Assembly (NCBI GenBank): GCA_003142475.1
Contig: PLMK01000071.1
Location: 32,196 to 76,211 of the forward strand
DNA length: 44,016 nucleotides
From: Ignavibacteriota bacterium
GTDB lineage: Bacteria; Bacteroidota; Ignavibacteria; UBA10030
Direction of reading: 5' to 3'
Part shown: positions 1 through 44,016 of the stretch, one piece after another
How the letters are laid out: each line of letters starts with the position of its first letter
Position numbering within the stretch: position 1 is the first letter of the stretch
Made by a program: the position numbers and the translations under genes
The notes under the pieces: model-generated
Database searches by the model: none
What the model was told of the DNA's origin: nothing
What the model saw: only the letters and a program-made list of their open reading frames with translations

Positions 1-127
1 CAAACGATTTGGGAAAGAATAGAACATACAAAAGGAAGTCATCTGGCATCAATCAGACGGAAATAAACCGCAAAACAATCACCGACAAAAAAGGCGGAGC
101 CTAAAAAGAGTTTCCATCGGGCTGTTC
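1..127. other. Window edge, possible 3' end of an upstream gene
   Basis: No complete gene is visible here. Frame 1 is open from the edge to a TAA at 64-66 (21 codons) and frame 3 is open to a TAA at 102-104 (33 codons). Either could be the tail of a gene that begins outside the window, but both are too short to identify. The bases are A-rich and I see no clear hairpin. Confidence 0.2.
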
Positions 128-156
128 TTGCTTTCCAATCGGCTTTCCATTACATT
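128..156 (+). promoter_or_regulatory. Putative sigma-70-type promoter of the TPR/barrel/SPOR/TonB cluster
   Basis: TTGCTT at 128-133 and TACATT at 151-156 are separated by exactly 17 bp, which fits a housekeeping sigma-70 promoter. It would start transcription near 164 and give a leader of about 36 nt before the TTG start at 200. Two other promoters in this window (by the tRNA and HIT genes) have the same 17-bp geometry. This is pattern matching only. Confidence 0.33.
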
Positions 157-199
157 AGACCATTAGCGGTATCGTTTAAAATAATACTTTAAGTCCGCA

Positions 200-3100
200 T
201 TGATAAGTCTAATTAATCTTTTCGACCGCAATAAAAGTCACGGCAGTAATCTGTACTATTTGGTTTTTTTGTGTCTTTTTCTGTTCACAGCATCCGGATT
301 CTTTTTTTCATTATCAGCACAAGAAATTGCGCCCGCGCCGTCTCCATCCGTAACAGAAGAACAGGACTATGCATTTGCCTTCGGACTTTACAGCGATAGT
401 CTCTTCCAGCTTGCTGGTCAGCAATTTGAAACTTTCGTTCAAAAATATCCCAAAAGCATCAAGCGGCAGGATGCAGAGTTTTTAGGTGCGGAGTGTTTGT
501 TCCAGTCGGCACAATTTCAAAACGCCGCTGCAAAATACAACGGATTCATCCAAAATAATCCAAACTCTAAATACGTACCGGAAGCATATCTCAAACTTGG
601 CCAGACCTGCATTAATCTAAAAAAGAACAGCGAAGCAATTGCCGCATTTAAAATCGTACTGGATAAATATGGCGAGAGTGAATCTGCCGGTGAAGCGGCA
701 TATTGGATCGGTGAAACGTCTTTGCGAAATGACGATACTCAAAATGCGTTAAAATATTACACGCTTGCATACGAGAACTATCCAAATAATCGCCTGCGCG
801 ACTATGCGTTATATTCTGTTGCATGGACATATCAGAAGCGAACGGAGTATGCAAAAGCCGCCGAGTGGTACGGCAAATTGATTGCGGAATTTCCGCAGAG
901 CAGTTTAATACCGGGTGCGCACGTTCGTATTGGCGAATGTTTCTATTATGCAAAAAACTATAAACAGGCTATTGATGCGCTCACTAAATCCCGTCCGGAG
1001 ATTCATGACGAAGAAGAATTAGCAAACGCCGATTACCTGCTTGCAGAGGCATTTTACAAACTTCGTGATTTTGCAGAATCGCAAAAGCGATATGAGAAAT
1101 TTCTCCTTGATCATTCCAAAAATGCACTTGCTCCTGAAGTAACGTATAATCTTGCATGGAGTTTGTTCAATCAGAAGAATTATTCAAAGGCGATCGAGGT
1201 TTTTGATAGACTGACAAATCGATCTGATGAACTCGGGCATGCAGCGTTATACCGGCGCGGCACTGCTGAACATCTTGCCGGACAAAATGCAAAAGCGCTG
1301 AATACGTTTAACGAAGTTGTCAAGCGCGAGCCGCAGGGCGAGTGGTCCGATAATGCCCTGTTCGATGCCGGAAGTATTTTCTTTGAGGAAACAAATGCAA
1401 GCGGGGCTAAGCCGTACTTCCAGCGCGTAGCGGCAGAATTTCCGAAAAGCGATGTTCTGCCGGACGCCTGTAAAATGTTAGGCGAATGTTTGTTAATCGA
1501 AGGAAACTTTAAAGAAGCGCAAGTTTGGTTTAAGAAAGCGCTGGCGGTTCCTGCTGCGTCATTTGAGGTGAAGGTTGAAGCAAATTTTCAATCAGCGTTT
1601 TGTGCATTCAAGTTGAAAAATTATAAAGACGCTGTGGCAAAGTTTGCAGAGTTTATTTCGCAATATCCAAAACATCCAAAGACAGATGAAGCAAAATTCT
1701 ATCAGGCGGAAGCGGAGTATCGGCTTGGAAATTATAATGCATCAACACAGCTCTATAAGGAATCTGCGGAAAGCTCAGGATCAGCGAAGAAAGAAGAAGC
1801 TTTGTATGGAATTGCCTGGGCATTTTACAAACAAGGGAAATTTCCGCAGGCAATCGAATCATTTGAGCGACTGTTGGTAGAATATCCGAGAGGCAAGTTT
1901 GCATTTGACGCACGCTTACGTCTGGGTGATGCCAATTTCTTTCAGAAGGATTATAAAAAAGCTGCCGGCATTTATCGCGCAACCATTCGGATGTATCCGG
2001 ACAGTGCTTCTATCGACTATGCATATTATCAGATGGGTCAGAGTTACTTGAAGGACGGTGACAACGCCGAAGCATTCAAAACGTTTGATGAATTGATTAA
2101 AACATTGCCGCACTCGTCGCTTGCCGACGATGCGCAGTTTGCGTTGGGATGGGTCAACTTTCAGCGGAAAGAATATGGCGAGGCAATTAAGGAATTCAAT
2201 AAACTGATAAAAACTTTTCCTAATAGTGAACTGGTGCCGCGTGCATATTATAGTCTTGGCGACTGCTATTACAATATGCAACAGTATGTTGCGGCGGAAA
2301 AATCTTATCGTGAAGTGCTGCGACAATTTCCGAAAAGCCCTTACGTTGCAGATGCCACGACAGGAATTCAGTACTGTTTAACAGCGTTAGGAAAAGACGC
2401 CGAAGCGGTCGATGTTTTAGATGAGTTTGTAAAAGAGAACCCGACTTCACCTGTTGGCGAAGAGCTTCAATTGAAGAAAGGCGATCTGCTTTTCAATCAG
2501 AAGAAATATTCGGATGCCGCAGCAGTCTACCGCGGATTTACCGAAAAATATCCCAACTCAAAGCTTCTTGCAAATGCACAATATGCATTAGCAAAATGTT
2601 ACCGTGTGCAGGGCAGTCCCGATGAAGCGGCGCTGGCATTTGAGCGGGCCGCCAACGTGCCAGATGCAACAGAGAAACTCATTGGTGAATCTTTATTCGA
2701 AGCGGCGGAGATTTACAATGCGCAGCACAAATCTGATAAAACAATTCTTACCTTACAGAATCTTCAGGAGAAAGTGAAAGACCCTGAGATAATTGCCGGA
2801 GCAAAATTGCGAACAGGCGAAGCATTGCGTTCACTTGGAAGGAATGCAGAAGCGCATGCACAGTTCGAAGGTGTGATAAAAGATTATAGTGATTTGCCTA
2901 TTGCAGACGAAGCACGATTGGCACAGGCACGGATGTATTTTGAATCGCAAGAATATGATCGCGCAAAAACTACAGCCGAGAAGGTTGCAACGTCGCGAAA
3001 AGATGAAACAGGTGCTGAAGCACAATACATTGTCGGTGCATCGCTTGCCGGGAAGAAAGATTGGACGAATGTAATCACCGCTTTGCTGCGAGTGAAATAT

Positions 3101-3280
3101 GTTTTTCCGTCGTACGAGCGGTGGGTCGGTAGGGCATATCTTGGTTTAGGTGACGCCTACGAGCAAACAAAAGACGCGCATCGTGCACGCGAATCTTATT
3201 TAGCGGTTCTGAAACTGAAAACCGACAGCTCAGTAATTGAAGAAGCAAAACGACGTCTGAAAAGAATGGAGCAGCGGTAG
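200..3280 (+). CDS. Large TPR-repeat protein, secreted/envelope
   Basis: 1026 residues. The N-terminus has a hydrophobic signal segment (about residues 20-38, ending LSAQE), so the protein is probably exported to the periplasm or outer membrane. Nearly all the rest, from about residue 50 to the end, is tandem TPR-like helical repeats of 34-37 residues with the recurring pattern of a YP-(K/N)S turn followed by an A-x-Y/F-x-LG helix, like YbgF/BamD-type envelope TPR proteins. The start is a TTG at 200: an in-frame stop lies at 182-184 and there is no ATG before the signal segment. The next gene starts inside this stop codon (TAGTG), so translation is coupled. Role inferred: a protein-binding scaffold for the barrel, SPOR and TonB neighbours. 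No enzymatic domain is seen. Confidence 0.85.
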   Translation: MISLINLFDRNKSHGSNLYYLVFLCLFLFTASGFFFSLSAQEIAPAPSPSVTEEQDYAFAFGLYSDSLFQLAGQQFETFVQKYPKSIKRQDAEFLGAECLFQSAQFQNAAAKYNGFIQNNPNSKYVPEAYLKLGQTCINLKKNSEAIAAFKIVLDKYGESESAGEAAYWIGETSLRNDDTQNALKYYTLAYENYPNNRLRDYALYSVAWTYQKRTEYAKAAEWYGKLIAEFPQSSLIPGAHVRIGECFYYAKNYKQAIDALTKSRPEIHDEEELANADYLLAEAFYKLRDFAESQKRYEKFLLDHSKNALAPEVTYNLAWSLFNQKNYSKAIEVFDRLTNRSDELGHAALYRRGTAEHLAGQNAKALNTFNEVVKREPQGEWSDNALFDAGSIFFEETNASGAKPYFQRVAAEFPKSDVLPDACKMLGECLLIEGNFKEAQVWFKKALAVPAASFEVKVEANFQSAFCAFKLKNYKDAVAKFAEFISQYPKHPKTDEAKFYQAEAEYRLGNYNASTQLYKESAESSGSAKKEEALYGIAWAFYKQGKFPQAIESFERLLVEYPRGKFAFDARLRLGDANFFQKDYKKAAGIYRATIRMYPDSASIDYAYYQMGQSYLKDGDNAEAFKTFDELIKTLPHSSLADDAQFALGWVNFQRKEYGEAIKEFNKLIKTFPNSELVPRAYYSLGDCYYNMQQYVAAEKSYREVLRQFPKSPYVADATTGIQYCLTALGKDAEAVDVLDEFVKENPTSPVGEELQLKKGDLLFNQKKYSDAAAVYRGFTEKYPNSKLLANAQYALAKCYRVQGSPDEAALAFERAANVPDATEKLIGESLFEAAEIYNAQHKSDKTILTLQNLQEKVKDPEIIAGAKLRTGEALRSLGRNAEAHAQFEGVIKDYSDLPIADEARLAQARMYFESQEYDRAKTTAEKVATSRKDETGAEAQYIVGASLAGKKDWTNVITALLRVKYVFPSYERWVGRAYLGLGDAYEQTKDAHRARESYLAVLKLKTDSSVIEEAKRRLKRMEQR

Positions 3281-4986
3281 TGCGCGCGGTGCTTCGTGTA
3301 TTGGGATTGCTGATTCTTCTGCTTGTCATGCAGATGACGTTTTTACGTGCACAAGAGGAACCGATAGAAAATGCAAAGAAAAATCCAGCTGTGCGACATG
3401 TGGAAATAAGTTCACCACAGCAGGACACGAACAAGGTGCAGACAAAAACGACACAGCGACCTCTTCCAAAATTTGATTTGCCGGAATTTGTCATTACCGG
3501 AACTGCATCAATCGATTTACCGAAATTAGAAAAAATTATGATTGATGATTCTCCCGTTGTGCAGGAGTTAATATTAAAATCTTCTGAAAAAAGTCTACGT
3601 GATCGCGAAACGCTGGAACTTGAAATGAAGAGCCGCGGGAGTGACTCACAGGTACAAGCAAGTAAGTATTCAGGATTTGCAAAAGCGAGTATTGGAACGT
3701 ATTTCACACCGCAAGCCGAACTTCAATTTGGGCAGTCGTTCCCGGAATACTTTTATTCTTTCGGCGGAAAATATTTTCTGACTAAAGGATATGCAACGAA
3801 TACAGATCAATCCAGCGGTGGTTTGACGGCTAGAGGAGGAACAACGCTGACATCAACTGAGCCGATATTTCGGAATGCGGCTCTCAATGGTAAACTCGGT
3901 TATCGGAGTGAGTCATTTCATTTCTACGGTTCAGCAACACCGAATCTTCAACGAACGCTTTCTAATTTCCAATTGCAGGCGGAATTAGAGAATCAGACAT
4001 TGAATAATTTCCCCTACTCAGCCGGAATTTCTTTCGAAAATATGGATATATCGGATTCATCTATTTCAACAAATGATACTCGATTAGATTTGAATTACCA
4101 AACCTCATTCCCGATTGCATCTCTTCCTGTTCATACAAAGCTCCATTTCATGTTCGCCACAGGCGGATTGACGTTTATGGATTTGTCAGCGGGCGTGCAA
4201 AATTATTGGTATGGCGGTATTCTTTTCGAAGGATCATTGCATTTATATTGGGCAAAAGGAATGGCAGGGCAAGATTTAGTTCGTCTGTCCCCGCAATTAA
4301 TGGCAAGCTATCAAATAACATCCCAACATCGTGTATTTGTATCTTTCGACCAGATGGTAGTTCCGATGACTTTGACATCCAACATTTTCACAAACCGATT
4401 TCTTTCTGCCGCTTCAATTGTTAAACATGAAGACATTACAGGTGCGGGCGAGCTTGGCATAGAATCAAATTGGACAGAGGCAGTGCGCAGCAGTGTATCC
4501 TTAAATGTAAAATCTGTTCGTGATTTGCCGATGTTTTCAGATTCCTCCAATCAAGGTGTCTGGATACTGGCATATGGAGGGCGGGCAATAATCGTAACAT
4601 TCTGTGCGGAAATGGTTGCAAAGTTGAACTCAAATGATTATTTTGCTTCTAATATTTTTCTCCGTTCTACGAATGATTCTTTTCTAGGCGGGAAAATTCC
4701 TTATGCACCTGCGATCGAAGTTTGGTGTTCTGCAATTCATAGATTTGGAACGGCGATGGCGGTGAGCGCAGATGTGAGGTTTGCAGGAGAGCGAACAACT
4801 AATCTTGCCGGTACGGCAACACTTTCAAAGTATGTAGTTGTTGATGTGAGCGGTGAATATACACCAATTGATTTTTTAAGACTTACAGCTGGAATAAAAA
4901 ATTTAACAGATTCACAATTTGAAATATGGCGTGGATATAAAGAATTTCCATTAACGATGCACGTAGATGTACAAATAAAATGGTGA
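3280..4986 (+). CDS. TonB-receptor-like outer-membrane beta-barrel, apparently without a plug
   Basis: 568 residues from a GTG that overlaps the upstream stop by one base. Residues 1-24 are a signal peptide (hydrophobic core LLILLLVMQMTF, then RAQEE). Residues 70-75 (FVITGT) resemble the TonB-box/N-terminal region of TonB-dependent transporters, but no ~120-residue plug domain follows. From about residue 120 the chain is alternating amphipathic strands, with AGIKNLTDSQFEIWRGY near the end, a typical TonB-receptor last-strand motif, and a terminal aromatic residue (W568), as BAM substrates have. Full TonB receptors are usually 650-1000 residues. Most likely an outer-membrane channel or structural barrel working with the adjacent TPR, SPOR and TonB proteins; the substrate is unknown. 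Confidence 0.75.
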   Translation: MRAVLRVLGLLILLLVMQMTFLRAQEEPIENAKKNPAVRHVEISSPQQDTNKVQTKTTQRPLPKFDLPEFVITGTASIDLPKLEKIMIDDSPVVQELILKSSEKSLRDRETLELEMKSRGSDSQVQASKYSGFAKASIGTYFTPQAELQFGQSFPEYFYSFGGKYFLTKGYATNTDQSSGGLTARGGTTLTSTEPIFRNAALNGKLGYRSESFHFYGSATPNLQRTLSNFQLQAELENQTLNNFPYSAGISFENMDISDSSISTNDTRLDLNYQTSFPIASLPVHTKLHFMFATGGLTFMDLSAGVQNYWYGGILFEGSLHLYWAKGMAGQDLVRLSPQLMASYQITSQHRVFVSFDQMVVPMTLTSNIFTNRFLSAASIVKHEDITGAGELGIESNWTEAVRSSVSLNVKSVRDLPMFSDSSNQGVWILAYGGRAIIVTFCAEMVAKLNSNDYFASNIFLRSTNDSFLGGKIPYAPAIEVWCSAIHRFGTAMAVSADVRFAGERTTNLAGTATLSKYVVVDVSGEYTPIDFLRLTAGIKNLTDSQFEIWRGYKEFPLTMHVDVQIKW

Positions 4987-5040
4987 AGAACAAGTGTTCG
5001 TGAACGCAACACATTCCAAACATACAAGGAGGATTATTCA

Positions 5041-5781
5041 ATGCCAGATTTGAATCTCATTGATGAGGGCGGGTTTGAAGAAACGCAGGCAGAGCCTGTG
5101 GCGGCTCCCCCGACGAAAAAGATTGTTAAAAGAAGCAGTGGAGGAGGTGGAGGAAAAATAATTCTGCTCTTATTGCTTGTTCTCTGTATTGCAGCAGCCG
5201 GCGTGTATTTTTTAAACCAGCGCGGTATATTAAAGTTATGGGGTAAGAAGCAGCAACCGATAGTACAAATGCAAGAAGAGCAATTTCCACCTGAAGTACC
5301 GACTCAGCAACCTATTCAAGCGCAGAAGCAGGCGGATACAAATGAAGTTGCACTGATCAATACGACTCCTGTAGAAGAAAAAGCAGAAGTTGGAAAAGAA
5401 TCCCAAAGTGTGAAGGAGCCTGAAGCCGTCAAGGAGCCTGCAGCAAAGGCAAAAAAATCGATTGCGAAAAAATCAAAGGCAGCAAGAAGGAGTGAAGCAG
5501 CCATAGAGACTGAATCTGTTTCAAAACTCAGCGAGATGGTTGGTGAATTTACTGTTCAAGTTGTTGCCTATCGCGAAAAGAATAAAGCACTCGAGACGGC
5601 AAAAAATTTAGAGATCTCCGGGTATCCTTCATTCGTTGAAATGGTTCCTATGAATGGCGGCGATTGGTACACTGTTCGCATCGGACGTTATCCGACTCGT
5701 GATGAAGCCGAGAAAGCAGTGCAGTCGTTTGCAGAGGAATTGCAGGCGCATTACATCATCGATAAAGTTCATTCAAGATAG
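5041..5781 (+). CDS. SPOR-domain membrane protein
   Basis: 246 residues. A good Shine-Dalgarno sequence (AAGGAGG) sits 7-8 bases before the ATG. Layout: a short cytoplasmic N-terminus, a Gly-rich stretch, one transmembrane helix at about 39-58, a Lys/Glu/Ala/Pro-rich periplasmic linker (about 70-160), then a SPOR domain at about 165-245 with the usual FTVQV start, YTVRIGRYPTRDEAE and a final beta strand. SPOR domains bind denuded peptidoglycan glycans, often at septa. With the upstream barrel and downstream TonB protein it suggests an envelope-spanning assembly anchored on the cell wall. The SPOR assignment is firm; the exact role is inferred. Confidence 0.88.
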   Translation: MPDLNLIDEGGFEETQAEPVAAPPTKKIVKRSSGGGGGKIILLLLLVLCIAAAGVYFLNQRGILKLWGKKQQPIVQMQEEQFPPEVPTQQPIQAQKQADTNEVALINTTPVEEKAEVGKESQSVKEPEAVKEPAAKAKKSIAKKSKAARRSEAAIETESVSKLSEMVGEFTVQVVAYREKNKALETAKNLEISGYPSFVEMVPMNGGDWYTVRIGRYPTRDEAEKAVQSFAEELQAHYIIDKVHSR

Positions 5782-5911
5782 ATGTTTTCGAGGTATTTCT
5801 CTCGTCCATTTTTACTTTGTCGAGAAACGATTTTTCTTTGAGTGAACGAGAGTATGAGGCAAATCAAGTAATGCCGGTTATGGGTGTGAAGCGCGGCGTT
5901 AAGGAGCAAAT

Positions 5912-6826
5912 GTGAATGTATCGCCGCACTTGGGAAGAGTTTCTTACGGTGCAAAAGAATTGCAGCGCATCTATAAAAAACAAATGTCGCTTGCATTTAT
6001 TCTTGCTGTCGCGCTTACACTTGCCATTCTTAGTTCTTTGCGACTAATAATAGATCCAGAAGCCTTCAATCCTCCACGGCAGCAGCTTATCCGTATTTTC
6101 ACTTATTCCGAAATTGAGCTTCCGCATTCATTAAGCGATGTGGAAGTTGGTATGTCAGCATATCCGATTCTTCAAGATCTATCCGTCATTTCAGATGTCA
6201 GTTCAATTGATGAATCCTTTCCAGCAACGACTCTTCGGAGCCGATCAAATTCTAAAAAGCAAGGTGTTCCGGGAGAACGGCGGCCTGGAGAAAGTTTGAG
6301 TTCTTTGCCGGGACAGATTGGCGTAGATAAAATTCAAGCAGACGATAGGACGATGTATCCTAATGACATGGGCAATATAGACGCTCCGGCAGATCATAAT
6401 GATATTGCAGGCGGCAGTGGAGAATCGCGTGAGCCGCCAAGCGGAGTTGATCGTTCAGGAATTGGAGGTTCTTCTAAACCATCTGCTGGAACAACGCCTT
6501 ATGGTTTTGGATCAGGAGAAGGCGGTGATGGAGATGGAAGTGGAGTGTTTTCAATGCAATGGCTTCATGGAATGACTCGCCGCAAGCTAAGCGGGGAATT
6601 ACCGAAATATCCGCAAGGAGCAACTGTCTCAGCGCAAGTTCGAATTCTCACAGTCGTCTTTCCTGATGGGACGGTGCGTTCTGTTCAACCGGAGCAAAAG
6701 GCGAATCGATTTTTGGAAGAAGCCGCGATGAAAGCGGTCCGTTTCTGGAAGTTTGAACCACTTGGGTCGTCTTTTCCGCAAGTGGAACAATCCTGCATTA
6801 TTACCTTTTCCTTTAAGTTGAAGTAG
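5912..6826 (+). CDS. TonB-family energy transducer (TonB C-terminal domain protein)
   Basis: 304 residues. One transmembrane helix at about 26-46 after a basic segment (ELQRIYKKQ), a long low-complexity Gly/Ser/Asp-rich periplasmic linker (about 60-215) and a C-terminal TonB-like domain at about 225-304 (VFPDGTVRSV, AAMKAVRFWKFEP). TonB proteins carry proton-motive energy from ExbB/ExbD to outer-membrane receptors; exbB/exbD are not in the window. The start is the GTG at 5912, placed 5 bases after the Shine-Dalgarno AAGGAG (5901-5906). The overlapping ATG at 5910 is followed at once by TGA and cannot be the start. The gene ends 14 bases inside the convergent gene on the minus strand. Confidence 0.82.
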   Translation: MNVSPHLGRVSYGAKELQRIYKKQMSLAFILAVALTLAILSSLRLIIDPEAFNPPRQQLIRIFTYSEIELPHSLSDVEVGMSAYPILQDLSVISDVSSIDESFPATTLRSRSNSKKQGVPGERRPGESLSSLPGQIGVDKIQADDRTMYPNDMGNIDAPADHNDIAGGSGESREPPSGVDRSGIGGSSKPSAGTTPYGFGSGEGGDGDGSGVFSMQWLHGMTRRKLSGELPKYPQGATVSAQVRILTVVFPDGTVRSVQPEQKANRFLEEAAMKAVRFWKFEPLGSSFPQVEQSCIITFSFKLK

Positions 6827-7184
6827 TAGGAGTGTCTGCTTCTTTTTTCTTCCCCTTATCCTGATTTGGTCCTGTCAGAAAATAAAAGTAATAAAATGCA
6901 ATTTCCATTGTTGTAAGGAACAAAAGAGAAATCGTATCACGGCTGATTTCTTTTCTGATACATCGCCACACCCAAGAATCCAGCGGCTGCCAATACCATT
7001 TAATAAACCATTCTGGCGCAAATAGAAGATTGGTTAGGATCGCAGCAATTGTCCAGCCAACAGCAAAAACAATACCAACGAAAGCTATTGCAAGAAACCC
7101 TTCACCAATGCCTTCTTTTTTATATTCAAAAAAGGCAAAAACACATAGAACAATATGTAAGAGAAATATAAATGCAGCAACCAT
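6813..7184 (-). CDS. Small integral membrane protein of unknown function
   Basis: 123 residues with three predicted hydrophobic helices at about 2-18, 29-55 and 84-103, a Trp-rich stretch between the last two (WFIKWYWQPLDSWVW) and a short charged tail (KDKGKKKEAD-like). I do not recognise the family. It is the last gene of the minus-strand run, 65 bp after the sugar transferase, and its 3' end overlaps the 3' end of the TonB gene by 14 bases. The length, clean start ATG and membrane pattern support a real gene; its function cannot be given. Confidence 0.6.
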   Translation of the reverse strand: MVAAFIFLLHIVLCVFAFFEYKKEGIGEGFLAIAFVGIVFAVGWTIAAILTNLLFAPEWFIKWYWQPLDSWVWRCIRKEISRDTISLLFLTTMEIAFYYFYFLTGPNQDKGKKKEADTPTTST

Positions 7185-7249
7185 AGGATTAAATTAAGAG
7201 TATAAATGAATAATATTATTTTCTTTTTTATTGAGTTCTGAATATTGAT

Positions 7250-8665
7250 TTAATATGCATCATCACCAAAAAGAACGGTGTGAATAGTCTTGAGAATAAT
7301 TTTCAGATCAAATACAAGCGACCAATGTTCGATGTAATAAATGTCGTACTTTGTTCGTTCGGTAATGGAAGCATTACCTCGCAGACCGTTGACTTGTGCC
7401 CAGCCCGTCATGCCGGTTTTTGCGCGATGCCGTTCCAGATATCGTGGAACCTGATTTTTGAATTTCTCCACAAAGTGCGGCCGCTCCGGACGAGGGCCAA
7501 CAATACTCATATCGCCTTTGATAACATTTATCAACTGAGGAAGTTCGTCTAAACTGAAGCGACGAAGAAATCGGCCGAGCTGCGTTGTTCTTGGATCATC
7601 TTTTTTTGACCAGATCGGTCCAGTCGATTGTTCAGCATCAGCGCGCATAGATCTGAATTTAATGACTTTAAATACTTCGCCATCCAAACCTACGCGTTCC
7701 TGTAAATAGAAGATTGGCCCCATAGAGCCAAGCTTAATGAGAATTGCAATCAAGAAAATAATCGGACTTGCGAGCAAGAGGATAAGTGATGCAAAGAGCA
7801 GGTCAAATGTTCGCTTGACGATAAAATTCCATGTGCTGAGCGTAGGACTTTTAATGCCGAGGAATGGAATTCCCTCGATATGTTTGATTTGAACTTGACT
7901 GGTTATCAACTCAAGAATGTCCGGAACCATCATCATTTCTACATTCAATCCTTGGCAGTCGCGGACGAGATCATGCAGATGTGAATGTTCTATTTCGCTA
8001 AATGCAATCAATATGACATCTATGTTTTGTGTCTTGATTAAATCCGGTATAGAAGCAATGGACCCTAAGTATGGAATATGCTCCATTGCGTTTTCTGTGC
8101 TGCCCTGCACGGAACAATAACCGAGAGTTTCATATCCGAGTGATCGATGTGTGCTAAGAGACCGAAAGATTTTACTTGCGATAGAACTTGTTCCCACGAT
8201 TATTACACGTTTCAAATCGTTGCCATGAGCATACCACCGCTGTTCAAATTTCAGGAGAATAAATCGTCCGATGGAGATAAACATTACTGCAGAAAGACCG
8301 AGGATCCAAAATACAATGCGTGAATATGAAAATGAGCGGTAGAAAAATGCGCCCGCCATAACAACTAACATACCGAGTACAACAACACGCACGATGGCAA
8401 AAAATTCGTCCGAGAAAGATGTAATTCGCCGTGGAAGATATAAATGACGTGTGTTAAACAACCAACACCACACAGGAATAACAACAAGAGAACTTTTAAT
8501 GTATGCTTCTAATGGCGGAAGGCCGTACGAAATAGGAATGTACTGCGTGAGTGCCGAAAAAAATCTGAGCCAGTATGAGAAAAGAAACGACGCTTCTATT
8601 GCAACTACATCTGAGATGACGGTGAGCAGCGGAATTAGCAAATCTTGTTGTCGTTTATGCGGCAT
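7250..8665 (-). CDS. Undecaprenyl-phosphate sugar phosphotransferase (WcaJ/EpsE-type)
   Basis: 471 residues. It probably loads the first sugar-1-phosphate onto undecaprenyl phosphate to start synthesis of an exopolysaccharide or O-antigen repeat at the inner membrane. The N-terminus has four to five membrane helices (about 10-140), then a nucleotide-binding-like domain from about residue 153 (RVIIVGTSSIASKI), and the bacterial sugar transferase domain from about 284: KRTFD, the re-entrant hydrophobic helix, ERVGLDGEVFKVIKFRSM (323-340), the DELPQL motif (373-378) and GDMSIVGPRPE (384-394). All catalytic motifs are present and the length is typical of the two-domain family. The gene follows gmhA by 37 bp. 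Its start codon lies inside a 7-bp periodic repeat. The sugar cannot be read from sequence. Confidence 0.9.
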   Translation of the reverse strand: MPHKRQQDLLIPLLTVISDVVAIEASFLFSYWLRFFSALTQYIPISYGLPPLEAYIKSSLVVIPVWCWLFNTRHLYLPRRITSFSDEFFAIVRVVVLGMLVVMAGAFFYRSFSYSRIVFWILGLSAVMFISIGRFILLKFEQRWYAHGNDLKRVIIVGTSSIASKIFRSLSTHRSLGYETLGYCSVQGSTENAMEHIPYLGSIASIPDLIKTQNIDVILIAFSEIEHSHLHDLVRDCQGLNVEMMMVPDILELITSQVQIKHIEGIPFLGIKSPTLSTWNFIVKRTFDLLFASLILLLASPIIFLIAILIKLGSMGPIFYLQERVGLDGEVFKVIKFRSMRADAEQSTGPIWSKKDDPRTTQLGRFLRRFSLDELPQLINVIKGDMSIVGPRPERPHFVEKFKNQVPRYLERHRAKTGMTGWAQVNGLRGNASITERTKYDIYYIEHWSLVFDLKIILKTIHTVLFGDDAY

Positions 8666-8696
8666 CAGTTGTCAATTATCAGTAATCAGTTATCAG
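8662..8696. repeat. Heptad repeat array (TTATCAG type)
   Basis: Five consecutive 7-mers in perfect register on the + strand: GCATCAG, TTGTCAA, TTATCAG, TAATCAG, TTATCAG. The array fills nearly the whole gap between the gmhA stop and the sugar transferase gene and covers that gene's start codon (complement of 8663-8665). The same unit recurs in the array at 40616-40650. No encoded product. Confidence 0.65.
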
Positions 8697-8702
8697 AAAA
8701 TC

Positions 8703-9329
8703 TCATTTAACTTCACCAAACATTTCCTGTTCAACTTCTTGAAAAATGATATGACCGATAGTAATATGTCCTTCTTGAATTCGCTGTGCATCGTCTGATG
8801 GAACAATGATGGCAAGGTCAACAAGGTCTTTCGATTTACCGCCATTTTTACCAAGAAAACCAATTGTAGCCAATTTCATCTCACGCGCTTTTTTAAATGC
8901 ATTGTTCACACTATTAGAATTTCCGCTTGTAGAAATTCCAATAATCACATCGCCTTCGTTGCCCAGCGCTTCAATAGAGCGGGTGAAGACGTTATCATAA
9001 CCGAGATCATTGGCGCCGGCAGTCAGCATAGACGAATCAGTGGTGAGTGCAATTGCCGGTAGACCAGGACGTTTAATAAGAGGGCTGAGGCGAATCACAA
9101 ACTCTGTTGCGAGGTGCTGTGCATCTGCCGCGCTGCCGCCGTTACCGCAAAGCAGCACTTTCTTCTTGTTGTTGAATGCGTTAATAATAATATCCACCGC
9201 CTTAGAAATATCCGGTGAACATTGTTGTAAGATGCGGAGCTTCGTGTCGCTGCTTTCTCTAAGCGAATCACTGATGAACTTATTGCGTGAAAGCTTTTTA
9301 TCTATGGATAGTGTCATTGGCAGCCCCAT
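8703..9329 (-). CDS. gmhA: SIS-domain phosphosugar isomerase, GmhA family (sedoheptulose 7-phosphate isomerase)
   Basis: 208 residues. GmhA turns sedoheptulose 7-phosphate into D-glycero-manno-heptose 7-phosphate, the first step to ADP- or GDP-heptose for lipopolysaccharide or glycan. Motifs: CGNGGSAADAQHLATEF (61-77), GISTSGNS phosphate loop (131-138) and the C-terminal QEGHITIGH. The four zinc ligands of E. coli GmhA (H61, E65, Q172, H180) line up with H72, E76, Q185 and H193, with identical spacing. The start at 9329 is an ATG; a second in-frame ATG at 9317 is also possible. It lies between GGGPS (12 bp upstream) and the sugar transferase, which fits surface glycan synthesis. No other heptose genes are in the window. 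Confidence 0.87.
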   Translation of the reverse strand: MGLPMTLSIDKKLSRNKFISDSLRESSDTKLRILQQCSPDISKAVDIIINAFNNKKKVLLCGNGGSAADAQHLATEFVIRLSPLIKRPGLPAIALTTDSSMLTAGANDLGYDNVFTRSIEALGNEGDVIIGISTSGNSNSVNNAFKKAREMKLATIGFLGKNGGKSKDLVDLAIIVPSDDAQRIQEGHITIGHIIFQEVEQEMFGEVK

Positions 9330-9341
9330 CGTGTCTTCTAC

Positions 9342-10085
9342 TTAAGATGTGTGAATTGCGTTGGCGAATTCTTGAATGATTGAACTGTGTGAATTTTCTT
9401 CGATGATGGTTCCAGTTACAATGAATGAAGCGCCAGCTTTCACTTTATTTTTTGCCTCTTCCGGCGTTTGTATTCCGCCGCCGACAATGACCGGAAGTGA
9501 ACAATACTTTGTGACCTTCTTTACCATCGCATCAGGTACAGATTGTTTGGCACCGCTGCCTGCTTCTAAGTAGAGTAATTTCAATCCAATGAGTTCTGCC
9601 GCAAGCGCGTGCGCGACAGCGATGTCCGTCTTTTCACGAGGAATCGGTTTCGTATTGCTCATAAATTCTACCGAAGTTACATTTCCGCCGTCGATTAACA
9701 TATACCCAGTTGAAATAGCTTCAAGTTCCATTCGTTTAATAATCGGAGCAGCATTTACTTGATTGCCAATAAGATAATCCGGATTGCGCCCGCTGATGAG
9801 CAGAAGAAATAGAATCGCATCAGCTTCAGCAGAAACCTGCGATACGCCGCCGGGGAAAATTATAACCGGCGCTTTCGTGTTTTCTTTGATGATCGCCAGA
9901 GTTTTGTCGAATTCATTCGAGAGCATGAGACTGCCGCCGACAAGAAAAGCATCTGTTCCTGCATTCGTTGCTTCGCGGATAAAAGCAGGCAGTTTCTTTG
10001 GATCAATTTTATCCGGATCGATGAGGAGCAAATATCCTGCACCTCGGTCACGCTTGATTTTCAGAAGTTGTTCAAAGGTTGTCAT
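9342..10085 (-). CDS. Geranylgeranylglyceryl phosphate synthase family protein (PcrB/GGGPS, group II-like)
   Basis: 247 residues forming a TIM barrel. The family joins a polyprenyl diphosphate to sn-glycerol-1-phosphate through an ether bond. Visible signatures: the N-terminal LLIDPDK, FLVGGS, the FPGG turn, the YLEAGSGAK loop and the phosphate-binding VGGGIQTPEEAK and IVTGTIIEEN at the C-terminus. The length matches the longer bacterial/archaeal group II enzymes (about 245) rather than the shorter Bacillus PcrB (about 230). Homologs are known in Bacteroidota and other FCB bacteria. Prenyl chain length cannot be told from sequence alone. It sits 10 bp after alaS and 12 bp before gmhA in the same run. 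The family call is firm; the substrate is inferred. Confidence 0.88.
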   Translation of the reverse strand: MTTFEQLLKIKRDRGAGYLLLIDPDKIDPKKLPAFIREATNAGTDAFLVGGSLMLSNEFDKTLAIIKENTKAPVIIFPGGVSQVSAEADAILFLLLISGRNPDYLIGNQVNAAPIIKRMELEAISTGYMLIDGGNVTSVEFMSNTKPIPREKTDIAVAHALAAELIGLKLLYLEAGSGAKQSVPDAMVKKVTKYCSLPVIVGGGIQTPEEAKNKVKAGASFIVTGTIIEENSHSSIIQEFANAIHTS

Positions 10086-10095
10086 CTGATTCTAT

Positions 10096-13032
10096 TCACT
10101 TTCTTAAAAAAGATTCCACAACCGATTTCGTTTGTGCAAGTGCTTCATCTAACTTTGAAACATCTTTTCCGCCGGCAGTTGCCATATGCGCACGTCCGCC
10201 GCCTCCTCCTCCGACAATTTTAGCGATTGACCCGACAACTTTTCCGGCTTCGATTATTTTCGCGGCAACGAGATCATCTGTAACGACGCAGACGAGCTGA
10301 ACTTTATCTTCAATAACACAAGCCAGCAGCCCGACGCCGCTGCCAAGTTTTGATCGAAGCGAATCGCCAAGGTTTTTTAACTCATCGATTGAAGCGGCAG
10401 ATACTTTCGCTGCAACCAGTTTGATATCCCCAATTGTAACAGCAGAGGCAATCAATTCATCCATCGAACCGGAAAGTGATTTTAAACGGGATTTGGCAAT
10501 TTCTTTTTCCCGCTTCTTCTTTTCCTCGTTGTCTTGTTCAATAACTTTTTGCAGAATTATTTTGTTTTTGTGTAATTGTGTAAAATAACTTGCTAATTCT
10601 GGAGAAGCCTGATTGGGAATGGGTGGAAGCTCTTTAATATCTTTAATTTGTGATTTGAATATTTCCTCAAGTTGGTTAAAAGCAAAATTATATCCAGCTT
10701 CGAATTCTTGCTTTTGTTTGATAAGATAATCTAGTGCGTACGTACCCGTTACCGCCACGATACGCCTAGTGCCGCTTGCAACGCTACTTTCCTCGCAAAT
10801 CTTGAAGTAGCCGATCTCACCGGTGTTATTGACATGTGTGCCGCCGCAAAACTCGATACTGAAGTCGCCGAACTGAATCACGTTGACGAAGTCGCCGTAT
10901 TTATCGCCAAAGAACATCAACGCGCCAAGCTTATTCGCTTCTTCGAATGGAATGTTATTCAAACCCGGAGTGCGCGGAATATTTTCTTTGATCTTCTCGT
11001 TCACGAGTGATTCGATGTCGGCAAGTTCCTGATCGGACAGCTTAGCAAAATGCGCGAAGTCGAACCGTAAATAATCCGGTGCAACCAATGAGCCGGCTTG
11101 ATGCACATGCGTTCCAAGAATCCGGCGCAGTGCATTATGCAGTAAATGCGTGGCGGAGTGATTACGTTGTATGGAAAGGCGGCGTTCTTTATCAACTTGT
11201 GCCTTGATACAGGTATCTTCTTTTAAATCTGTAGCAAGAGTGCGCAGAAAATGAATATTTATATTTCCTTTTCTTTGCGTATCAATAATTTCAATAATTT
11301 TATTTTGAATGAATATTTTTCCCCTATCTCCAATTTGTCCTCCAGATTCCCCGAAAAATGGGGTCTTTGCAAGAACGACCATATTTTCTTGTGTACGTAA
11401 TACTTGAGTTTCAATCTCAAGCGTATCGTATCCACAAAATGTTGACTTATTTTCTAAGTCATCAACTTCAAACGATTTAATTTCATCTTTTCGTGTTGCT
11501 TCGGAAAAATGGATCAATTCGCGATTACTTATATCGTCGTTAGGTCTACCTATTCCTCTTGAACTTTCCTTTTGTTTCTCCATTAATTCATTAAATTTCT
11601 CAATATCAACTGAAAGACCGATATCTTTTGCAAGTGATTGGGTAGTTTCTGTTTGCAAACCGTACGTAGTGTAAAGTTTAAAGGTATCCTCGCCAGTAAT
11701 AGAAACTATATTCAAGCGCTTTAATTCTTCGCTAATAGTTAATTTAACTTCATTGGGAGAATAAATGGTGGGACTCAAAAAAATGATTGTATTTCCATTA
11801 GACTTAAGATCATCAACACGCCAGTTTCTATCAATAGTACCATTCTGTATTAAAACTTTTCGAATTGGTTCACCAACAATATTTCGATAGAAATAGTCCA
11901 AACCCAAATTGTTCATTTCGGTTTTACTAAATCTTTCTTCTTCAGTTTGAATAATGTGTTTTATAATTGTCTGTTTCTGAACGAGTTCTGGATAAGCATC
12001 GCCCATCGTTTTCACGACAGCATCCACAATCTTATAGATAAAAGGCTCGTGAAAATTTAAAATGCGACCAAACCGAGCAGCTCGGTTAAGAACTTGTTTT
12101 AATACATATCCTCGGCCTTCGTTTGAAGGAACAGCTCCATCGGCAATTGCAAAAGATAACATACGTGTATGGTCAGCTATAACGCGAATAGCAGTATCTA
12201 TATCAGTCCATACGCTTCGTGGATCTGACGGTAGTGTTCTGCTATATTTTTTATCCGCTAAGACTTCGATGGATTCGATAATTGGTGTAAAGAGATCTGT
12301 ATTATAGTTTGACTTTTCATTTTGCAGTACAGCGCAAACGCGCTCGAATCCCATTCCGGTATCCACGTGCCTGGCCGGCAGGGGAGTAAGTTTGCCGGTT
12401 TCATCACGATTATATTGGATAAAAACGAGATTCCAAATCTCCATCACTTCCGGGATACCTGCATTTACCATTTCTGCGGTTGCAGTTCCATCAAGTGTGC
12501 GGTCGATGTGAATCTCAGAGCATGGCCCGCATGGTCCTGTTTCACCCATTTCCCAAAAATTATCTTTTTCGCCAAAGCGTAAAACATGGCTTGGGTCGAT
12601 ATCGGTAACAGTCTTCCAAAGTTGTTCTGCCTCTTGGTCGTCTTTATACACTGTTGCCCAGAGGCGGTTCTTGGGCAGTCCCCAGACTTTTGTCAGCAAT
12701 TCCCACGCCCACGCGATGGCTTCTTTCTTGTAATAGTCTCCGAACGACCAGTTGCCAAGCATCTCAAAGAATGTGTGGTGATATGTGTCGCGTCCGACTT
12801 CTTCAAGGTCATTGTGCTTGCCGCTGACACGAATACATTTTTGTGTGTTTGCCGCGCGCTTGTATGAGCGTTTACCATTGCCAAGGAATACATCCTTAAA
12901 TTGATTCATTCCTGCATTTGCAAACAGAAGTGTTGGGTCGTCGTATGGAACAACTGGTGAACTTGAAATAATTGTGTGCCCGCGTTCTTCAAAAAATTTT
13001 AAAAAACTGTTTCGGATTTCGGCTGAAGTCAT
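10096..13032 (-). CDS. alaS: Alanyl-tRNA synthetase with central insertion
   Basis: 978 residues, about 100 longer than the usual bacterial enzyme. It charges tRNA-Ala and edits mischarged Ser/Gly. The N-terminal class II catalytic domain is clear (FFEERGHTIISSSPVVP, FANAGMNQFKDVFLG, the TGPCGPCSEIH loop). The editing-site zinc motif is H625-x3-H629 with C729-x3-H733 (CGGTH), and the C-terminal DHHA1/C-Ala domain has the Gly-rich VGGGGGGRAHMATAGG. Between FSKTEMNNLGLDYF (368-381) and ITGEDTFKLYTTYG (about 445) there are roughly 55 extra residues, and the usual KLYDTYGFP is diverged. This middle part is strikingly AT-rich compared with the rest of the gene. The start is 5 bp after the clpS stop. 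No frameshift is seen; essential motifs are intact. Confidence 0.95.
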   Translation of the reverse strand: MTSAEIRNSFLKFFEERGHTIISSSPVVPYDDPTLLFANAGMNQFKDVFLGNGKRSYKRAANTQKCIRVSGKHNDLEEVGRDTYHHTFFEMLGNWSFGDYYKKEAIAWAWELLTKVWGLPKNRLWATVYKDDQEAEQLWKTVTDIDPSHVLRFGEKDNFWEMGETGPCGPCSEIHIDRTLDGTATAEMVNAGIPEVMEIWNLVFIQYNRDETGKLTPLPARHVDTGMGFERVCAVLQNEKSNYNTDLFTPIIESIEVLADKKYSRTLPSDPRSVWTDIDTAIRVIADHTRMLSFAIADGAVPSNEGRGYVLKQVLNRAARFGRILNFHEPFIYKIVDAVVKTMGDAYPELVQKQTIIKHIIQTEEERFSKTEMNNLGLDYFYRNIVGEPIRKVLIQNGTIDRNWRVDDLKSNGNTIIFLSPTIYSPNEVKLTISEELKRLNIVSITGEDTFKLYTTYGLQTETTQSLAKDIGLSVDIEKFNELMEKQKESSRGIGRPNDDISNRELIHFSEATRKDEIKSFEVDDLENKSTFCGYDTLEIETQVLRTQENMVVLAKTPFFGESGGQIGDRGKIFIQNKIIEIIDTQRKGNINIHFLRTLATDLKEDTCIKAQVDKERRLSIQRNHSATHLLHNALRRILGTHVHQAGSLVAPDYLRFDFAHFAKLSDQELADIESLVNEKIKENIPRTPGLNNIPFEEANKLGALMFFGDKYGDFVNVIQFGDFSIEFCGGTHVNNTGEIGYFKICEESSVASGTRRIVAVTGTYALDYLIKQKQEFEAGYNFAFNQLEEIFKSQIKDIKELPPIPNQASPELASYFTQLHKNKIILQKVIEQDNEEKKKREKEIAKSRLKSLSGSMDELIASAVTIGDIKLVAAKVSAASIDELKNLGDSLRSKLGSGVGLLACVIEDKVQLVCVVTDDLVAAKIIEAGKVVGSIAKIVGGGGGGRAHMATAGGKDVSKLDEALAQTKSVVESFLRK

Positions 13033-13037
13033 AAGAA

Positions 13038-13328
13038 CTATATTTCAATCTGTGTGTTAAGCGCAATCTCTTCTAATATATGTGACACTTTTAGGCAGTT
13101 GTCCATCTGTCCTTCAAACACCATCGCTTTGCCGGTTGTGTGGACTTCCCAGGTCAGCGCTTCTGCTTTCGCAGTATCACAACCAGTGGCTTTAATGATT
13201 TGTCCAATTACTTCGTCGAATGAATGAATTTCATCATTGAACAAAACCACTTTTGCCGGTTGTTCAATCAGAACATCTGTATCTTTTTCTTCTTGTTGAA
13301 GAGGATTTTGTAATGGAGCTTGAGCCAT
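13038..13328 (-). CDS. clpS: ATP-dependent Clp protease adaptor ClpS
   Basis: 96 residues. ClpS binds proteins with N-degron residues and hands them to ClpA/ClpC for ClpP degradation. The family core is visible from about residue 26: KVVLFNDE (N31, D32, E33 correspond to the NDD substrate-pocket residues), EVHTTGKA with the conserved H63, and the last helix VSHILEEIAL. The first 20 residues are a Gln/Pro/Glu-rich flexible tail, as in other ClpS proteins. It is the first gene of the clpS-alaS-GGGPS-gmhA run, with a plausible promoter directly upstream. No clp protease gene lies in the window. Confidence 0.85.
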   Translation of the reverse strand: MAQAPLQNPLQQEEKDTDVLIEQPAKVVLFNDEIHSFDEVIGQIIKATGCDTAKAEALTWEVHTTGKAMVFEGQMDNCLKVSHILEEIALNTQIEI

Positions 13329-13359
13329 AACAATTCTTAGTTACGAAATTTCTTACAGT

Positions 13360-13388
13360 ATGATACTGAAAAATGCTCAGTCTTTCAA
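13360..13388 (-). promoter_or_regulatory. Putative sigma-70-type promoter of the clpS-alaS operon
   Basis: Read on the minus strand: TTGAAA (13388-13383), 17 bp, TATCAT (13365-13360). The transcript would start about 25 nt before the clpS ATG (13328). A perfect 6+1+6 dyad, CAGTATGATACTG at 13356-13368, covers the -10 element and could be an operator. The assignment rests on consensus match and position. Confidence 0.4.
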
Positions 13389-13447
13389 GAAACTGATTTG
13401 ATTCAGATTTTATTAACGAATTGAATGGGAAAGGTCGATTAGCAGGT

Positions 13448-15139
13448 CTATTTCGACAAAATCATCTTTTTTACGATCGATTGATTTCCGGATTCCAATC
13501 TGGAAAAGTACGTTCCTGAGGGGAATGCCGCTCCATCAAATGTAACTTGATGGGTTTCTCCCGCTAACGAGGTGCGGTTGAAGAGAGTAGCGATAGCTTG
13601 TCCTAAAATATTAAAAATACGGAGAGAGGTCGGCCCATCATTTACAGTGGAGAAACTAATCGTTGTTGAAGGATTGAAGGGATTGGGATAATTATCGTTT
13701 AATGTGAGTTTTTTATTCACATTCACAATCTCAATGCCACGTTCGCCATAAAAGGTTATTGCTCCATCATTATCAATTTGCTTTATTCGGTAGGAATATT
13801 TACCTGGTGATCCTAGGCAGTCTTCAAATGAATAATGATGTTCCGAATTACTAGTACCCGCACCTGCGATAAACGCCACTTTCGTCCAATTGTTGCTGTC
13901 AATTGTTGTTTGTGATTTACGACTGCGTTGAATTTCAAATCCATAGCAGTTTGTTTCAGTAGCAGTGCTCCACGAAAGAAATGCATTATTGTCTTTGGCG
14001 GCGACGGTGAAAGAAGTTATTTGAACAGGTAACGGATCACCATCGATTGGCAATCGAGTGGATATGATCCTGAATTTTGGATCGCCGATTACTACTTCCA
14101 TCCATGAAAGGAATTTTGTCGCGGCATAATAGGATTCAGCGACAGTGTATCCATCTACATACATTGATAAAAGGATACTGACGTCTGTGATCGTATTGGA
14201 GTAAGGTTCATACGTATATCCTTTTACGGCGGTGATACCTTCTGCGATCAAATCAGCGATCAAAGATTGGCCATAGACAGGGGGATAGGCAAAGCTGCGT
14301 GCGGAAGTTGAAACGTAAGTCTCTCCAATTGCCCCCGGTAGATATGTGTTATGTGGTATCGCATTGGTTGTGTGGTTTGAATCATTGCTTCCCCAGCTAA
14401 CATAACCGAGGACATTTGACTGATTGGTCAGAAAAGTAGTAGTTTTATCAAGAGTGACTATTTGTCCTCTTGCAAGTAAAGAATCTGCCGCCATGTTCAT
14501 ATTATTATTCAGATCCGGAGCAAGTAATTGGTATGTCGGATCTTCGTCGAGAACAAAATTTGCTCCGCTTGGAATAAAAGGGGAGATGGAGGAGGAACGA
14601 TCGATTAAATTTTTAATATCACTAAAGGAATATCCATCGAGACGAGTCACAAGATAAATTCCAAATTTAGCCCTGGTAAAATCATATTGTTGATTATAAT
14701 ACGGGGAATTAACCCAACCAGAGTTGCCGATATATGAGGCATACGGACCGAGGATCAGTGAGAGTTCGCTTTCGACGGAAGAATTCGAATTTAATCCGTT
14801 TCGTTTTACTTTCAGAGGTACACCTTTGGTAGTAACAATATAGTTTATACTGTCCTTCAGATTTCGAGAAATTAGGAGAGATTCAATTTGTTGTCGGAGA
14901 TTTTCGAATTGCATGCTGTCAATTTCTTCGGTCATTGGCGCTATAACGTAAATGAGATTTTTTTCTGGAATATTATGGATATTGGCGAAGTATCTTCCAA
15001 TGCTGTCTGAAATACCGCTGGAGCTATCGATGATGACAGCGACGTCTTTGTATGTTGCGGTTTGTGCCGCAGCAGGGTGCGAAATAATCAATAAAAAGAG
15101 AAATGTAAGTTCTCCCACCACTGGCTTTAATTTCTTCAT
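13448..15139 (-). CDS. TIGR03790-family secreted protein with T9SS sorting domain
   Basis: About 563 residues. A signal peptide (KKLKP...FLFLLIISHPAAAQ) is followed by a TIGR03790-like domain (about 30-355), marked by the start TYKDVAVIIDSS, YFANIHNIPEKNL and YIVTTKGVPLKV. Next is a fibronectin III-like segment (about 370-470, FLSWSTATETNCYGFEIQRS) and a C-terminal T9SS type A sorting domain (last ~80 residues: NYPNPFNPSTTISF, a GQAIATL turn, a final VKKMILSK). The T9SS domain predicts secretion across the outer membrane with surface anchoring. The function of TIGR03790 proteins is unknown. The ATG at 15139 is preferred to the GTG two codons upstream at 15145. It stands alone, 119 bp downstream of the clpS side and far from icd. 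Confidence 0.82.
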   Translation of the reverse strand: MKKLKPVVGELTFLFLLIISHPAAAQTATYKDVAVIIDSSSGISDSIGRYFANIHNIPEKNLIYVIAPMTEEIDSMQFENLRQQIESLLISRNLKDSINYIVTTKGVPLKVKRNGLNSNSSVESELSLILGPYASYIGNSGWVNSPYYNQQYDFTRAKFGIYLVTRLDGYSFSDIKNLIDRSSSISPFIPSGANFVLDEDPTYQLLAPDLNNNMNMAADSLLARGQIVTLDKTTTFLTNQSNVLGYVSWGSNDSNHTTNAIPHNTYLPGAIGETYVSTSARSFAYPPVYGQSLIADLIAEGITAVKGYTYEPYSNTITDVSILLSMYVDGYTVAESYYAATKFLSWMEVVIGDPKFRIISTRLPIDGDPLPVQITSFTVAAKDNNAFLSWSTATETNCYGFEIQRSRKSQTTIDSNNWTKVAFIAGAGTSNSEHHYSFEDCLGSPGKYSYRIKQIDNDGAITFYGERGIEIVNVNKKLTLNDNYPNPFNPSTTISFSTVNDGPTSLRIFNILGQAIATLFNRTSLAGETHQVTFDGAAFPSGTYFSRLESGNQSIVKKMILSK

Positions 15140-15545
15140 AGACACGCAATCAAATGTATTATTATATACCCATAACTATTTGTAATCTAACATCTTTCAA
15201 TAAGAACTAGTTCTAATATACACTTCTTATCCCCTTATGGCAATATCATAAAAGTTACAGGTAATATGCCATTTGCTGGATTTGATTTAACTGTTTTGAG
15301 GTAAAAAGAGAAAGCTAAAACAAAGGGAAAAACGTGTTTTTTGTAAGAAAAGGAAATAGAATGATCAGAACGGAAAAAGGGAGTTATAGATTCTACAAAA
15401 GGAATACTATCACTTAGTAATTATAAGACGTTTGCTAAGCAGGTTTGAGGTTTTGGGGATCTATCTTTCCAGTGGCCGAAGATCTGATAATGTATCAAAC
15501 GAAGTCTGATTAAAAATTGCAGATCTTGAAAAGATTAATCATTGA
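15140..15545. other. Intergenic region with a 12-bp perfect palindrome
   Basis: About 400 bp between icd (which ends at 15546) and the TIGR03790-T9SS gene, both on the minus strand. It must hold the promoter of the T9SS gene, but I cannot place one with confidence. The one structured element is AGAACTAGTTCT at 15203-15214, a perfect dyad about 64 bp upstream of the T9SS gene and a possible operator. I see no reading frame with coding character and no convincing terminator for icd. Confidence 0.4.
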
Positions 15546-16793
15546 CTACATATTTTTGATAATTACGTCGCCAAATTCTGAGCACTTTACTTCTTTAGCT
15601 CCTTCCATGAGCCGTGCAAAGTCGTATGTAACTATCTTTGCTTGAATGCTTTTATTGAGTCCTTTGATGATGAGATCAGCGGCTTCATTCCAGCCCATAT
15701 AGCGCAACATCATTTCACCGGAGAGAATGACAGAACCGGGATTCACCTTATCCTGATTAGCGTACTTTGGTGCAGTGCCATGGGTTGCTTCGAAGACTGC
15801 GAAGCCATTTTCATAATTTATATTGCCGCCAGGTGCAATGCCAATGCCGCCGACTTGCGCAGCAAGCGCATCGGAAATGTAATCGCCATTAAGATTGAGT
15901 GTAGCGATGACATCGTATTCAGCAGGACGCGTGAGAATTTGCTGAAGGAATGCATCTGCAATAACATCCTTAATAATAATTCCATCAGGAAGCTTCACCC
16001 ATGGACCTCCATCGATAAGCGTACCGCCAAATTCTTTTTGCGCCAGCTCATAGCCCCAATCTCGGAAGCCGCCTTCAGTGAATTTCATAATGTTACCCTT
16101 GTGCACTAACGTCACAGATTTGCGCTTATTCTTGATGGCATATTGAATCGCCGCGCGAACTAAGCGCTTTGTTCCTTCCTCGGAGACTGGTTTAATACCG
16201 ATGCTGGAAGTTTCGGGGAACCGAATCTTCTTCACATCCATTTCTTTTTGCAGCCATGCAACAATTTTTTTTGCCTCCGGTGTTCCAGCTTTCCATTCAA
16301 TGCCCGCATAAATATCTTCTGTGTTTTCTCGGAAGATGACCATATCGATTAATTCCGGATGCTTCACAGGCGATGGCACTCCGGTAAAATATTGCACAGG
16401 CCGCAAACAAACGTAAAGATCCAGCATTTGTCGTAATGAGACATTAATAGAACGAATGCCGCCGCCAATTGGTGTTGTTAACGGACCTTTAATAGCAACA
16501 ATATATTCTTTAATGGCAACAAGTGTGTCATCGTGGAGCCAAGTGTTGGGACCATATATTTTGTTCGCTTTCTCACCGGCGAATACTTCAAACCAAATTA
16601 TCTTTTTCTTCCCGCTGTAAGCTTTTGCAACAGCAGAATCAAATACACGTTGTGATGCGCGCCAAATATCTGGTCCTGTGCCATCACCTTCAATAAATGG
16701 AATGATGGGCATATCCGGAACATTGAGTTTACCGTTCACGAATTGTATTGGTTGTCCTGTGGCTGGCGGTGTGAGTTTAACATAGTGTGTCAT
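15546..16793 (-). CDS. icd: Isocitrate dehydrogenase (NADP+)
   Basis: 415 residues. TCA-cycle oxidative decarboxylation of isocitrate to 2-oxoglutarate with NADPH formation in the cytoplasm. It matches the E. coli type closely along its whole length: substrate residues S115, N117, R121, R131 and R155 (E. coli S113, N115, R119, R129, R153) occur in [21 protein letters not shown] and [14 protein letters not shown]. The coenzyme segment [17 protein letters not shown] keeps the Lys-Tyr pair that selects NADP. No truncation. It starts 16 bp after the HIT gene's stop, so both probably share the promoter at 17259-17287. Confidence 0.96.
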
Positions 16794-16809
16794 CGGTTTT
16801 CATCTTTCT

Positions 16810-17235
16810 CTATAATGCCGGTGGTTTGATAAATTTCCGAATCATCGTCCCGTACTTTTTCATATCGCCGCCGGAATATTCTTTAAGATTGAGAACGAAT
16901 CTAATGTTGTCATTGCGATATCGTGGTGTGATATGGAGATGAAAGTGAAATACGGATTGCCCGGCAATAGTGCCATTATTGGAAAAGAGATTATATCCTT
17001 CAAGCTTCAAACTCTGCACCAACGCAAGTGTGACAATTTTTGCTGCCTGAAGAATGGAGTGATATGTCTCCTCTGGTAGGTCTAAAAAATCATTGCAATG
17101 CTTTTTCGGAAGAATCAGCGCATGACCCAAATGAATTGGATTGATGTCGAGAACGGCAATAACATGGTCGTTCTCATATAGAACTTCCGACGGAATTTCT
17201 TTGGAAACAATTTTGCAGAAAATACAGTTAGTCAT
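16810..17235 (-). CDS. HIT-family nucleotide-binding hydrolase
   Basis: 141 residues. HIT proteins hydrolyse purine nucleotide phosphoramidates or dinucleoside polyphosphates. The catalytic triad motif H97-F-H99-L-H101-I-T is intact. C4-x2-C7 near the N-terminus, together with H46, matches the structural zinc site of HinT/Hit-like proteins. LILPKKHCNDFLDL and NNGTIAGQ are family segments. The length is typical. It is the first gene of a likely two-gene unit with icd. The precise substrate is not predictable; Ap4A hydrolase-like activity is the usual alternative to Hint phosphoramidase. Confidence 0.9.
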   Translation of the reverse strand: MTNCIFCKIVSKEIPSEVLYENDHVIAVLDINPIHLGHALILPKKHCNDFLDLPEETYHSILQAAKIVTLALVQSLKLEGYNLFSNNGTIAGQSVFHFHLHITPRYRNDNIRFVLNLKEYSGGDMKKYGTMIRKFIKPPAL

Positions 17236-17258
17236 AGAATTCTTTTTCTCTTGTTGAA

Positions 17259-17287
17259 AATTTATCCAAATATGCGCGTAAAGTCAA
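17259..17287 (-). promoter_or_regulatory. Putative sigma-70 promoter of the HIT-icd unit
   Basis: On the minus strand: TTGACT (17287-17282), exactly 17 bp, TAAATT (17264-17259). Five of six bases match the canonical -35 box. A start about 7 bp further on gives a leader of some 15-17 nt before the HIT ATG at 17235. It lies back to back with the tRNA promoter. Confidence 0.5.
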
Positions 17288-17309
17288 AAAACCATTGCTA
17301 AGAAAAAAC

Positions 17310-17338
17310 TTGTTTCGCAAACCATTCCTTGATATATT
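17310..17338 (+). promoter_or_regulatory. Putative sigma-70 promoter of tRNA-Leu
   Basis: TTGTTT (17310-17315), 17 bp, TATATT (17333-17338). Transcription would start near 17346, about 6 nt before the mature tRNA 5' end at 17352. The position and spacing fit a tRNA promoter. Confidence 0.5.
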
Positions 17339-17351
17339 TAATAAACGAAGC

Positions 17352-17437
17352 GCCGAAGTGGCGGAATTGGTAGACGCGCTGGACTCAAAATCCAGTTCGA
17401 CTCAAATCGAGTGGGGGTTCGAGTCCCCCCTTCGGCA
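17352..17437 (+). tRNA. tRNA-Leu (anticodon CAA)
   Basis: 86 nt. The acceptor stem GCCGAAG pairs with CTTCGGC and the discriminator base is A; CCA is not encoded. The anticodon stem CTGGA/TCCAG carries the loop CTCAAAA, giving anticodon CAA, which reads UUG. The long variable arm can pair ACTC with GAGT, as expected for class II tRNA-Leu. The T arm is GGGGG-TTCGAGT-CCCCC. All stems are fully paired, so this is a functional gene, with a promoter upstream and a terminator directly downstream. A 63-codon open frame across it is spurious. Confidence 0.96.
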
Positions 17438-17443
17438 CAGAGA

Positions 17444-17474
17444 AGCTCGTGAGCATTATGCTTACGGGCTTTTT
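17444..17474 (+). terminator. Rho-independent terminator of tRNA-Leu
   Basis: An 11-bp stem (AGCTCGTGAGC with GCTTACGGGCT, including two G-T pairs) with loop ATTAT spans 17444-17470 and is followed by TTTTC. It begins 6 nt after the tRNA end. The stem strength and position make it a convincing intrinsic terminator. Confidence 0.8.
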
Positions 17475-17575
17475 CTTTGTAATTGAGAAAAAATAATTGA
17501 ACCAGATAAACATAATATCAAGAAAACAAATGTGTCTCTTGGAAATGCAGCCGAGCTTACTTATTTTATTAAGCG

Positions 17576-18835
17576 ATGAATAAATTAAAAATCTTATCTG
17601 AAGAAAATGATCCCTATGCGGCTTTGCGATACCTGGAGTTTCGCAATCTTGTTTTGGGATCTTTTTTTATTACACTGGCGCTTCTTGCTCAAGAAGTTGC
17701 CATTGGGTACGAACTATATCGCATTACGCACAATCCACTATCATTGGGACTGATTGGACTTGTTGAGGCGATCCCGTTTATTTCTTTTTCTCTCTTTGGC
17801 GGCCATATTGCAGATAAGAATAGTAAACGTAAAATTCTCCTGTGGAGCGTCGGGAGTATTGCAGTTAGTTCATTAATACTGCAGATTATTGCACGTCAGC
17901 AAGATAATATTTCACAAGCGTCTTTTCTTATTATAATCTATCTGACGATTTTTATTATCGGTTTATGCCGGGCATTTCTCTCTCCGACGTCAAAATCTCT
18001 TCGAGCCATTCTTGTTCCTATACCTTTATATGAAAATGCTTCTGCATGGGGCAGCTCTGCTTGGCAGGTTGGTGCTATTGCTGGCCCTATGATGTCTGGA
18101 TTTCTCTATGCATGGAGTGGATTTGCTAACACCTTACTGGTTGCTGTTTTGATGGTGGTTGCGTCATTTTTCCTTTTTATGAAGATCGAAGATAAACCTG
18201 TTCAGGAATTGAATGATCAGGATGAAATTATCACCAGTATTAAGCAAGGAATACGATTTGTTTTCAAAACAAAAATTATACTGTATTCTATATCGCTTGA
18301 CTTATTTTCAGTGATGTTCGGTGGAGTTATGGCGATTCTTCCCATCTATGCAGAAGACATTTTGCATGTCGGGGCACAGGGATTAGGAGTTCTTCGGGCA
18401 GCACCCTCGCTTGGTGCTGTTCTTACATTGCTCTTATTGACTCGTTTCTCTCCGATGGAGCATGCTTGGAAAAATTTGCTTCTGTCAGTTACAGGATTCG
18501 GTATCTCCATTCTAATATTTGCTGTTTCACCGTGGATGATACTTTCGGTCGCTATGCTCTTCATTAGCGGTGCTTTCGATAGTGTCAGCGTCGTTATTCG
18601 AGCAACGATATTACAAGTAATGACTCCCGATGAAATGCGCGGCAGGGTACAGGCGGTGAATGAGATATTCCTTGCATCATCGAATGAACTTGGCGGCTTT
18701 GAATCGGGACTTGCCGCAAAATTGATGGGGACTGTTCCTTCGGCTGTGTTCGGTGGAGTGATGACGCTATTGATTGTAACTTGGGTCCATTTTCGAACTG
18801 GTGATTTGAAGTATGTTGAAGTGAAAAAGTCCTAA
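17576..18835 (+). CDS. MFS transporter (MFS_3/EntS-like exporter)
   Basis: 419 residues with about eleven to twelve hydrophobic segments, so an inner-membrane carrier. The loop after helix 2 has the MFS motif A form GGHIADKNSKRK (about 75-86). The region SPTSKSLRAILVP in the first half and TPDEMRGRVQAVNEIF (about 348-363) are hallmarks of the MFS_3 group that includes enterobactin and macrolide exporters. The substrate is unknown; the lack of siderophore or antibiotic genes nearby gives no hint. It stands alone, between the tRNA-Leu terminator and the long outer-membrane protein gene. The ATG at 17576 gives the expected short cytoplasmic N-terminus. Confidence 0.85.
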   Translation: MNKLKILSEENDPYAALRYLEFRNLVLGSFFITLALLAQEVAIGYELYRITHNPLSLGLIGLVEAIPFISFSLFGGHIADKNSKRKILLWSVGSIAVSSLILQIIARQQDNISQASFLIIIYLTIFIIGLCRAFLSPTSKSLRAILVPIPLYENASAWGSSAWQVGAIAGPMMSGFLYAWSGFANTLLVAVLMVVASFFLFMKIEDKPVQELNDQDEIITSIKQGIRFVFKTKIILYSISLDLFSVMFGGVMAILPIYAEDILHVGAQGLGVLRAAPSLGAVLTLLLLTRFSPMEHAWKNLLLSVTGFGISILIFAVSPWMILSVAMLFISGAFDSVSVVIRATILQVMTPDEMRGRVQAVNEIFLASSNELGGFESGLAAKLMGTVPSAVFGGVMTLLIVTWVHFRTGDLKYVEVKKS

Positions 18836-18985
18836 AGCGATTCTCCGATATCTTTCAGAAATCAACGATAAGGATTTCTCAACATGCATCTTTCTCTACA
18901 AAAAAGTTGTAACAATTAATTCTCTTCATTATCTTGCAATAAACATATTTGTGTCTATCTGTGATTAAGACGATATAGTGCGTTT

Positions 18986-19008
18986 AGGAGGAAATTATGA
19001 GATATTGA
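18986..19008 (+). other. Strong Shine-Dalgarno with 3-codon minicistron (MRY-stop)
   Basis: AGGAGG (18986-18991) is followed after 5 bases by ATG AGA TAT TGA (18997-19008). This is the best ribosome-binding site in the neighbourhood, yet it opens only three codons. The real gene starts 37 nt downstream at 19046 in another frame, with no comparable Shine-Dalgarno of its own. It may be a leader minicistron that feeds or limits ribosomes for the 1178-codon gene. Confidence 0.4.
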
Positions 19009-19045
19009 AACAAATCTATTTTTAGGAATATCCTCAACACACTCA

Positions 19046-22000
19046 ATGAAGTATTGGCTTTCTATCGTTGTTCTTGTATTGTTGTTTCACTCAACCCGTC
19101 TTTCCGCGCAATCTTTCGGAACGATGACTTCTTTTAGTCACAGCTCCGTTACTCTTATAGTCAACAAAATTGATACAGTCTATCAACTTCCCAAAGAATT
19201 TATTGTTGAAGGAAGCGAGCACATACTTATCGATTCAATAAAATATTTAATACGCCAACGTGATTACAGAATAAATTATCGTTTTGGTCAAATTTTATTT
19301 TCTTCAGCTCAACTCAAACAAATAATCTCCGACACAATTCTACACAGAATGACGGTAACATTCCGTGCTCTTCCAATCAGCTTTAAACGTGAATATGCGC
19401 TTCGGCAATTAGAAATACGCAGGGATTCTGTAGGAGAGAATAAAACCCTTATCTTACAGCCGTCGCAAGGATTACTCACGGAAGATTTATTCGGTCCGGG
19501 TCTGCAAAAAAGTGGATCGATCGTCAGAGGCTTTTCTGTGGGCTCCAATCAAGACCTTTCATTGAATTCCGGTTTTCGTATGCAGCTTGCTGGTAAACTT
19601 GCCCAGGATGTTGACGTAACGGCAGCACTTACAGATGAGAATTCGCCAATTCAACCCGAAGGTACAACTCAGACACTTCGCGAGGTTGATAAAGTTTATG
19701 TTGAAATAAAAAATCCGCAGTATTCTGCTACACTCGGAGATTTTAATTTACAGATAGATCAGAAAGAAGGAGGCGAGTTTGGACGATTAAATCGCAAATT
19801 GCAAGGTGCGCGTGGGGTTGCATCATTCGAAAAGATTGCAGGTTCTGATATCGATGCTTCAGCGTCCTTTACCGGAGCTACAGCACGCGGCAAGTACAAC
19901 ACAAATCAATTTCAAGGAATGGAAAGTGTCCAAGGCCCGTACCTCCTTACAGGAGCAAATGGTGAAAATCGTTTGATCATTATTGCAGGAAGTGAACGAG
20001 TTTATTTGAACGGTGAATTAATGACGCGCGGAGATGTGAATGATTATACTATCGATTATGCCAGCGGAGAAGTGACCTTCTCCAGCCGTCGATTGATTAC
20101 TAACGCATCACGAATTACAATCGATTTTGAATATACTGATCAACAATTTGTTCGCAATCTTGTTGCAGGCACGATAAGTAGCAAAATATTCGGCGGCAAA
20201 TTAAAATTGAACGCGTCGTTTATGCAGGAAGCAGATGATCCGGATTCCCCAATTGATGTAACGCTGAACGACACAACTCGCGCTATCCTTCGTCAAAGCG
20301 GAGCCGATCGAATGAAAGCATCTATCTCTGGAATATCAAGAGTGGATAGTGTTAAAGGTCAATATATTTTGCAGGATACGCTTATTAACGGCAAGCATTA
20401 TCCGATACTTATCTATGCACCCGGAGATTCACTTGCAATCTATTCGGTAAGTTTTTCACCTGTGAATGTGGTGCCTGATACTTCCGCTGGATATGTACGT
20501 ATTGCTGCTGGACAATTTCAGTTTGCGGGAATTGGACAGGGCGGCTACCTTCCTTTGCAGTTTTTGCCGATGCCGCAGCTTCATCAAATTTTTGAAGTGA
20601 ACGGTCAGGTTTCTCTCACATCAGATTTTTCTGTTTCCGGTGAATATGCAATGAGCAATTTTAATCAAAACAGATTTGCCAACCAAGATTCTAGTAGCAT
20701 CCAAGGTAATGCGTTTTCTTTTACCGCTCGTTACAATCCAAAACGACTTCTCATAGGCGGAAAGAATATAGGTGAAGTGGATGCGCATGTCTCCGAGCGG
20801 TTTGTCGATCGACGCTTCGTTCCGCTGGATCGTGCAAATGAAGTGGAGTTCAATAGGAAATGGAACCTCAGCGAGGCAGCAGTTGCCAATGAAGAAATTC
20901 AGGAATTCTCTCTGGCATATCTTCCAACACGAAGCATAAACACTGCGGTAACATATGGTGTATTGAATCGTCCAGGCGAAGTACATTCCGCAAGAACGCA
21001 AATCAATCTGGGAATCGCAGATTCGAGTTTGCCAAATGCTCAGTACCAGATCGAAATGATAAACACATCCAATACACTCTTACAGGATGAATCGCATTGG
21101 ACTCGTCAGCGCGGGATAGTGGAATATGAGATAACTAAGTGGCGCCCCAGTCTTCGTATTGAAACGGAAGAACGTATTGCTACACCCACTGGACAAGATT
21201 CTATGCGTCAGAACAGTTTTCGCTTTCTTGAAATTGCACCACGCCTTGTCACTGCTGATTTCTGGAGGATGACTGCCTCCGCTGAATATCAAATACGAAC
21301 CGAAGATAGTGCTGTTGCTGGAACAATGAACCGTGCGTCCAAATCACTAACACAACTCTACAATTGGCAATTGAACGGATGGAAGTCTTTATCAAGTTCG
21401 CTCACGTTGAGCATTCGTAATGTAGAGTTTACGGATGAATTCAAGCGCCGGGGAAATTTTAACTCAGACGGTGTATTGGTTCGCTCCCAAACACGTTATA
21501 CTCCTTTTCAACGTGCCGTAGAAACCGATCTCTATTATGAATTTTCCGATCAACGTTCTGCGCGCTTAGAACGGATATTCGTTCGTGTAACGAAAGGAAG
21601 CGGTAATTATAAATACCTCGGTGATGTAAATAATAACGGAATCATGGATGAAGGTGATTTTGAACTCACTCGTTTCGATGGTGATTATATCATCGTCTAT
21701 ATACCAAGTGACCAGCTTTATCCGGTTGCAGATCTCAAGGCGAGTATGCGTTTGCGGTTGCAGCCGGCACGTTTGGTCCCGGTTGCATCAACATGGCTAA
21801 GCAAAGCTCTACGGGCAATTTCAACTGAAACATATTTACGTGTGGATGAAAGAAGTAAAGATACGGACACGAAACAAATATACTTACTCAATTTTTCGCA
21901 TTTTCTGAATGATCAAACGACGCTCGCTGGTTCACAGCAAATCACGCAAGATGTATTTCTATTTGAGAACAACTCCGACTTGTCATTTCGTTTTCGCTAC

Positions 22001-22582
22001 AGCGAACGATATGGATTGACACAGCTTGTCTCGTCAATAGAAAAGACCTTTCAGGAGGAACGGTCCATACGTATTCGATCACAACTTGTGCAAGAGATCA
22101 GTAACCAGACAGACTTTGTTAACAAAATTGATCAAATGACAGCATCCACGCAATCATCGGAGGAACGAGATATAGTTTCCGATGCGCTGCTTTCCGATTT
22201 TTCTTATCGGCCTGCATTGAATTGGGAAATCGGCTTTAATTTCGGTGTAACGGAAGTAATAAATTATTTTGGCGGACAAAATGCGACAGCAGATATTAAT
22301 GAAGAAGGAATTAGGATTGTACAATCGTTTCCTGGTATTGGACAATTGCGTGCAGAACTAAAACGGGAAGAAGTATCGTTGACAAATATCACCGATCCAA
22401 ACGCTTCATTGCCCTATGAATTCACTGCTGGAAAAACAGTGGGGCAGAGTTATCTGTGGCAGTTGACATTCGATTACCGCATCACGGCTAACTTGCAATT
22501 GTCGCTTAATTACAACGGACGTAAGGAAGGAGGAGGACAGCCGATCCATTTTGCGCGGATGGAAGCGAAAGCGTTTTTCTAA
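19046..22582 (+). CDS. Very large outer-membrane protein of unknown function
   Basis: 1178 residues. Residues 1-22 form a signal peptide (WLSIVVLVLLFHSTRLSAQ). The region about 150-300 has a conserved-looking block (SIVRGFSVGSNQDL, LTDENSPIQPEGTTQ, VDKVYVEI, ATLGDFNL) that I associate with large uncharacterised outer-membrane proteins of FCB bacteria. The second half is rich in alternating strands and the chain ends in aromatic residues (AKAFF), as outer-membrane barrels do. A calcium-type EF-hand/dockerin-like loop occurs at about D860-D871 (DVNNNGIMDEGD). The ATG is chosen because an in-frame stop lies at 18998-19000. It is monocistronic. Some block motifs recall SprA-like T9SS translocon proteins, but the length is much shorter and I do not assign that function. 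Confidence 0.75.
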   Translation: MKYWLSIVVLVLLFHSTRLSAQSFGTMTSFSHSSVTLIVNKIDTVYQLPKEFIVEGSEHILIDSIKYLIRQRDYRINYRFGQILFSSAQLKQIISDTILHRMTVTFRALPISFKREYALRQLEIRRDSVGENKTLILQPSQGLLTEDLFGPGLQKSGSIVRGFSVGSNQDLSLNSGFRMQLAGKLAQDVDVTAALTDENSPIQPEGTTQTLREVDKVYVEIKNPQYSATLGDFNLQIDQKEGGEFGRLNRKLQGARGVASFEKIAGSDIDASASFTGATARGKYNTNQFQGMESVQGPYLLTGANGENRLIIIAGSERVYLNGELMTRGDVNDYTIDYASGEVTFSSRRLITNASRITIDFEYTDQQFVRNLVAGTISSKIFGGKLKLNASFMQEADDPDSPIDVTLNDTTRAILRQSGADRMKASISGISRVDSVKGQYILQDTLINGKHYPILIYAPGDSLAIYSVSFSPVNVVPDTSAGYVRIAAGQFQFAGIGQGGYLPLQFLPMPQLHQIFEVNGQVSLTSDFSVSGEYAMSNFNQNRFANQDSSSIQGNAFSFTARYNPKRLLIGGKNIGEVDAHVSERFVDRRFVPLDRANEVEFNRKWNLSEAAVANEEIQEFSLAYLPTRSINTAVTYGVLNRPGEVHSARTQINLGIADSSLPNAQYQIEMINTSNTLLQDESHWTRQRGIVEYEITKWRPSLRIETEERIATPTGQDSMRQNSFRFLEIAPRLVTADFWRMTASAEYQIRTEDSAVAGTMNRASKSLTQLYNWQLNGWKSLSSSLTLSIRNVEFTDEFKRRGNFNSDGVLVRSQTRYTPFQRAVETDLYYEFSDQRSARLERIFVRVTKGSGNYKYLGDVNNNGIMDEGDFELTRFDGDYIIVYIPSDQLYPVADLKASMRLRLQPARLVPVASTWLSKALRAISTETYLRVDERSKDTDTKQIYLLNFSHFLNDQTTLAGSQQITQDVFLFENNSDLSFRFRYSERYGLTQLVSSIEKTFQEERSIRIRSQLVQEISNQTDFVNKIDQMTASTQSSEERDIVSDALLSDFSYRPALNWEIGFNFGVTEVINYFGGQNATADINEEGIRIVQSFPGIGQLRAELKREEVSLTNITDPNASLPYEFTAGKTVGQSYLWQLTFDYRITANLQLSLNYNGRKEGGGQPIHFARMEAKAFF

Positions 22583-22789
22583 GTTCTGTCAAGGATTATT
22601 CTCAAGAAGAGATGGAAAGAATTCAGAGAGTGCTTGCCTTTCAAATACCTTTTAGCTATACTTTTTCCGGCTTTGAGGCTGCATCATTTCTTGAAATACC
22701 ATTCAACAACGAATCAGTTTCACTTTCGTAAGGATGAAGATGAAATTTGATTACAAGTGGAACCAGTATCTTTAGAACTGCGAGAGAAC

Positions 22790-23299
22790 ATGGAAAAAAT
22801 CTACTATTCATCGTTTAATTCAAAAATTGGCACCATTCATGTCGCGTCAACAAGATCAGGTGTATGTAAAATTAGTATTCCGGCTCAGACGAAAAAAGAA
22901 TTTCTCGCATGGCTGCAAAAGAAATTCGATGGCGCTGAACTCGTCGAAACGTCGACAAAGAATCGTCAGATCATAGATGAGTTGAATCGCTATTTTGATC
23001 GGCGGCTTGTAAAGTTTCACAGCCGGCTCGATCCGGTGGGAACGGAATTTCAACGCCATGTTTGGTCGGAGCTGAAACGAATTCGATACGGGAAAATGAT
23101 TTCATACAAAGAACTTGCGAAACGTGTTGGCGTTCAGCGAGGATTTCAAGCAGTAGGCAAAGCAAATGGTGCCAATCCGCTTCCAATTGTTGTACCGTGT
23201 CATCGTGTTGTCGGAGCAAATTCAAAGCTTGTCGGCTATGCGGCTGGATTAAAAACAAAAGAATTTCTCCTGCGACTCGAAGGCGCATTACCGGTGTGA
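22790..23299 (+). CDS. ogt: Methylated-DNA--protein-cysteine methyltransferase (Ogt/MGMT)
   Basis: 169 residues from the ATG at 22790. It repairs O6-methylguanine by suicide transfer of the alkyl group to C137 in the motif IVVPCHRVVG. Other family marks: YKELAKRVG for the DNA-binding helix, the Arg finger region (QRGFQAVGKANGANPLP) and the final KTKEFLLRLEG. An in-frame GTG at 22757 would add 11 residues, but MEKIYYSSF is the more natural family start and a weak purine stretch (GCGAGAGAA) precedes it. The N-terminal domain is intact. The next gene, the helicase, starts 160 bp downstream, so this is a DNA-repair pair in order if not in operon. Confidence 0.92.
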   Translation: MEKIYYSSFNSKIGTIHVASTRSGVCKISIPAQTKKEFLAWLQKKFDGAELVETSTKNRQIIDELNRYFDRRLVKFHSRLDPVGTEFQRHVWSELKRIRYGKMISYKELAKRVGVQRGFQAVGKANGANPLPIVVPCHRVVGANSKLVGYAAGLKTKEFLLRLEGALPV

Positions 23300-23312
23300 T
23301 TTAGGATTTTGT

Positions 23313-23354
23313 AAATCATCGTTCTTCATCTTGTAATCTTCAATCTGAAATTTA
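23313..23354. repeat. Degenerate heptad repeat array (AATCT type)
   Basis: Six 7-mers in a row after the ogt stop: AAATCAT, CGTTCTT, CATCTTG, TAATCTT, CAATCTG, AAATTTA. Five of the six keep T4-(C/T)5 in register. There is no coding frame. The sequence differs from the TTATCAG arrays but has the same 7-bp period. Confidence 0.45.
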
Positions 23355-23459
23355 AGTTTTAAAGATTTATACTTAAAACTAAATAAAGAAGAAATCACCT
23401 TCTTCTTGCCCTCCTAGCAAATATTCCTTACCATTTTATCTTACTAAAATAAGTGTGTG

Positions 23460-25697
23460 ATGAAATTTCTCAACGATCTCAATCCTGTACAAATAGAGGC
23501 AGTGAAAGCTGCCAATGGTCCGGTAATGATCATCGCCGGTGCGGGCAGCGGTAAAACACGCGTCCTCACATACCGCATAGCTTACCTAATGGAGTGTGGT
23601 GTTCCAGCATATCAAATTCTTGCGCTCACATTCACAAATAAAGCTGCAAAAGAGATGAAGAATCGCATCATCAAGCTGGTGGGTGATGATGCAGGCAATC
23701 TTTGGATGGGTACATTTCATTCTATGTTCGCAAGGATTCTTCGAAAAGAATGCATGCATCTGAAGTTCACGCCATCGTTTACAATCTATGACTCCGATGA
23801 TTCGCTTAGCACAATAAAAAAAGTAATGGAGAAACTGAATTTACCGACTCAACAATTCAATCCAGTAGCGATTCGCTCGCGCATCAGTATTGCGAAGAAT
23901 CAATATCTCTCGCCAAGTAAATTTGCTGAAACTGCGCATGAACTCTTCGATGAGAAGGCAGCGCTTGTGTATTCGGAGTATCAAAAAACACTTGAGCGCA
24001 GCAACGCTATGGATTTTGATGACCTCCTGATAAAACCAATTGAACTGTTTGAGAAGAAAAAAGGGGTGCTGGAAAAGTATCAGCATCGCTTCAAGTTCAT
24101 TTTAGTAGATGAATTTCAAGATACGAACCGCGCACAATATCAGGTTGTCCGGCTGCTCGGCAATATGTTTAAAAATATTGCGGTTGTTGGGGATGATGCT
24201 CAAAGCATTTATTCCTTCCGTGGTGCGGATATCCGCAATATTTTGGATTTTCAAAAAGATTATCCTGACTGTCAGCTTTTTAGATTAGAACAAAATTATC
24301 GTTCCACAAAATCTATCATATCTGTGGCAGATGAACTCATTCACTTCAACAAAGAACAATTGAAGAAAAAATTGTGGACTGCTAATCCGGTAGGTGAACC
24401 GGTAACAGTTGTTCAGTGCATCGATGACCGTGAAGAGGGAAGTCAAATCGTACGTGCTATCCAGCAGGAAAGCCACCGCCGCAAACTTGATCTGAAAGAT
24501 TTTGCGGTGCTGTATCGAACAAATGCTCAATCGCGTGCGCTGGAAGAAGCATTTAGAAAAAATGCGATTCCATATGAAATTATTGGCGGAACGCGGTTCT
24601 ACGAGCGCAAAGAAATTAAAGATGTACTTGCATACTTGCGTCTACTTGCAAATCCTACAGACGAAGTAAGTCTGTTGCGTATCATTAATTATCCGGTACG
24701 CGGAATAGGTGATGTGACAATAGAGCATCTGCAGAGGTTTGCAGTGCAGCATTCAATTGCGTTATTTGATTCTTTAAAACGACTTGATGAAATAGTGGAG
24801 TTGACAGAGCGAGCGAAGAATAGTTTGTCACAATTCAGAGTGATTATTGATAAGTATCAGGCATTACGTCCGCAGATGACGTTCAGCGAATGGGCGCGTT
24901 CTCTCGTAGATGAGCTGGGAATTTTATCAATCTTTAGGGAAGAACGCACAACTGAATCAATGGGACGGTGGGAGAATGTGCAGGAATTACTCTCAGCTAT
25001 TTCTGAATTCAGCAGTGACAAACCGGATGGCACACTCGAATCGTTTCTTGAAGAAGTAGCACTCGTGTCCGATATCGACACATGGGAAGGCGAACACAAT
25101 GCTGTAACATTGATGACACTTCATGCATCAAAAGGATTAGAATTTCCTGTAGTGATGATTGTGGGATTAGAGGAAGGGCTTTTACCGTTTTATTCCAGCA
25201 CGATCGAATCTTCAGATGTAGAAGAAGAGCGGCGATTGTTTTATGTCGGGATTACAAGAGCGGAACAAAAGTTGTACATAACTCATACCAATCTTCGTTA
25301 TAGATTTGGTGATGTTACTTATCCAAGTGAATCTCGATTTCTTCTTGAGTTAGGGACAGAAAATATCGAGCGTATCGGCATGAAAGTCCAGCGTCAGCGA
25401 GCGGCGGCTGATTCAGTGTTTGAGTTCGATAAGCCGACATCTGCGGCACGACGAGCGGCTCATCAGAAGAAGAGTGAAGGAGCGGCATTCTTTGGTGATG
25501 CCATGCCGGACTATGAATCGGAATCACAGGAACATTTTGATGTTAAACGTGGTGCAGTTGTGAAACACGAAATATTTGGCTGCGGGCGTGTGACGAATAT
25601 CATCGGAAAAGGGGAAGCGCAAAAAGCCATAGTGCAGTTTGAAAGTTATGGAACGAAGACCTTGATTGTGAAGTATGCCCGGCTTCGTCCTGCCTGA
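23460..25697 (+). CDS. pcrA: UvrD/PcrA/Rep-type superfamily 1 DNA helicase
   Basis: 745 residues from the ATG at 23460 (an in-frame GTG lies one codon upstream). ATP-driven 3'-5' unwinding in repair and replication restart. Motifs in order: LNPVQIEAV (Q motif), AGAGSGKT at 26-33 (Walker A), LALTFTNKAAKEM (Ia), VDEFQDT with D217-E218 (Walker B), GDDAQSIYSFRGA (III), QNYRST (IV), TLMTLHASKGLEF (V) and RRLFYVGITRAE (VI). The C-terminus ends in the Tudor-like VKHEIFGCGRV...KYARLRP module typical of PcrA/UvrD. Length is close to PcrA. PcrA is preferred over Rep because of this tail; uvrD is a possible synonym. Confidence 0.93.
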   Translation: MKFLNDLNPVQIEAVKAANGPVMIIAGAGSGKTRVLTYRIAYLMECGVPAYQILALTFTNKAAKEMKNRIIKLVGDDAGNLWMGTFHSMFARILRKECMHLKFTPSFTIYDSDDSLSTIKKVMEKLNLPTQQFNPVAIRSRISIAKNQYLSPSKFAETAHELFDEKAALVYSEYQKTLERSNAMDFDDLLIKPIELFEKKKGVLEKYQHRFKFILVDEFQDTNRAQYQVVRLLGNMFKNIAVVGDDAQSIYSFRGADIRNILDFQKDYPDCQLFRLEQNYRSTKSIISVADELIHFNKEQLKKKLWTANPVGEPVTVVQCIDDREEGSQIVRAIQQESHRRKLDLKDFAVLYRTNAQSRALEEAFRKNAIPYEIIGGTRFYERKEIKDVLAYLRLLANPTDEVSLLRIINYPVRGIGDVTIEHLQRFAVQHSIALFDSLKRLDEIVELTERAKNSLSQFRVIIDKYQALRPQMTFSEWARSLVDELGILSIFREERTTESMGRWENVQELLSAISEFSSDKPDGTLESFLEEVALVSDIDTWEGEHNAVTLMTLHASKGLEFPVVMIVGLEEGLLPFYSSTIESSDVEEERRLFYVGITRAEQKLYITHTNLRYRFGDVTYPSESRFLLELGTENIERIGMKVQRQRAAADSVFEFDKPTSAARRAAHQKKSEGAAFFGDAMPDYESESQEHFDVKRGAVVKHEIFGCGRVTNIIGKGEAQKAIVQFESYGTKTLIVKYARLRPA

Positions 25698-25718
25698 AAA
25701 GTCCTATTAAAATCCTTT

Positions 25719-26852
25719 TTATTTCCCAGAAGTTGTTGTACCAGCGAGAACGCGTTCGTAGTACTGTTCATACTGGCCGATAATTTTTGAGGATTCAAAT
25801 TCGATTGCGCGTTTGCGTGCTGCTTCTGCGAACAGTTTATGTTTCGCTGGATTTGTCAGCAAATCAATTGCGTAACGAGCCATTCGATCAATGTCACCAA
25901 ACTCGGCAATAAATCCTGTCTGGCCATGCACTTGAAGTTCAGGCAATCCACCAACGCTGGAGGAAATGACGGGCACTTCGCAAGCCATTGCTTCGAGCGC
26001 GGAAAGTCCGAAACTCTCCGACTGGCTTGGCATTAAGAAAAGATCAGCGGCAGAAAGAATTGGCACCAACTCTACTTGTTTCCCGAGAAAGCGAACTTTC
26101 TCTTGAATTCCAAATTCGCGGCACAACATTTCGCATTGCGAACGGTCAGGACCATCGCCAATTAAAATTAAAACGCTTGGTACTTTCTTTTGCACCTCAT
26201 TAAAAATCCGAATCACATCCGTTACGCGCTTTACCGGACGGAAATTTGAAGTATGCATCAAAACTTTTTGACCTTCCGACGCACACTTTAGACATAACGT
26301 ATCCGATGGTTGCCGTTTGTATTTCGCGGTATCGATGAAATTCGGAATGACTTCGATTTCTTTGCTAATACCATAGTTGGTTAAAGTTTTTTCTTTAAGA
26401 AATCGAGATACTGCCGTTACACCATCGCTCTGCTCGATACTAAATTTCATAATCGGCAAAAAACTCGGTTCTAATCCCACGAGAGTAATATCGGTACCAT
26501 GCAAAGTCGTAACGATTTTTATGTGATCGCCCATAATCTGTTTTGCCAAATATGCGCTTGTGGCATGGGGAATTGCATAGTGGCAATGCAGAAGATCCAA
26601 TTTCTCGTATCGTGCCACTTCCACCATTTTACTGCTGAGAGCAAGCGTATAGAGGGGAAAGTCGAACAGGGGGTAATTCGTCATCTCCACTTCGTGATAG
26701 ACGATATTATTCTGGAAGCCACTCAAACGCATTGGCATTGCGTAGCTGATGAAATGAACTGAATGTCCTCGGCTGGCAAGCGCTTTACCAAGTTCGGTTG
26801 CGACAACGCCGCTGCCGCCGTATGTTGGATAACACGTAATACCGATTCTCAT
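25719..26852 (-). CDS. bshA: N-acetyl-alpha-D-glucosaminyl L-malate synthase (bacillithiol)
   Basis: 377 residues, a GT4-family glycosyltransferase. BshA joins GlcNAc from UDP-GlcNAc to L-malate, the first step to the thiol bacillithiol. Family-specific segments are the start MRIGITCYPTYGGSGVVATELG, HFISYAMP, LLHCHYAIPHATSAYLAKQ, VTTLHGTDITLVG and SNFRPVKR, with the nucleotide-sugar site ESFGLSALEAMACEVPVI (the E-x7-E motif). Length matches known BshA. No bshB or bshC is in the window, so the pathway is inferred from one gene. It is convergent with the helicase (21 bp between stops) and stands alone on its strand. Confidence 0.9.
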   Translation of the reverse strand: MRIGITCYPTYGGSGVVATELGKALASRGHSVHFISYAMPMRLSGFQNNIVYHEVEMTNYPLFDFPLYTLALSSKMVEVARYEKLDLLHCHYAIPHATSAYLAKQIMGDHIKIVTTLHGTDITLVGLEPSFLPIMKFSIEQSDGVTAVSRFLKEKTLTNYGISKEIEVIPNFIDTAKYKRQPSDTLCLKCASEGQKVLMHTSNFRPVKRVTDVIRIFNEVQKKVPSVLILIGDGPDRSQCEMLCREFGIQEKVRFLGKQVELVPILSAADLFLMPSQSESFGLSALEAMACEVPVISSSVGGLPELQVHGQTGFIAEFGDIDRMARYAIDLLTNPAKHKLFAEAARKRAIEFESSKIIGQYEQYYERVLAGTTTSGK

Positions 26853-26913
26853 AATGCCCTCGTTGTTGGCAAAAAGGTAGGTAGAAATCAGTTTACTATC
26901 AAATTGGCGGTAA

Positions 26914-26941
26914 CAAAAAAACCGGATATCATGAGTATCCG
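26914..26941 (-). terminator. Intrinsic terminator of the LamG-T9SS gene
   Basis: On the minus strand, the stem CGGATA/TATCCG with a 7-nt loop lies at 26941-26923 and is followed by G and a run of seven T with one C near its end (complement of 26915-26921). It sits 29 bp after the LamG gene stop. The + strand also reads stem plus ATTTTT, so it might stop transcription in both directions. Confidence 0.65.
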
Positions 26942-26969
26942 ATTTTTATCTATCTAAAAAGCGAAAAAG

Positions 26970-27962
26970 TTATTTCGTCAGTACCATTTTCAACGTGGAA
27001 GAAAAAACTCCTGCCCGCATTTTACAAAAATATACACCGCTATTAAATGCTAACGCATTCCAAGTTGCCGCATATGTTCCGGCAGACTTAATTTCATTCA
27101 CTAATGTTGTGATCTCACGACCGAGCACATTATATACTTTCAATGTAACGAGACTTTCTTTTTTTATTATGAATGTTATATTGGTGTTGGGATTAAAAGG
27201 GTTGGGATAATTCTGGAGTAGATGATTTATTATCGGGTATTCTCCTACATCCTGCACCTTTGTTATTGTTGGAAGAGAAAATTCTGTCGGTGTTAGTGCA
27301 CGTTTTGATACTTTTATCATACGGATTGCACCTTTGAACCAATAGCGTGGATCCTGTCGTGCTCCAATAGATATTTTGCCACTTGCGGAGTCTATTGGCT
27401 GGTATGTTACTGACCCTGATATCTGTTCTGCACCATCTACGTATTGTTTCATAACTCCTTCACTGTAAACAATTGCTGCATGATGCCACTCTCCAGATGT
27501 ATGCGTCTTCGTAGAATCAATTTGTGTAAGGAACATTGATATAGATGCTTTGATGTACGTATCGAGGATCCACCGCTGGTCTTGCAGAATCCTTGTTTCC
27601 ATTGTGACACGTCGATTATTATTATTCACAGAATCACATATATGGATAAATCGCGGCTGGCCTTTGTCTCCTGTTAAATCACTTGAGTCCGGTTTGAAGA
27701 CCACTTCAAGAGTGAATTTCGTAGCTGTGCCAATTGGATTGCAATGGAGTAGAATTCCATCATTGATTCCGTCAAAATAAGCGGCCTTTCCTTGGGATGT
27801 TTCTATTATGACAGGAAGTTCGTTCAATGGAGTAGAAACATATCCGCCAATTGTATCTACGCGGTCGAAAATCCATGTGACGGATGAAGTATCTGTTTGA
27901 GCCAAAAGCAGAGAGAAAAAAATACTATTTAAAACAAACAGGAGGAAACACTTTTTGATCAT
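26970..27962 (-). CDS. LamG/concanavalin-like secreted protein with T9SS sorting domain
   Basis: 330 residues. A signal peptide (CFLLFVLNSIFFSLLLAQ) precedes a LamG/laminin-G-type beta sandwich at about 45-235: AAYFDGINDGILL, FTLEVVFKPDS, GEWHHAAIVYSEGVMKQYVDG and GAIRMIKVSKRALT are classic LamG-3 strands. The last ~80 residues are a T9SS type A sorting domain (QNYPNPFNPNTNITF, YNVLGREITTLVNE, final KMVLTK). So it is predicted to be exported by T9SS and displayed on the surface or released; LamG domains often bind glycans. It is 63 bp downstream of the DUF362-T9SS gene and ends at a terminator. Confidence 0.85.
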   Translation of the reverse strand: MIKKCFLLFVLNSIFFSLLLAQTDTSSVTWIFDRVDTIGGYVSTPLNELPVIIETSQGKAAYFDGINDGILLHCNPIGTATKFTLEVVFKPDSSDLTGDKGQPRFIHICDSVNNNNRRVTMETRILQDQRWILDTYIKASISMFLTQIDSTKTHTSGEWHHAAIVYSEGVMKQYVDGAEQISGSVTYQPIDSASGKISIGARQDPRYWFKGAIRMIKVSKRALTPTEFSLPTITKVQDVGEYPIINHLLQNYPNPFNPNTNITFIIKKESLVTLKVYNVLGREITTLVNEIKSAGTYAATWNALAFNSGVYFCKMRAGVFSSTLKMVLTK

Positions 27963-28025
27963 GGCACCTCACTGTTGCGTTGTGAAAATAATGATTGAGT
28001 ATTCATAAAATCAAACGCTCTCGTT

Positions 28026-30122
28026 TTATTTTATGAGTATCATCTTCTTAACCTGCGTGAATTTTCCTGCTGTAAGTTTTGAAAAATACACACCACTTGA
28101 AAGATGTGCTGCATTCCATGGAACGGTATATGTGCCTGTGGGTTTTTCTTCATTCACCAACGTTGCAACCTCACGTCCGGAAAGATCGTACACTGTGAGT
28201 TTTACCGAACTGGTTTTGGAAATATGATATCTAATTGTAGTTGTGGGATTGAACGGATTTGGATAACAGTTTTGTAACTCAAAGGTGCTGATCACAGGTG
28301 TTGATCCGCTGCGAACGGAGGTGCCGTTACTGCTCGTTGTAAATTTCAATCCTGCAATTCTATTCCCGCGGTAATTGATATCCGATTGAACCTCACAAAT
28401 ATTCAAACTGAAATCGTACCGTCCACTTTTTTGAAGAGACTTAACAAGGATCGTGTTCGGACCTTTATTAACTTTTACTGTTACAATATCGCTCCACAGC
28501 GAAGTAGTGTCAGCATTATTGGGATCTGGTGTGAACGCTCTTGTTCCCTTATAATTATATACAATATACCCATTTATATATATTTTTAAATCTTCATCAG
28601 AACCGACCCACAATTCTGCTAATTGGGTTGCTGGTGCACTGAAATATGCAAACGCATAACTGACAACATTAGCTGTGTTCACTCCTTGAGCTTGATAATA
28701 ATCTGCCAAATTAATCCGATCATTGATAAAATAAACGCTTTGGCTCCAGCCATTCATACCAGCAGAAGGTGTAACAGTAGAATCGTTTGGAATATATGAG
28801 GTGTCGATAGGATTTGTACCTCGGATGGCATAAGGACCATTCAGGAGCCAATTTCTATTACTTTGCCCGAATTGGCTGCTTGGCAACAGACCCTTTTTAA
28901 ATCGTGTAATGTTTTGATAAAGATCGGCGCCAACGATAGTAATCCTACTTATATCATTTGTTCCTAATCCATTTCTTTCTGCAAGTGTAATATGTTCAAT
29001 ATCGTCAGGATTCAATCCTATTAATCTGCAACATACATTGTCGACTGCAACAGGATCAACACCCGCAATAATCGTATTCATTTTTATGCGATTTTTTATT
29101 TGCAGGCTATAGTGATGAGAATCTAGATATTCCGGTGATTTTTCTGTTTGCAAACATGTAATTGCATCCACAACGGCAAATTTTATTTTCGCAAGAATAC
29201 ATAAATCGACAATTTCTTTATCCTGCCATTGATATGGTGCCTGAGCAAGATGTATCAGTTTATGATAACCGCCTTCGATCTTAACCCCAGTTGTTTTGTT
29301 AAATCCATATCGAGTGCTTGCAGCAAGACCTATTTGGTTCTTAAGAGCGCCGGTATATCCTGGTTGATTATGGATTTTCAAAACAGGCACTGTGATATAT
29401 ACAGTTGCATGGGTAACATCCTGGTGGATATAATAATGACCGCCTTGCGGCTGTGCGTTTCCGCCGCCCGGGACATTAACGGAGTCTAATTCGGGCCATG
29501 GTTTTGTATCGGAATTACCATTAAGATTGGAAAGACGAAAATCAATCTTATCTGCAAGCGCCTCAGTTTTCAGATTCTGGTATCCCGGCACATCAAATAG
29601 AGAAGTCCAATATGAGGTTGAACTGGCGTTCGTTTTTTCGAAGGTTGTAAATGCTCTTGGTGATCCATCACCAACAATGATTTTGATATGACCATGATCG
29701 ATTGAATCGATGAGATATACCAATGCTTTCACGACACGAATGTCGGTTACACCGCCGCTTCCGCTGGAATCCTGCTGGACGATGTTTGGTTTTATGAGTA
29801 CGGTATCGCCACTTTTAATCATACTGCGTAATCCACTTGTATCTACAAGATAGATCGCCCGTCGCACCATTTGTGCAATCGTTTGATAGGAAATTCCCTC
29901 ATCCGTTACACCGCATGGATTTTCTATTGCCGGATCATTTGATCTTACAATAGAAACAGTTGCGGGCGGGGATGCAGCTGTTTTCATCTCTGAATTTAAC
30001 ACGAATGATTTATAGATAATACTCCTGCTGTCGTAAGCCTGTGATAAATCCCAGTACATCCAGAATGAAAATAAAATAAGTATCGATGAAAATTTAAAGA
30101 TTCTGCTTTTAAAGAAATGCAT
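28026..30122 (-). CDS. Secreted DUF362 protein with beta-sandwich and T9SS sorting domain
   Basis: 698 residues. A signal/anchor segment (about 8-30) is followed by a DUF362 domain at about 55-400: VSIVRSNDP, MVRRAIYLVDTSGLRSMIKSGDTVLIKPNIVQ, VGDGSPR, VPVLKIHNQPGYTGALKNQIGLA and GVDPVAVDNVCCRLIGLNPDDI. Residues about 450-590 look like a PA14/galactose-binding-like sandwich (ELWVGSDEDLKIYINGYIV, KGPNTILVKSLQKSG). The end is a T9SS type A domain (NCYPNPFNPTTTIRY, GREVATLVNEEK). DUF362 proteins are usually cytoplasmic or ferredoxin-linked and of unknown activity; a T9SS-exported form is unusual. The start lies 14 bp after the permease stop, so they are likely co-transcribed. Confidence 0.85.
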   Translation of the reverse strand: MHFFKSRIFKFSSILILFSFWMYWDLSQAYDSRSIIYKSFVLNSEMKTAASPPATVSIVRSNDPAIENPCGVTDEGISYQTIAQMVRRAIYLVDTSGLRSMIKSGDTVLIKPNIVQQDSSGSGGVTDIRVVKALVYLIDSIDHGHIKIIVGDGSPRAFTTFEKTNASSTSYWTSLFDVPGYQNLKTEALADKIDFRLSNLNGNSDTKPWPELDSVNVPGGGNAQPQGGHYYIHQDVTHATVYITVPVLKIHNQPGYTGALKNQIGLAASTRYGFNKTTGVKIEGGYHKLIHLAQAPYQWQDKEIVDLCILAKIKFAVVDAITCLQTEKSPEYLDSHHYSLQIKNRIKMNTIIAGVDPVAVDNVCCRLIGLNPDDIEHITLAERNGLGTNDISRITIVGADLYQNITRFKKGLLPSSQFGQSNRNWLLNGPYAIRGTNPIDTSYIPNDSTVTPSAGMNGWSQSVYFINDRINLADYYQAQGVNTANVVSYAFAYFSAPATQLAELWVGSDEDLKIYINGYIVYNYKGTRAFTPDPNNADTTSLWSDIVTVKVNKGPNTILVKSLQKSGRYDFSLNICEVQSDINYRGNRIAGLKFTTSSNGTSVRSGSTPVISTFELQNCYPNPFNPTTTIRYHISKTSSVKLTVYDLSGREVATLVNEEKPTGTYTVPWNAAHLSSGVYFSKLTAGKFTQVKKMILIK

Positions 30123-30136
30123 GATGTGCCTTTAGG

Positions 30137-30970
30137 TTAGAAGAAAGAATAAATCACACCAGCAATATATGAAAATATCAACGTAAGCACTAAATAGAAC
30201 ACTAGAACTTTTGTACCCAATAAGGATTTAAAGGAATATAAAGTCTCCAGCTTTGTTGCAGGTCCTGCGGTGAAGAAAGCTAGAGTTGCACCTTTGCTCA
30301 TGCCCAATTCTATCAAGGTCTCAATAAACGGAATTGCCGCTCCACCACACGAATAGAATGGAACACCCATTCCGATTGCGATCAAGGTTCCCATCTTAGC
30401 ATTATTTCCAAGAAGAGATCTGATAGCTTCTGGCGGGATTAATGCTTTCACTGCGGCACTAAGCAGGATTGCAATGGGAAAGTATTTTCCAACATAGATT
30501 GTGTTTTTGTAAATGTCTACAAAAAGTGGTCTGCGTGGAGTATTTTGATTAGTCATTGGCATTTTTTTAAGCGGAGAAAGTGATTTGAAAACTTTCATAA
30601 TGAGTAATCCCCCCAACATTCCTATTATAAATGCGGTCACAGTCCTTACGATTGCCATTTCCATTCCAATCTGAGTTGCAGTAAGAAAGAAAATAGTGGG
30701 ATTCATCAGCGGGGAGGAAATAACAAATGCAATTACAGCACTGAATGGAATCCCAGTTGCCATGAGTGAAAGACCAATAGGAATTGCCGCATAAGTTGGC
30801 AACGGAGAAATAATGCCTATAGCTGAAGCGAGGATGATGGAACCCAATTCGCTTTTTGTTGAGAAAAGAATTTTTTTATCTCTAAAGTATCGTAGAGTGG
30901 TAACATTCAATGCTATGCTGATGAGAAGATATGGTCCAATCTTAAAGAACAGATCAAAGAAATCAATCAA
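30137..30970 (-). CDS. ArsP/DUF318-family permease (predicted metal(loid) exporter)
   Basis: 277 residues, about eight membrane helices. It matches the DUF318/ArsP_1 permease family, whose members export organoarsenicals, Cu or Zn: SPLPTYAAIPIGLSLMATG, SSPLMNPTIFFLTA, PFYSCGGAAIPFIETLIELG and FFTAGPATKLETL, with the conserved Cys of the YSCGG loop. No His- or Cys-rich metal tail or regulator is adjacent, so the substrate is open. The start used is TTG at 30970; no ATG lies upstream, although the frame continues without a stop to 31055 and reads like protein, so the true N-terminus may be longer. It is 136 bp downstream of the ABC permease. Confidence 0.8.
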   Translation of the reverse strand: MIDFFDLFFKIGPYLLISIALNVTTLRYFRDKKILFSTKSELGSIILASAIGIISPLPTYAAIPIGLSLMATGIPFSAVIAFVISSPLMNPTIFFLTATQIGMEMAIVRTVTAFIIGMLGGLLIMKVFKSLSPLKKMPMTNQNTPRRPLFVDIYKNTIYVGKYFPIAILLSAAVKALIPPEAIRSLLGNNAKMGTLIAIGMGVPFYSCGGAAIPFIETLIELGMSKGATLAFFTAGPATKLETLYSFKSLLGTKVLVFYLVLTLIFSYIAGVIYSFF

Positions 30971-31106
30971 GATCCGTAAGGTATAGGTACCTTCGAGCCA
31001 GTATCGTATTTCATAATAGAGTTCGATGATAACAATTCCTTTTTCTCTTAGAAATTAGAGAGAAAACGTATCACAAACAAATTGAGAGAAGAGAGGTGTT
31101 CTGAAA

Positions 31107-31946
31107 TCAAAAATCCTGCCGTGAGAAATACCAGATTGAAAGAAAATAGAGTAAGCAAGTTGAGAAGAAGGAATAAACGAACGGCATAAAAGTAAAATCA
31201 GGTGCATTGGGAATATAGGGAAGTTTGCCAATTACACGAGTAGAATTTCCGAGCATAGCATCAAGCTGCGGAGTCAGGTAATAAAGTGTATCAAGTAAAC
31301 GATGATAAACGACATTGTCCCAGAGTCTATATAATCCGTTTTCTCTCACTTCAAGTCCCCACGAAATGAGAGTGAAAACAAAAGACAGCATAATTGAAAA
31401 GCCAGCACTCCGGGTTATTAATCCGACAATAGTGACGACGGAAAAGAAACAGACAAATGCATAAACCACATAAATAGTAGAAGAAAGAAATCCCCAGTGC
31501 CACACTCCGGCTTTTAAACCAAAGATAAGCCAAACACCGACAAAGAAATAGATAAGATTGATGACGATACCGGAGACGGCGCCAAGTGCACGCGCCATCA
31601 GCAATTCAGCGCGTGTAAGGGGTTTACTAAGAAAGAGATCGATCATTCCTTTCTCGAGCATTGACGGAATCAATCCCGCAACACCGATCATACCGAGAAG
31701 TATGATCCAAAAAATAGATAATGAATGCAATTGAATAAGAAGAAATTCGATAACATTGAATCCCGGTTGAGATAAACGCGCAAGTGGATTCCCAAAGAGC
31801 GTAACCATATCTGGTTCATTCACGGGATGACTAATGCCCAGAGTTAATAATAATAAAATAATTGTTGCGATGATGAAATAGAAAATGAGCGTTCCTCTGC
31901 GCATTGCTTCTTCAACCGTGAACCGAAACATTCCCCAAAACCTCAC
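31107..31946 (-). CDS. ABC-2 type transporter permease (NosY-like)
   Basis: 279 residues with about six membrane helices: the first at 15-37, a central block IIPSMLEKGMIDLFLSKPLTRAELLMARALGA that is the usual ABC-2 exporter loop, then hydrophobic segments to the end. Its start overlaps the ATPase stop by four bases (ATGA), so the two are translationally coupled and certainly form one transporter. The large outward loop near residue 215-245 has no recognisable motif. The substrate is unknown; NosFY- or bacteriocin-type exporters are similar in build. No substrate gene is adjacent. Confidence 0.85.
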   Translation of the reverse strand: MRFWGMFRFTVEEAMRRGTLIFYFIIATIILLLLTLGISHPVNEPDMVTLFGNPLARLSQPGFNVIEFLLIQLHSLSIFWIILLGMIGVAGLIPSMLEKGMIDLFLSKPLTRAELLMARALGAVSGIVINLIYFFVGVWLIFGLKAGVWHWGFLSSTIYVVYAFVCFFSVVTIVGLITRSAGFSIMLSFVFTLISWGLEVRENGLYRLWDNVVYHRLLDTLYYLTPQLDAMLGNSTRVIGKLPYIPNAPDFTFMPFVYSFFSTCLLYFLSIWYFSRQDF

Positions 31947-32878
31947 TGTCCGTTTTCTCCTTTCATGATCTGTATGAAGTAATCCTCTAGCGATGTCTTT
32001 TGCTGATTCATACTTTCAATTCCTATTCCACCTGCACGGAGGATATCGATGACCGTATTAAGCTCGGACTTATCATGCAATGAAACAATCAGACTTGTAT
32101 CTTTATACTCAATGGGGAGAATTGTCTGTTGTAATCGCTCCCGAATCTCATTGGTGATAGGAGAAGATAGCTGAACGACATACGCAAGTTTCTGTGTCGT
32201 CAGTTCTGCAATTGTCCCTGTGCGGACTACTTTCCCTTTGTTCAGAATCGCTACACGATCGCAGATCATTTCCACTTCAGAAAGAAGATGCGAGTTTAAG
32301 AAAATAGTTGTGCCTTGCGTTTTCAAATTTAAAAGTAAATCGCGAATTTCTTTCCGTCCAATAGGATCTACGCCATCGGTTGGTTCATCTAAAAATAATA
32401 TCTTCGGGTCGTTAATCAGCGCTTGTGCAAGTCCAAGCCGCTGCAGCATACCTTTTGAAAACTTTTTTGTCTTGACCTTTGCCCAGTCCTTCAATCCAAC
32501 TGTCTCGAGAAGTGAATGTGCTTTCTCTTTTAAGGTCGATTCCGGCAAGCCATTCAATCTTCCGAAAAAAATCAATGTATTTTCCGCCGTAAGGAATGCG
32601 GGATAGCGGTGATTTTCTGGTAAATATCCACAATACTCTTTCAACACCCGCTGTCCTAATGGATAACCAAGGACAGTTGCCGAACCTGATGTTGGGTGCA
32701 CGATAGAAAGAATAAGTTTAACGAATGTGGTTTTTCCAGCTCCGTTTGGACCAAGTAAGCCAAAAATTTCCCCCTGCTCAACGGAAAGGGAAACTTTTTC
32801 GAGTGCGGGAATGTTATTTGTTTTGAATGCACTGGAGCGATAGTGCTTTGTGAGGTCAAGTGTTTGAATTACTTCCAT
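31943..32878 (-). CDS. ABC transporter ATP-binding protein
   Basis: 311 residues. Walker A GLLGPNGAGKTTFVK (about 39-53), Q-loop GYLPENHR, signature FSKGMLQRLGLAQAL, Walker B ILFLDEPTDGVDP and the switch His in LNSHLLSEVEM. These are the CcmA/NosF class of ABC-2 ATPases; the C-terminal 80 residues are the usual regulatory extension. It pairs with the overlapping permease gene. It is divergent from rrf2-suf across a 164-bp gap that carries a perfect -10 box TATAAT (complement of 32918-32923), with no good -35 box at 17 bp. Confidence 0.93.
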   Translation of the reverse strand: MEVIQTLDLTKHYRSSAFKTNNIPALEKVSLSVEQGEIFGLLGPNGAGKTTFVKLILSIVHPTSGSATVLGYPLGQRVLKEYCGYLPENHRYPAFLTAENTLIFFGRLNGLPESTLKEKAHSLLETVGLKDWAKVKTKKFSKGMLQRLGLAQALINDPKILFLDEPTDGVDPIGRKEIRDLLLNLKTQGTTIFLNSHLLSEVEMICDRVAILNKGKVVRTGTIAELTTQKLAYVVQLSSPITNEIRERLQQTILPIEYKDTSLIVSLHDKSELNTVIDILRAGGIGIESMNQQKTSLEDYFIQIMKGENGQ

Positions 32879-32982
32879 ATTAGCAACAAGATAAAAAAAA
32901 ATGTCTGCTCTTCAAAGATTATAAAAAAGAGATTTTTGTCGTTGCTTGATTTAATAGAAAAAGAAAAAGATATTTAAACAGG

Positions 32983-33011
32983 AAGAGTCATAAAAAGGAC
33001 TCTTATTTTTT
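32983..33011 (+). promoter_or_regulatory. Terminator-like hairpin in the rrf2 leader region
   Basis: AAGAGTC (32983-32989) pairs with GACTCTT (32998-33004) across an 8-nt loop and is followed by ATTTTTTG. It looks like an intrinsic terminator on the + strand, but no + strand gene lies upstream. If the suf promoter is upstream (for example TATTTA at 32971-32976, a weak box), this could be an attenuator; otherwise it may end antisense-directed or read-through transcripts. Confidence 0.35.
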
Positions 33012-33019
33012 GATGTAAT

Positions 33020-33040
33020 ATAAGACTGGAATAGTCGTAT
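33020..33040 (+). promoter_or_regulatory. Rrf2/IscR-type operator at the rrf2-suf start
   Basis: A 21-bp dyad ATA-n-GACT-n5-AGTC-n-TAT, seven matching bases in each half. It ends 2 bp before the rrf2 ATG at 33043. GACT-n5-AGTC with flanking ATA and TAT resembles the IscR type 1 consensus, and the first gene encodes an Rrf2 protein, so autorepression of the suf operon is the likely function. TAATAT at 33016-33021 could be the -10 box, overlapped by the operator. Confidence 0.6.
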
Positions 33041-33042
33041 TT

Positions 33043-33447
33043 ATGCTTCAACTCTCAAAAAAAGTGGAATACGGTTTAATCGCTCTTCGGCACATGGCTA
33101 TGAATCCGCGAGGACAAGTGTTCGCTGCAAAAGAAATTGCGGTGAAGTTCGATATTTCATATGAACTGCTCGCAAAGGTTTTGCAGAAACTGACAAAAGC
33201 CGGAGTTGTTATTTCAACGCAGGGAATGCACGGTGGATATTCGCTTGCGAAAAAACCGAATGAATTACGGGTCTCAAGCATCATAAGTGTTATTGAAGAA
33301 GAAAGGCCGACGATTGCTGAATGCTATGCCGAAGGCGGAGAAGACTGTTCTATCTTTAATGCTTGCACGATTCGCAAACCGCTCGGGAAAATGCAGCACA
33401 ATCTGAATTTACTTCTTGAAAACACAACACTGGAGCAAATTGTGTGA
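33043..33447 (+). CDS. Rrf2-family Fe-S-responsive regulator of the suf operon
   Basis: 134 residues. An N-terminal winged helix-turn-helix ([19 protein letters not shown], then [27 protein letters not shown]) and the wing [12 protein letters not shown] match Rrf2/IscR proteins. Three cysteines, C94, C102 and C108 (C-x7-C-x5-C), sit where IscR has its [2Fe-2S] ligands C92, C98 and C104, although the first spacing is two residues longer. It is the first gene of the suf run, 22 bp before sufB, so it probably senses cluster status and represses suf when clusters suffice. A dyad operator lies directly before its start. Length is somewhat short of IscR (162) but normal for SufR-type Rrf2 proteins. 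Confidence 0.88.
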
Positions 33448-33469
33448 CGGTCTGCAGACTGAGAAATTT

Positions 33470-34915
33470 ATGAACAATGAAACAAATACCATAGAAGAAT
33501 TTGCCGCTCAAGAATATAAGTACGGATTTGTCACAGACATTGAAGCTGATTCAGCACCTCCCGGTTTAAACGAGGACATTATTCGTTTGATTTCTTCAAA
33601 GAAGCAGGAGCCGGTTTGGTTGCTTGAATGGCGGCTGAAGGCATTTCAGCATTGGCAAACGATGGAAGAACCGCATTGGCAGAATATAAAGTATCCGCCA
33701 ATTGACTATCAGGCGATAGTCTATTACTCGGCACCGAAACAAAAACCACAGCTCAAAGATTTATCGCAAGTAGATCCGGAACTGCTGAAGACGTACGATA
33801 AACTTGGTATTCCTCTTCGCGAACAGGAATGGCTCGCCGGTGTTGCCGTGGATGCTGTGTTTGATAGCGTTTCGGTGGCAACAACATTTAAGGAGAAGCT
33901 GAAAGAGCTCGGAATAATATTCGGTTCTTTTTCAGATGCAGTCCATGAACATCCGGATTTAGTAAAAAAATACCTTGGTTCTGTAGTACCGGCGAATGAT
34001 AATTATTTTGCTGCACTGAACTCTGCGGTATTCAGTGATGGTTCGTTTTGCTTCATCCCCAAAGGTGTTCGCTGTCCGATGGAATTGTCAACATACTTTC
34101 GTATTAACGCTTCATCAACAGGACAATTTGAGCGAACGCTCATCGTTGCGGAAGAAGGCGCGCAGGTGAGTTATTTAGAAGGATGCACTGCACCAATGCG
34201 AGATAAAAATCAATTACATGCGGCAGTGGTAGAATTGGTCGCTTTAGATAATGCGAAGATAAAATATTCGACAGTGCAGAATTGGTACCCCGGCGACAAA
34301 GAAGGACGCGGAGGTATTTACAACTTTGTAACAAAGCGCGGTAAATGTGCCGGAGTGAATTCAAAAATTTCATGGACACAGGTAGAAACCGGTTCGGCGA
34401 TCACTTGGAAATATCCAAGCGTGTTGCTGATAGGTGATAGTTCTGTTGGCGAATTTTATTCTGTTGCGGTTGTCAATAATTACCAGCAAGCAGATACTGG
34501 TACAAAGATGATTCACATCGGGAAAAATACGAAGAGCACAATTGTTTCGAAAGGAATTTCGGCGGGACACGGACAGAATTCCTATCGCGGATTAGTAGAG
34601 ATGAAAAAGGGTGCAGTGAACGCGCGTAATTATTCCCAGTGCGACTCGCTGCTATTAGGAGACAAATGCGGTGCACATACGTTTCCTTACATCGAAGTGA
34701 AAAACACTTCCGCTAAAGCCGAGCACGAGGCAACAACATCAAAAATCGGCGACGACCAAATATTTTATTGTAAACAACGAGGACTTTCTGCGGAAGATGC
34801 TGTGAATCTGATTGTCAATGGTTTTTGCAAAGAAGTATTCCGTGAATTACCAATGGAGTTTGCGGTTGAGGCGCAGAAATTACTTGGAGTGAGTTTGGAA
34901 GGAAGTGTTGGGTAA
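33470..34915 (+). CDS. sufB: Fe-S cluster assembly scaffold SufB
   Basis: 481 residues. SufB, with SufC and SufD, builds [4Fe-4S] clusters. The start is the ATG at 33470, 22 bp after rrf2; a TTG at 33416 would overlap rrf2 and add residues foreign to the family. Key residues: the SufS-accepting cysteine at C391 in [15 protein letters not shown], the [13 protein letters not shown] segment that holds the His/Glu used for cluster assembly, and [22 protein letters not shown] in the core. Length equals the family norm. First scaffold gene in the sufBCDSUAT order. Confidence 0.96.
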
Positions 34916-34918
34916 ATG

Positions 34919-34961
34919 ACGATTATCGATTTGGTGATTGACGATTTAGAATTATGAAATT
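34919..34961. repeat. Degenerate heptad repeat array (CGATT type)
   Basis: Directly after the sufB stop: ACGATTA, TCGATTT, one slipped G, then GTGATTG, ACGATTT, AGAATTA, TGAAATT. Positions 3-6 are GATT-like in each unit. It fills the first half of the 93-bp sufB-sufC gap and has no coding character. Confidence 0.4.
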
Positions 34962-35008
34962 GCTCAATCAACCAATCAATAGATATTTATGAATAAGGAT
35001 AAATACAA

Positions 35009-35773
35009 ATGAGTTTGCTAGAAATAAAAAATCTGCATGCGAGTGTAAATGGAAACGAAATCTTACGCGGCATCAATTTAACAGTGAATGCAGGAGAAGT
35101 ACATGCAATAATGGGACCGAACGGTTCAGGAAAGAGTACACTTGCCGGAGTGCTTGCTGGGCGTGAAGCATATACCGTAACCGACGGTCAAGTTTTATAC
35201 AAAGGAAATAATTTGTTCGACATGGTTCCGGAAGAACGAGCACGCGAGGGATTGTTTCTTGCGTTTCAATACCCGGTCGAAATTCCTGGCGTGAATAACT
35301 CCTATTTTCTCAAGGAATCGCTCAACGCTATTCGCAAGCACAAAGGATTAGAACAGCTTGATGCAATTGATTTTCTTGCGCTCATCAAACAGAAAGTAAA
35401 AATAGTGGAGATGGATGAAAGTTTTTTAAATCGTCCTGTGAACGAAGGATTTTCCGGCGGTGAAAAGAAACGCAACGAAATATTCCACATGGCTGTGCTG
35501 GAACCAATGTTGTCGATATTAGATGAAACAGATTCCGGTCTCGACATCGACGCGCTCAGAATCGTTTCGGAAGGTGTGAACAAACTCCGCTCAAAGGAAA
35601 ATGCAACAATTATCGTGACTCATTATCAGCGGCTGCTCAATTATATCATTCCGGATGTTGTGCATGTAATGAAGGATGGAAGATTAGTCAAATCCGGCGG
35701 TAAAGAACTCGCGTTGGAACTTGAAGACCGCGGATACGATTGGGTGCACGAAGAAGCGGGGCAAACAGTATAA
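35009..35773 (+). CDS. sufC: Fe-S assembly ATPase SufC
   Basis: 254 residues, the ABC-type ATPase of the SufBCD complex. Walker [10 protein letters not shown] at 36-44, signature FSGGEKK at 148-154, Walker B ending in D172-E173 ([12 protein letters not shown]) and the switch H205. The DETDSGLD form and [12 protein letters not shown] are diagnostic for SufC and not for transport ABC proteins. Its own Shine-Dalgarno (AAGGA near 34995) precedes the ATG at 35009. The 93-bp gap after sufB is unusually long for this operon and contains the heptad array. Confidence 0.97.
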
Positions 35774-35791
35774 GTTAGCACAGAGAAAATA

Positions 35792-37123
35792 ATGCAGGTA
35801 ATTAATCAAAATATTAAATGGTATCAATCAAAATTTGAGGCATTTGAGCAAAGTTTGAATGGTGCAAAGTCAACGTCAGTACATACGATTCGCCGTGACG
35901 CAATGCACCGGTTCGTTGAACTCGGCTTTCCGACAACACGGCAGGAGGAGTGGCGCTTCACAAACATTTTGCCAATCACCACGATAGAATTTCAGCCAAT
36001 TCTTAGGTATGAATTGAATGGAGTGACAAAAAAAGACATTCAACGGTATATGCTGGATAATGTGTTGCAGTTAGTATTCATTGATGGAATGTTTTCAATG
36101 GAATTATCAAATATTAATTCGCATCCAATAGGTATAACAGCTGGAAGTTTGACAGAAATGTCGAGAGAACATCCGGAAACAATTCGGTCATACATCAATA
36201 ATATGGTAATGGGTGAGGAGAATGCTTTCACCACGCTCAATACAGCTTTTTTGTGGGATGGTGCTTTTATTTCGGTGCCGCGAGGAATTGTTCTAGAAAA
36301 TCCGATTCAACTTCTTTTTGTTGCAACTGATCGTGAGAAAGTTTATGCCGCTCAACCCAGAAATTTTATCATTGCGGGAATCGATAGCCAATTTAAAATT
36401 GTCGAGACTTATGTCGGTCTTGCTAAAAATACATATCTGACAAACACGGTTACGGAAATACTGCTTTGTGATAATTCCATTGTCGAGCATGACAAGTTTC
36501 AAATAGAAGGCATCAACGCGTATCATATTGGAACGACACACGTGCAGATGAATGCGGCAAGCCGTTACACTTCGAACGTGATCTCTCTTAGCGGTTCAAT
36601 TGTTCGGAACAACATAACCGCTCGTTTCAATGCTGAAAGTGCTGAGTGCATACTCAATGGATTGTCGCTCGGCAGCGGAATGCAGCTAATTGATAATCAT
36701 ACAGTCATTGATCACGCAAAGCCGCACTGCAGCAGTCATGAATTGTACAAGTCGATTCTGGATGGTGCATCCAAGGGTGTTTTCAACGGGAAGGTATTTG
36801 TCAGAAAAGATGCACAGAAGACCGACGCGAAACAGACGAATAAAACGCTGCTGTTGTCCGATGAGGCAACGATGAACACGAAACCGCAATTGGAAATATT
36901 TGCGGACGATGTGAAGTGCACACACGGTGCCACAGTTGGACAATTGGATGATGAACAAATATTCTATTTACGTTCACGCGGTATCGATCTTAATGCTGCA
37001 CGCGATATCCTCACTTCTGCATTTGCGGGTGATGTGATTAACCGGATAACGATTGAACCATTTCGCTCGCAAGTAGAGCGGATCATTCACGATCGATTAA
37101 ACAATAACCACACTTCAAGCTAA
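35792..37123 (+). CDS. sufD: Fe-S assembly protein SufD
   Basis: 443 residues, the SufB paralog that completes the SufBC2D scaffold and helps iron acquisition. N-terminal TRQEEWRFTNILPI is typical SufD; the beta-helix core ends with C376-T-H378-G (KCTHGATVGQLDDEQIFYL), the conserved SufD His used at the SufB-SufD interface, followed by the LRSRGIDLNAAR helix. It starts 18 bp after sufC and ends 5 bp before sufS. Length is normal. The call is sure because both the N-terminal and C-terminal SufD signatures are present. Confidence 0.95.
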   Translation: MQVINQNIKWYQSKFEAFEQSLNGAKSTSVHTIRRDAMHRFVELGFPTTRQEEWRFTNILPITTIEFQPILRYELNGVTKKDIQRYMLDNVLQLVFIDGMFSMELSNINSHPIGITAGSLTEMSREHPETIRSYINNMVMGEENAFTTLNTAFLWDGAFISVPRGIVLENPIQLLFVATDREKVYAAQPRNFIIAGIDSQFKIVETYVGLAKNTYLTNTVTEILLCDNSIVEHDKFQIEGINAYHIGTTHVQMNAASRYTSNVISLSGSIVRNNITARFNAESAECILNGLSLGSGMQLIDNHTVIDHAKPHCSSHELYKSILDGASKGVFNGKVFVRKDAQKTDAKQTNKTLLLSDEATMNTKPQLEIFADDVKCTHGATVGQLDDEQIFYLRSRGIDLNAARDILTSAFAGDVINRITIEPFRSQVERIIHDRLNNNHTSS

Positions 37124-37128
37124 CAAGC

Positions 37129-38391
37129 ATGAAAAATACTTCAACGATAGAGCAACAAACTAGGATCGATTTTCCGGTAGAAAAGATTCGGAGAGATTTT
37201 CCAATTCTATCTATAAGCGTTCATGGTAAGCCATTAGTGTATCTTGATAATGCAGCGTCAGCGCAAAAGCCTAATTTGGTGATAGATACAATCAAGAAGT
37301 ACTATCTCACAGAAAATTCTAATGTGCATCGCGGCGTGCATTATCTTAGTGAATTGGCGACGAAGAAATATGAAGCAGCGCGCGTGACTGTGCAAAAATT
37401 CTTGAATGCTGAATCAGAACGTGAAATTATTTTTGTCCGCGGTACAACAGAAGCAATAAACCTTGTCGCAGCAACATTTGGCAGAAAGAATGTTCAAGCT
37501 GGTGACGAAGTGCTTATCACTGGATTAGAGCATCATTCTAATATTGTTCCATGGCAGATGCTGTGCGAAGAAAAAGGAGCAAGACTTCGCGTTGCTCCGA
37601 TTAACGATGATGGCGAAGTTGTTCTGGAAGAATTCGCTCGTTTGCTTTCGGGCAAAACCAAGATTGCGGCCATAAGTCATATTTCCAACGCACTTGGCAC
37701 CATCAATCCAGTTAAGCAAATGATTGAGATGGCGCATCAACAGGGAGTTCCTGTGCTGGTGGATGGAGCACAAGCTGTTCCGCATATTCGCATTGATGTG
37801 CGTGATCTTGATGCGGATTTTTACACTTTTTCTTCTCACAAAATTTTTGGTCCAACTGGATTAGGAATACTATACGGCAAAACCAATCTTCTTGAATCTA
37901 TGCCGCCATATCAAGGCGGGGGCGATATGATCAAGTCGGTGACGTTTGAAAAAACAATTTTCAACGATATCCCACATAAATATGAAGCGGGAACACCGCA
38001 TATAGCCGGCGCAATTGGTTTGGCGGCGGCAATCGATTATATGAACTCATTGGATTGGGATGTTGTTCAGCAATATGAACAAACGCTGCTCCTTTTGGCG
38101 CACGAAAAACTCGCTGCAATTCAAGGTTTGAGAATAATCGGAACGGCAAAAGAAAAAGCAGGGGTTGTGTCGTTTGTATTGGATGGAGTTCATCCTCATG
38201 ATATCGGTACGATTCTCGATCAAGAAGGAATAGCAATTCGTACGGGACACCATTGTGCACAGCCGGTAATGCAGAAGTATGGCATTCCGGCAACGGCACG
38301 GGCATCGTTTGCTTTTTACAATACGATAGAAGAAATAGATACTCTTATTCGCGGCATTCAGAAAGTGAAAGAGGTATTCGGGCATGTCTGA
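37129..38391 (+). CDS. sufS: Cysteine desulfurase SufS
   Basis: 420 residues, PLP enzyme that releases sulfur from cysteine for Fe-S assembly. PLP lysine K238 in FSSHKIFGPTG; the catalytic cysteine C376 in RTGHHCAQP; the cofactor-stacking His in GLEHHSNIVPW (135/136); D212 in VDGAQAVPH. The RTGHHCAQP form marks the group II SufS/CsdA type, which needs a SufU or SufE partner; sufU follows directly and overlaps by 8 bp. Start ATG 5 bp after sufD. An N-terminal extension of about 15 residues is present, not unusual. Confidence 0.96.
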   Translation: MKNTSTIEQQTRIDFPVEKIRRDFPILSISVHGKPLVYLDNAASAQKPNLVIDTIKKYYLTENSNVHRGVHYLSELATKKYEAARVTVQKFLNAESEREIIFVRGTTEAINLVAATFGRKNVQAGDEVLITGLEHHSNIVPWQMLCEEKGARLRVAPINDDGEVVLEEFARLLSGKTKIAAISHISNALGTINPVKQMIEMAHQQGVPVLVDGAQAVPHIRIDVRDLDADFYTFSSHKIFGPTGLGILYGKTNLLESMPPYQGGGDMIKSVTFEKTIFNDIPHKYEAGTPHIAGAIGLAAAIDYMNSLDWDVVQQYEQTLLLLAHEKLAAIQGLRIIGTAKEKAGVVSFVLDGVHPHDIGTILDQEGIAIRTGHHCAQPVMQKYGIPATARASFAFYNTIEEIDTLIRGIQKVKEVFGHV

Positions 38392-38836
38392 TCTTAAAGC
38401 ATTATATCAGGAAATTATTCTCGATCATAACCGGAATCCTCGCAACTTCAAAAAAATGAAAGATGCAAGTTGTTCGGTAGATGGATATAATCCGCTCTGC
38501 GGCGATCACTACACCATCTATCTTAAACTGGATAAAGGTGTTATTACAGAAATTTCTTTTCAAGGATCTGGCTGTGCGATTTCAAAAGCATCTGCGTCTG
38601 TCATGAGCACGGTGTTAAAAGGGAAAACGCGCGCAGAAGCTGAAGTATTATTTGAAAAATTTCATCATCTCGTGCGCGGTGAAAACAAAAACGAGAATAG
38701 TGCAGAAGAATTTGGAAAACTGGCGGCATTTGCCGGTGTAAGTGAGTTTCCTGCGCGAGTCAAATGCGCAATTCTTCCATGGCATACAATGAAGAACGCA
38801 CTGGAAGAAAAAAAGGATATTGTATCTACGGAATAA
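38384..38836 (+). CDS. sufU: Zinc-dependent sulfurtransferase SufU
   Basis: 150 residues. SufU accepts persulfide from SufS in SUF systems without SufE. The Zn ligands are C39 and D41 (NPLCGD), C64 (GSGCAISKAS) and C128 (RVKCAILPW), and the 18-20-residue insert typical of SufU compared with IscU (GENKNENSAEEF region) is present. LYQEIILDHNRNPRNF at the N-terminus is a family mark. The start overlaps the 3' end of sufS by 8 bp, so translation is coupled and the pairing with SufS is direct. Confidence 0.95.
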   Translation: MSDLKALYQEIILDHNRNPRNFKKMKDASCSVDGYNPLCGDHYTIYLKLDKGVITEISFQGSGCAISKASASVMSTVLKGKTRAEAEVLFEKFHHLVRGENKNENSAEEFGKLAAFAGVSEFPARVKCAILPWHTMKNALEEKKDIVSTE

Positions 38837-38873
38837 AATATTTTTCAACGAAAACTATAAATCAGGATAAAAG

Positions 38874-39251
38874 ATGAATGAACAGCAGGAACAAACAGTG
38901 GCACAAGAAGTAAATATTACTCCAGAAGCGGCAAAAGAAATCTTGAAGATACGTGCAGAGAATCAGATTCCTGATTCGCATGCATTACGTATGGGAGTGA
39001 AAGAAGGTGGATGCTGCGGTATTTCTTACGTATTGGGCTTTGATGAAAAGGCCGCAGAGACAGATAAAATATTTCAGGCTGAAGGCATCACGGTTTATGT
39101 CGATGCAGCAAGCTTGATGCATCTTTCCGGAGCTACTTTAGAATTTGTCAGTGGGCCGAATGGAAGCGGGTTCAAGTTTGATAATCCAAATGACCAAAAA
39201 TCATGCGGCTGCGGTGATAGCGATTGCGGTGACGGTGGATGTTGTGGATAG
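38874..39251 (+). CDS. sufA: A-type Fe-S carrier (SufA/IscA/ErpA family) with Cys-rich tail
   Basis: 125 residues. A-type carriers pass Fe-S clusters to targets. The three canonical cysteines are C47 (EGGCCG, normally GGCSG), C111 and C113 (CGCG). Beyond the usual end the chain continues with GDSDCGDGGCCG, adding C118, C123 and C124, and C48 sits next to C47, so there are seven cysteines in total. A normal family member is about 105-115 residues with three. The extra tail could store or bind metal or act in cluster binding. It is 37 bp after sufU and 15 bp before sufT. Confidence 0.88.
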   Translation: MNEQQEQTVAQEVNITPEAAKEILKIRAENQIPDSHALRMGVKEGGCCGISYVLGFDEKAAETDKIFQAEGITVYVDAASLMHLSGATLEFVSGPNGSGFKFDNPNDQKSCGCGDSDCGDGGCCG

Positions 39252-39266
39252 TAACAGGATGCTGTA

Positions 39267-39659
39267 ATGAATATAGATGAAAAAAAAATATCACAACCAG
39301 AAATTGAATTGGTTAATAAAACTGCTGAGGTTTCATCTTTGCCGAGTGTGACCGATCGACATATTTGGGATGCATTACGCCAATGTTACGACCCAGAGAT
39401 TCCAGTAAATATTGTTGACCTTGGGCTAGTATACGAAGTAAAAGTAGAAGAAGAATTGCCGGGCGATGCGAATGTTTACATCAGAATGACATTGACGGCA
39501 CCGGGATGCGGCATGGGACCGATGATTGCAGCTGATGTAAAACGGCGTGTTCAGCAAATTCGTGGTGTAAGTAATGTACTGGTAGAATTAGTTTTTGATC
39601 CTATCTGGAATCCGGATATGATGACCGAAGCGGCAAAACTCACACTCAATATGGGCTAA
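39267..39659 (+). CDS. sufT: SufT/MIP18 (DUF59) Fe-S maturation factor
   Basis: 130 residues. The MIP18/DUF59 fold is clear from about residue 30: DALRQCYDPEIPVNIVDLGLVYEV (D42-P45 region) and LTAPGCGMG with the reactive C81, then VFDPIWNPDMMTEAAK. SufT proteins help Fe-S maturation and are common at the end of suf operons in Bacteroidota and Firmicutes. About 30 residues precede the domain, a longer N-terminus than the minimal family. It is the last suf gene; the gap downstream is 323 bp. Confidence 0.93.
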   Translation: MNIDEKKISQPEIELVNKTAEVSSLPSVTDRHIWDALRQCYDPEIPVNIVDLGLVYEVKVEEELPGDANVYIRMTLTAPGCGMGPMIAADVKRRVQQIRGVSNVLVELVFDPIWNPDMMTEAAKLTLNMG

Positions 39660-39670
39660 TATTGAGGACA

Positions 39671-39698
39671 ACTTTCAAATATCAAATTGCATAAAACA
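39671..39698. repeat. Degenerate heptad repeat array (CA-ended type)
   Basis: Four 7-mers starting 12 bp after the sufT stop: ACTTTCA, AATATCA, AATTGCA, TAAAACA, each ending in CA. Short and AT-rich, so this is the weakest of the arrays. The gap 39660-39982 contains this array, the long hairpin at 39763-39879 and the superoxide dismutase leader; I see no gene in it. Confidence 0.3.
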
Positions 39699-39762
39699 GA
39701 AAAATTTCGATTATACAGATTGAATTTGAGAACTTGTTTGAAATTTGATCTTTTTGGAATCC

Positions 39763-39879
39763 ATCTTAAAAATAGGTTATTCTAGATAGAATGTCACCCT
39801 GAGCTCGTCGAAGTGTGGTGAATTGGGAGATAGTCAATCTTCGACCAACTCAGACTGACTATGTTATTGTTTTTAAGAT
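39763..39879. repeat. MITE/REP-like long inverted repeat
   Basis: Outer arms ATCTTAAAAA (39763-39772) and TTTTTAAGAT (39870-39879) are perfect inverted repeats. Inside them 39793-39813 (begins GTCA, core CTGAG, ends GTCGAAG) pairs with 39839-39859 in 17 of 21 positions. The element could fold into a 117-bp hairpin and has no reading frame. The inner core CCCTGAG...GTCGAAG resembles a palindromic intergenic motif that I have seen widely in bacterial genomes. Confidence 0.55.
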
Positions 39880-39982
39880 AGGTTCTAATAATCCGGATTT
39901 ATCGTTGGAACTCTTTTCTTGTCCTTGTCGTTCTATACTTTGAATTTGAAAATAACTAAACACTCTTATAAAGGAATACCAT

Positions 39983-40609
39983 ATGGCATACGAATGGAAG
40001 TTCAATAAGCGTCCGTACTCAGATGAAGAAGCAAAGAAACTTCTTTCTAACGTTATGAGCCCGGAGACAACCGACTGGCACTACAATACGCACCAGAAGG
40101 GATATGTAACTGCACTGAACAATATCGAAAAAGCTCTAGAAACAGCTGACCGCTCTGCCGCCAACGGCAACTACAGCATTATTGGCGAGTTGAAGCGGCG
40201 ATTCAGCTGGAATCATTCAGGTGCATTATTGCATGATATTTATTGGGATGTGCTTGGCGGCGATGGCGATCCATCGAAAGGTCCGGAAATTAAGTCGGCA
40301 ATCGAAAAAGATTTTGGTTCGTTTGAAGCTTGGAAAGCAGACTTTAAAGCTACAGCAATTTCTGCGAAGCTTGGCGGTTGGGGATTGCTTCTGTTCGATC
40401 GTCTTTACTCCGGTCGTTTACTCAATGCGCTGGTTGATGAGCACCAATATGGCGCGATCTGGGGTGCAGTGCCTTTAATCCCACTTGATGTATTTGAGCA
40501 TGCTTATTATCACAAAGATGGTCCTGCCCGCGCAAAGTTCATTGACAACTTCATTGCGAATCTACATTGGGGAAGGATTAACGAGCGGTATAAGAAGTTA
40601 GTGAAATAA
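39983..40609 (+). CDS. Superoxide dismutase, Fe/Mn family
   Basis: 208 residues. Dismutates superoxide to peroxide and oxygen in the cytoplasm. Metal ligands: H33 (DWHYNTHQKGYV), H84 (LLHDIYW), D169 and H173 (PLDVFEHAYY). The helix before H84 reads FSWNHSGALLH rather than the usual bacterial AAQxWNHxFYW, and HQYGAIWG replaces the common second-shell Gln segment; this resembles haloarchaeal-type enzymes, so Fe or Mn cannot be chosen. A Shine-Dalgarno AAAGGA lies 9 bases before the ATG. It is separated from suf by a 323-bp gap and ends at a strong terminator, so it is probably its own unit. Confidence 0.93.
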   Translation: MAYEWKFNKRPYSDEEAKKLLSNVMSPETTDWHYNTHQKGYVTALNNIEKALETADRSAANGNYSIIGELKRRFSWNHSGALLHDIYWDVLGGDGDPSKGPEIKSAIEKDFGSFEAWKADFKATAISAKLGGWGLLLFDRLYSGRLLNALVDEHQYGAIWGAVPLIPLDVFEHAYYHKDGPARAKFIDNFIANLHWGRINERYKKLVK

Positions 40610-40615
40610 TGAAAG

Positions 40616-40650
40616 TTGTCAGCGATTAGCTGTCAGTTATCAGTAAATTA
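40616..40650. repeat. Heptad repeat array (TTATCAG type)
   Basis: Begins 6 bp after the superoxide dismutase stop: TTGTCAG, CGATTAG, CTGTCAG, TTATCAG, TAAATTA, in perfect 7-bp register, and runs straight into the terminator stem at 40651. TTATCAG and TTGTCA(A/G) are shared with the array at 8662-8696, some 32 kb away. Confidence 0.6.
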
Positions 40651-40698
40651 AAGTCCGGCAATGTTCCTTTAGGCTAACGGAACGGTGTCGGACTTTTT
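40651..40698 (+). terminator. Intrinsic terminator of the superoxide dismutase gene
   Basis: A 17-bp stem, AAGTCCGGCAATGTTCC against GGAACGGTGTCGGACTT (one A-G mismatch and two G-T pairs), with an 11-nt loop, followed by TTTTTG. It lies 41 nt after the stop codon. Very stable and followed by a T run, so this is a convincing terminator. Confidence 0.85.
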
Positions 40699-40803
40699 GT
40701 TTGTGATATATGGATTGATAGAGTGCAGGCGGTGAACGATTATTTAGAAAATTAATGATATCTTCTATCATAAGTGTGAATTCTTTTATACGTCGGATAT
40801 TTT

Positions 40804-41364
40804 ATGCGTCAATGGAAAACAATTAAGAAAACAACTATTCTTGATTTCAACAAATTCTTACGAGTAGAACAACATACCATTGAATTGCCGGATGGTAAGG
40901 TCCTCACTGATTGGCCCTGGATTATTTCACCTGATTATGCTCTTGTTCTTCCGGTTACTGACAAGAAGACAATTCTATTGTTTCATCAGACAAAATATGC
41001 CATCGATGGAACTTCACTTGCTCCAGTCGGCGGATATCTTGAATCTGGGGAAAATGCTCTTACTGCGGCAAAGCGAGAGTTGCGGGAAGAGATGGGTTGC
41101 AAAGCATTAGAATGGATCCCCCTCGGCAGTTATCCCGTTAACGGGAACCACGGCGGTGGCAAAGGACATCTATTCCTTGCACTTGATGCGTACAAGGTAG
41201 GTAAGCCGATAATAGACGATTTAGAAGAGATGGAACTTGTCGAATTAACCGTCGAAGAAGTTGAGCAAAAATTATTTCAAGGTGAAGTAAAGGTGCAGGG
41301 GTGGGTGGCCATAGTTGCAATGGGATTGCTCTATTTGAAGGGAATGCAGCGTTCTGCATTTTAG
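40804..41364 (+). CDS. NUDIX hydrolase (ADP-ribose pyrophosphatase-like)
   Basis: 186 residues. The Nudix box G-x5-E-x7-REUxEExGU is complete: G77 through E83, then R91-E92-L93-R94-E95-E96-M97-G98. The fold around it (QTKYAIDGTSLAPVGGYLESGE) and the length fit the ADP-sugar pyrophosphatase branch rather than MutT. Likely clears ADP-ribose or other nucleoside diphosphate derivatives. The ATG at 40804 follows the superoxide dismutase terminator by about 100 bp, so it has its own promoter; the stop is followed by a 121-bp gap. The substrate is not certain. Confidence 0.88.
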   Translation: MRQWKTIKKTTILDFNKFLRVEQHTIELPDGKVLTDWPWIISPDYALVLPVTDKKTILLFHQTKYAIDGTSLAPVGGYLESGENALTAAKRELREEMGCKALEWIPLGSYPVNGNHGGGKGHLFLALDAYKVGKPIIDDLEEMELVELTVEEVEQKLFQGEVKVQGWVAIVAMGLLYLKGMQRSAF

Positions 41365-41445
41365 CAATACGAATAGTAAAACGCGTCGTAAACACCTGAT
41401 ATATTTGAAATTACAAGTTATAGGAATGGAAGAGTGGGAAATAAT

Positions 41446-41468
41446 ATGCTGATTTGGTAAATTAGCAT
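41446..41468 (+). promoter_or_regulatory. Stem-loop before the receiver-domain gene
   Basis: ATGCTGATTT (41446-41455) pairs with AAATTAGCAT (41459-41468) around a GGT loop, ten pairs with one G-T. There is no T run. It ends 17 bp before the ATG at 41486 and could be a leader hairpin or an operator. Function is not known. Confidence 0.3.
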
Positions 41469-41485
41469 TATATACATATAGTCCA

Positions 41486-41896
41486 ATGTCTACTACGGGG
41501 GATGGTATCAAGATGACCAGCACTCAACAAAAAGAAAAACGAATTCTTGTTATAGAAGATGATCATATTTATAGGACCTTGCTGCTGACAACATTACGTA
41601 AGGCAGGATTTCATTGCACCTTCTGCATCGATGGAAATCTTGCAGTCAAGAAACTCTCGGAGGAAAAGTTCGATCTCTTGATCTGTGATTACCTTCTTCC
41701 AGGTACTAATGGGGTTGAGATTATTCGATTAGCACGCAAAGAGGGGATTGACATTCCCGCGCTGCTTATAACAAATTATCCTACGGAAGTATTGCATGTC
41801 AGCAATAAAGCCCTTGGTCATACGAAAATTATATCAAAAATATCATTCAATACGGATAAAATACTTAAAAATGTTCAGGGAATGCTGAACTTCTGA
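41486..41896 (+). CDS. Receiver-only response regulator (CheY-like)
   Basis: 136 residues, a single receiver domain without output domain. Acidic pocket E24/D25/D26 (VIEDD), phosphoacceptor D68 (LLICDYLLPG), T96 and K118 (IISKIS) are all present, so phosphorylation should be possible. The N-terminal 15 residues (MSTTGDGIKM...) precede the first strand; an in-frame ATG at 41513 is an alternative start. No histidine kinase is nearby. The next gene is a STAS/SpoIIAA-like protein, which may hint at partner-switch or signalling, but the 126-bp gap argues against tight coupling. Confidence 0.85.
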   Translation: MSTTGDGIKMTSTQQKEKRILVIEDDHIYRTLLLTTLRKAGFHCTFCIDGNLAVKKLSEEKFDLLICDYLLPGTNGVEIIRLARKEGIDIPALLITNYPTEVLHVSNKALGHTKIISKISFNTDKILKNVQGMLNF

Positions 41897-41994
41897 TACA
41901 TACTTTTGTTTCAGAGATTTCTCGTTATCAGATCTACCAAATAGGCCTAAACAATTTGATGAATTATTTAATCATCAAAATTCAAGAGCAGATT

Positions 41995-42022
41995 GGAGGG
42001 AATAAAGATGAAATCGCACTAG
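41995..42022 (+). other. Strong Shine-Dalgarno with in-frame 4-codon minicistron (MKSH-stop)
   Basis: GGAGGG (41995-42000), 7 bases, then ATG AAA TCG CAC TAG (42008-42022), directly abutting the ATG at 42023 of the next gene in the same frame. The Shine-Dalgarno is ideal for the minicistron but 22 nt from the real start. Termination and restart at the adjoining ATG is the simplest reading. Confidence 0.4.
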
Positions 42023-42364
42023 ATGATCCATGAAGGGGAAAAGATTTTCTATGCAGATTATTCGCATCTGAATCCTGAAGAATTGAAAGCAGAGGCCGCT
42101 TCAGTTGAGCAAGTTCTTCGCCTTATGCCCAAGAATTCTGTTCTTGTTTTGGCAGATGTGCGTGGTACATACGGTACAACCGACACCATGAATATTTTTA
42201 AGGGAACCACTGCAAAAACAAAGTTGCATGTGCATAAGAGAGCTGTTGTAGGAATTACCGGTGTTCAGAAAATACTTCTCAAAGCTCTTAACCAATTTTC
42301 AGGTCAAGAGACTGTTGCCTTCGATAGTATTGACAAAGCATTAGATTGGCTTGCTAAAGACTAA
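42023..42364 (+). CDS. STAS/SpoIIAA-like small protein
   Basis: 113 residues. The pattern fits the SpoIIAA-like/STAS-type small proteins common in environmental bacteria: start MIHEGEKIFYADYSHL, central VLVLADVRGTYG and the C-terminal RAVVGITGVQKILLKALNQFSG then FDSIDKALDWL. The family function is unknown; a link to lipid-like ligands or partner switching has been guessed. The N-terminus MI-x3-GEKIFYADYS matches the family, so the ATG at 42023 is the right start despite the ideal Shine-Dalgarno serving the minicistron before it. It follows the receiver gene by 126 bp. Confidence 0.7.
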   Translation: MIHEGEKIFYADYSHLNPEELKAEAASVEQVLRLMPKNSVLVLADVRGTYGTTDTMNIFKGTTAKTKLHVHKRAVVGITGVQKILLKALNQFSGQETVAFDSIDKALDWLAKD

Positions 42365-42577
42365 AATTCAAAACCTTAAAATTAGCACGATGAAGCATGA
42401 GAAATAAAACTGTAGCGCGAGAATAGTTTGAAACGCCTTATTTGCAGTTTGTTTCATCTGTTTAGAAATTCATATACTCTGCATCTTTAATTATCCTAAC
42501 CTCCATTGCTCCTCTCGGAAGATTTCGGTATTATTCCACAGCAAACTTTTTTCTTCGACATTATTGGCTTATTTTGA

Positions 42578-44016
42578 ATGACACTTCAACGCTGGTTAGG
42601 TTTTGCACTTATTTTCTGTGTCTGTGCTTCTTTACCGCTTCAAGCACAATCCTCTAGTGAAGCAAAATTCGTTTCTAAAGTTTCCCAAAAACGTCTTCAA
42701 CAAACCGTGCACGATTTGGTGAAATGCGGCAATCGGCTTGGTGGAACAAAATCAGGCGATAAGGCAGCGCTGTTCGTATTTAACAAATTCAAAAGTTATG
42801 GTTTCAAACCGGAGATGATAAGCGATCCTCAGAAGCTTGTGTACTCTAATGATGACTGGCAGCTGCAAATTGAACAACCGAAACGTCTCAGTGGACTCAT
42901 TCAACATGAATGGCTTGCAGGATATTCGCCTTCCGCAAAGCAGGACACCGTCCGTCTTACGTTTGTCAAATCTATTCATGATATTGACGAAAAAATAATC
43001 GGCAGAGGAGCTGTACTGATAGATCAACATCCGTCCGAAAAAATGTATGATAAATTAGTTGACGCAGGAGCATGCTGTATCTTATGTTATGTGACTGTGA
43101 ATTCGTCGGCATATTCAAATTGGGCAATGATTTCGACTCTGAAGGAGTCCGATAAAAATCCTGTTCCCGTATTCAACATTCCTAATATGGCCGGTCAGCG
43201 GCTGCGTGAAGAATTAGGAAAGGGAATATTTATTTCGATAAGATTTTCGAGCAAGACAACTATAGCACAGGGCAATCCGAAAACGGTGGTCGCAACACTT
43301 CAAGGGCAAATAGATGAATATTATATTGTGTGTGCGCATGGCGATTCTGATTCCGGCGGTCCCGGCGCAGACGATAATGCTTCTGGAGAGTCGGGAGTAT
43401 TAGAAGTTGCACGTATTCTCAAAACGATGGTGAATAGTAAAATTCTTCCAACGCCGAAACAAAGTATTCGGTTTGTTGTTTGGGGAAGTGAATATTATTC
43501 GACAAGTAGTTATGTCAAACAACACGCGAAGGAATTAAAAAATATCCTTGGTGTTATCAATTACGACGAAATTGGAATTGGGGAAACGAGAAAGTGCCTC
43601 TATTTTGAAGGTAACGATGTTCCGCACAATTACAACTTGTTGAAACTCTTTGAACAAATTGGTGAGGAATATGTTGGTAAAAAAGGATTTTGGAAGGAAG
43701 CGACGACGAATCCATCTCAAGGTGGTACTGATTCTTATGTCTTTTTGCCAAAATATCTTGATCACCTAGATGTGCCGGAAGAAAAAATTCCAGCGATTAC
43801 AGTTTTCACGGCGGCGTGGAATGAACCTAAATCCATGAGACAAACGCGCGGCTGGTCGTCGAAGGCGTGGAAAGGAAATCCCGATTCTGTAATTATTGAC
43901 TATTCACCGTATTATCATTCATCTTTGGATATTCCGGTATTCACAACAGACAAAGAGCCGGCAAACATGATTTGGGGTGTGAAAGCTGTCGGCATTGCAC
44001 TTATTCGATTGCTAAG
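42578..44016 (+). CDS. M28-family zinc peptidase, secreted, truncated by window end
   Basis: At least 479 codons open to the window edge, with no stop. A signal peptide (WLGFALIFCVCASLPLQAQ) indicates export. A PA-like domain lies at about 60-230 and the M28 aminopeptidase domain begins near 245. Metal positions seen: H254 (CAHGDSDS), D265/D266 (GADDNASG), D330 (NYDEIG) and H447 (YYHSSLDIP). At the site where the family has catalytic Glu plus metal-ligand Glu (EE), this protein has E305-Y306 (WGSEYYS), so one zinc ligand may be missing. The start ATG is at 42578. The 213-bp gap upstream shows nothing definite. The C-terminus, and any T9SS domain, lies outside the window. Confidence 0.8.
   Translation, partial: MTLQRWLGFALIFCVCASLPLQAQSSSEAKFVSKVSQKRLQQTVHDLVKCGNRLGGTKSGDKAALFVFNKFKSYGFKPEMISDPQKLVYSNDDWQLQIEQPKRLSGLIQHEWLAGYSPSAKQDTVRLTFVKSIHDIDEKIIGRGAVLIDQHPSEKMYDKLVDAGACCILCYVTVNSSAYSNWAMISTLKESDKNPVPVFNIPNMAGQRLREELGKGIFISIRFSSKTTIAQGNPKTVVATLQGQIDEYYIVCAHGDSDSGGPGADDNASGESGVLEVARILKTMVNSKILPTPKQSIRFVVWGSEYYSTSSYVKQHAKELKNILGVINYDEIGIGETRKCLYFEGNDVPHNYNLLKLFEQIGEEYVGKKGFWKEATTNPSQGGTDSYVFLPKYLDHLDVPEEKIPAITVFTAAWNEPKSMRQTRGWSSKAWKGNPDSVIIDYSPYYHSSLDIPVFTTDKEPANMIWGVKAVGIALIRLL

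Follow-up and report, generated by a model that had tools for sequence, protein, structure and literature searches.

The rrf2-suf operon and its regulator

The window, the 44,016-nt stretch of Ignavibacteriota DNA analysed here, carries on its forward strand an operon for Fe-S assembly with the gene order rrf2-sufB-sufC-sufD-sufS-sufU-sufA/iscA-like-sufT-like. The leading gene (33043..33447) encodes a 134-aa Rrf2 regulator with the cysteines C94-x7-C102-x5-C108. It is followed by sufB (33470..34915; NF008773, TIGR01980), sufC (35009..35773; TIGR01978), sufD (35792..37123; TIGR01981), the cysteine desulfurase gene sufS (37129..38391; TIGR01979), sufU (38384..38836; TIGR01994), a gene for an IscA/SufA-type accessory protein (38874..39251; TIGR00049) and a gene for a SufT-like FeS_assembly_P protein (39267..39659; PF01883, with TIGR03406 and TIGR02945 below cut-off). 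SufS also scored 685 bits against the encapsulin-cargo cysteine desulfurase model NF041166, below its cut-off of 800, and a superoxide dismutase gene of the Fe/Mn family is located 3' of the operon on the same strand (39983-40609).

The regulator belongs to the Rrf2 superfamily (TIGR00738, 99.5 bits, cut-off 73.3; PF02082, 107.1 bits, cut-off 30), and its predicted fold (mean pLDDT 77.6, with the cysteine loop below 50) matches solved Rrf2 proteins, the nearest being CymR, NsrR, RsrR and IscR. Identity with IscR is ruled out by model score and ligand set: the protein reached 61 of the required 207.55 bits for TIGR02010 and 41.8 of 275 bits for NF008110, the IscR equivalog models, and where IscR has the ligands C92, C98, C104 and H107 (C-x5-C-x5-C-x2-H) it reads C-x7-C-x5-C and ends in C108-T-I-R, without a histidine at +3. 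The cysteine spacing given in the preliminary description of this DNA is correct, and was invariant in 57/57 proteins. Scores were also below the cut-offs of the RirA and NsrR models (57.6 versus 182 for NsrR model NF008240). The second best NCBIfam model was TIGR02944 (suf_reg_Xantho), a family of Rrf2 regulators likewise linked to suf operons, although the 82 bits obtained fall short of its curated cut-off of 110.65.

Glu43 of IscR is reported to prevent the apo-protein from binding type 1 sites (PMC3899308, PMC5411485). The window regulator has Ala44 at this place, and it resembles Streptomyces coelicolor NsrR in having Ala44/Lys45 at the places of IscR Glu43/Gln44 (PMC5411485). A further likeness is the acidic residue at the fourth-ligand place, where the nearly invariant Glu9 aligns by eye with Asp8, which is described as ligating the cluster in S. 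coelicolor NsrR (PMC5411485). That protein differs, however, in sensing NO, in binding other operators and in its C-x5-C-x5-C spacing. Our literature search on Rrf2 proteins in these phyla yielded nothing useful.

The operator ahead of rrf2

A dyad, ATAAGACTGGAATAGTCGTAT, occupies positions 33020-33040. As first described, it ends 2 bp 5' of the rrf2 start codon (ATG at 33043) and is symmetric at 7+7 positions (ATA-A-GACT-GGAAT-AGTC-G-TAT). Symmetry alone was rejected as evidence, as five dyads of the same geometry were observed in the window and a mean of 4.2 in 20 dinucleotide shuffles; this is the level expected by chance, and it is the comparison among relatives that makes the dyad convincing. 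Our sample of rrf2 loci comprised 57 order genomes, then 80 named records (chiefly Ignavibacteriae, Ignavibacteriales and Bacteroidetes MAGs) and approximately 80 more loci, of which almost all belong to the other families of the class; these loci share ancestry, and locus counts are not independent events. Families and loci are referred to by our own labels, f1 being the family of the window.

In the comparison of relatives proposed in the preliminary description, the operator was kept at rrf2-suf in 57/57 loci of the order, with a degenerate copy in L069 (12/18, without T-tract) as the weakest. The conserved element is longer than the dyad it contains, namely a 25-bp palindrome at 33018..33042 (AAATA-N-GACT-N5-AGTC-N-TATTT), with the order-wide consensus AWATANGACY-N5-RGTCNKATWT. 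The position profile of the 57 loci, A[AT]ATA[GA]GAC[TC]-N5-[AG]GTCG[TG]AT[TA]T, is symmetric, with the G and C of GAC and of GTC at 100% and a nearly random central N5, which together are the signature of a palindrome bound by protein. At a cut-off of 13/18 the operator was also found in f9, f10, f11, f13, f14, f15, f21, f24, f25 and f29, and was absent from the sampled loci of f8, f17, f18, f19, f26 and f30. From this comparison, reading the dyad as a conserved operator is well supported, and we infer that the adjacent Rrf2 regulator binds it.

The resemblance to an IscR type 1 site, also suggested earlier, holds in part. The core GACT-N5-AGTC and its spacing are identical to those of the published consensus ATASYYGACTRWWWYAGTCRRSTAT (PMC3899308), but the flanks are not, the 57 loci having AAATA-N1/N1-TATTT where IscR type 1 sites have ATA-N3/N3-TAT. 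From the sequences compared, what links the system to IscR is the operator core, and not membership of the IscR family. As with IscR of E. coli and P. aeruginosa at the isc promoter, an Rrf2 protein would autoregulate an Fe-S assembly operon, but the P. aeruginosa sites overlap the promoter, whereas the operator described here is placed in the predicted leader, after a terminator-like element. The case also places an operator with an IscR-type core far outside the Proteobacteria, where its putative regulator has cluster ligands other than those of IscR.

GACT-N5-AGTC occurs once in the whole window, and the genome-wide scan that had been called for, done by pattern, returned the rrf2 site as the sole match with 0-1 mismatch in the 3.58 Mb genome. 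A wider regulon was rejected on these grounds, the window's own genome having no further site at 0-1 mismatch. In a sister species (G003), a perfect operator copy is located 5' of a transposase-like gene (L258:1501-1525), perhaps by chance or capture.

Hairpin, T-tract and predicted promoters of the leader

The preliminary description missed a hairpin and T-tract (32983-33011), from which the operator keeps a fixed distance of 12 nt. The terminator-like hairpin, AAGAGTC-8-GACTCTT on the forward strand (32983..33004; -8.6 kcal/mol, z -2.4), has a stem that is kept in relatives, and is followed at once by a T-tract (U-tract in the RNA; 33006..33011) that ends exactly 12 nt 5' of GACT; stem-loop and tract together have the form of an intrinsic terminator. 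The same distance of exactly 12 nt between the end of the tract and GACT recurs in 50 of the 56 order loci having a T-tract, and in 32/39 genera. Six bases of this gap are the operator's own flank and the other six have a mean identity of 40% among genera, so the length is kept while the sequence drifts. The distance from operator to ATG, by contrast, is 0-4 nt in f1 and up to 67 nt elsewhere, and the idea that the operator is tied to the start codon was rejected because of this range of 0-67 nt within the order. Family f9 and two reduced genomes are without T-tract.

The hairpin was better than shuffled flanks at p<=0.05 in 42/50 loci of f1-f4 and f6. Its arms vary by lineage (AAGAGTC/GACTCTT, TCGAGGG/CCCTTGA, GATTCCG/CGGAATC, TTTCTCC/GGAGAAA, GAGGC/GCCTC), and 30 distinct 5-bp stem cores were 98% paired, versus a mean of 43% and a maximum of 58% with permuted arms (5000 trials), a figure that is inflated, partly by construction, as the search takes the best stem per locus. 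Within f1 alone the cores were 97.6% paired, versus a permutation maximum of 76.5%. The shuffle test is the fairer measure, and agrees with the pairing percentage. In the window the terminator is weak, with three G-C pairs, an 8-nt loop and six T, which suits a conditional stop. In f1 the arms frequently include GAGTC/GACTC, and with it the four letters of the operator half-site, as in the window hairpin and at the same place in L017-L020, L023, L025, L027, L034, L037 and L039.

Many genera of f1 have TTGACA-N17/18-TATATT with the -10 ending 29-60 nt 5' of the T-tract, and the gene upstream of rrf2 is divergent in nearly all f1 loci. The window has a predicted sigma70-like promoter at the same place, TTGATT-N17-GATATT on the forward strand (32946..32974), which is weak, not significant alone (p 0.38), and 31 nt from the T-tract; the predicted leader 5' of the hairpin is short. 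With sigma70-like promoters 5' of the hairpin in f1, both hairpin and operator most likely belong to the transcribed leader in that family. The near-leaderless transcript proposed in the preliminary description is not supported and was rejected for f1, given these upstream promoters, and the closeness of operator and ATG on which it drew is specific to f1. The other proposal made there, repression by roadblock, is favoured by the f1 promoters upstream of the operator, although the promoter sequence in the window itself is a weak one.

An overlap of promoter and operator was rejected for f1, as the consensus scan of the window gave no such site and clear f1 promoters are found upstream of the hairpin. 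In other families, inspection by eye showed a -10-like box abutting the operator in f14 and f24, an ECF-like GGAAC-N19-GTTTT abutting it in f10, and a right operator arm reading TAnnTTTG in f11/f21. Given these abutting promoter-like boxes, the terminator-operator leader looks like a derived arrangement of the window's order.

In f2/f3, a small conserved co-directional gene for a CxxC...CxxC protein of approximately 65 aa is located just 5' of the hairpin (L054:1194-1394, L067:1252-1449, L145:2097-2402). Some f10 genomes have tRNA-Glu directly 5' of the hairpin, T-tract and rrf2 operator (L197:351-425, L198:2625-2699, L200:330-402). The hairpin may serve the upstream small gene or tRNA-Glu in these lineages; a role as terminator of the upstream gene was rejected for f1 only, where that gene is divergent.

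Proposed roadblock-coupled attenuation and its alternatives

The operator, the hairpin with its T-tract, their fixed spacing, the kept stem pairing and the upstream promoters of f1 are the sequence features on which our interpretation is built. We propose, at a probability of roughly 0.55, that the adjacent Rrf2 Fe-S sensor has its operator within its own leader, 3' of a weak terminator, and that it acts by roadblock-coupled attenuation. RNA polymerase would start upstream of the hairpin and, with the regulator bound (presumably cluster-loaded, under Fe-S sufficiency), would be halted by Rrf2 once the 3' end of its RNA has reached the U-tract or its immediate neighbourhood. The halted polymerase would give the hairpin time to form, and the complex would be released with a short RNA. 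Upon loss of the cluster the regulator would leave, and polymerase would read through into suf. We infer the halting and the termination and, by analogy with IscR, the direction of the Fe-S signal.

The position of the stall is suggested by geometry. Gln111 EcoRI is reported to stop polymerase 14 nt before its site (PMC5499547), i.e. approximately 17 nt from the site centre, versus 19-24 nt between the U-tract and the operator centre (33030); as the 25-bp Rrf2 site is wider than that of EcoRI, a stall in or beside the U-tract would be expected. Complexes halted by a roadblock are described as able to keep hold of their RNA (streptavidin block, PMC5499547), and queuing of several polymerases is described as letting more of them pass (PMC10310618), which would make a release signal at the stall point useful. 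In the known bacterial roadblock repressors, the stalled polymerase is left for other factors to remove or for trailing polymerases to push through, and a conserved terminator placed where polymerase stalls would build the means of release into the leader itself. The proposed arrangement would resemble that of the roadblock repressors PurR, CodY, CcpA and C.Kpn2I in having its operator in the transcribed region, 3' of the promoter (PMC10310618, PMC6237814), but the parts of those reports available to us describe no terminator locked to the operator. A natural precedent for a roadblock combined with an intrinsic terminator was not found described in the literature covered, to which subscription journals mostly did not belong.

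In termination by RNA polymerase I, a T-rich release element precedes a DNA-bound factor. The likeness to our locus is the T-rich element at a set distance 5' of a DNA-bound obstacle, whereas the RNA polymerase I case concerns the ends of eukaryotic genes, has no hairpin and is not a regulated leader. The fixed spacing and the hairpin make the proposed mechanism testable by a simple in vitro assay.

Among the alternatives, it is conceivable but unlikely that Rrf2 bound in the leader blocks elongation on its own, with the hairpin and T-tract as an insulator or as the terminator of some upstream unit. Natural roadblock repressors that work without terminators are known (PurR, GalR, ArsR, CcpA, CodY and LexA, PMC10310618; C.Kpn2I, PMC6237814), and the co-directional gene or tRNA upstream in f2/f3 and some f10 genomes would fit; but such a block gives no reason for the exact 12-nt spacing, and in f1, where the upstream gene is divergent, only the operon's own transcript is there to be terminated. 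Classical repression of initiation, in which the promoter overlaps the operator, Rrf2 excludes polymerase and the transcript is near-leaderless, appears improbable. In that layout the T-tract would be a -35 or -33 element and TATTT a -10 or -7 element. The boxes abutting the operator and the TAnnTTTG arms in other families of the class speak for it, as does the window's TATTTATG, which is one letter off TAnnTTTG. The consensus scan of 32800-33500, however, yielded no sigma70-like site, the approximately 26 nt from T-tract to TATTT are too long for known spacings, relatives within f1 have GATTT or GATAT instead of TATTT, and the clear f1 promoters are upstream of the hairpin.

Two further readings shift the function of the elements to DNA or to RNA. 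The T-tract could act as a bent A/T tract that aids Rrf2 binding, the hairpin being incidental, and loci with the T-tract or a T-run at 12 nt but no convincing hairpin (some in f5 and f6, and part of f10) accord with this; we regard it as a slim prospect, since the operator is a symmetric palindrome with the tract on one side only, and the stem changes in sequence yet keeps its pairing. Control by RNA, in which the dyad would form a hairpin covering the start codon or serve as an antiterminator, is the least probable reading. The dyad does fold next to the start codon, and the arms of the window hairpin contain the same GACT/AGTC, but the stem that the dyad forms by itself is weak (-3.2 kcal/mol, z -1.0), its letters are kept and not merely its pairing, it is up to 67 nt from the ATG elsewhere, the hairpin arms are unlike it in most genera, and an Rfam search of 20 loci gave no match to a known RNA element.

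The stem of sister family f5 encloses a long loop. Its 5' arm begins 54-61 nt before the T-tract, directly 3' of a sigma70-like -10 whose end is at -65 to -67. Approximately 100 nt 5' of rrf2, most of the loci L057, L064, L066, L126, L128, L131, L135, L139, L154, L242 and L243 also have an ECF-like promoter (G[GA]AAC-N18-GTTA, within -46 to -15) between the two stem arms. Both promoters are predicted, and the choice between them could decide whether the terminator forms: RNA begun at the inner one would not include the 5' arm and would not be terminated, while RNA begun at the outer, housekeeping-type promoter would carry the terminator. Extending roadblock-coupled attenuation to the whole order is more tentative, and we hold it at somewhat less than even odds: the order would regulate Fe-S assembly by operator-coupled termination, with the DNA-bound sensor, at a set distance 3' of the U-tract, turning a leaky terminator on and the inner-promoter transcripts of f5 escaping. 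The f5 stem had p about 0.01-0.03 in 11/19 loci scored and was weaker in the rest, and its arms covary between sublineages (GCTTTCAAAG/TTTTGAAAGC; AGAAGAAC/GTTCTTCT; AGAAGAATT/AATTCTTCT).
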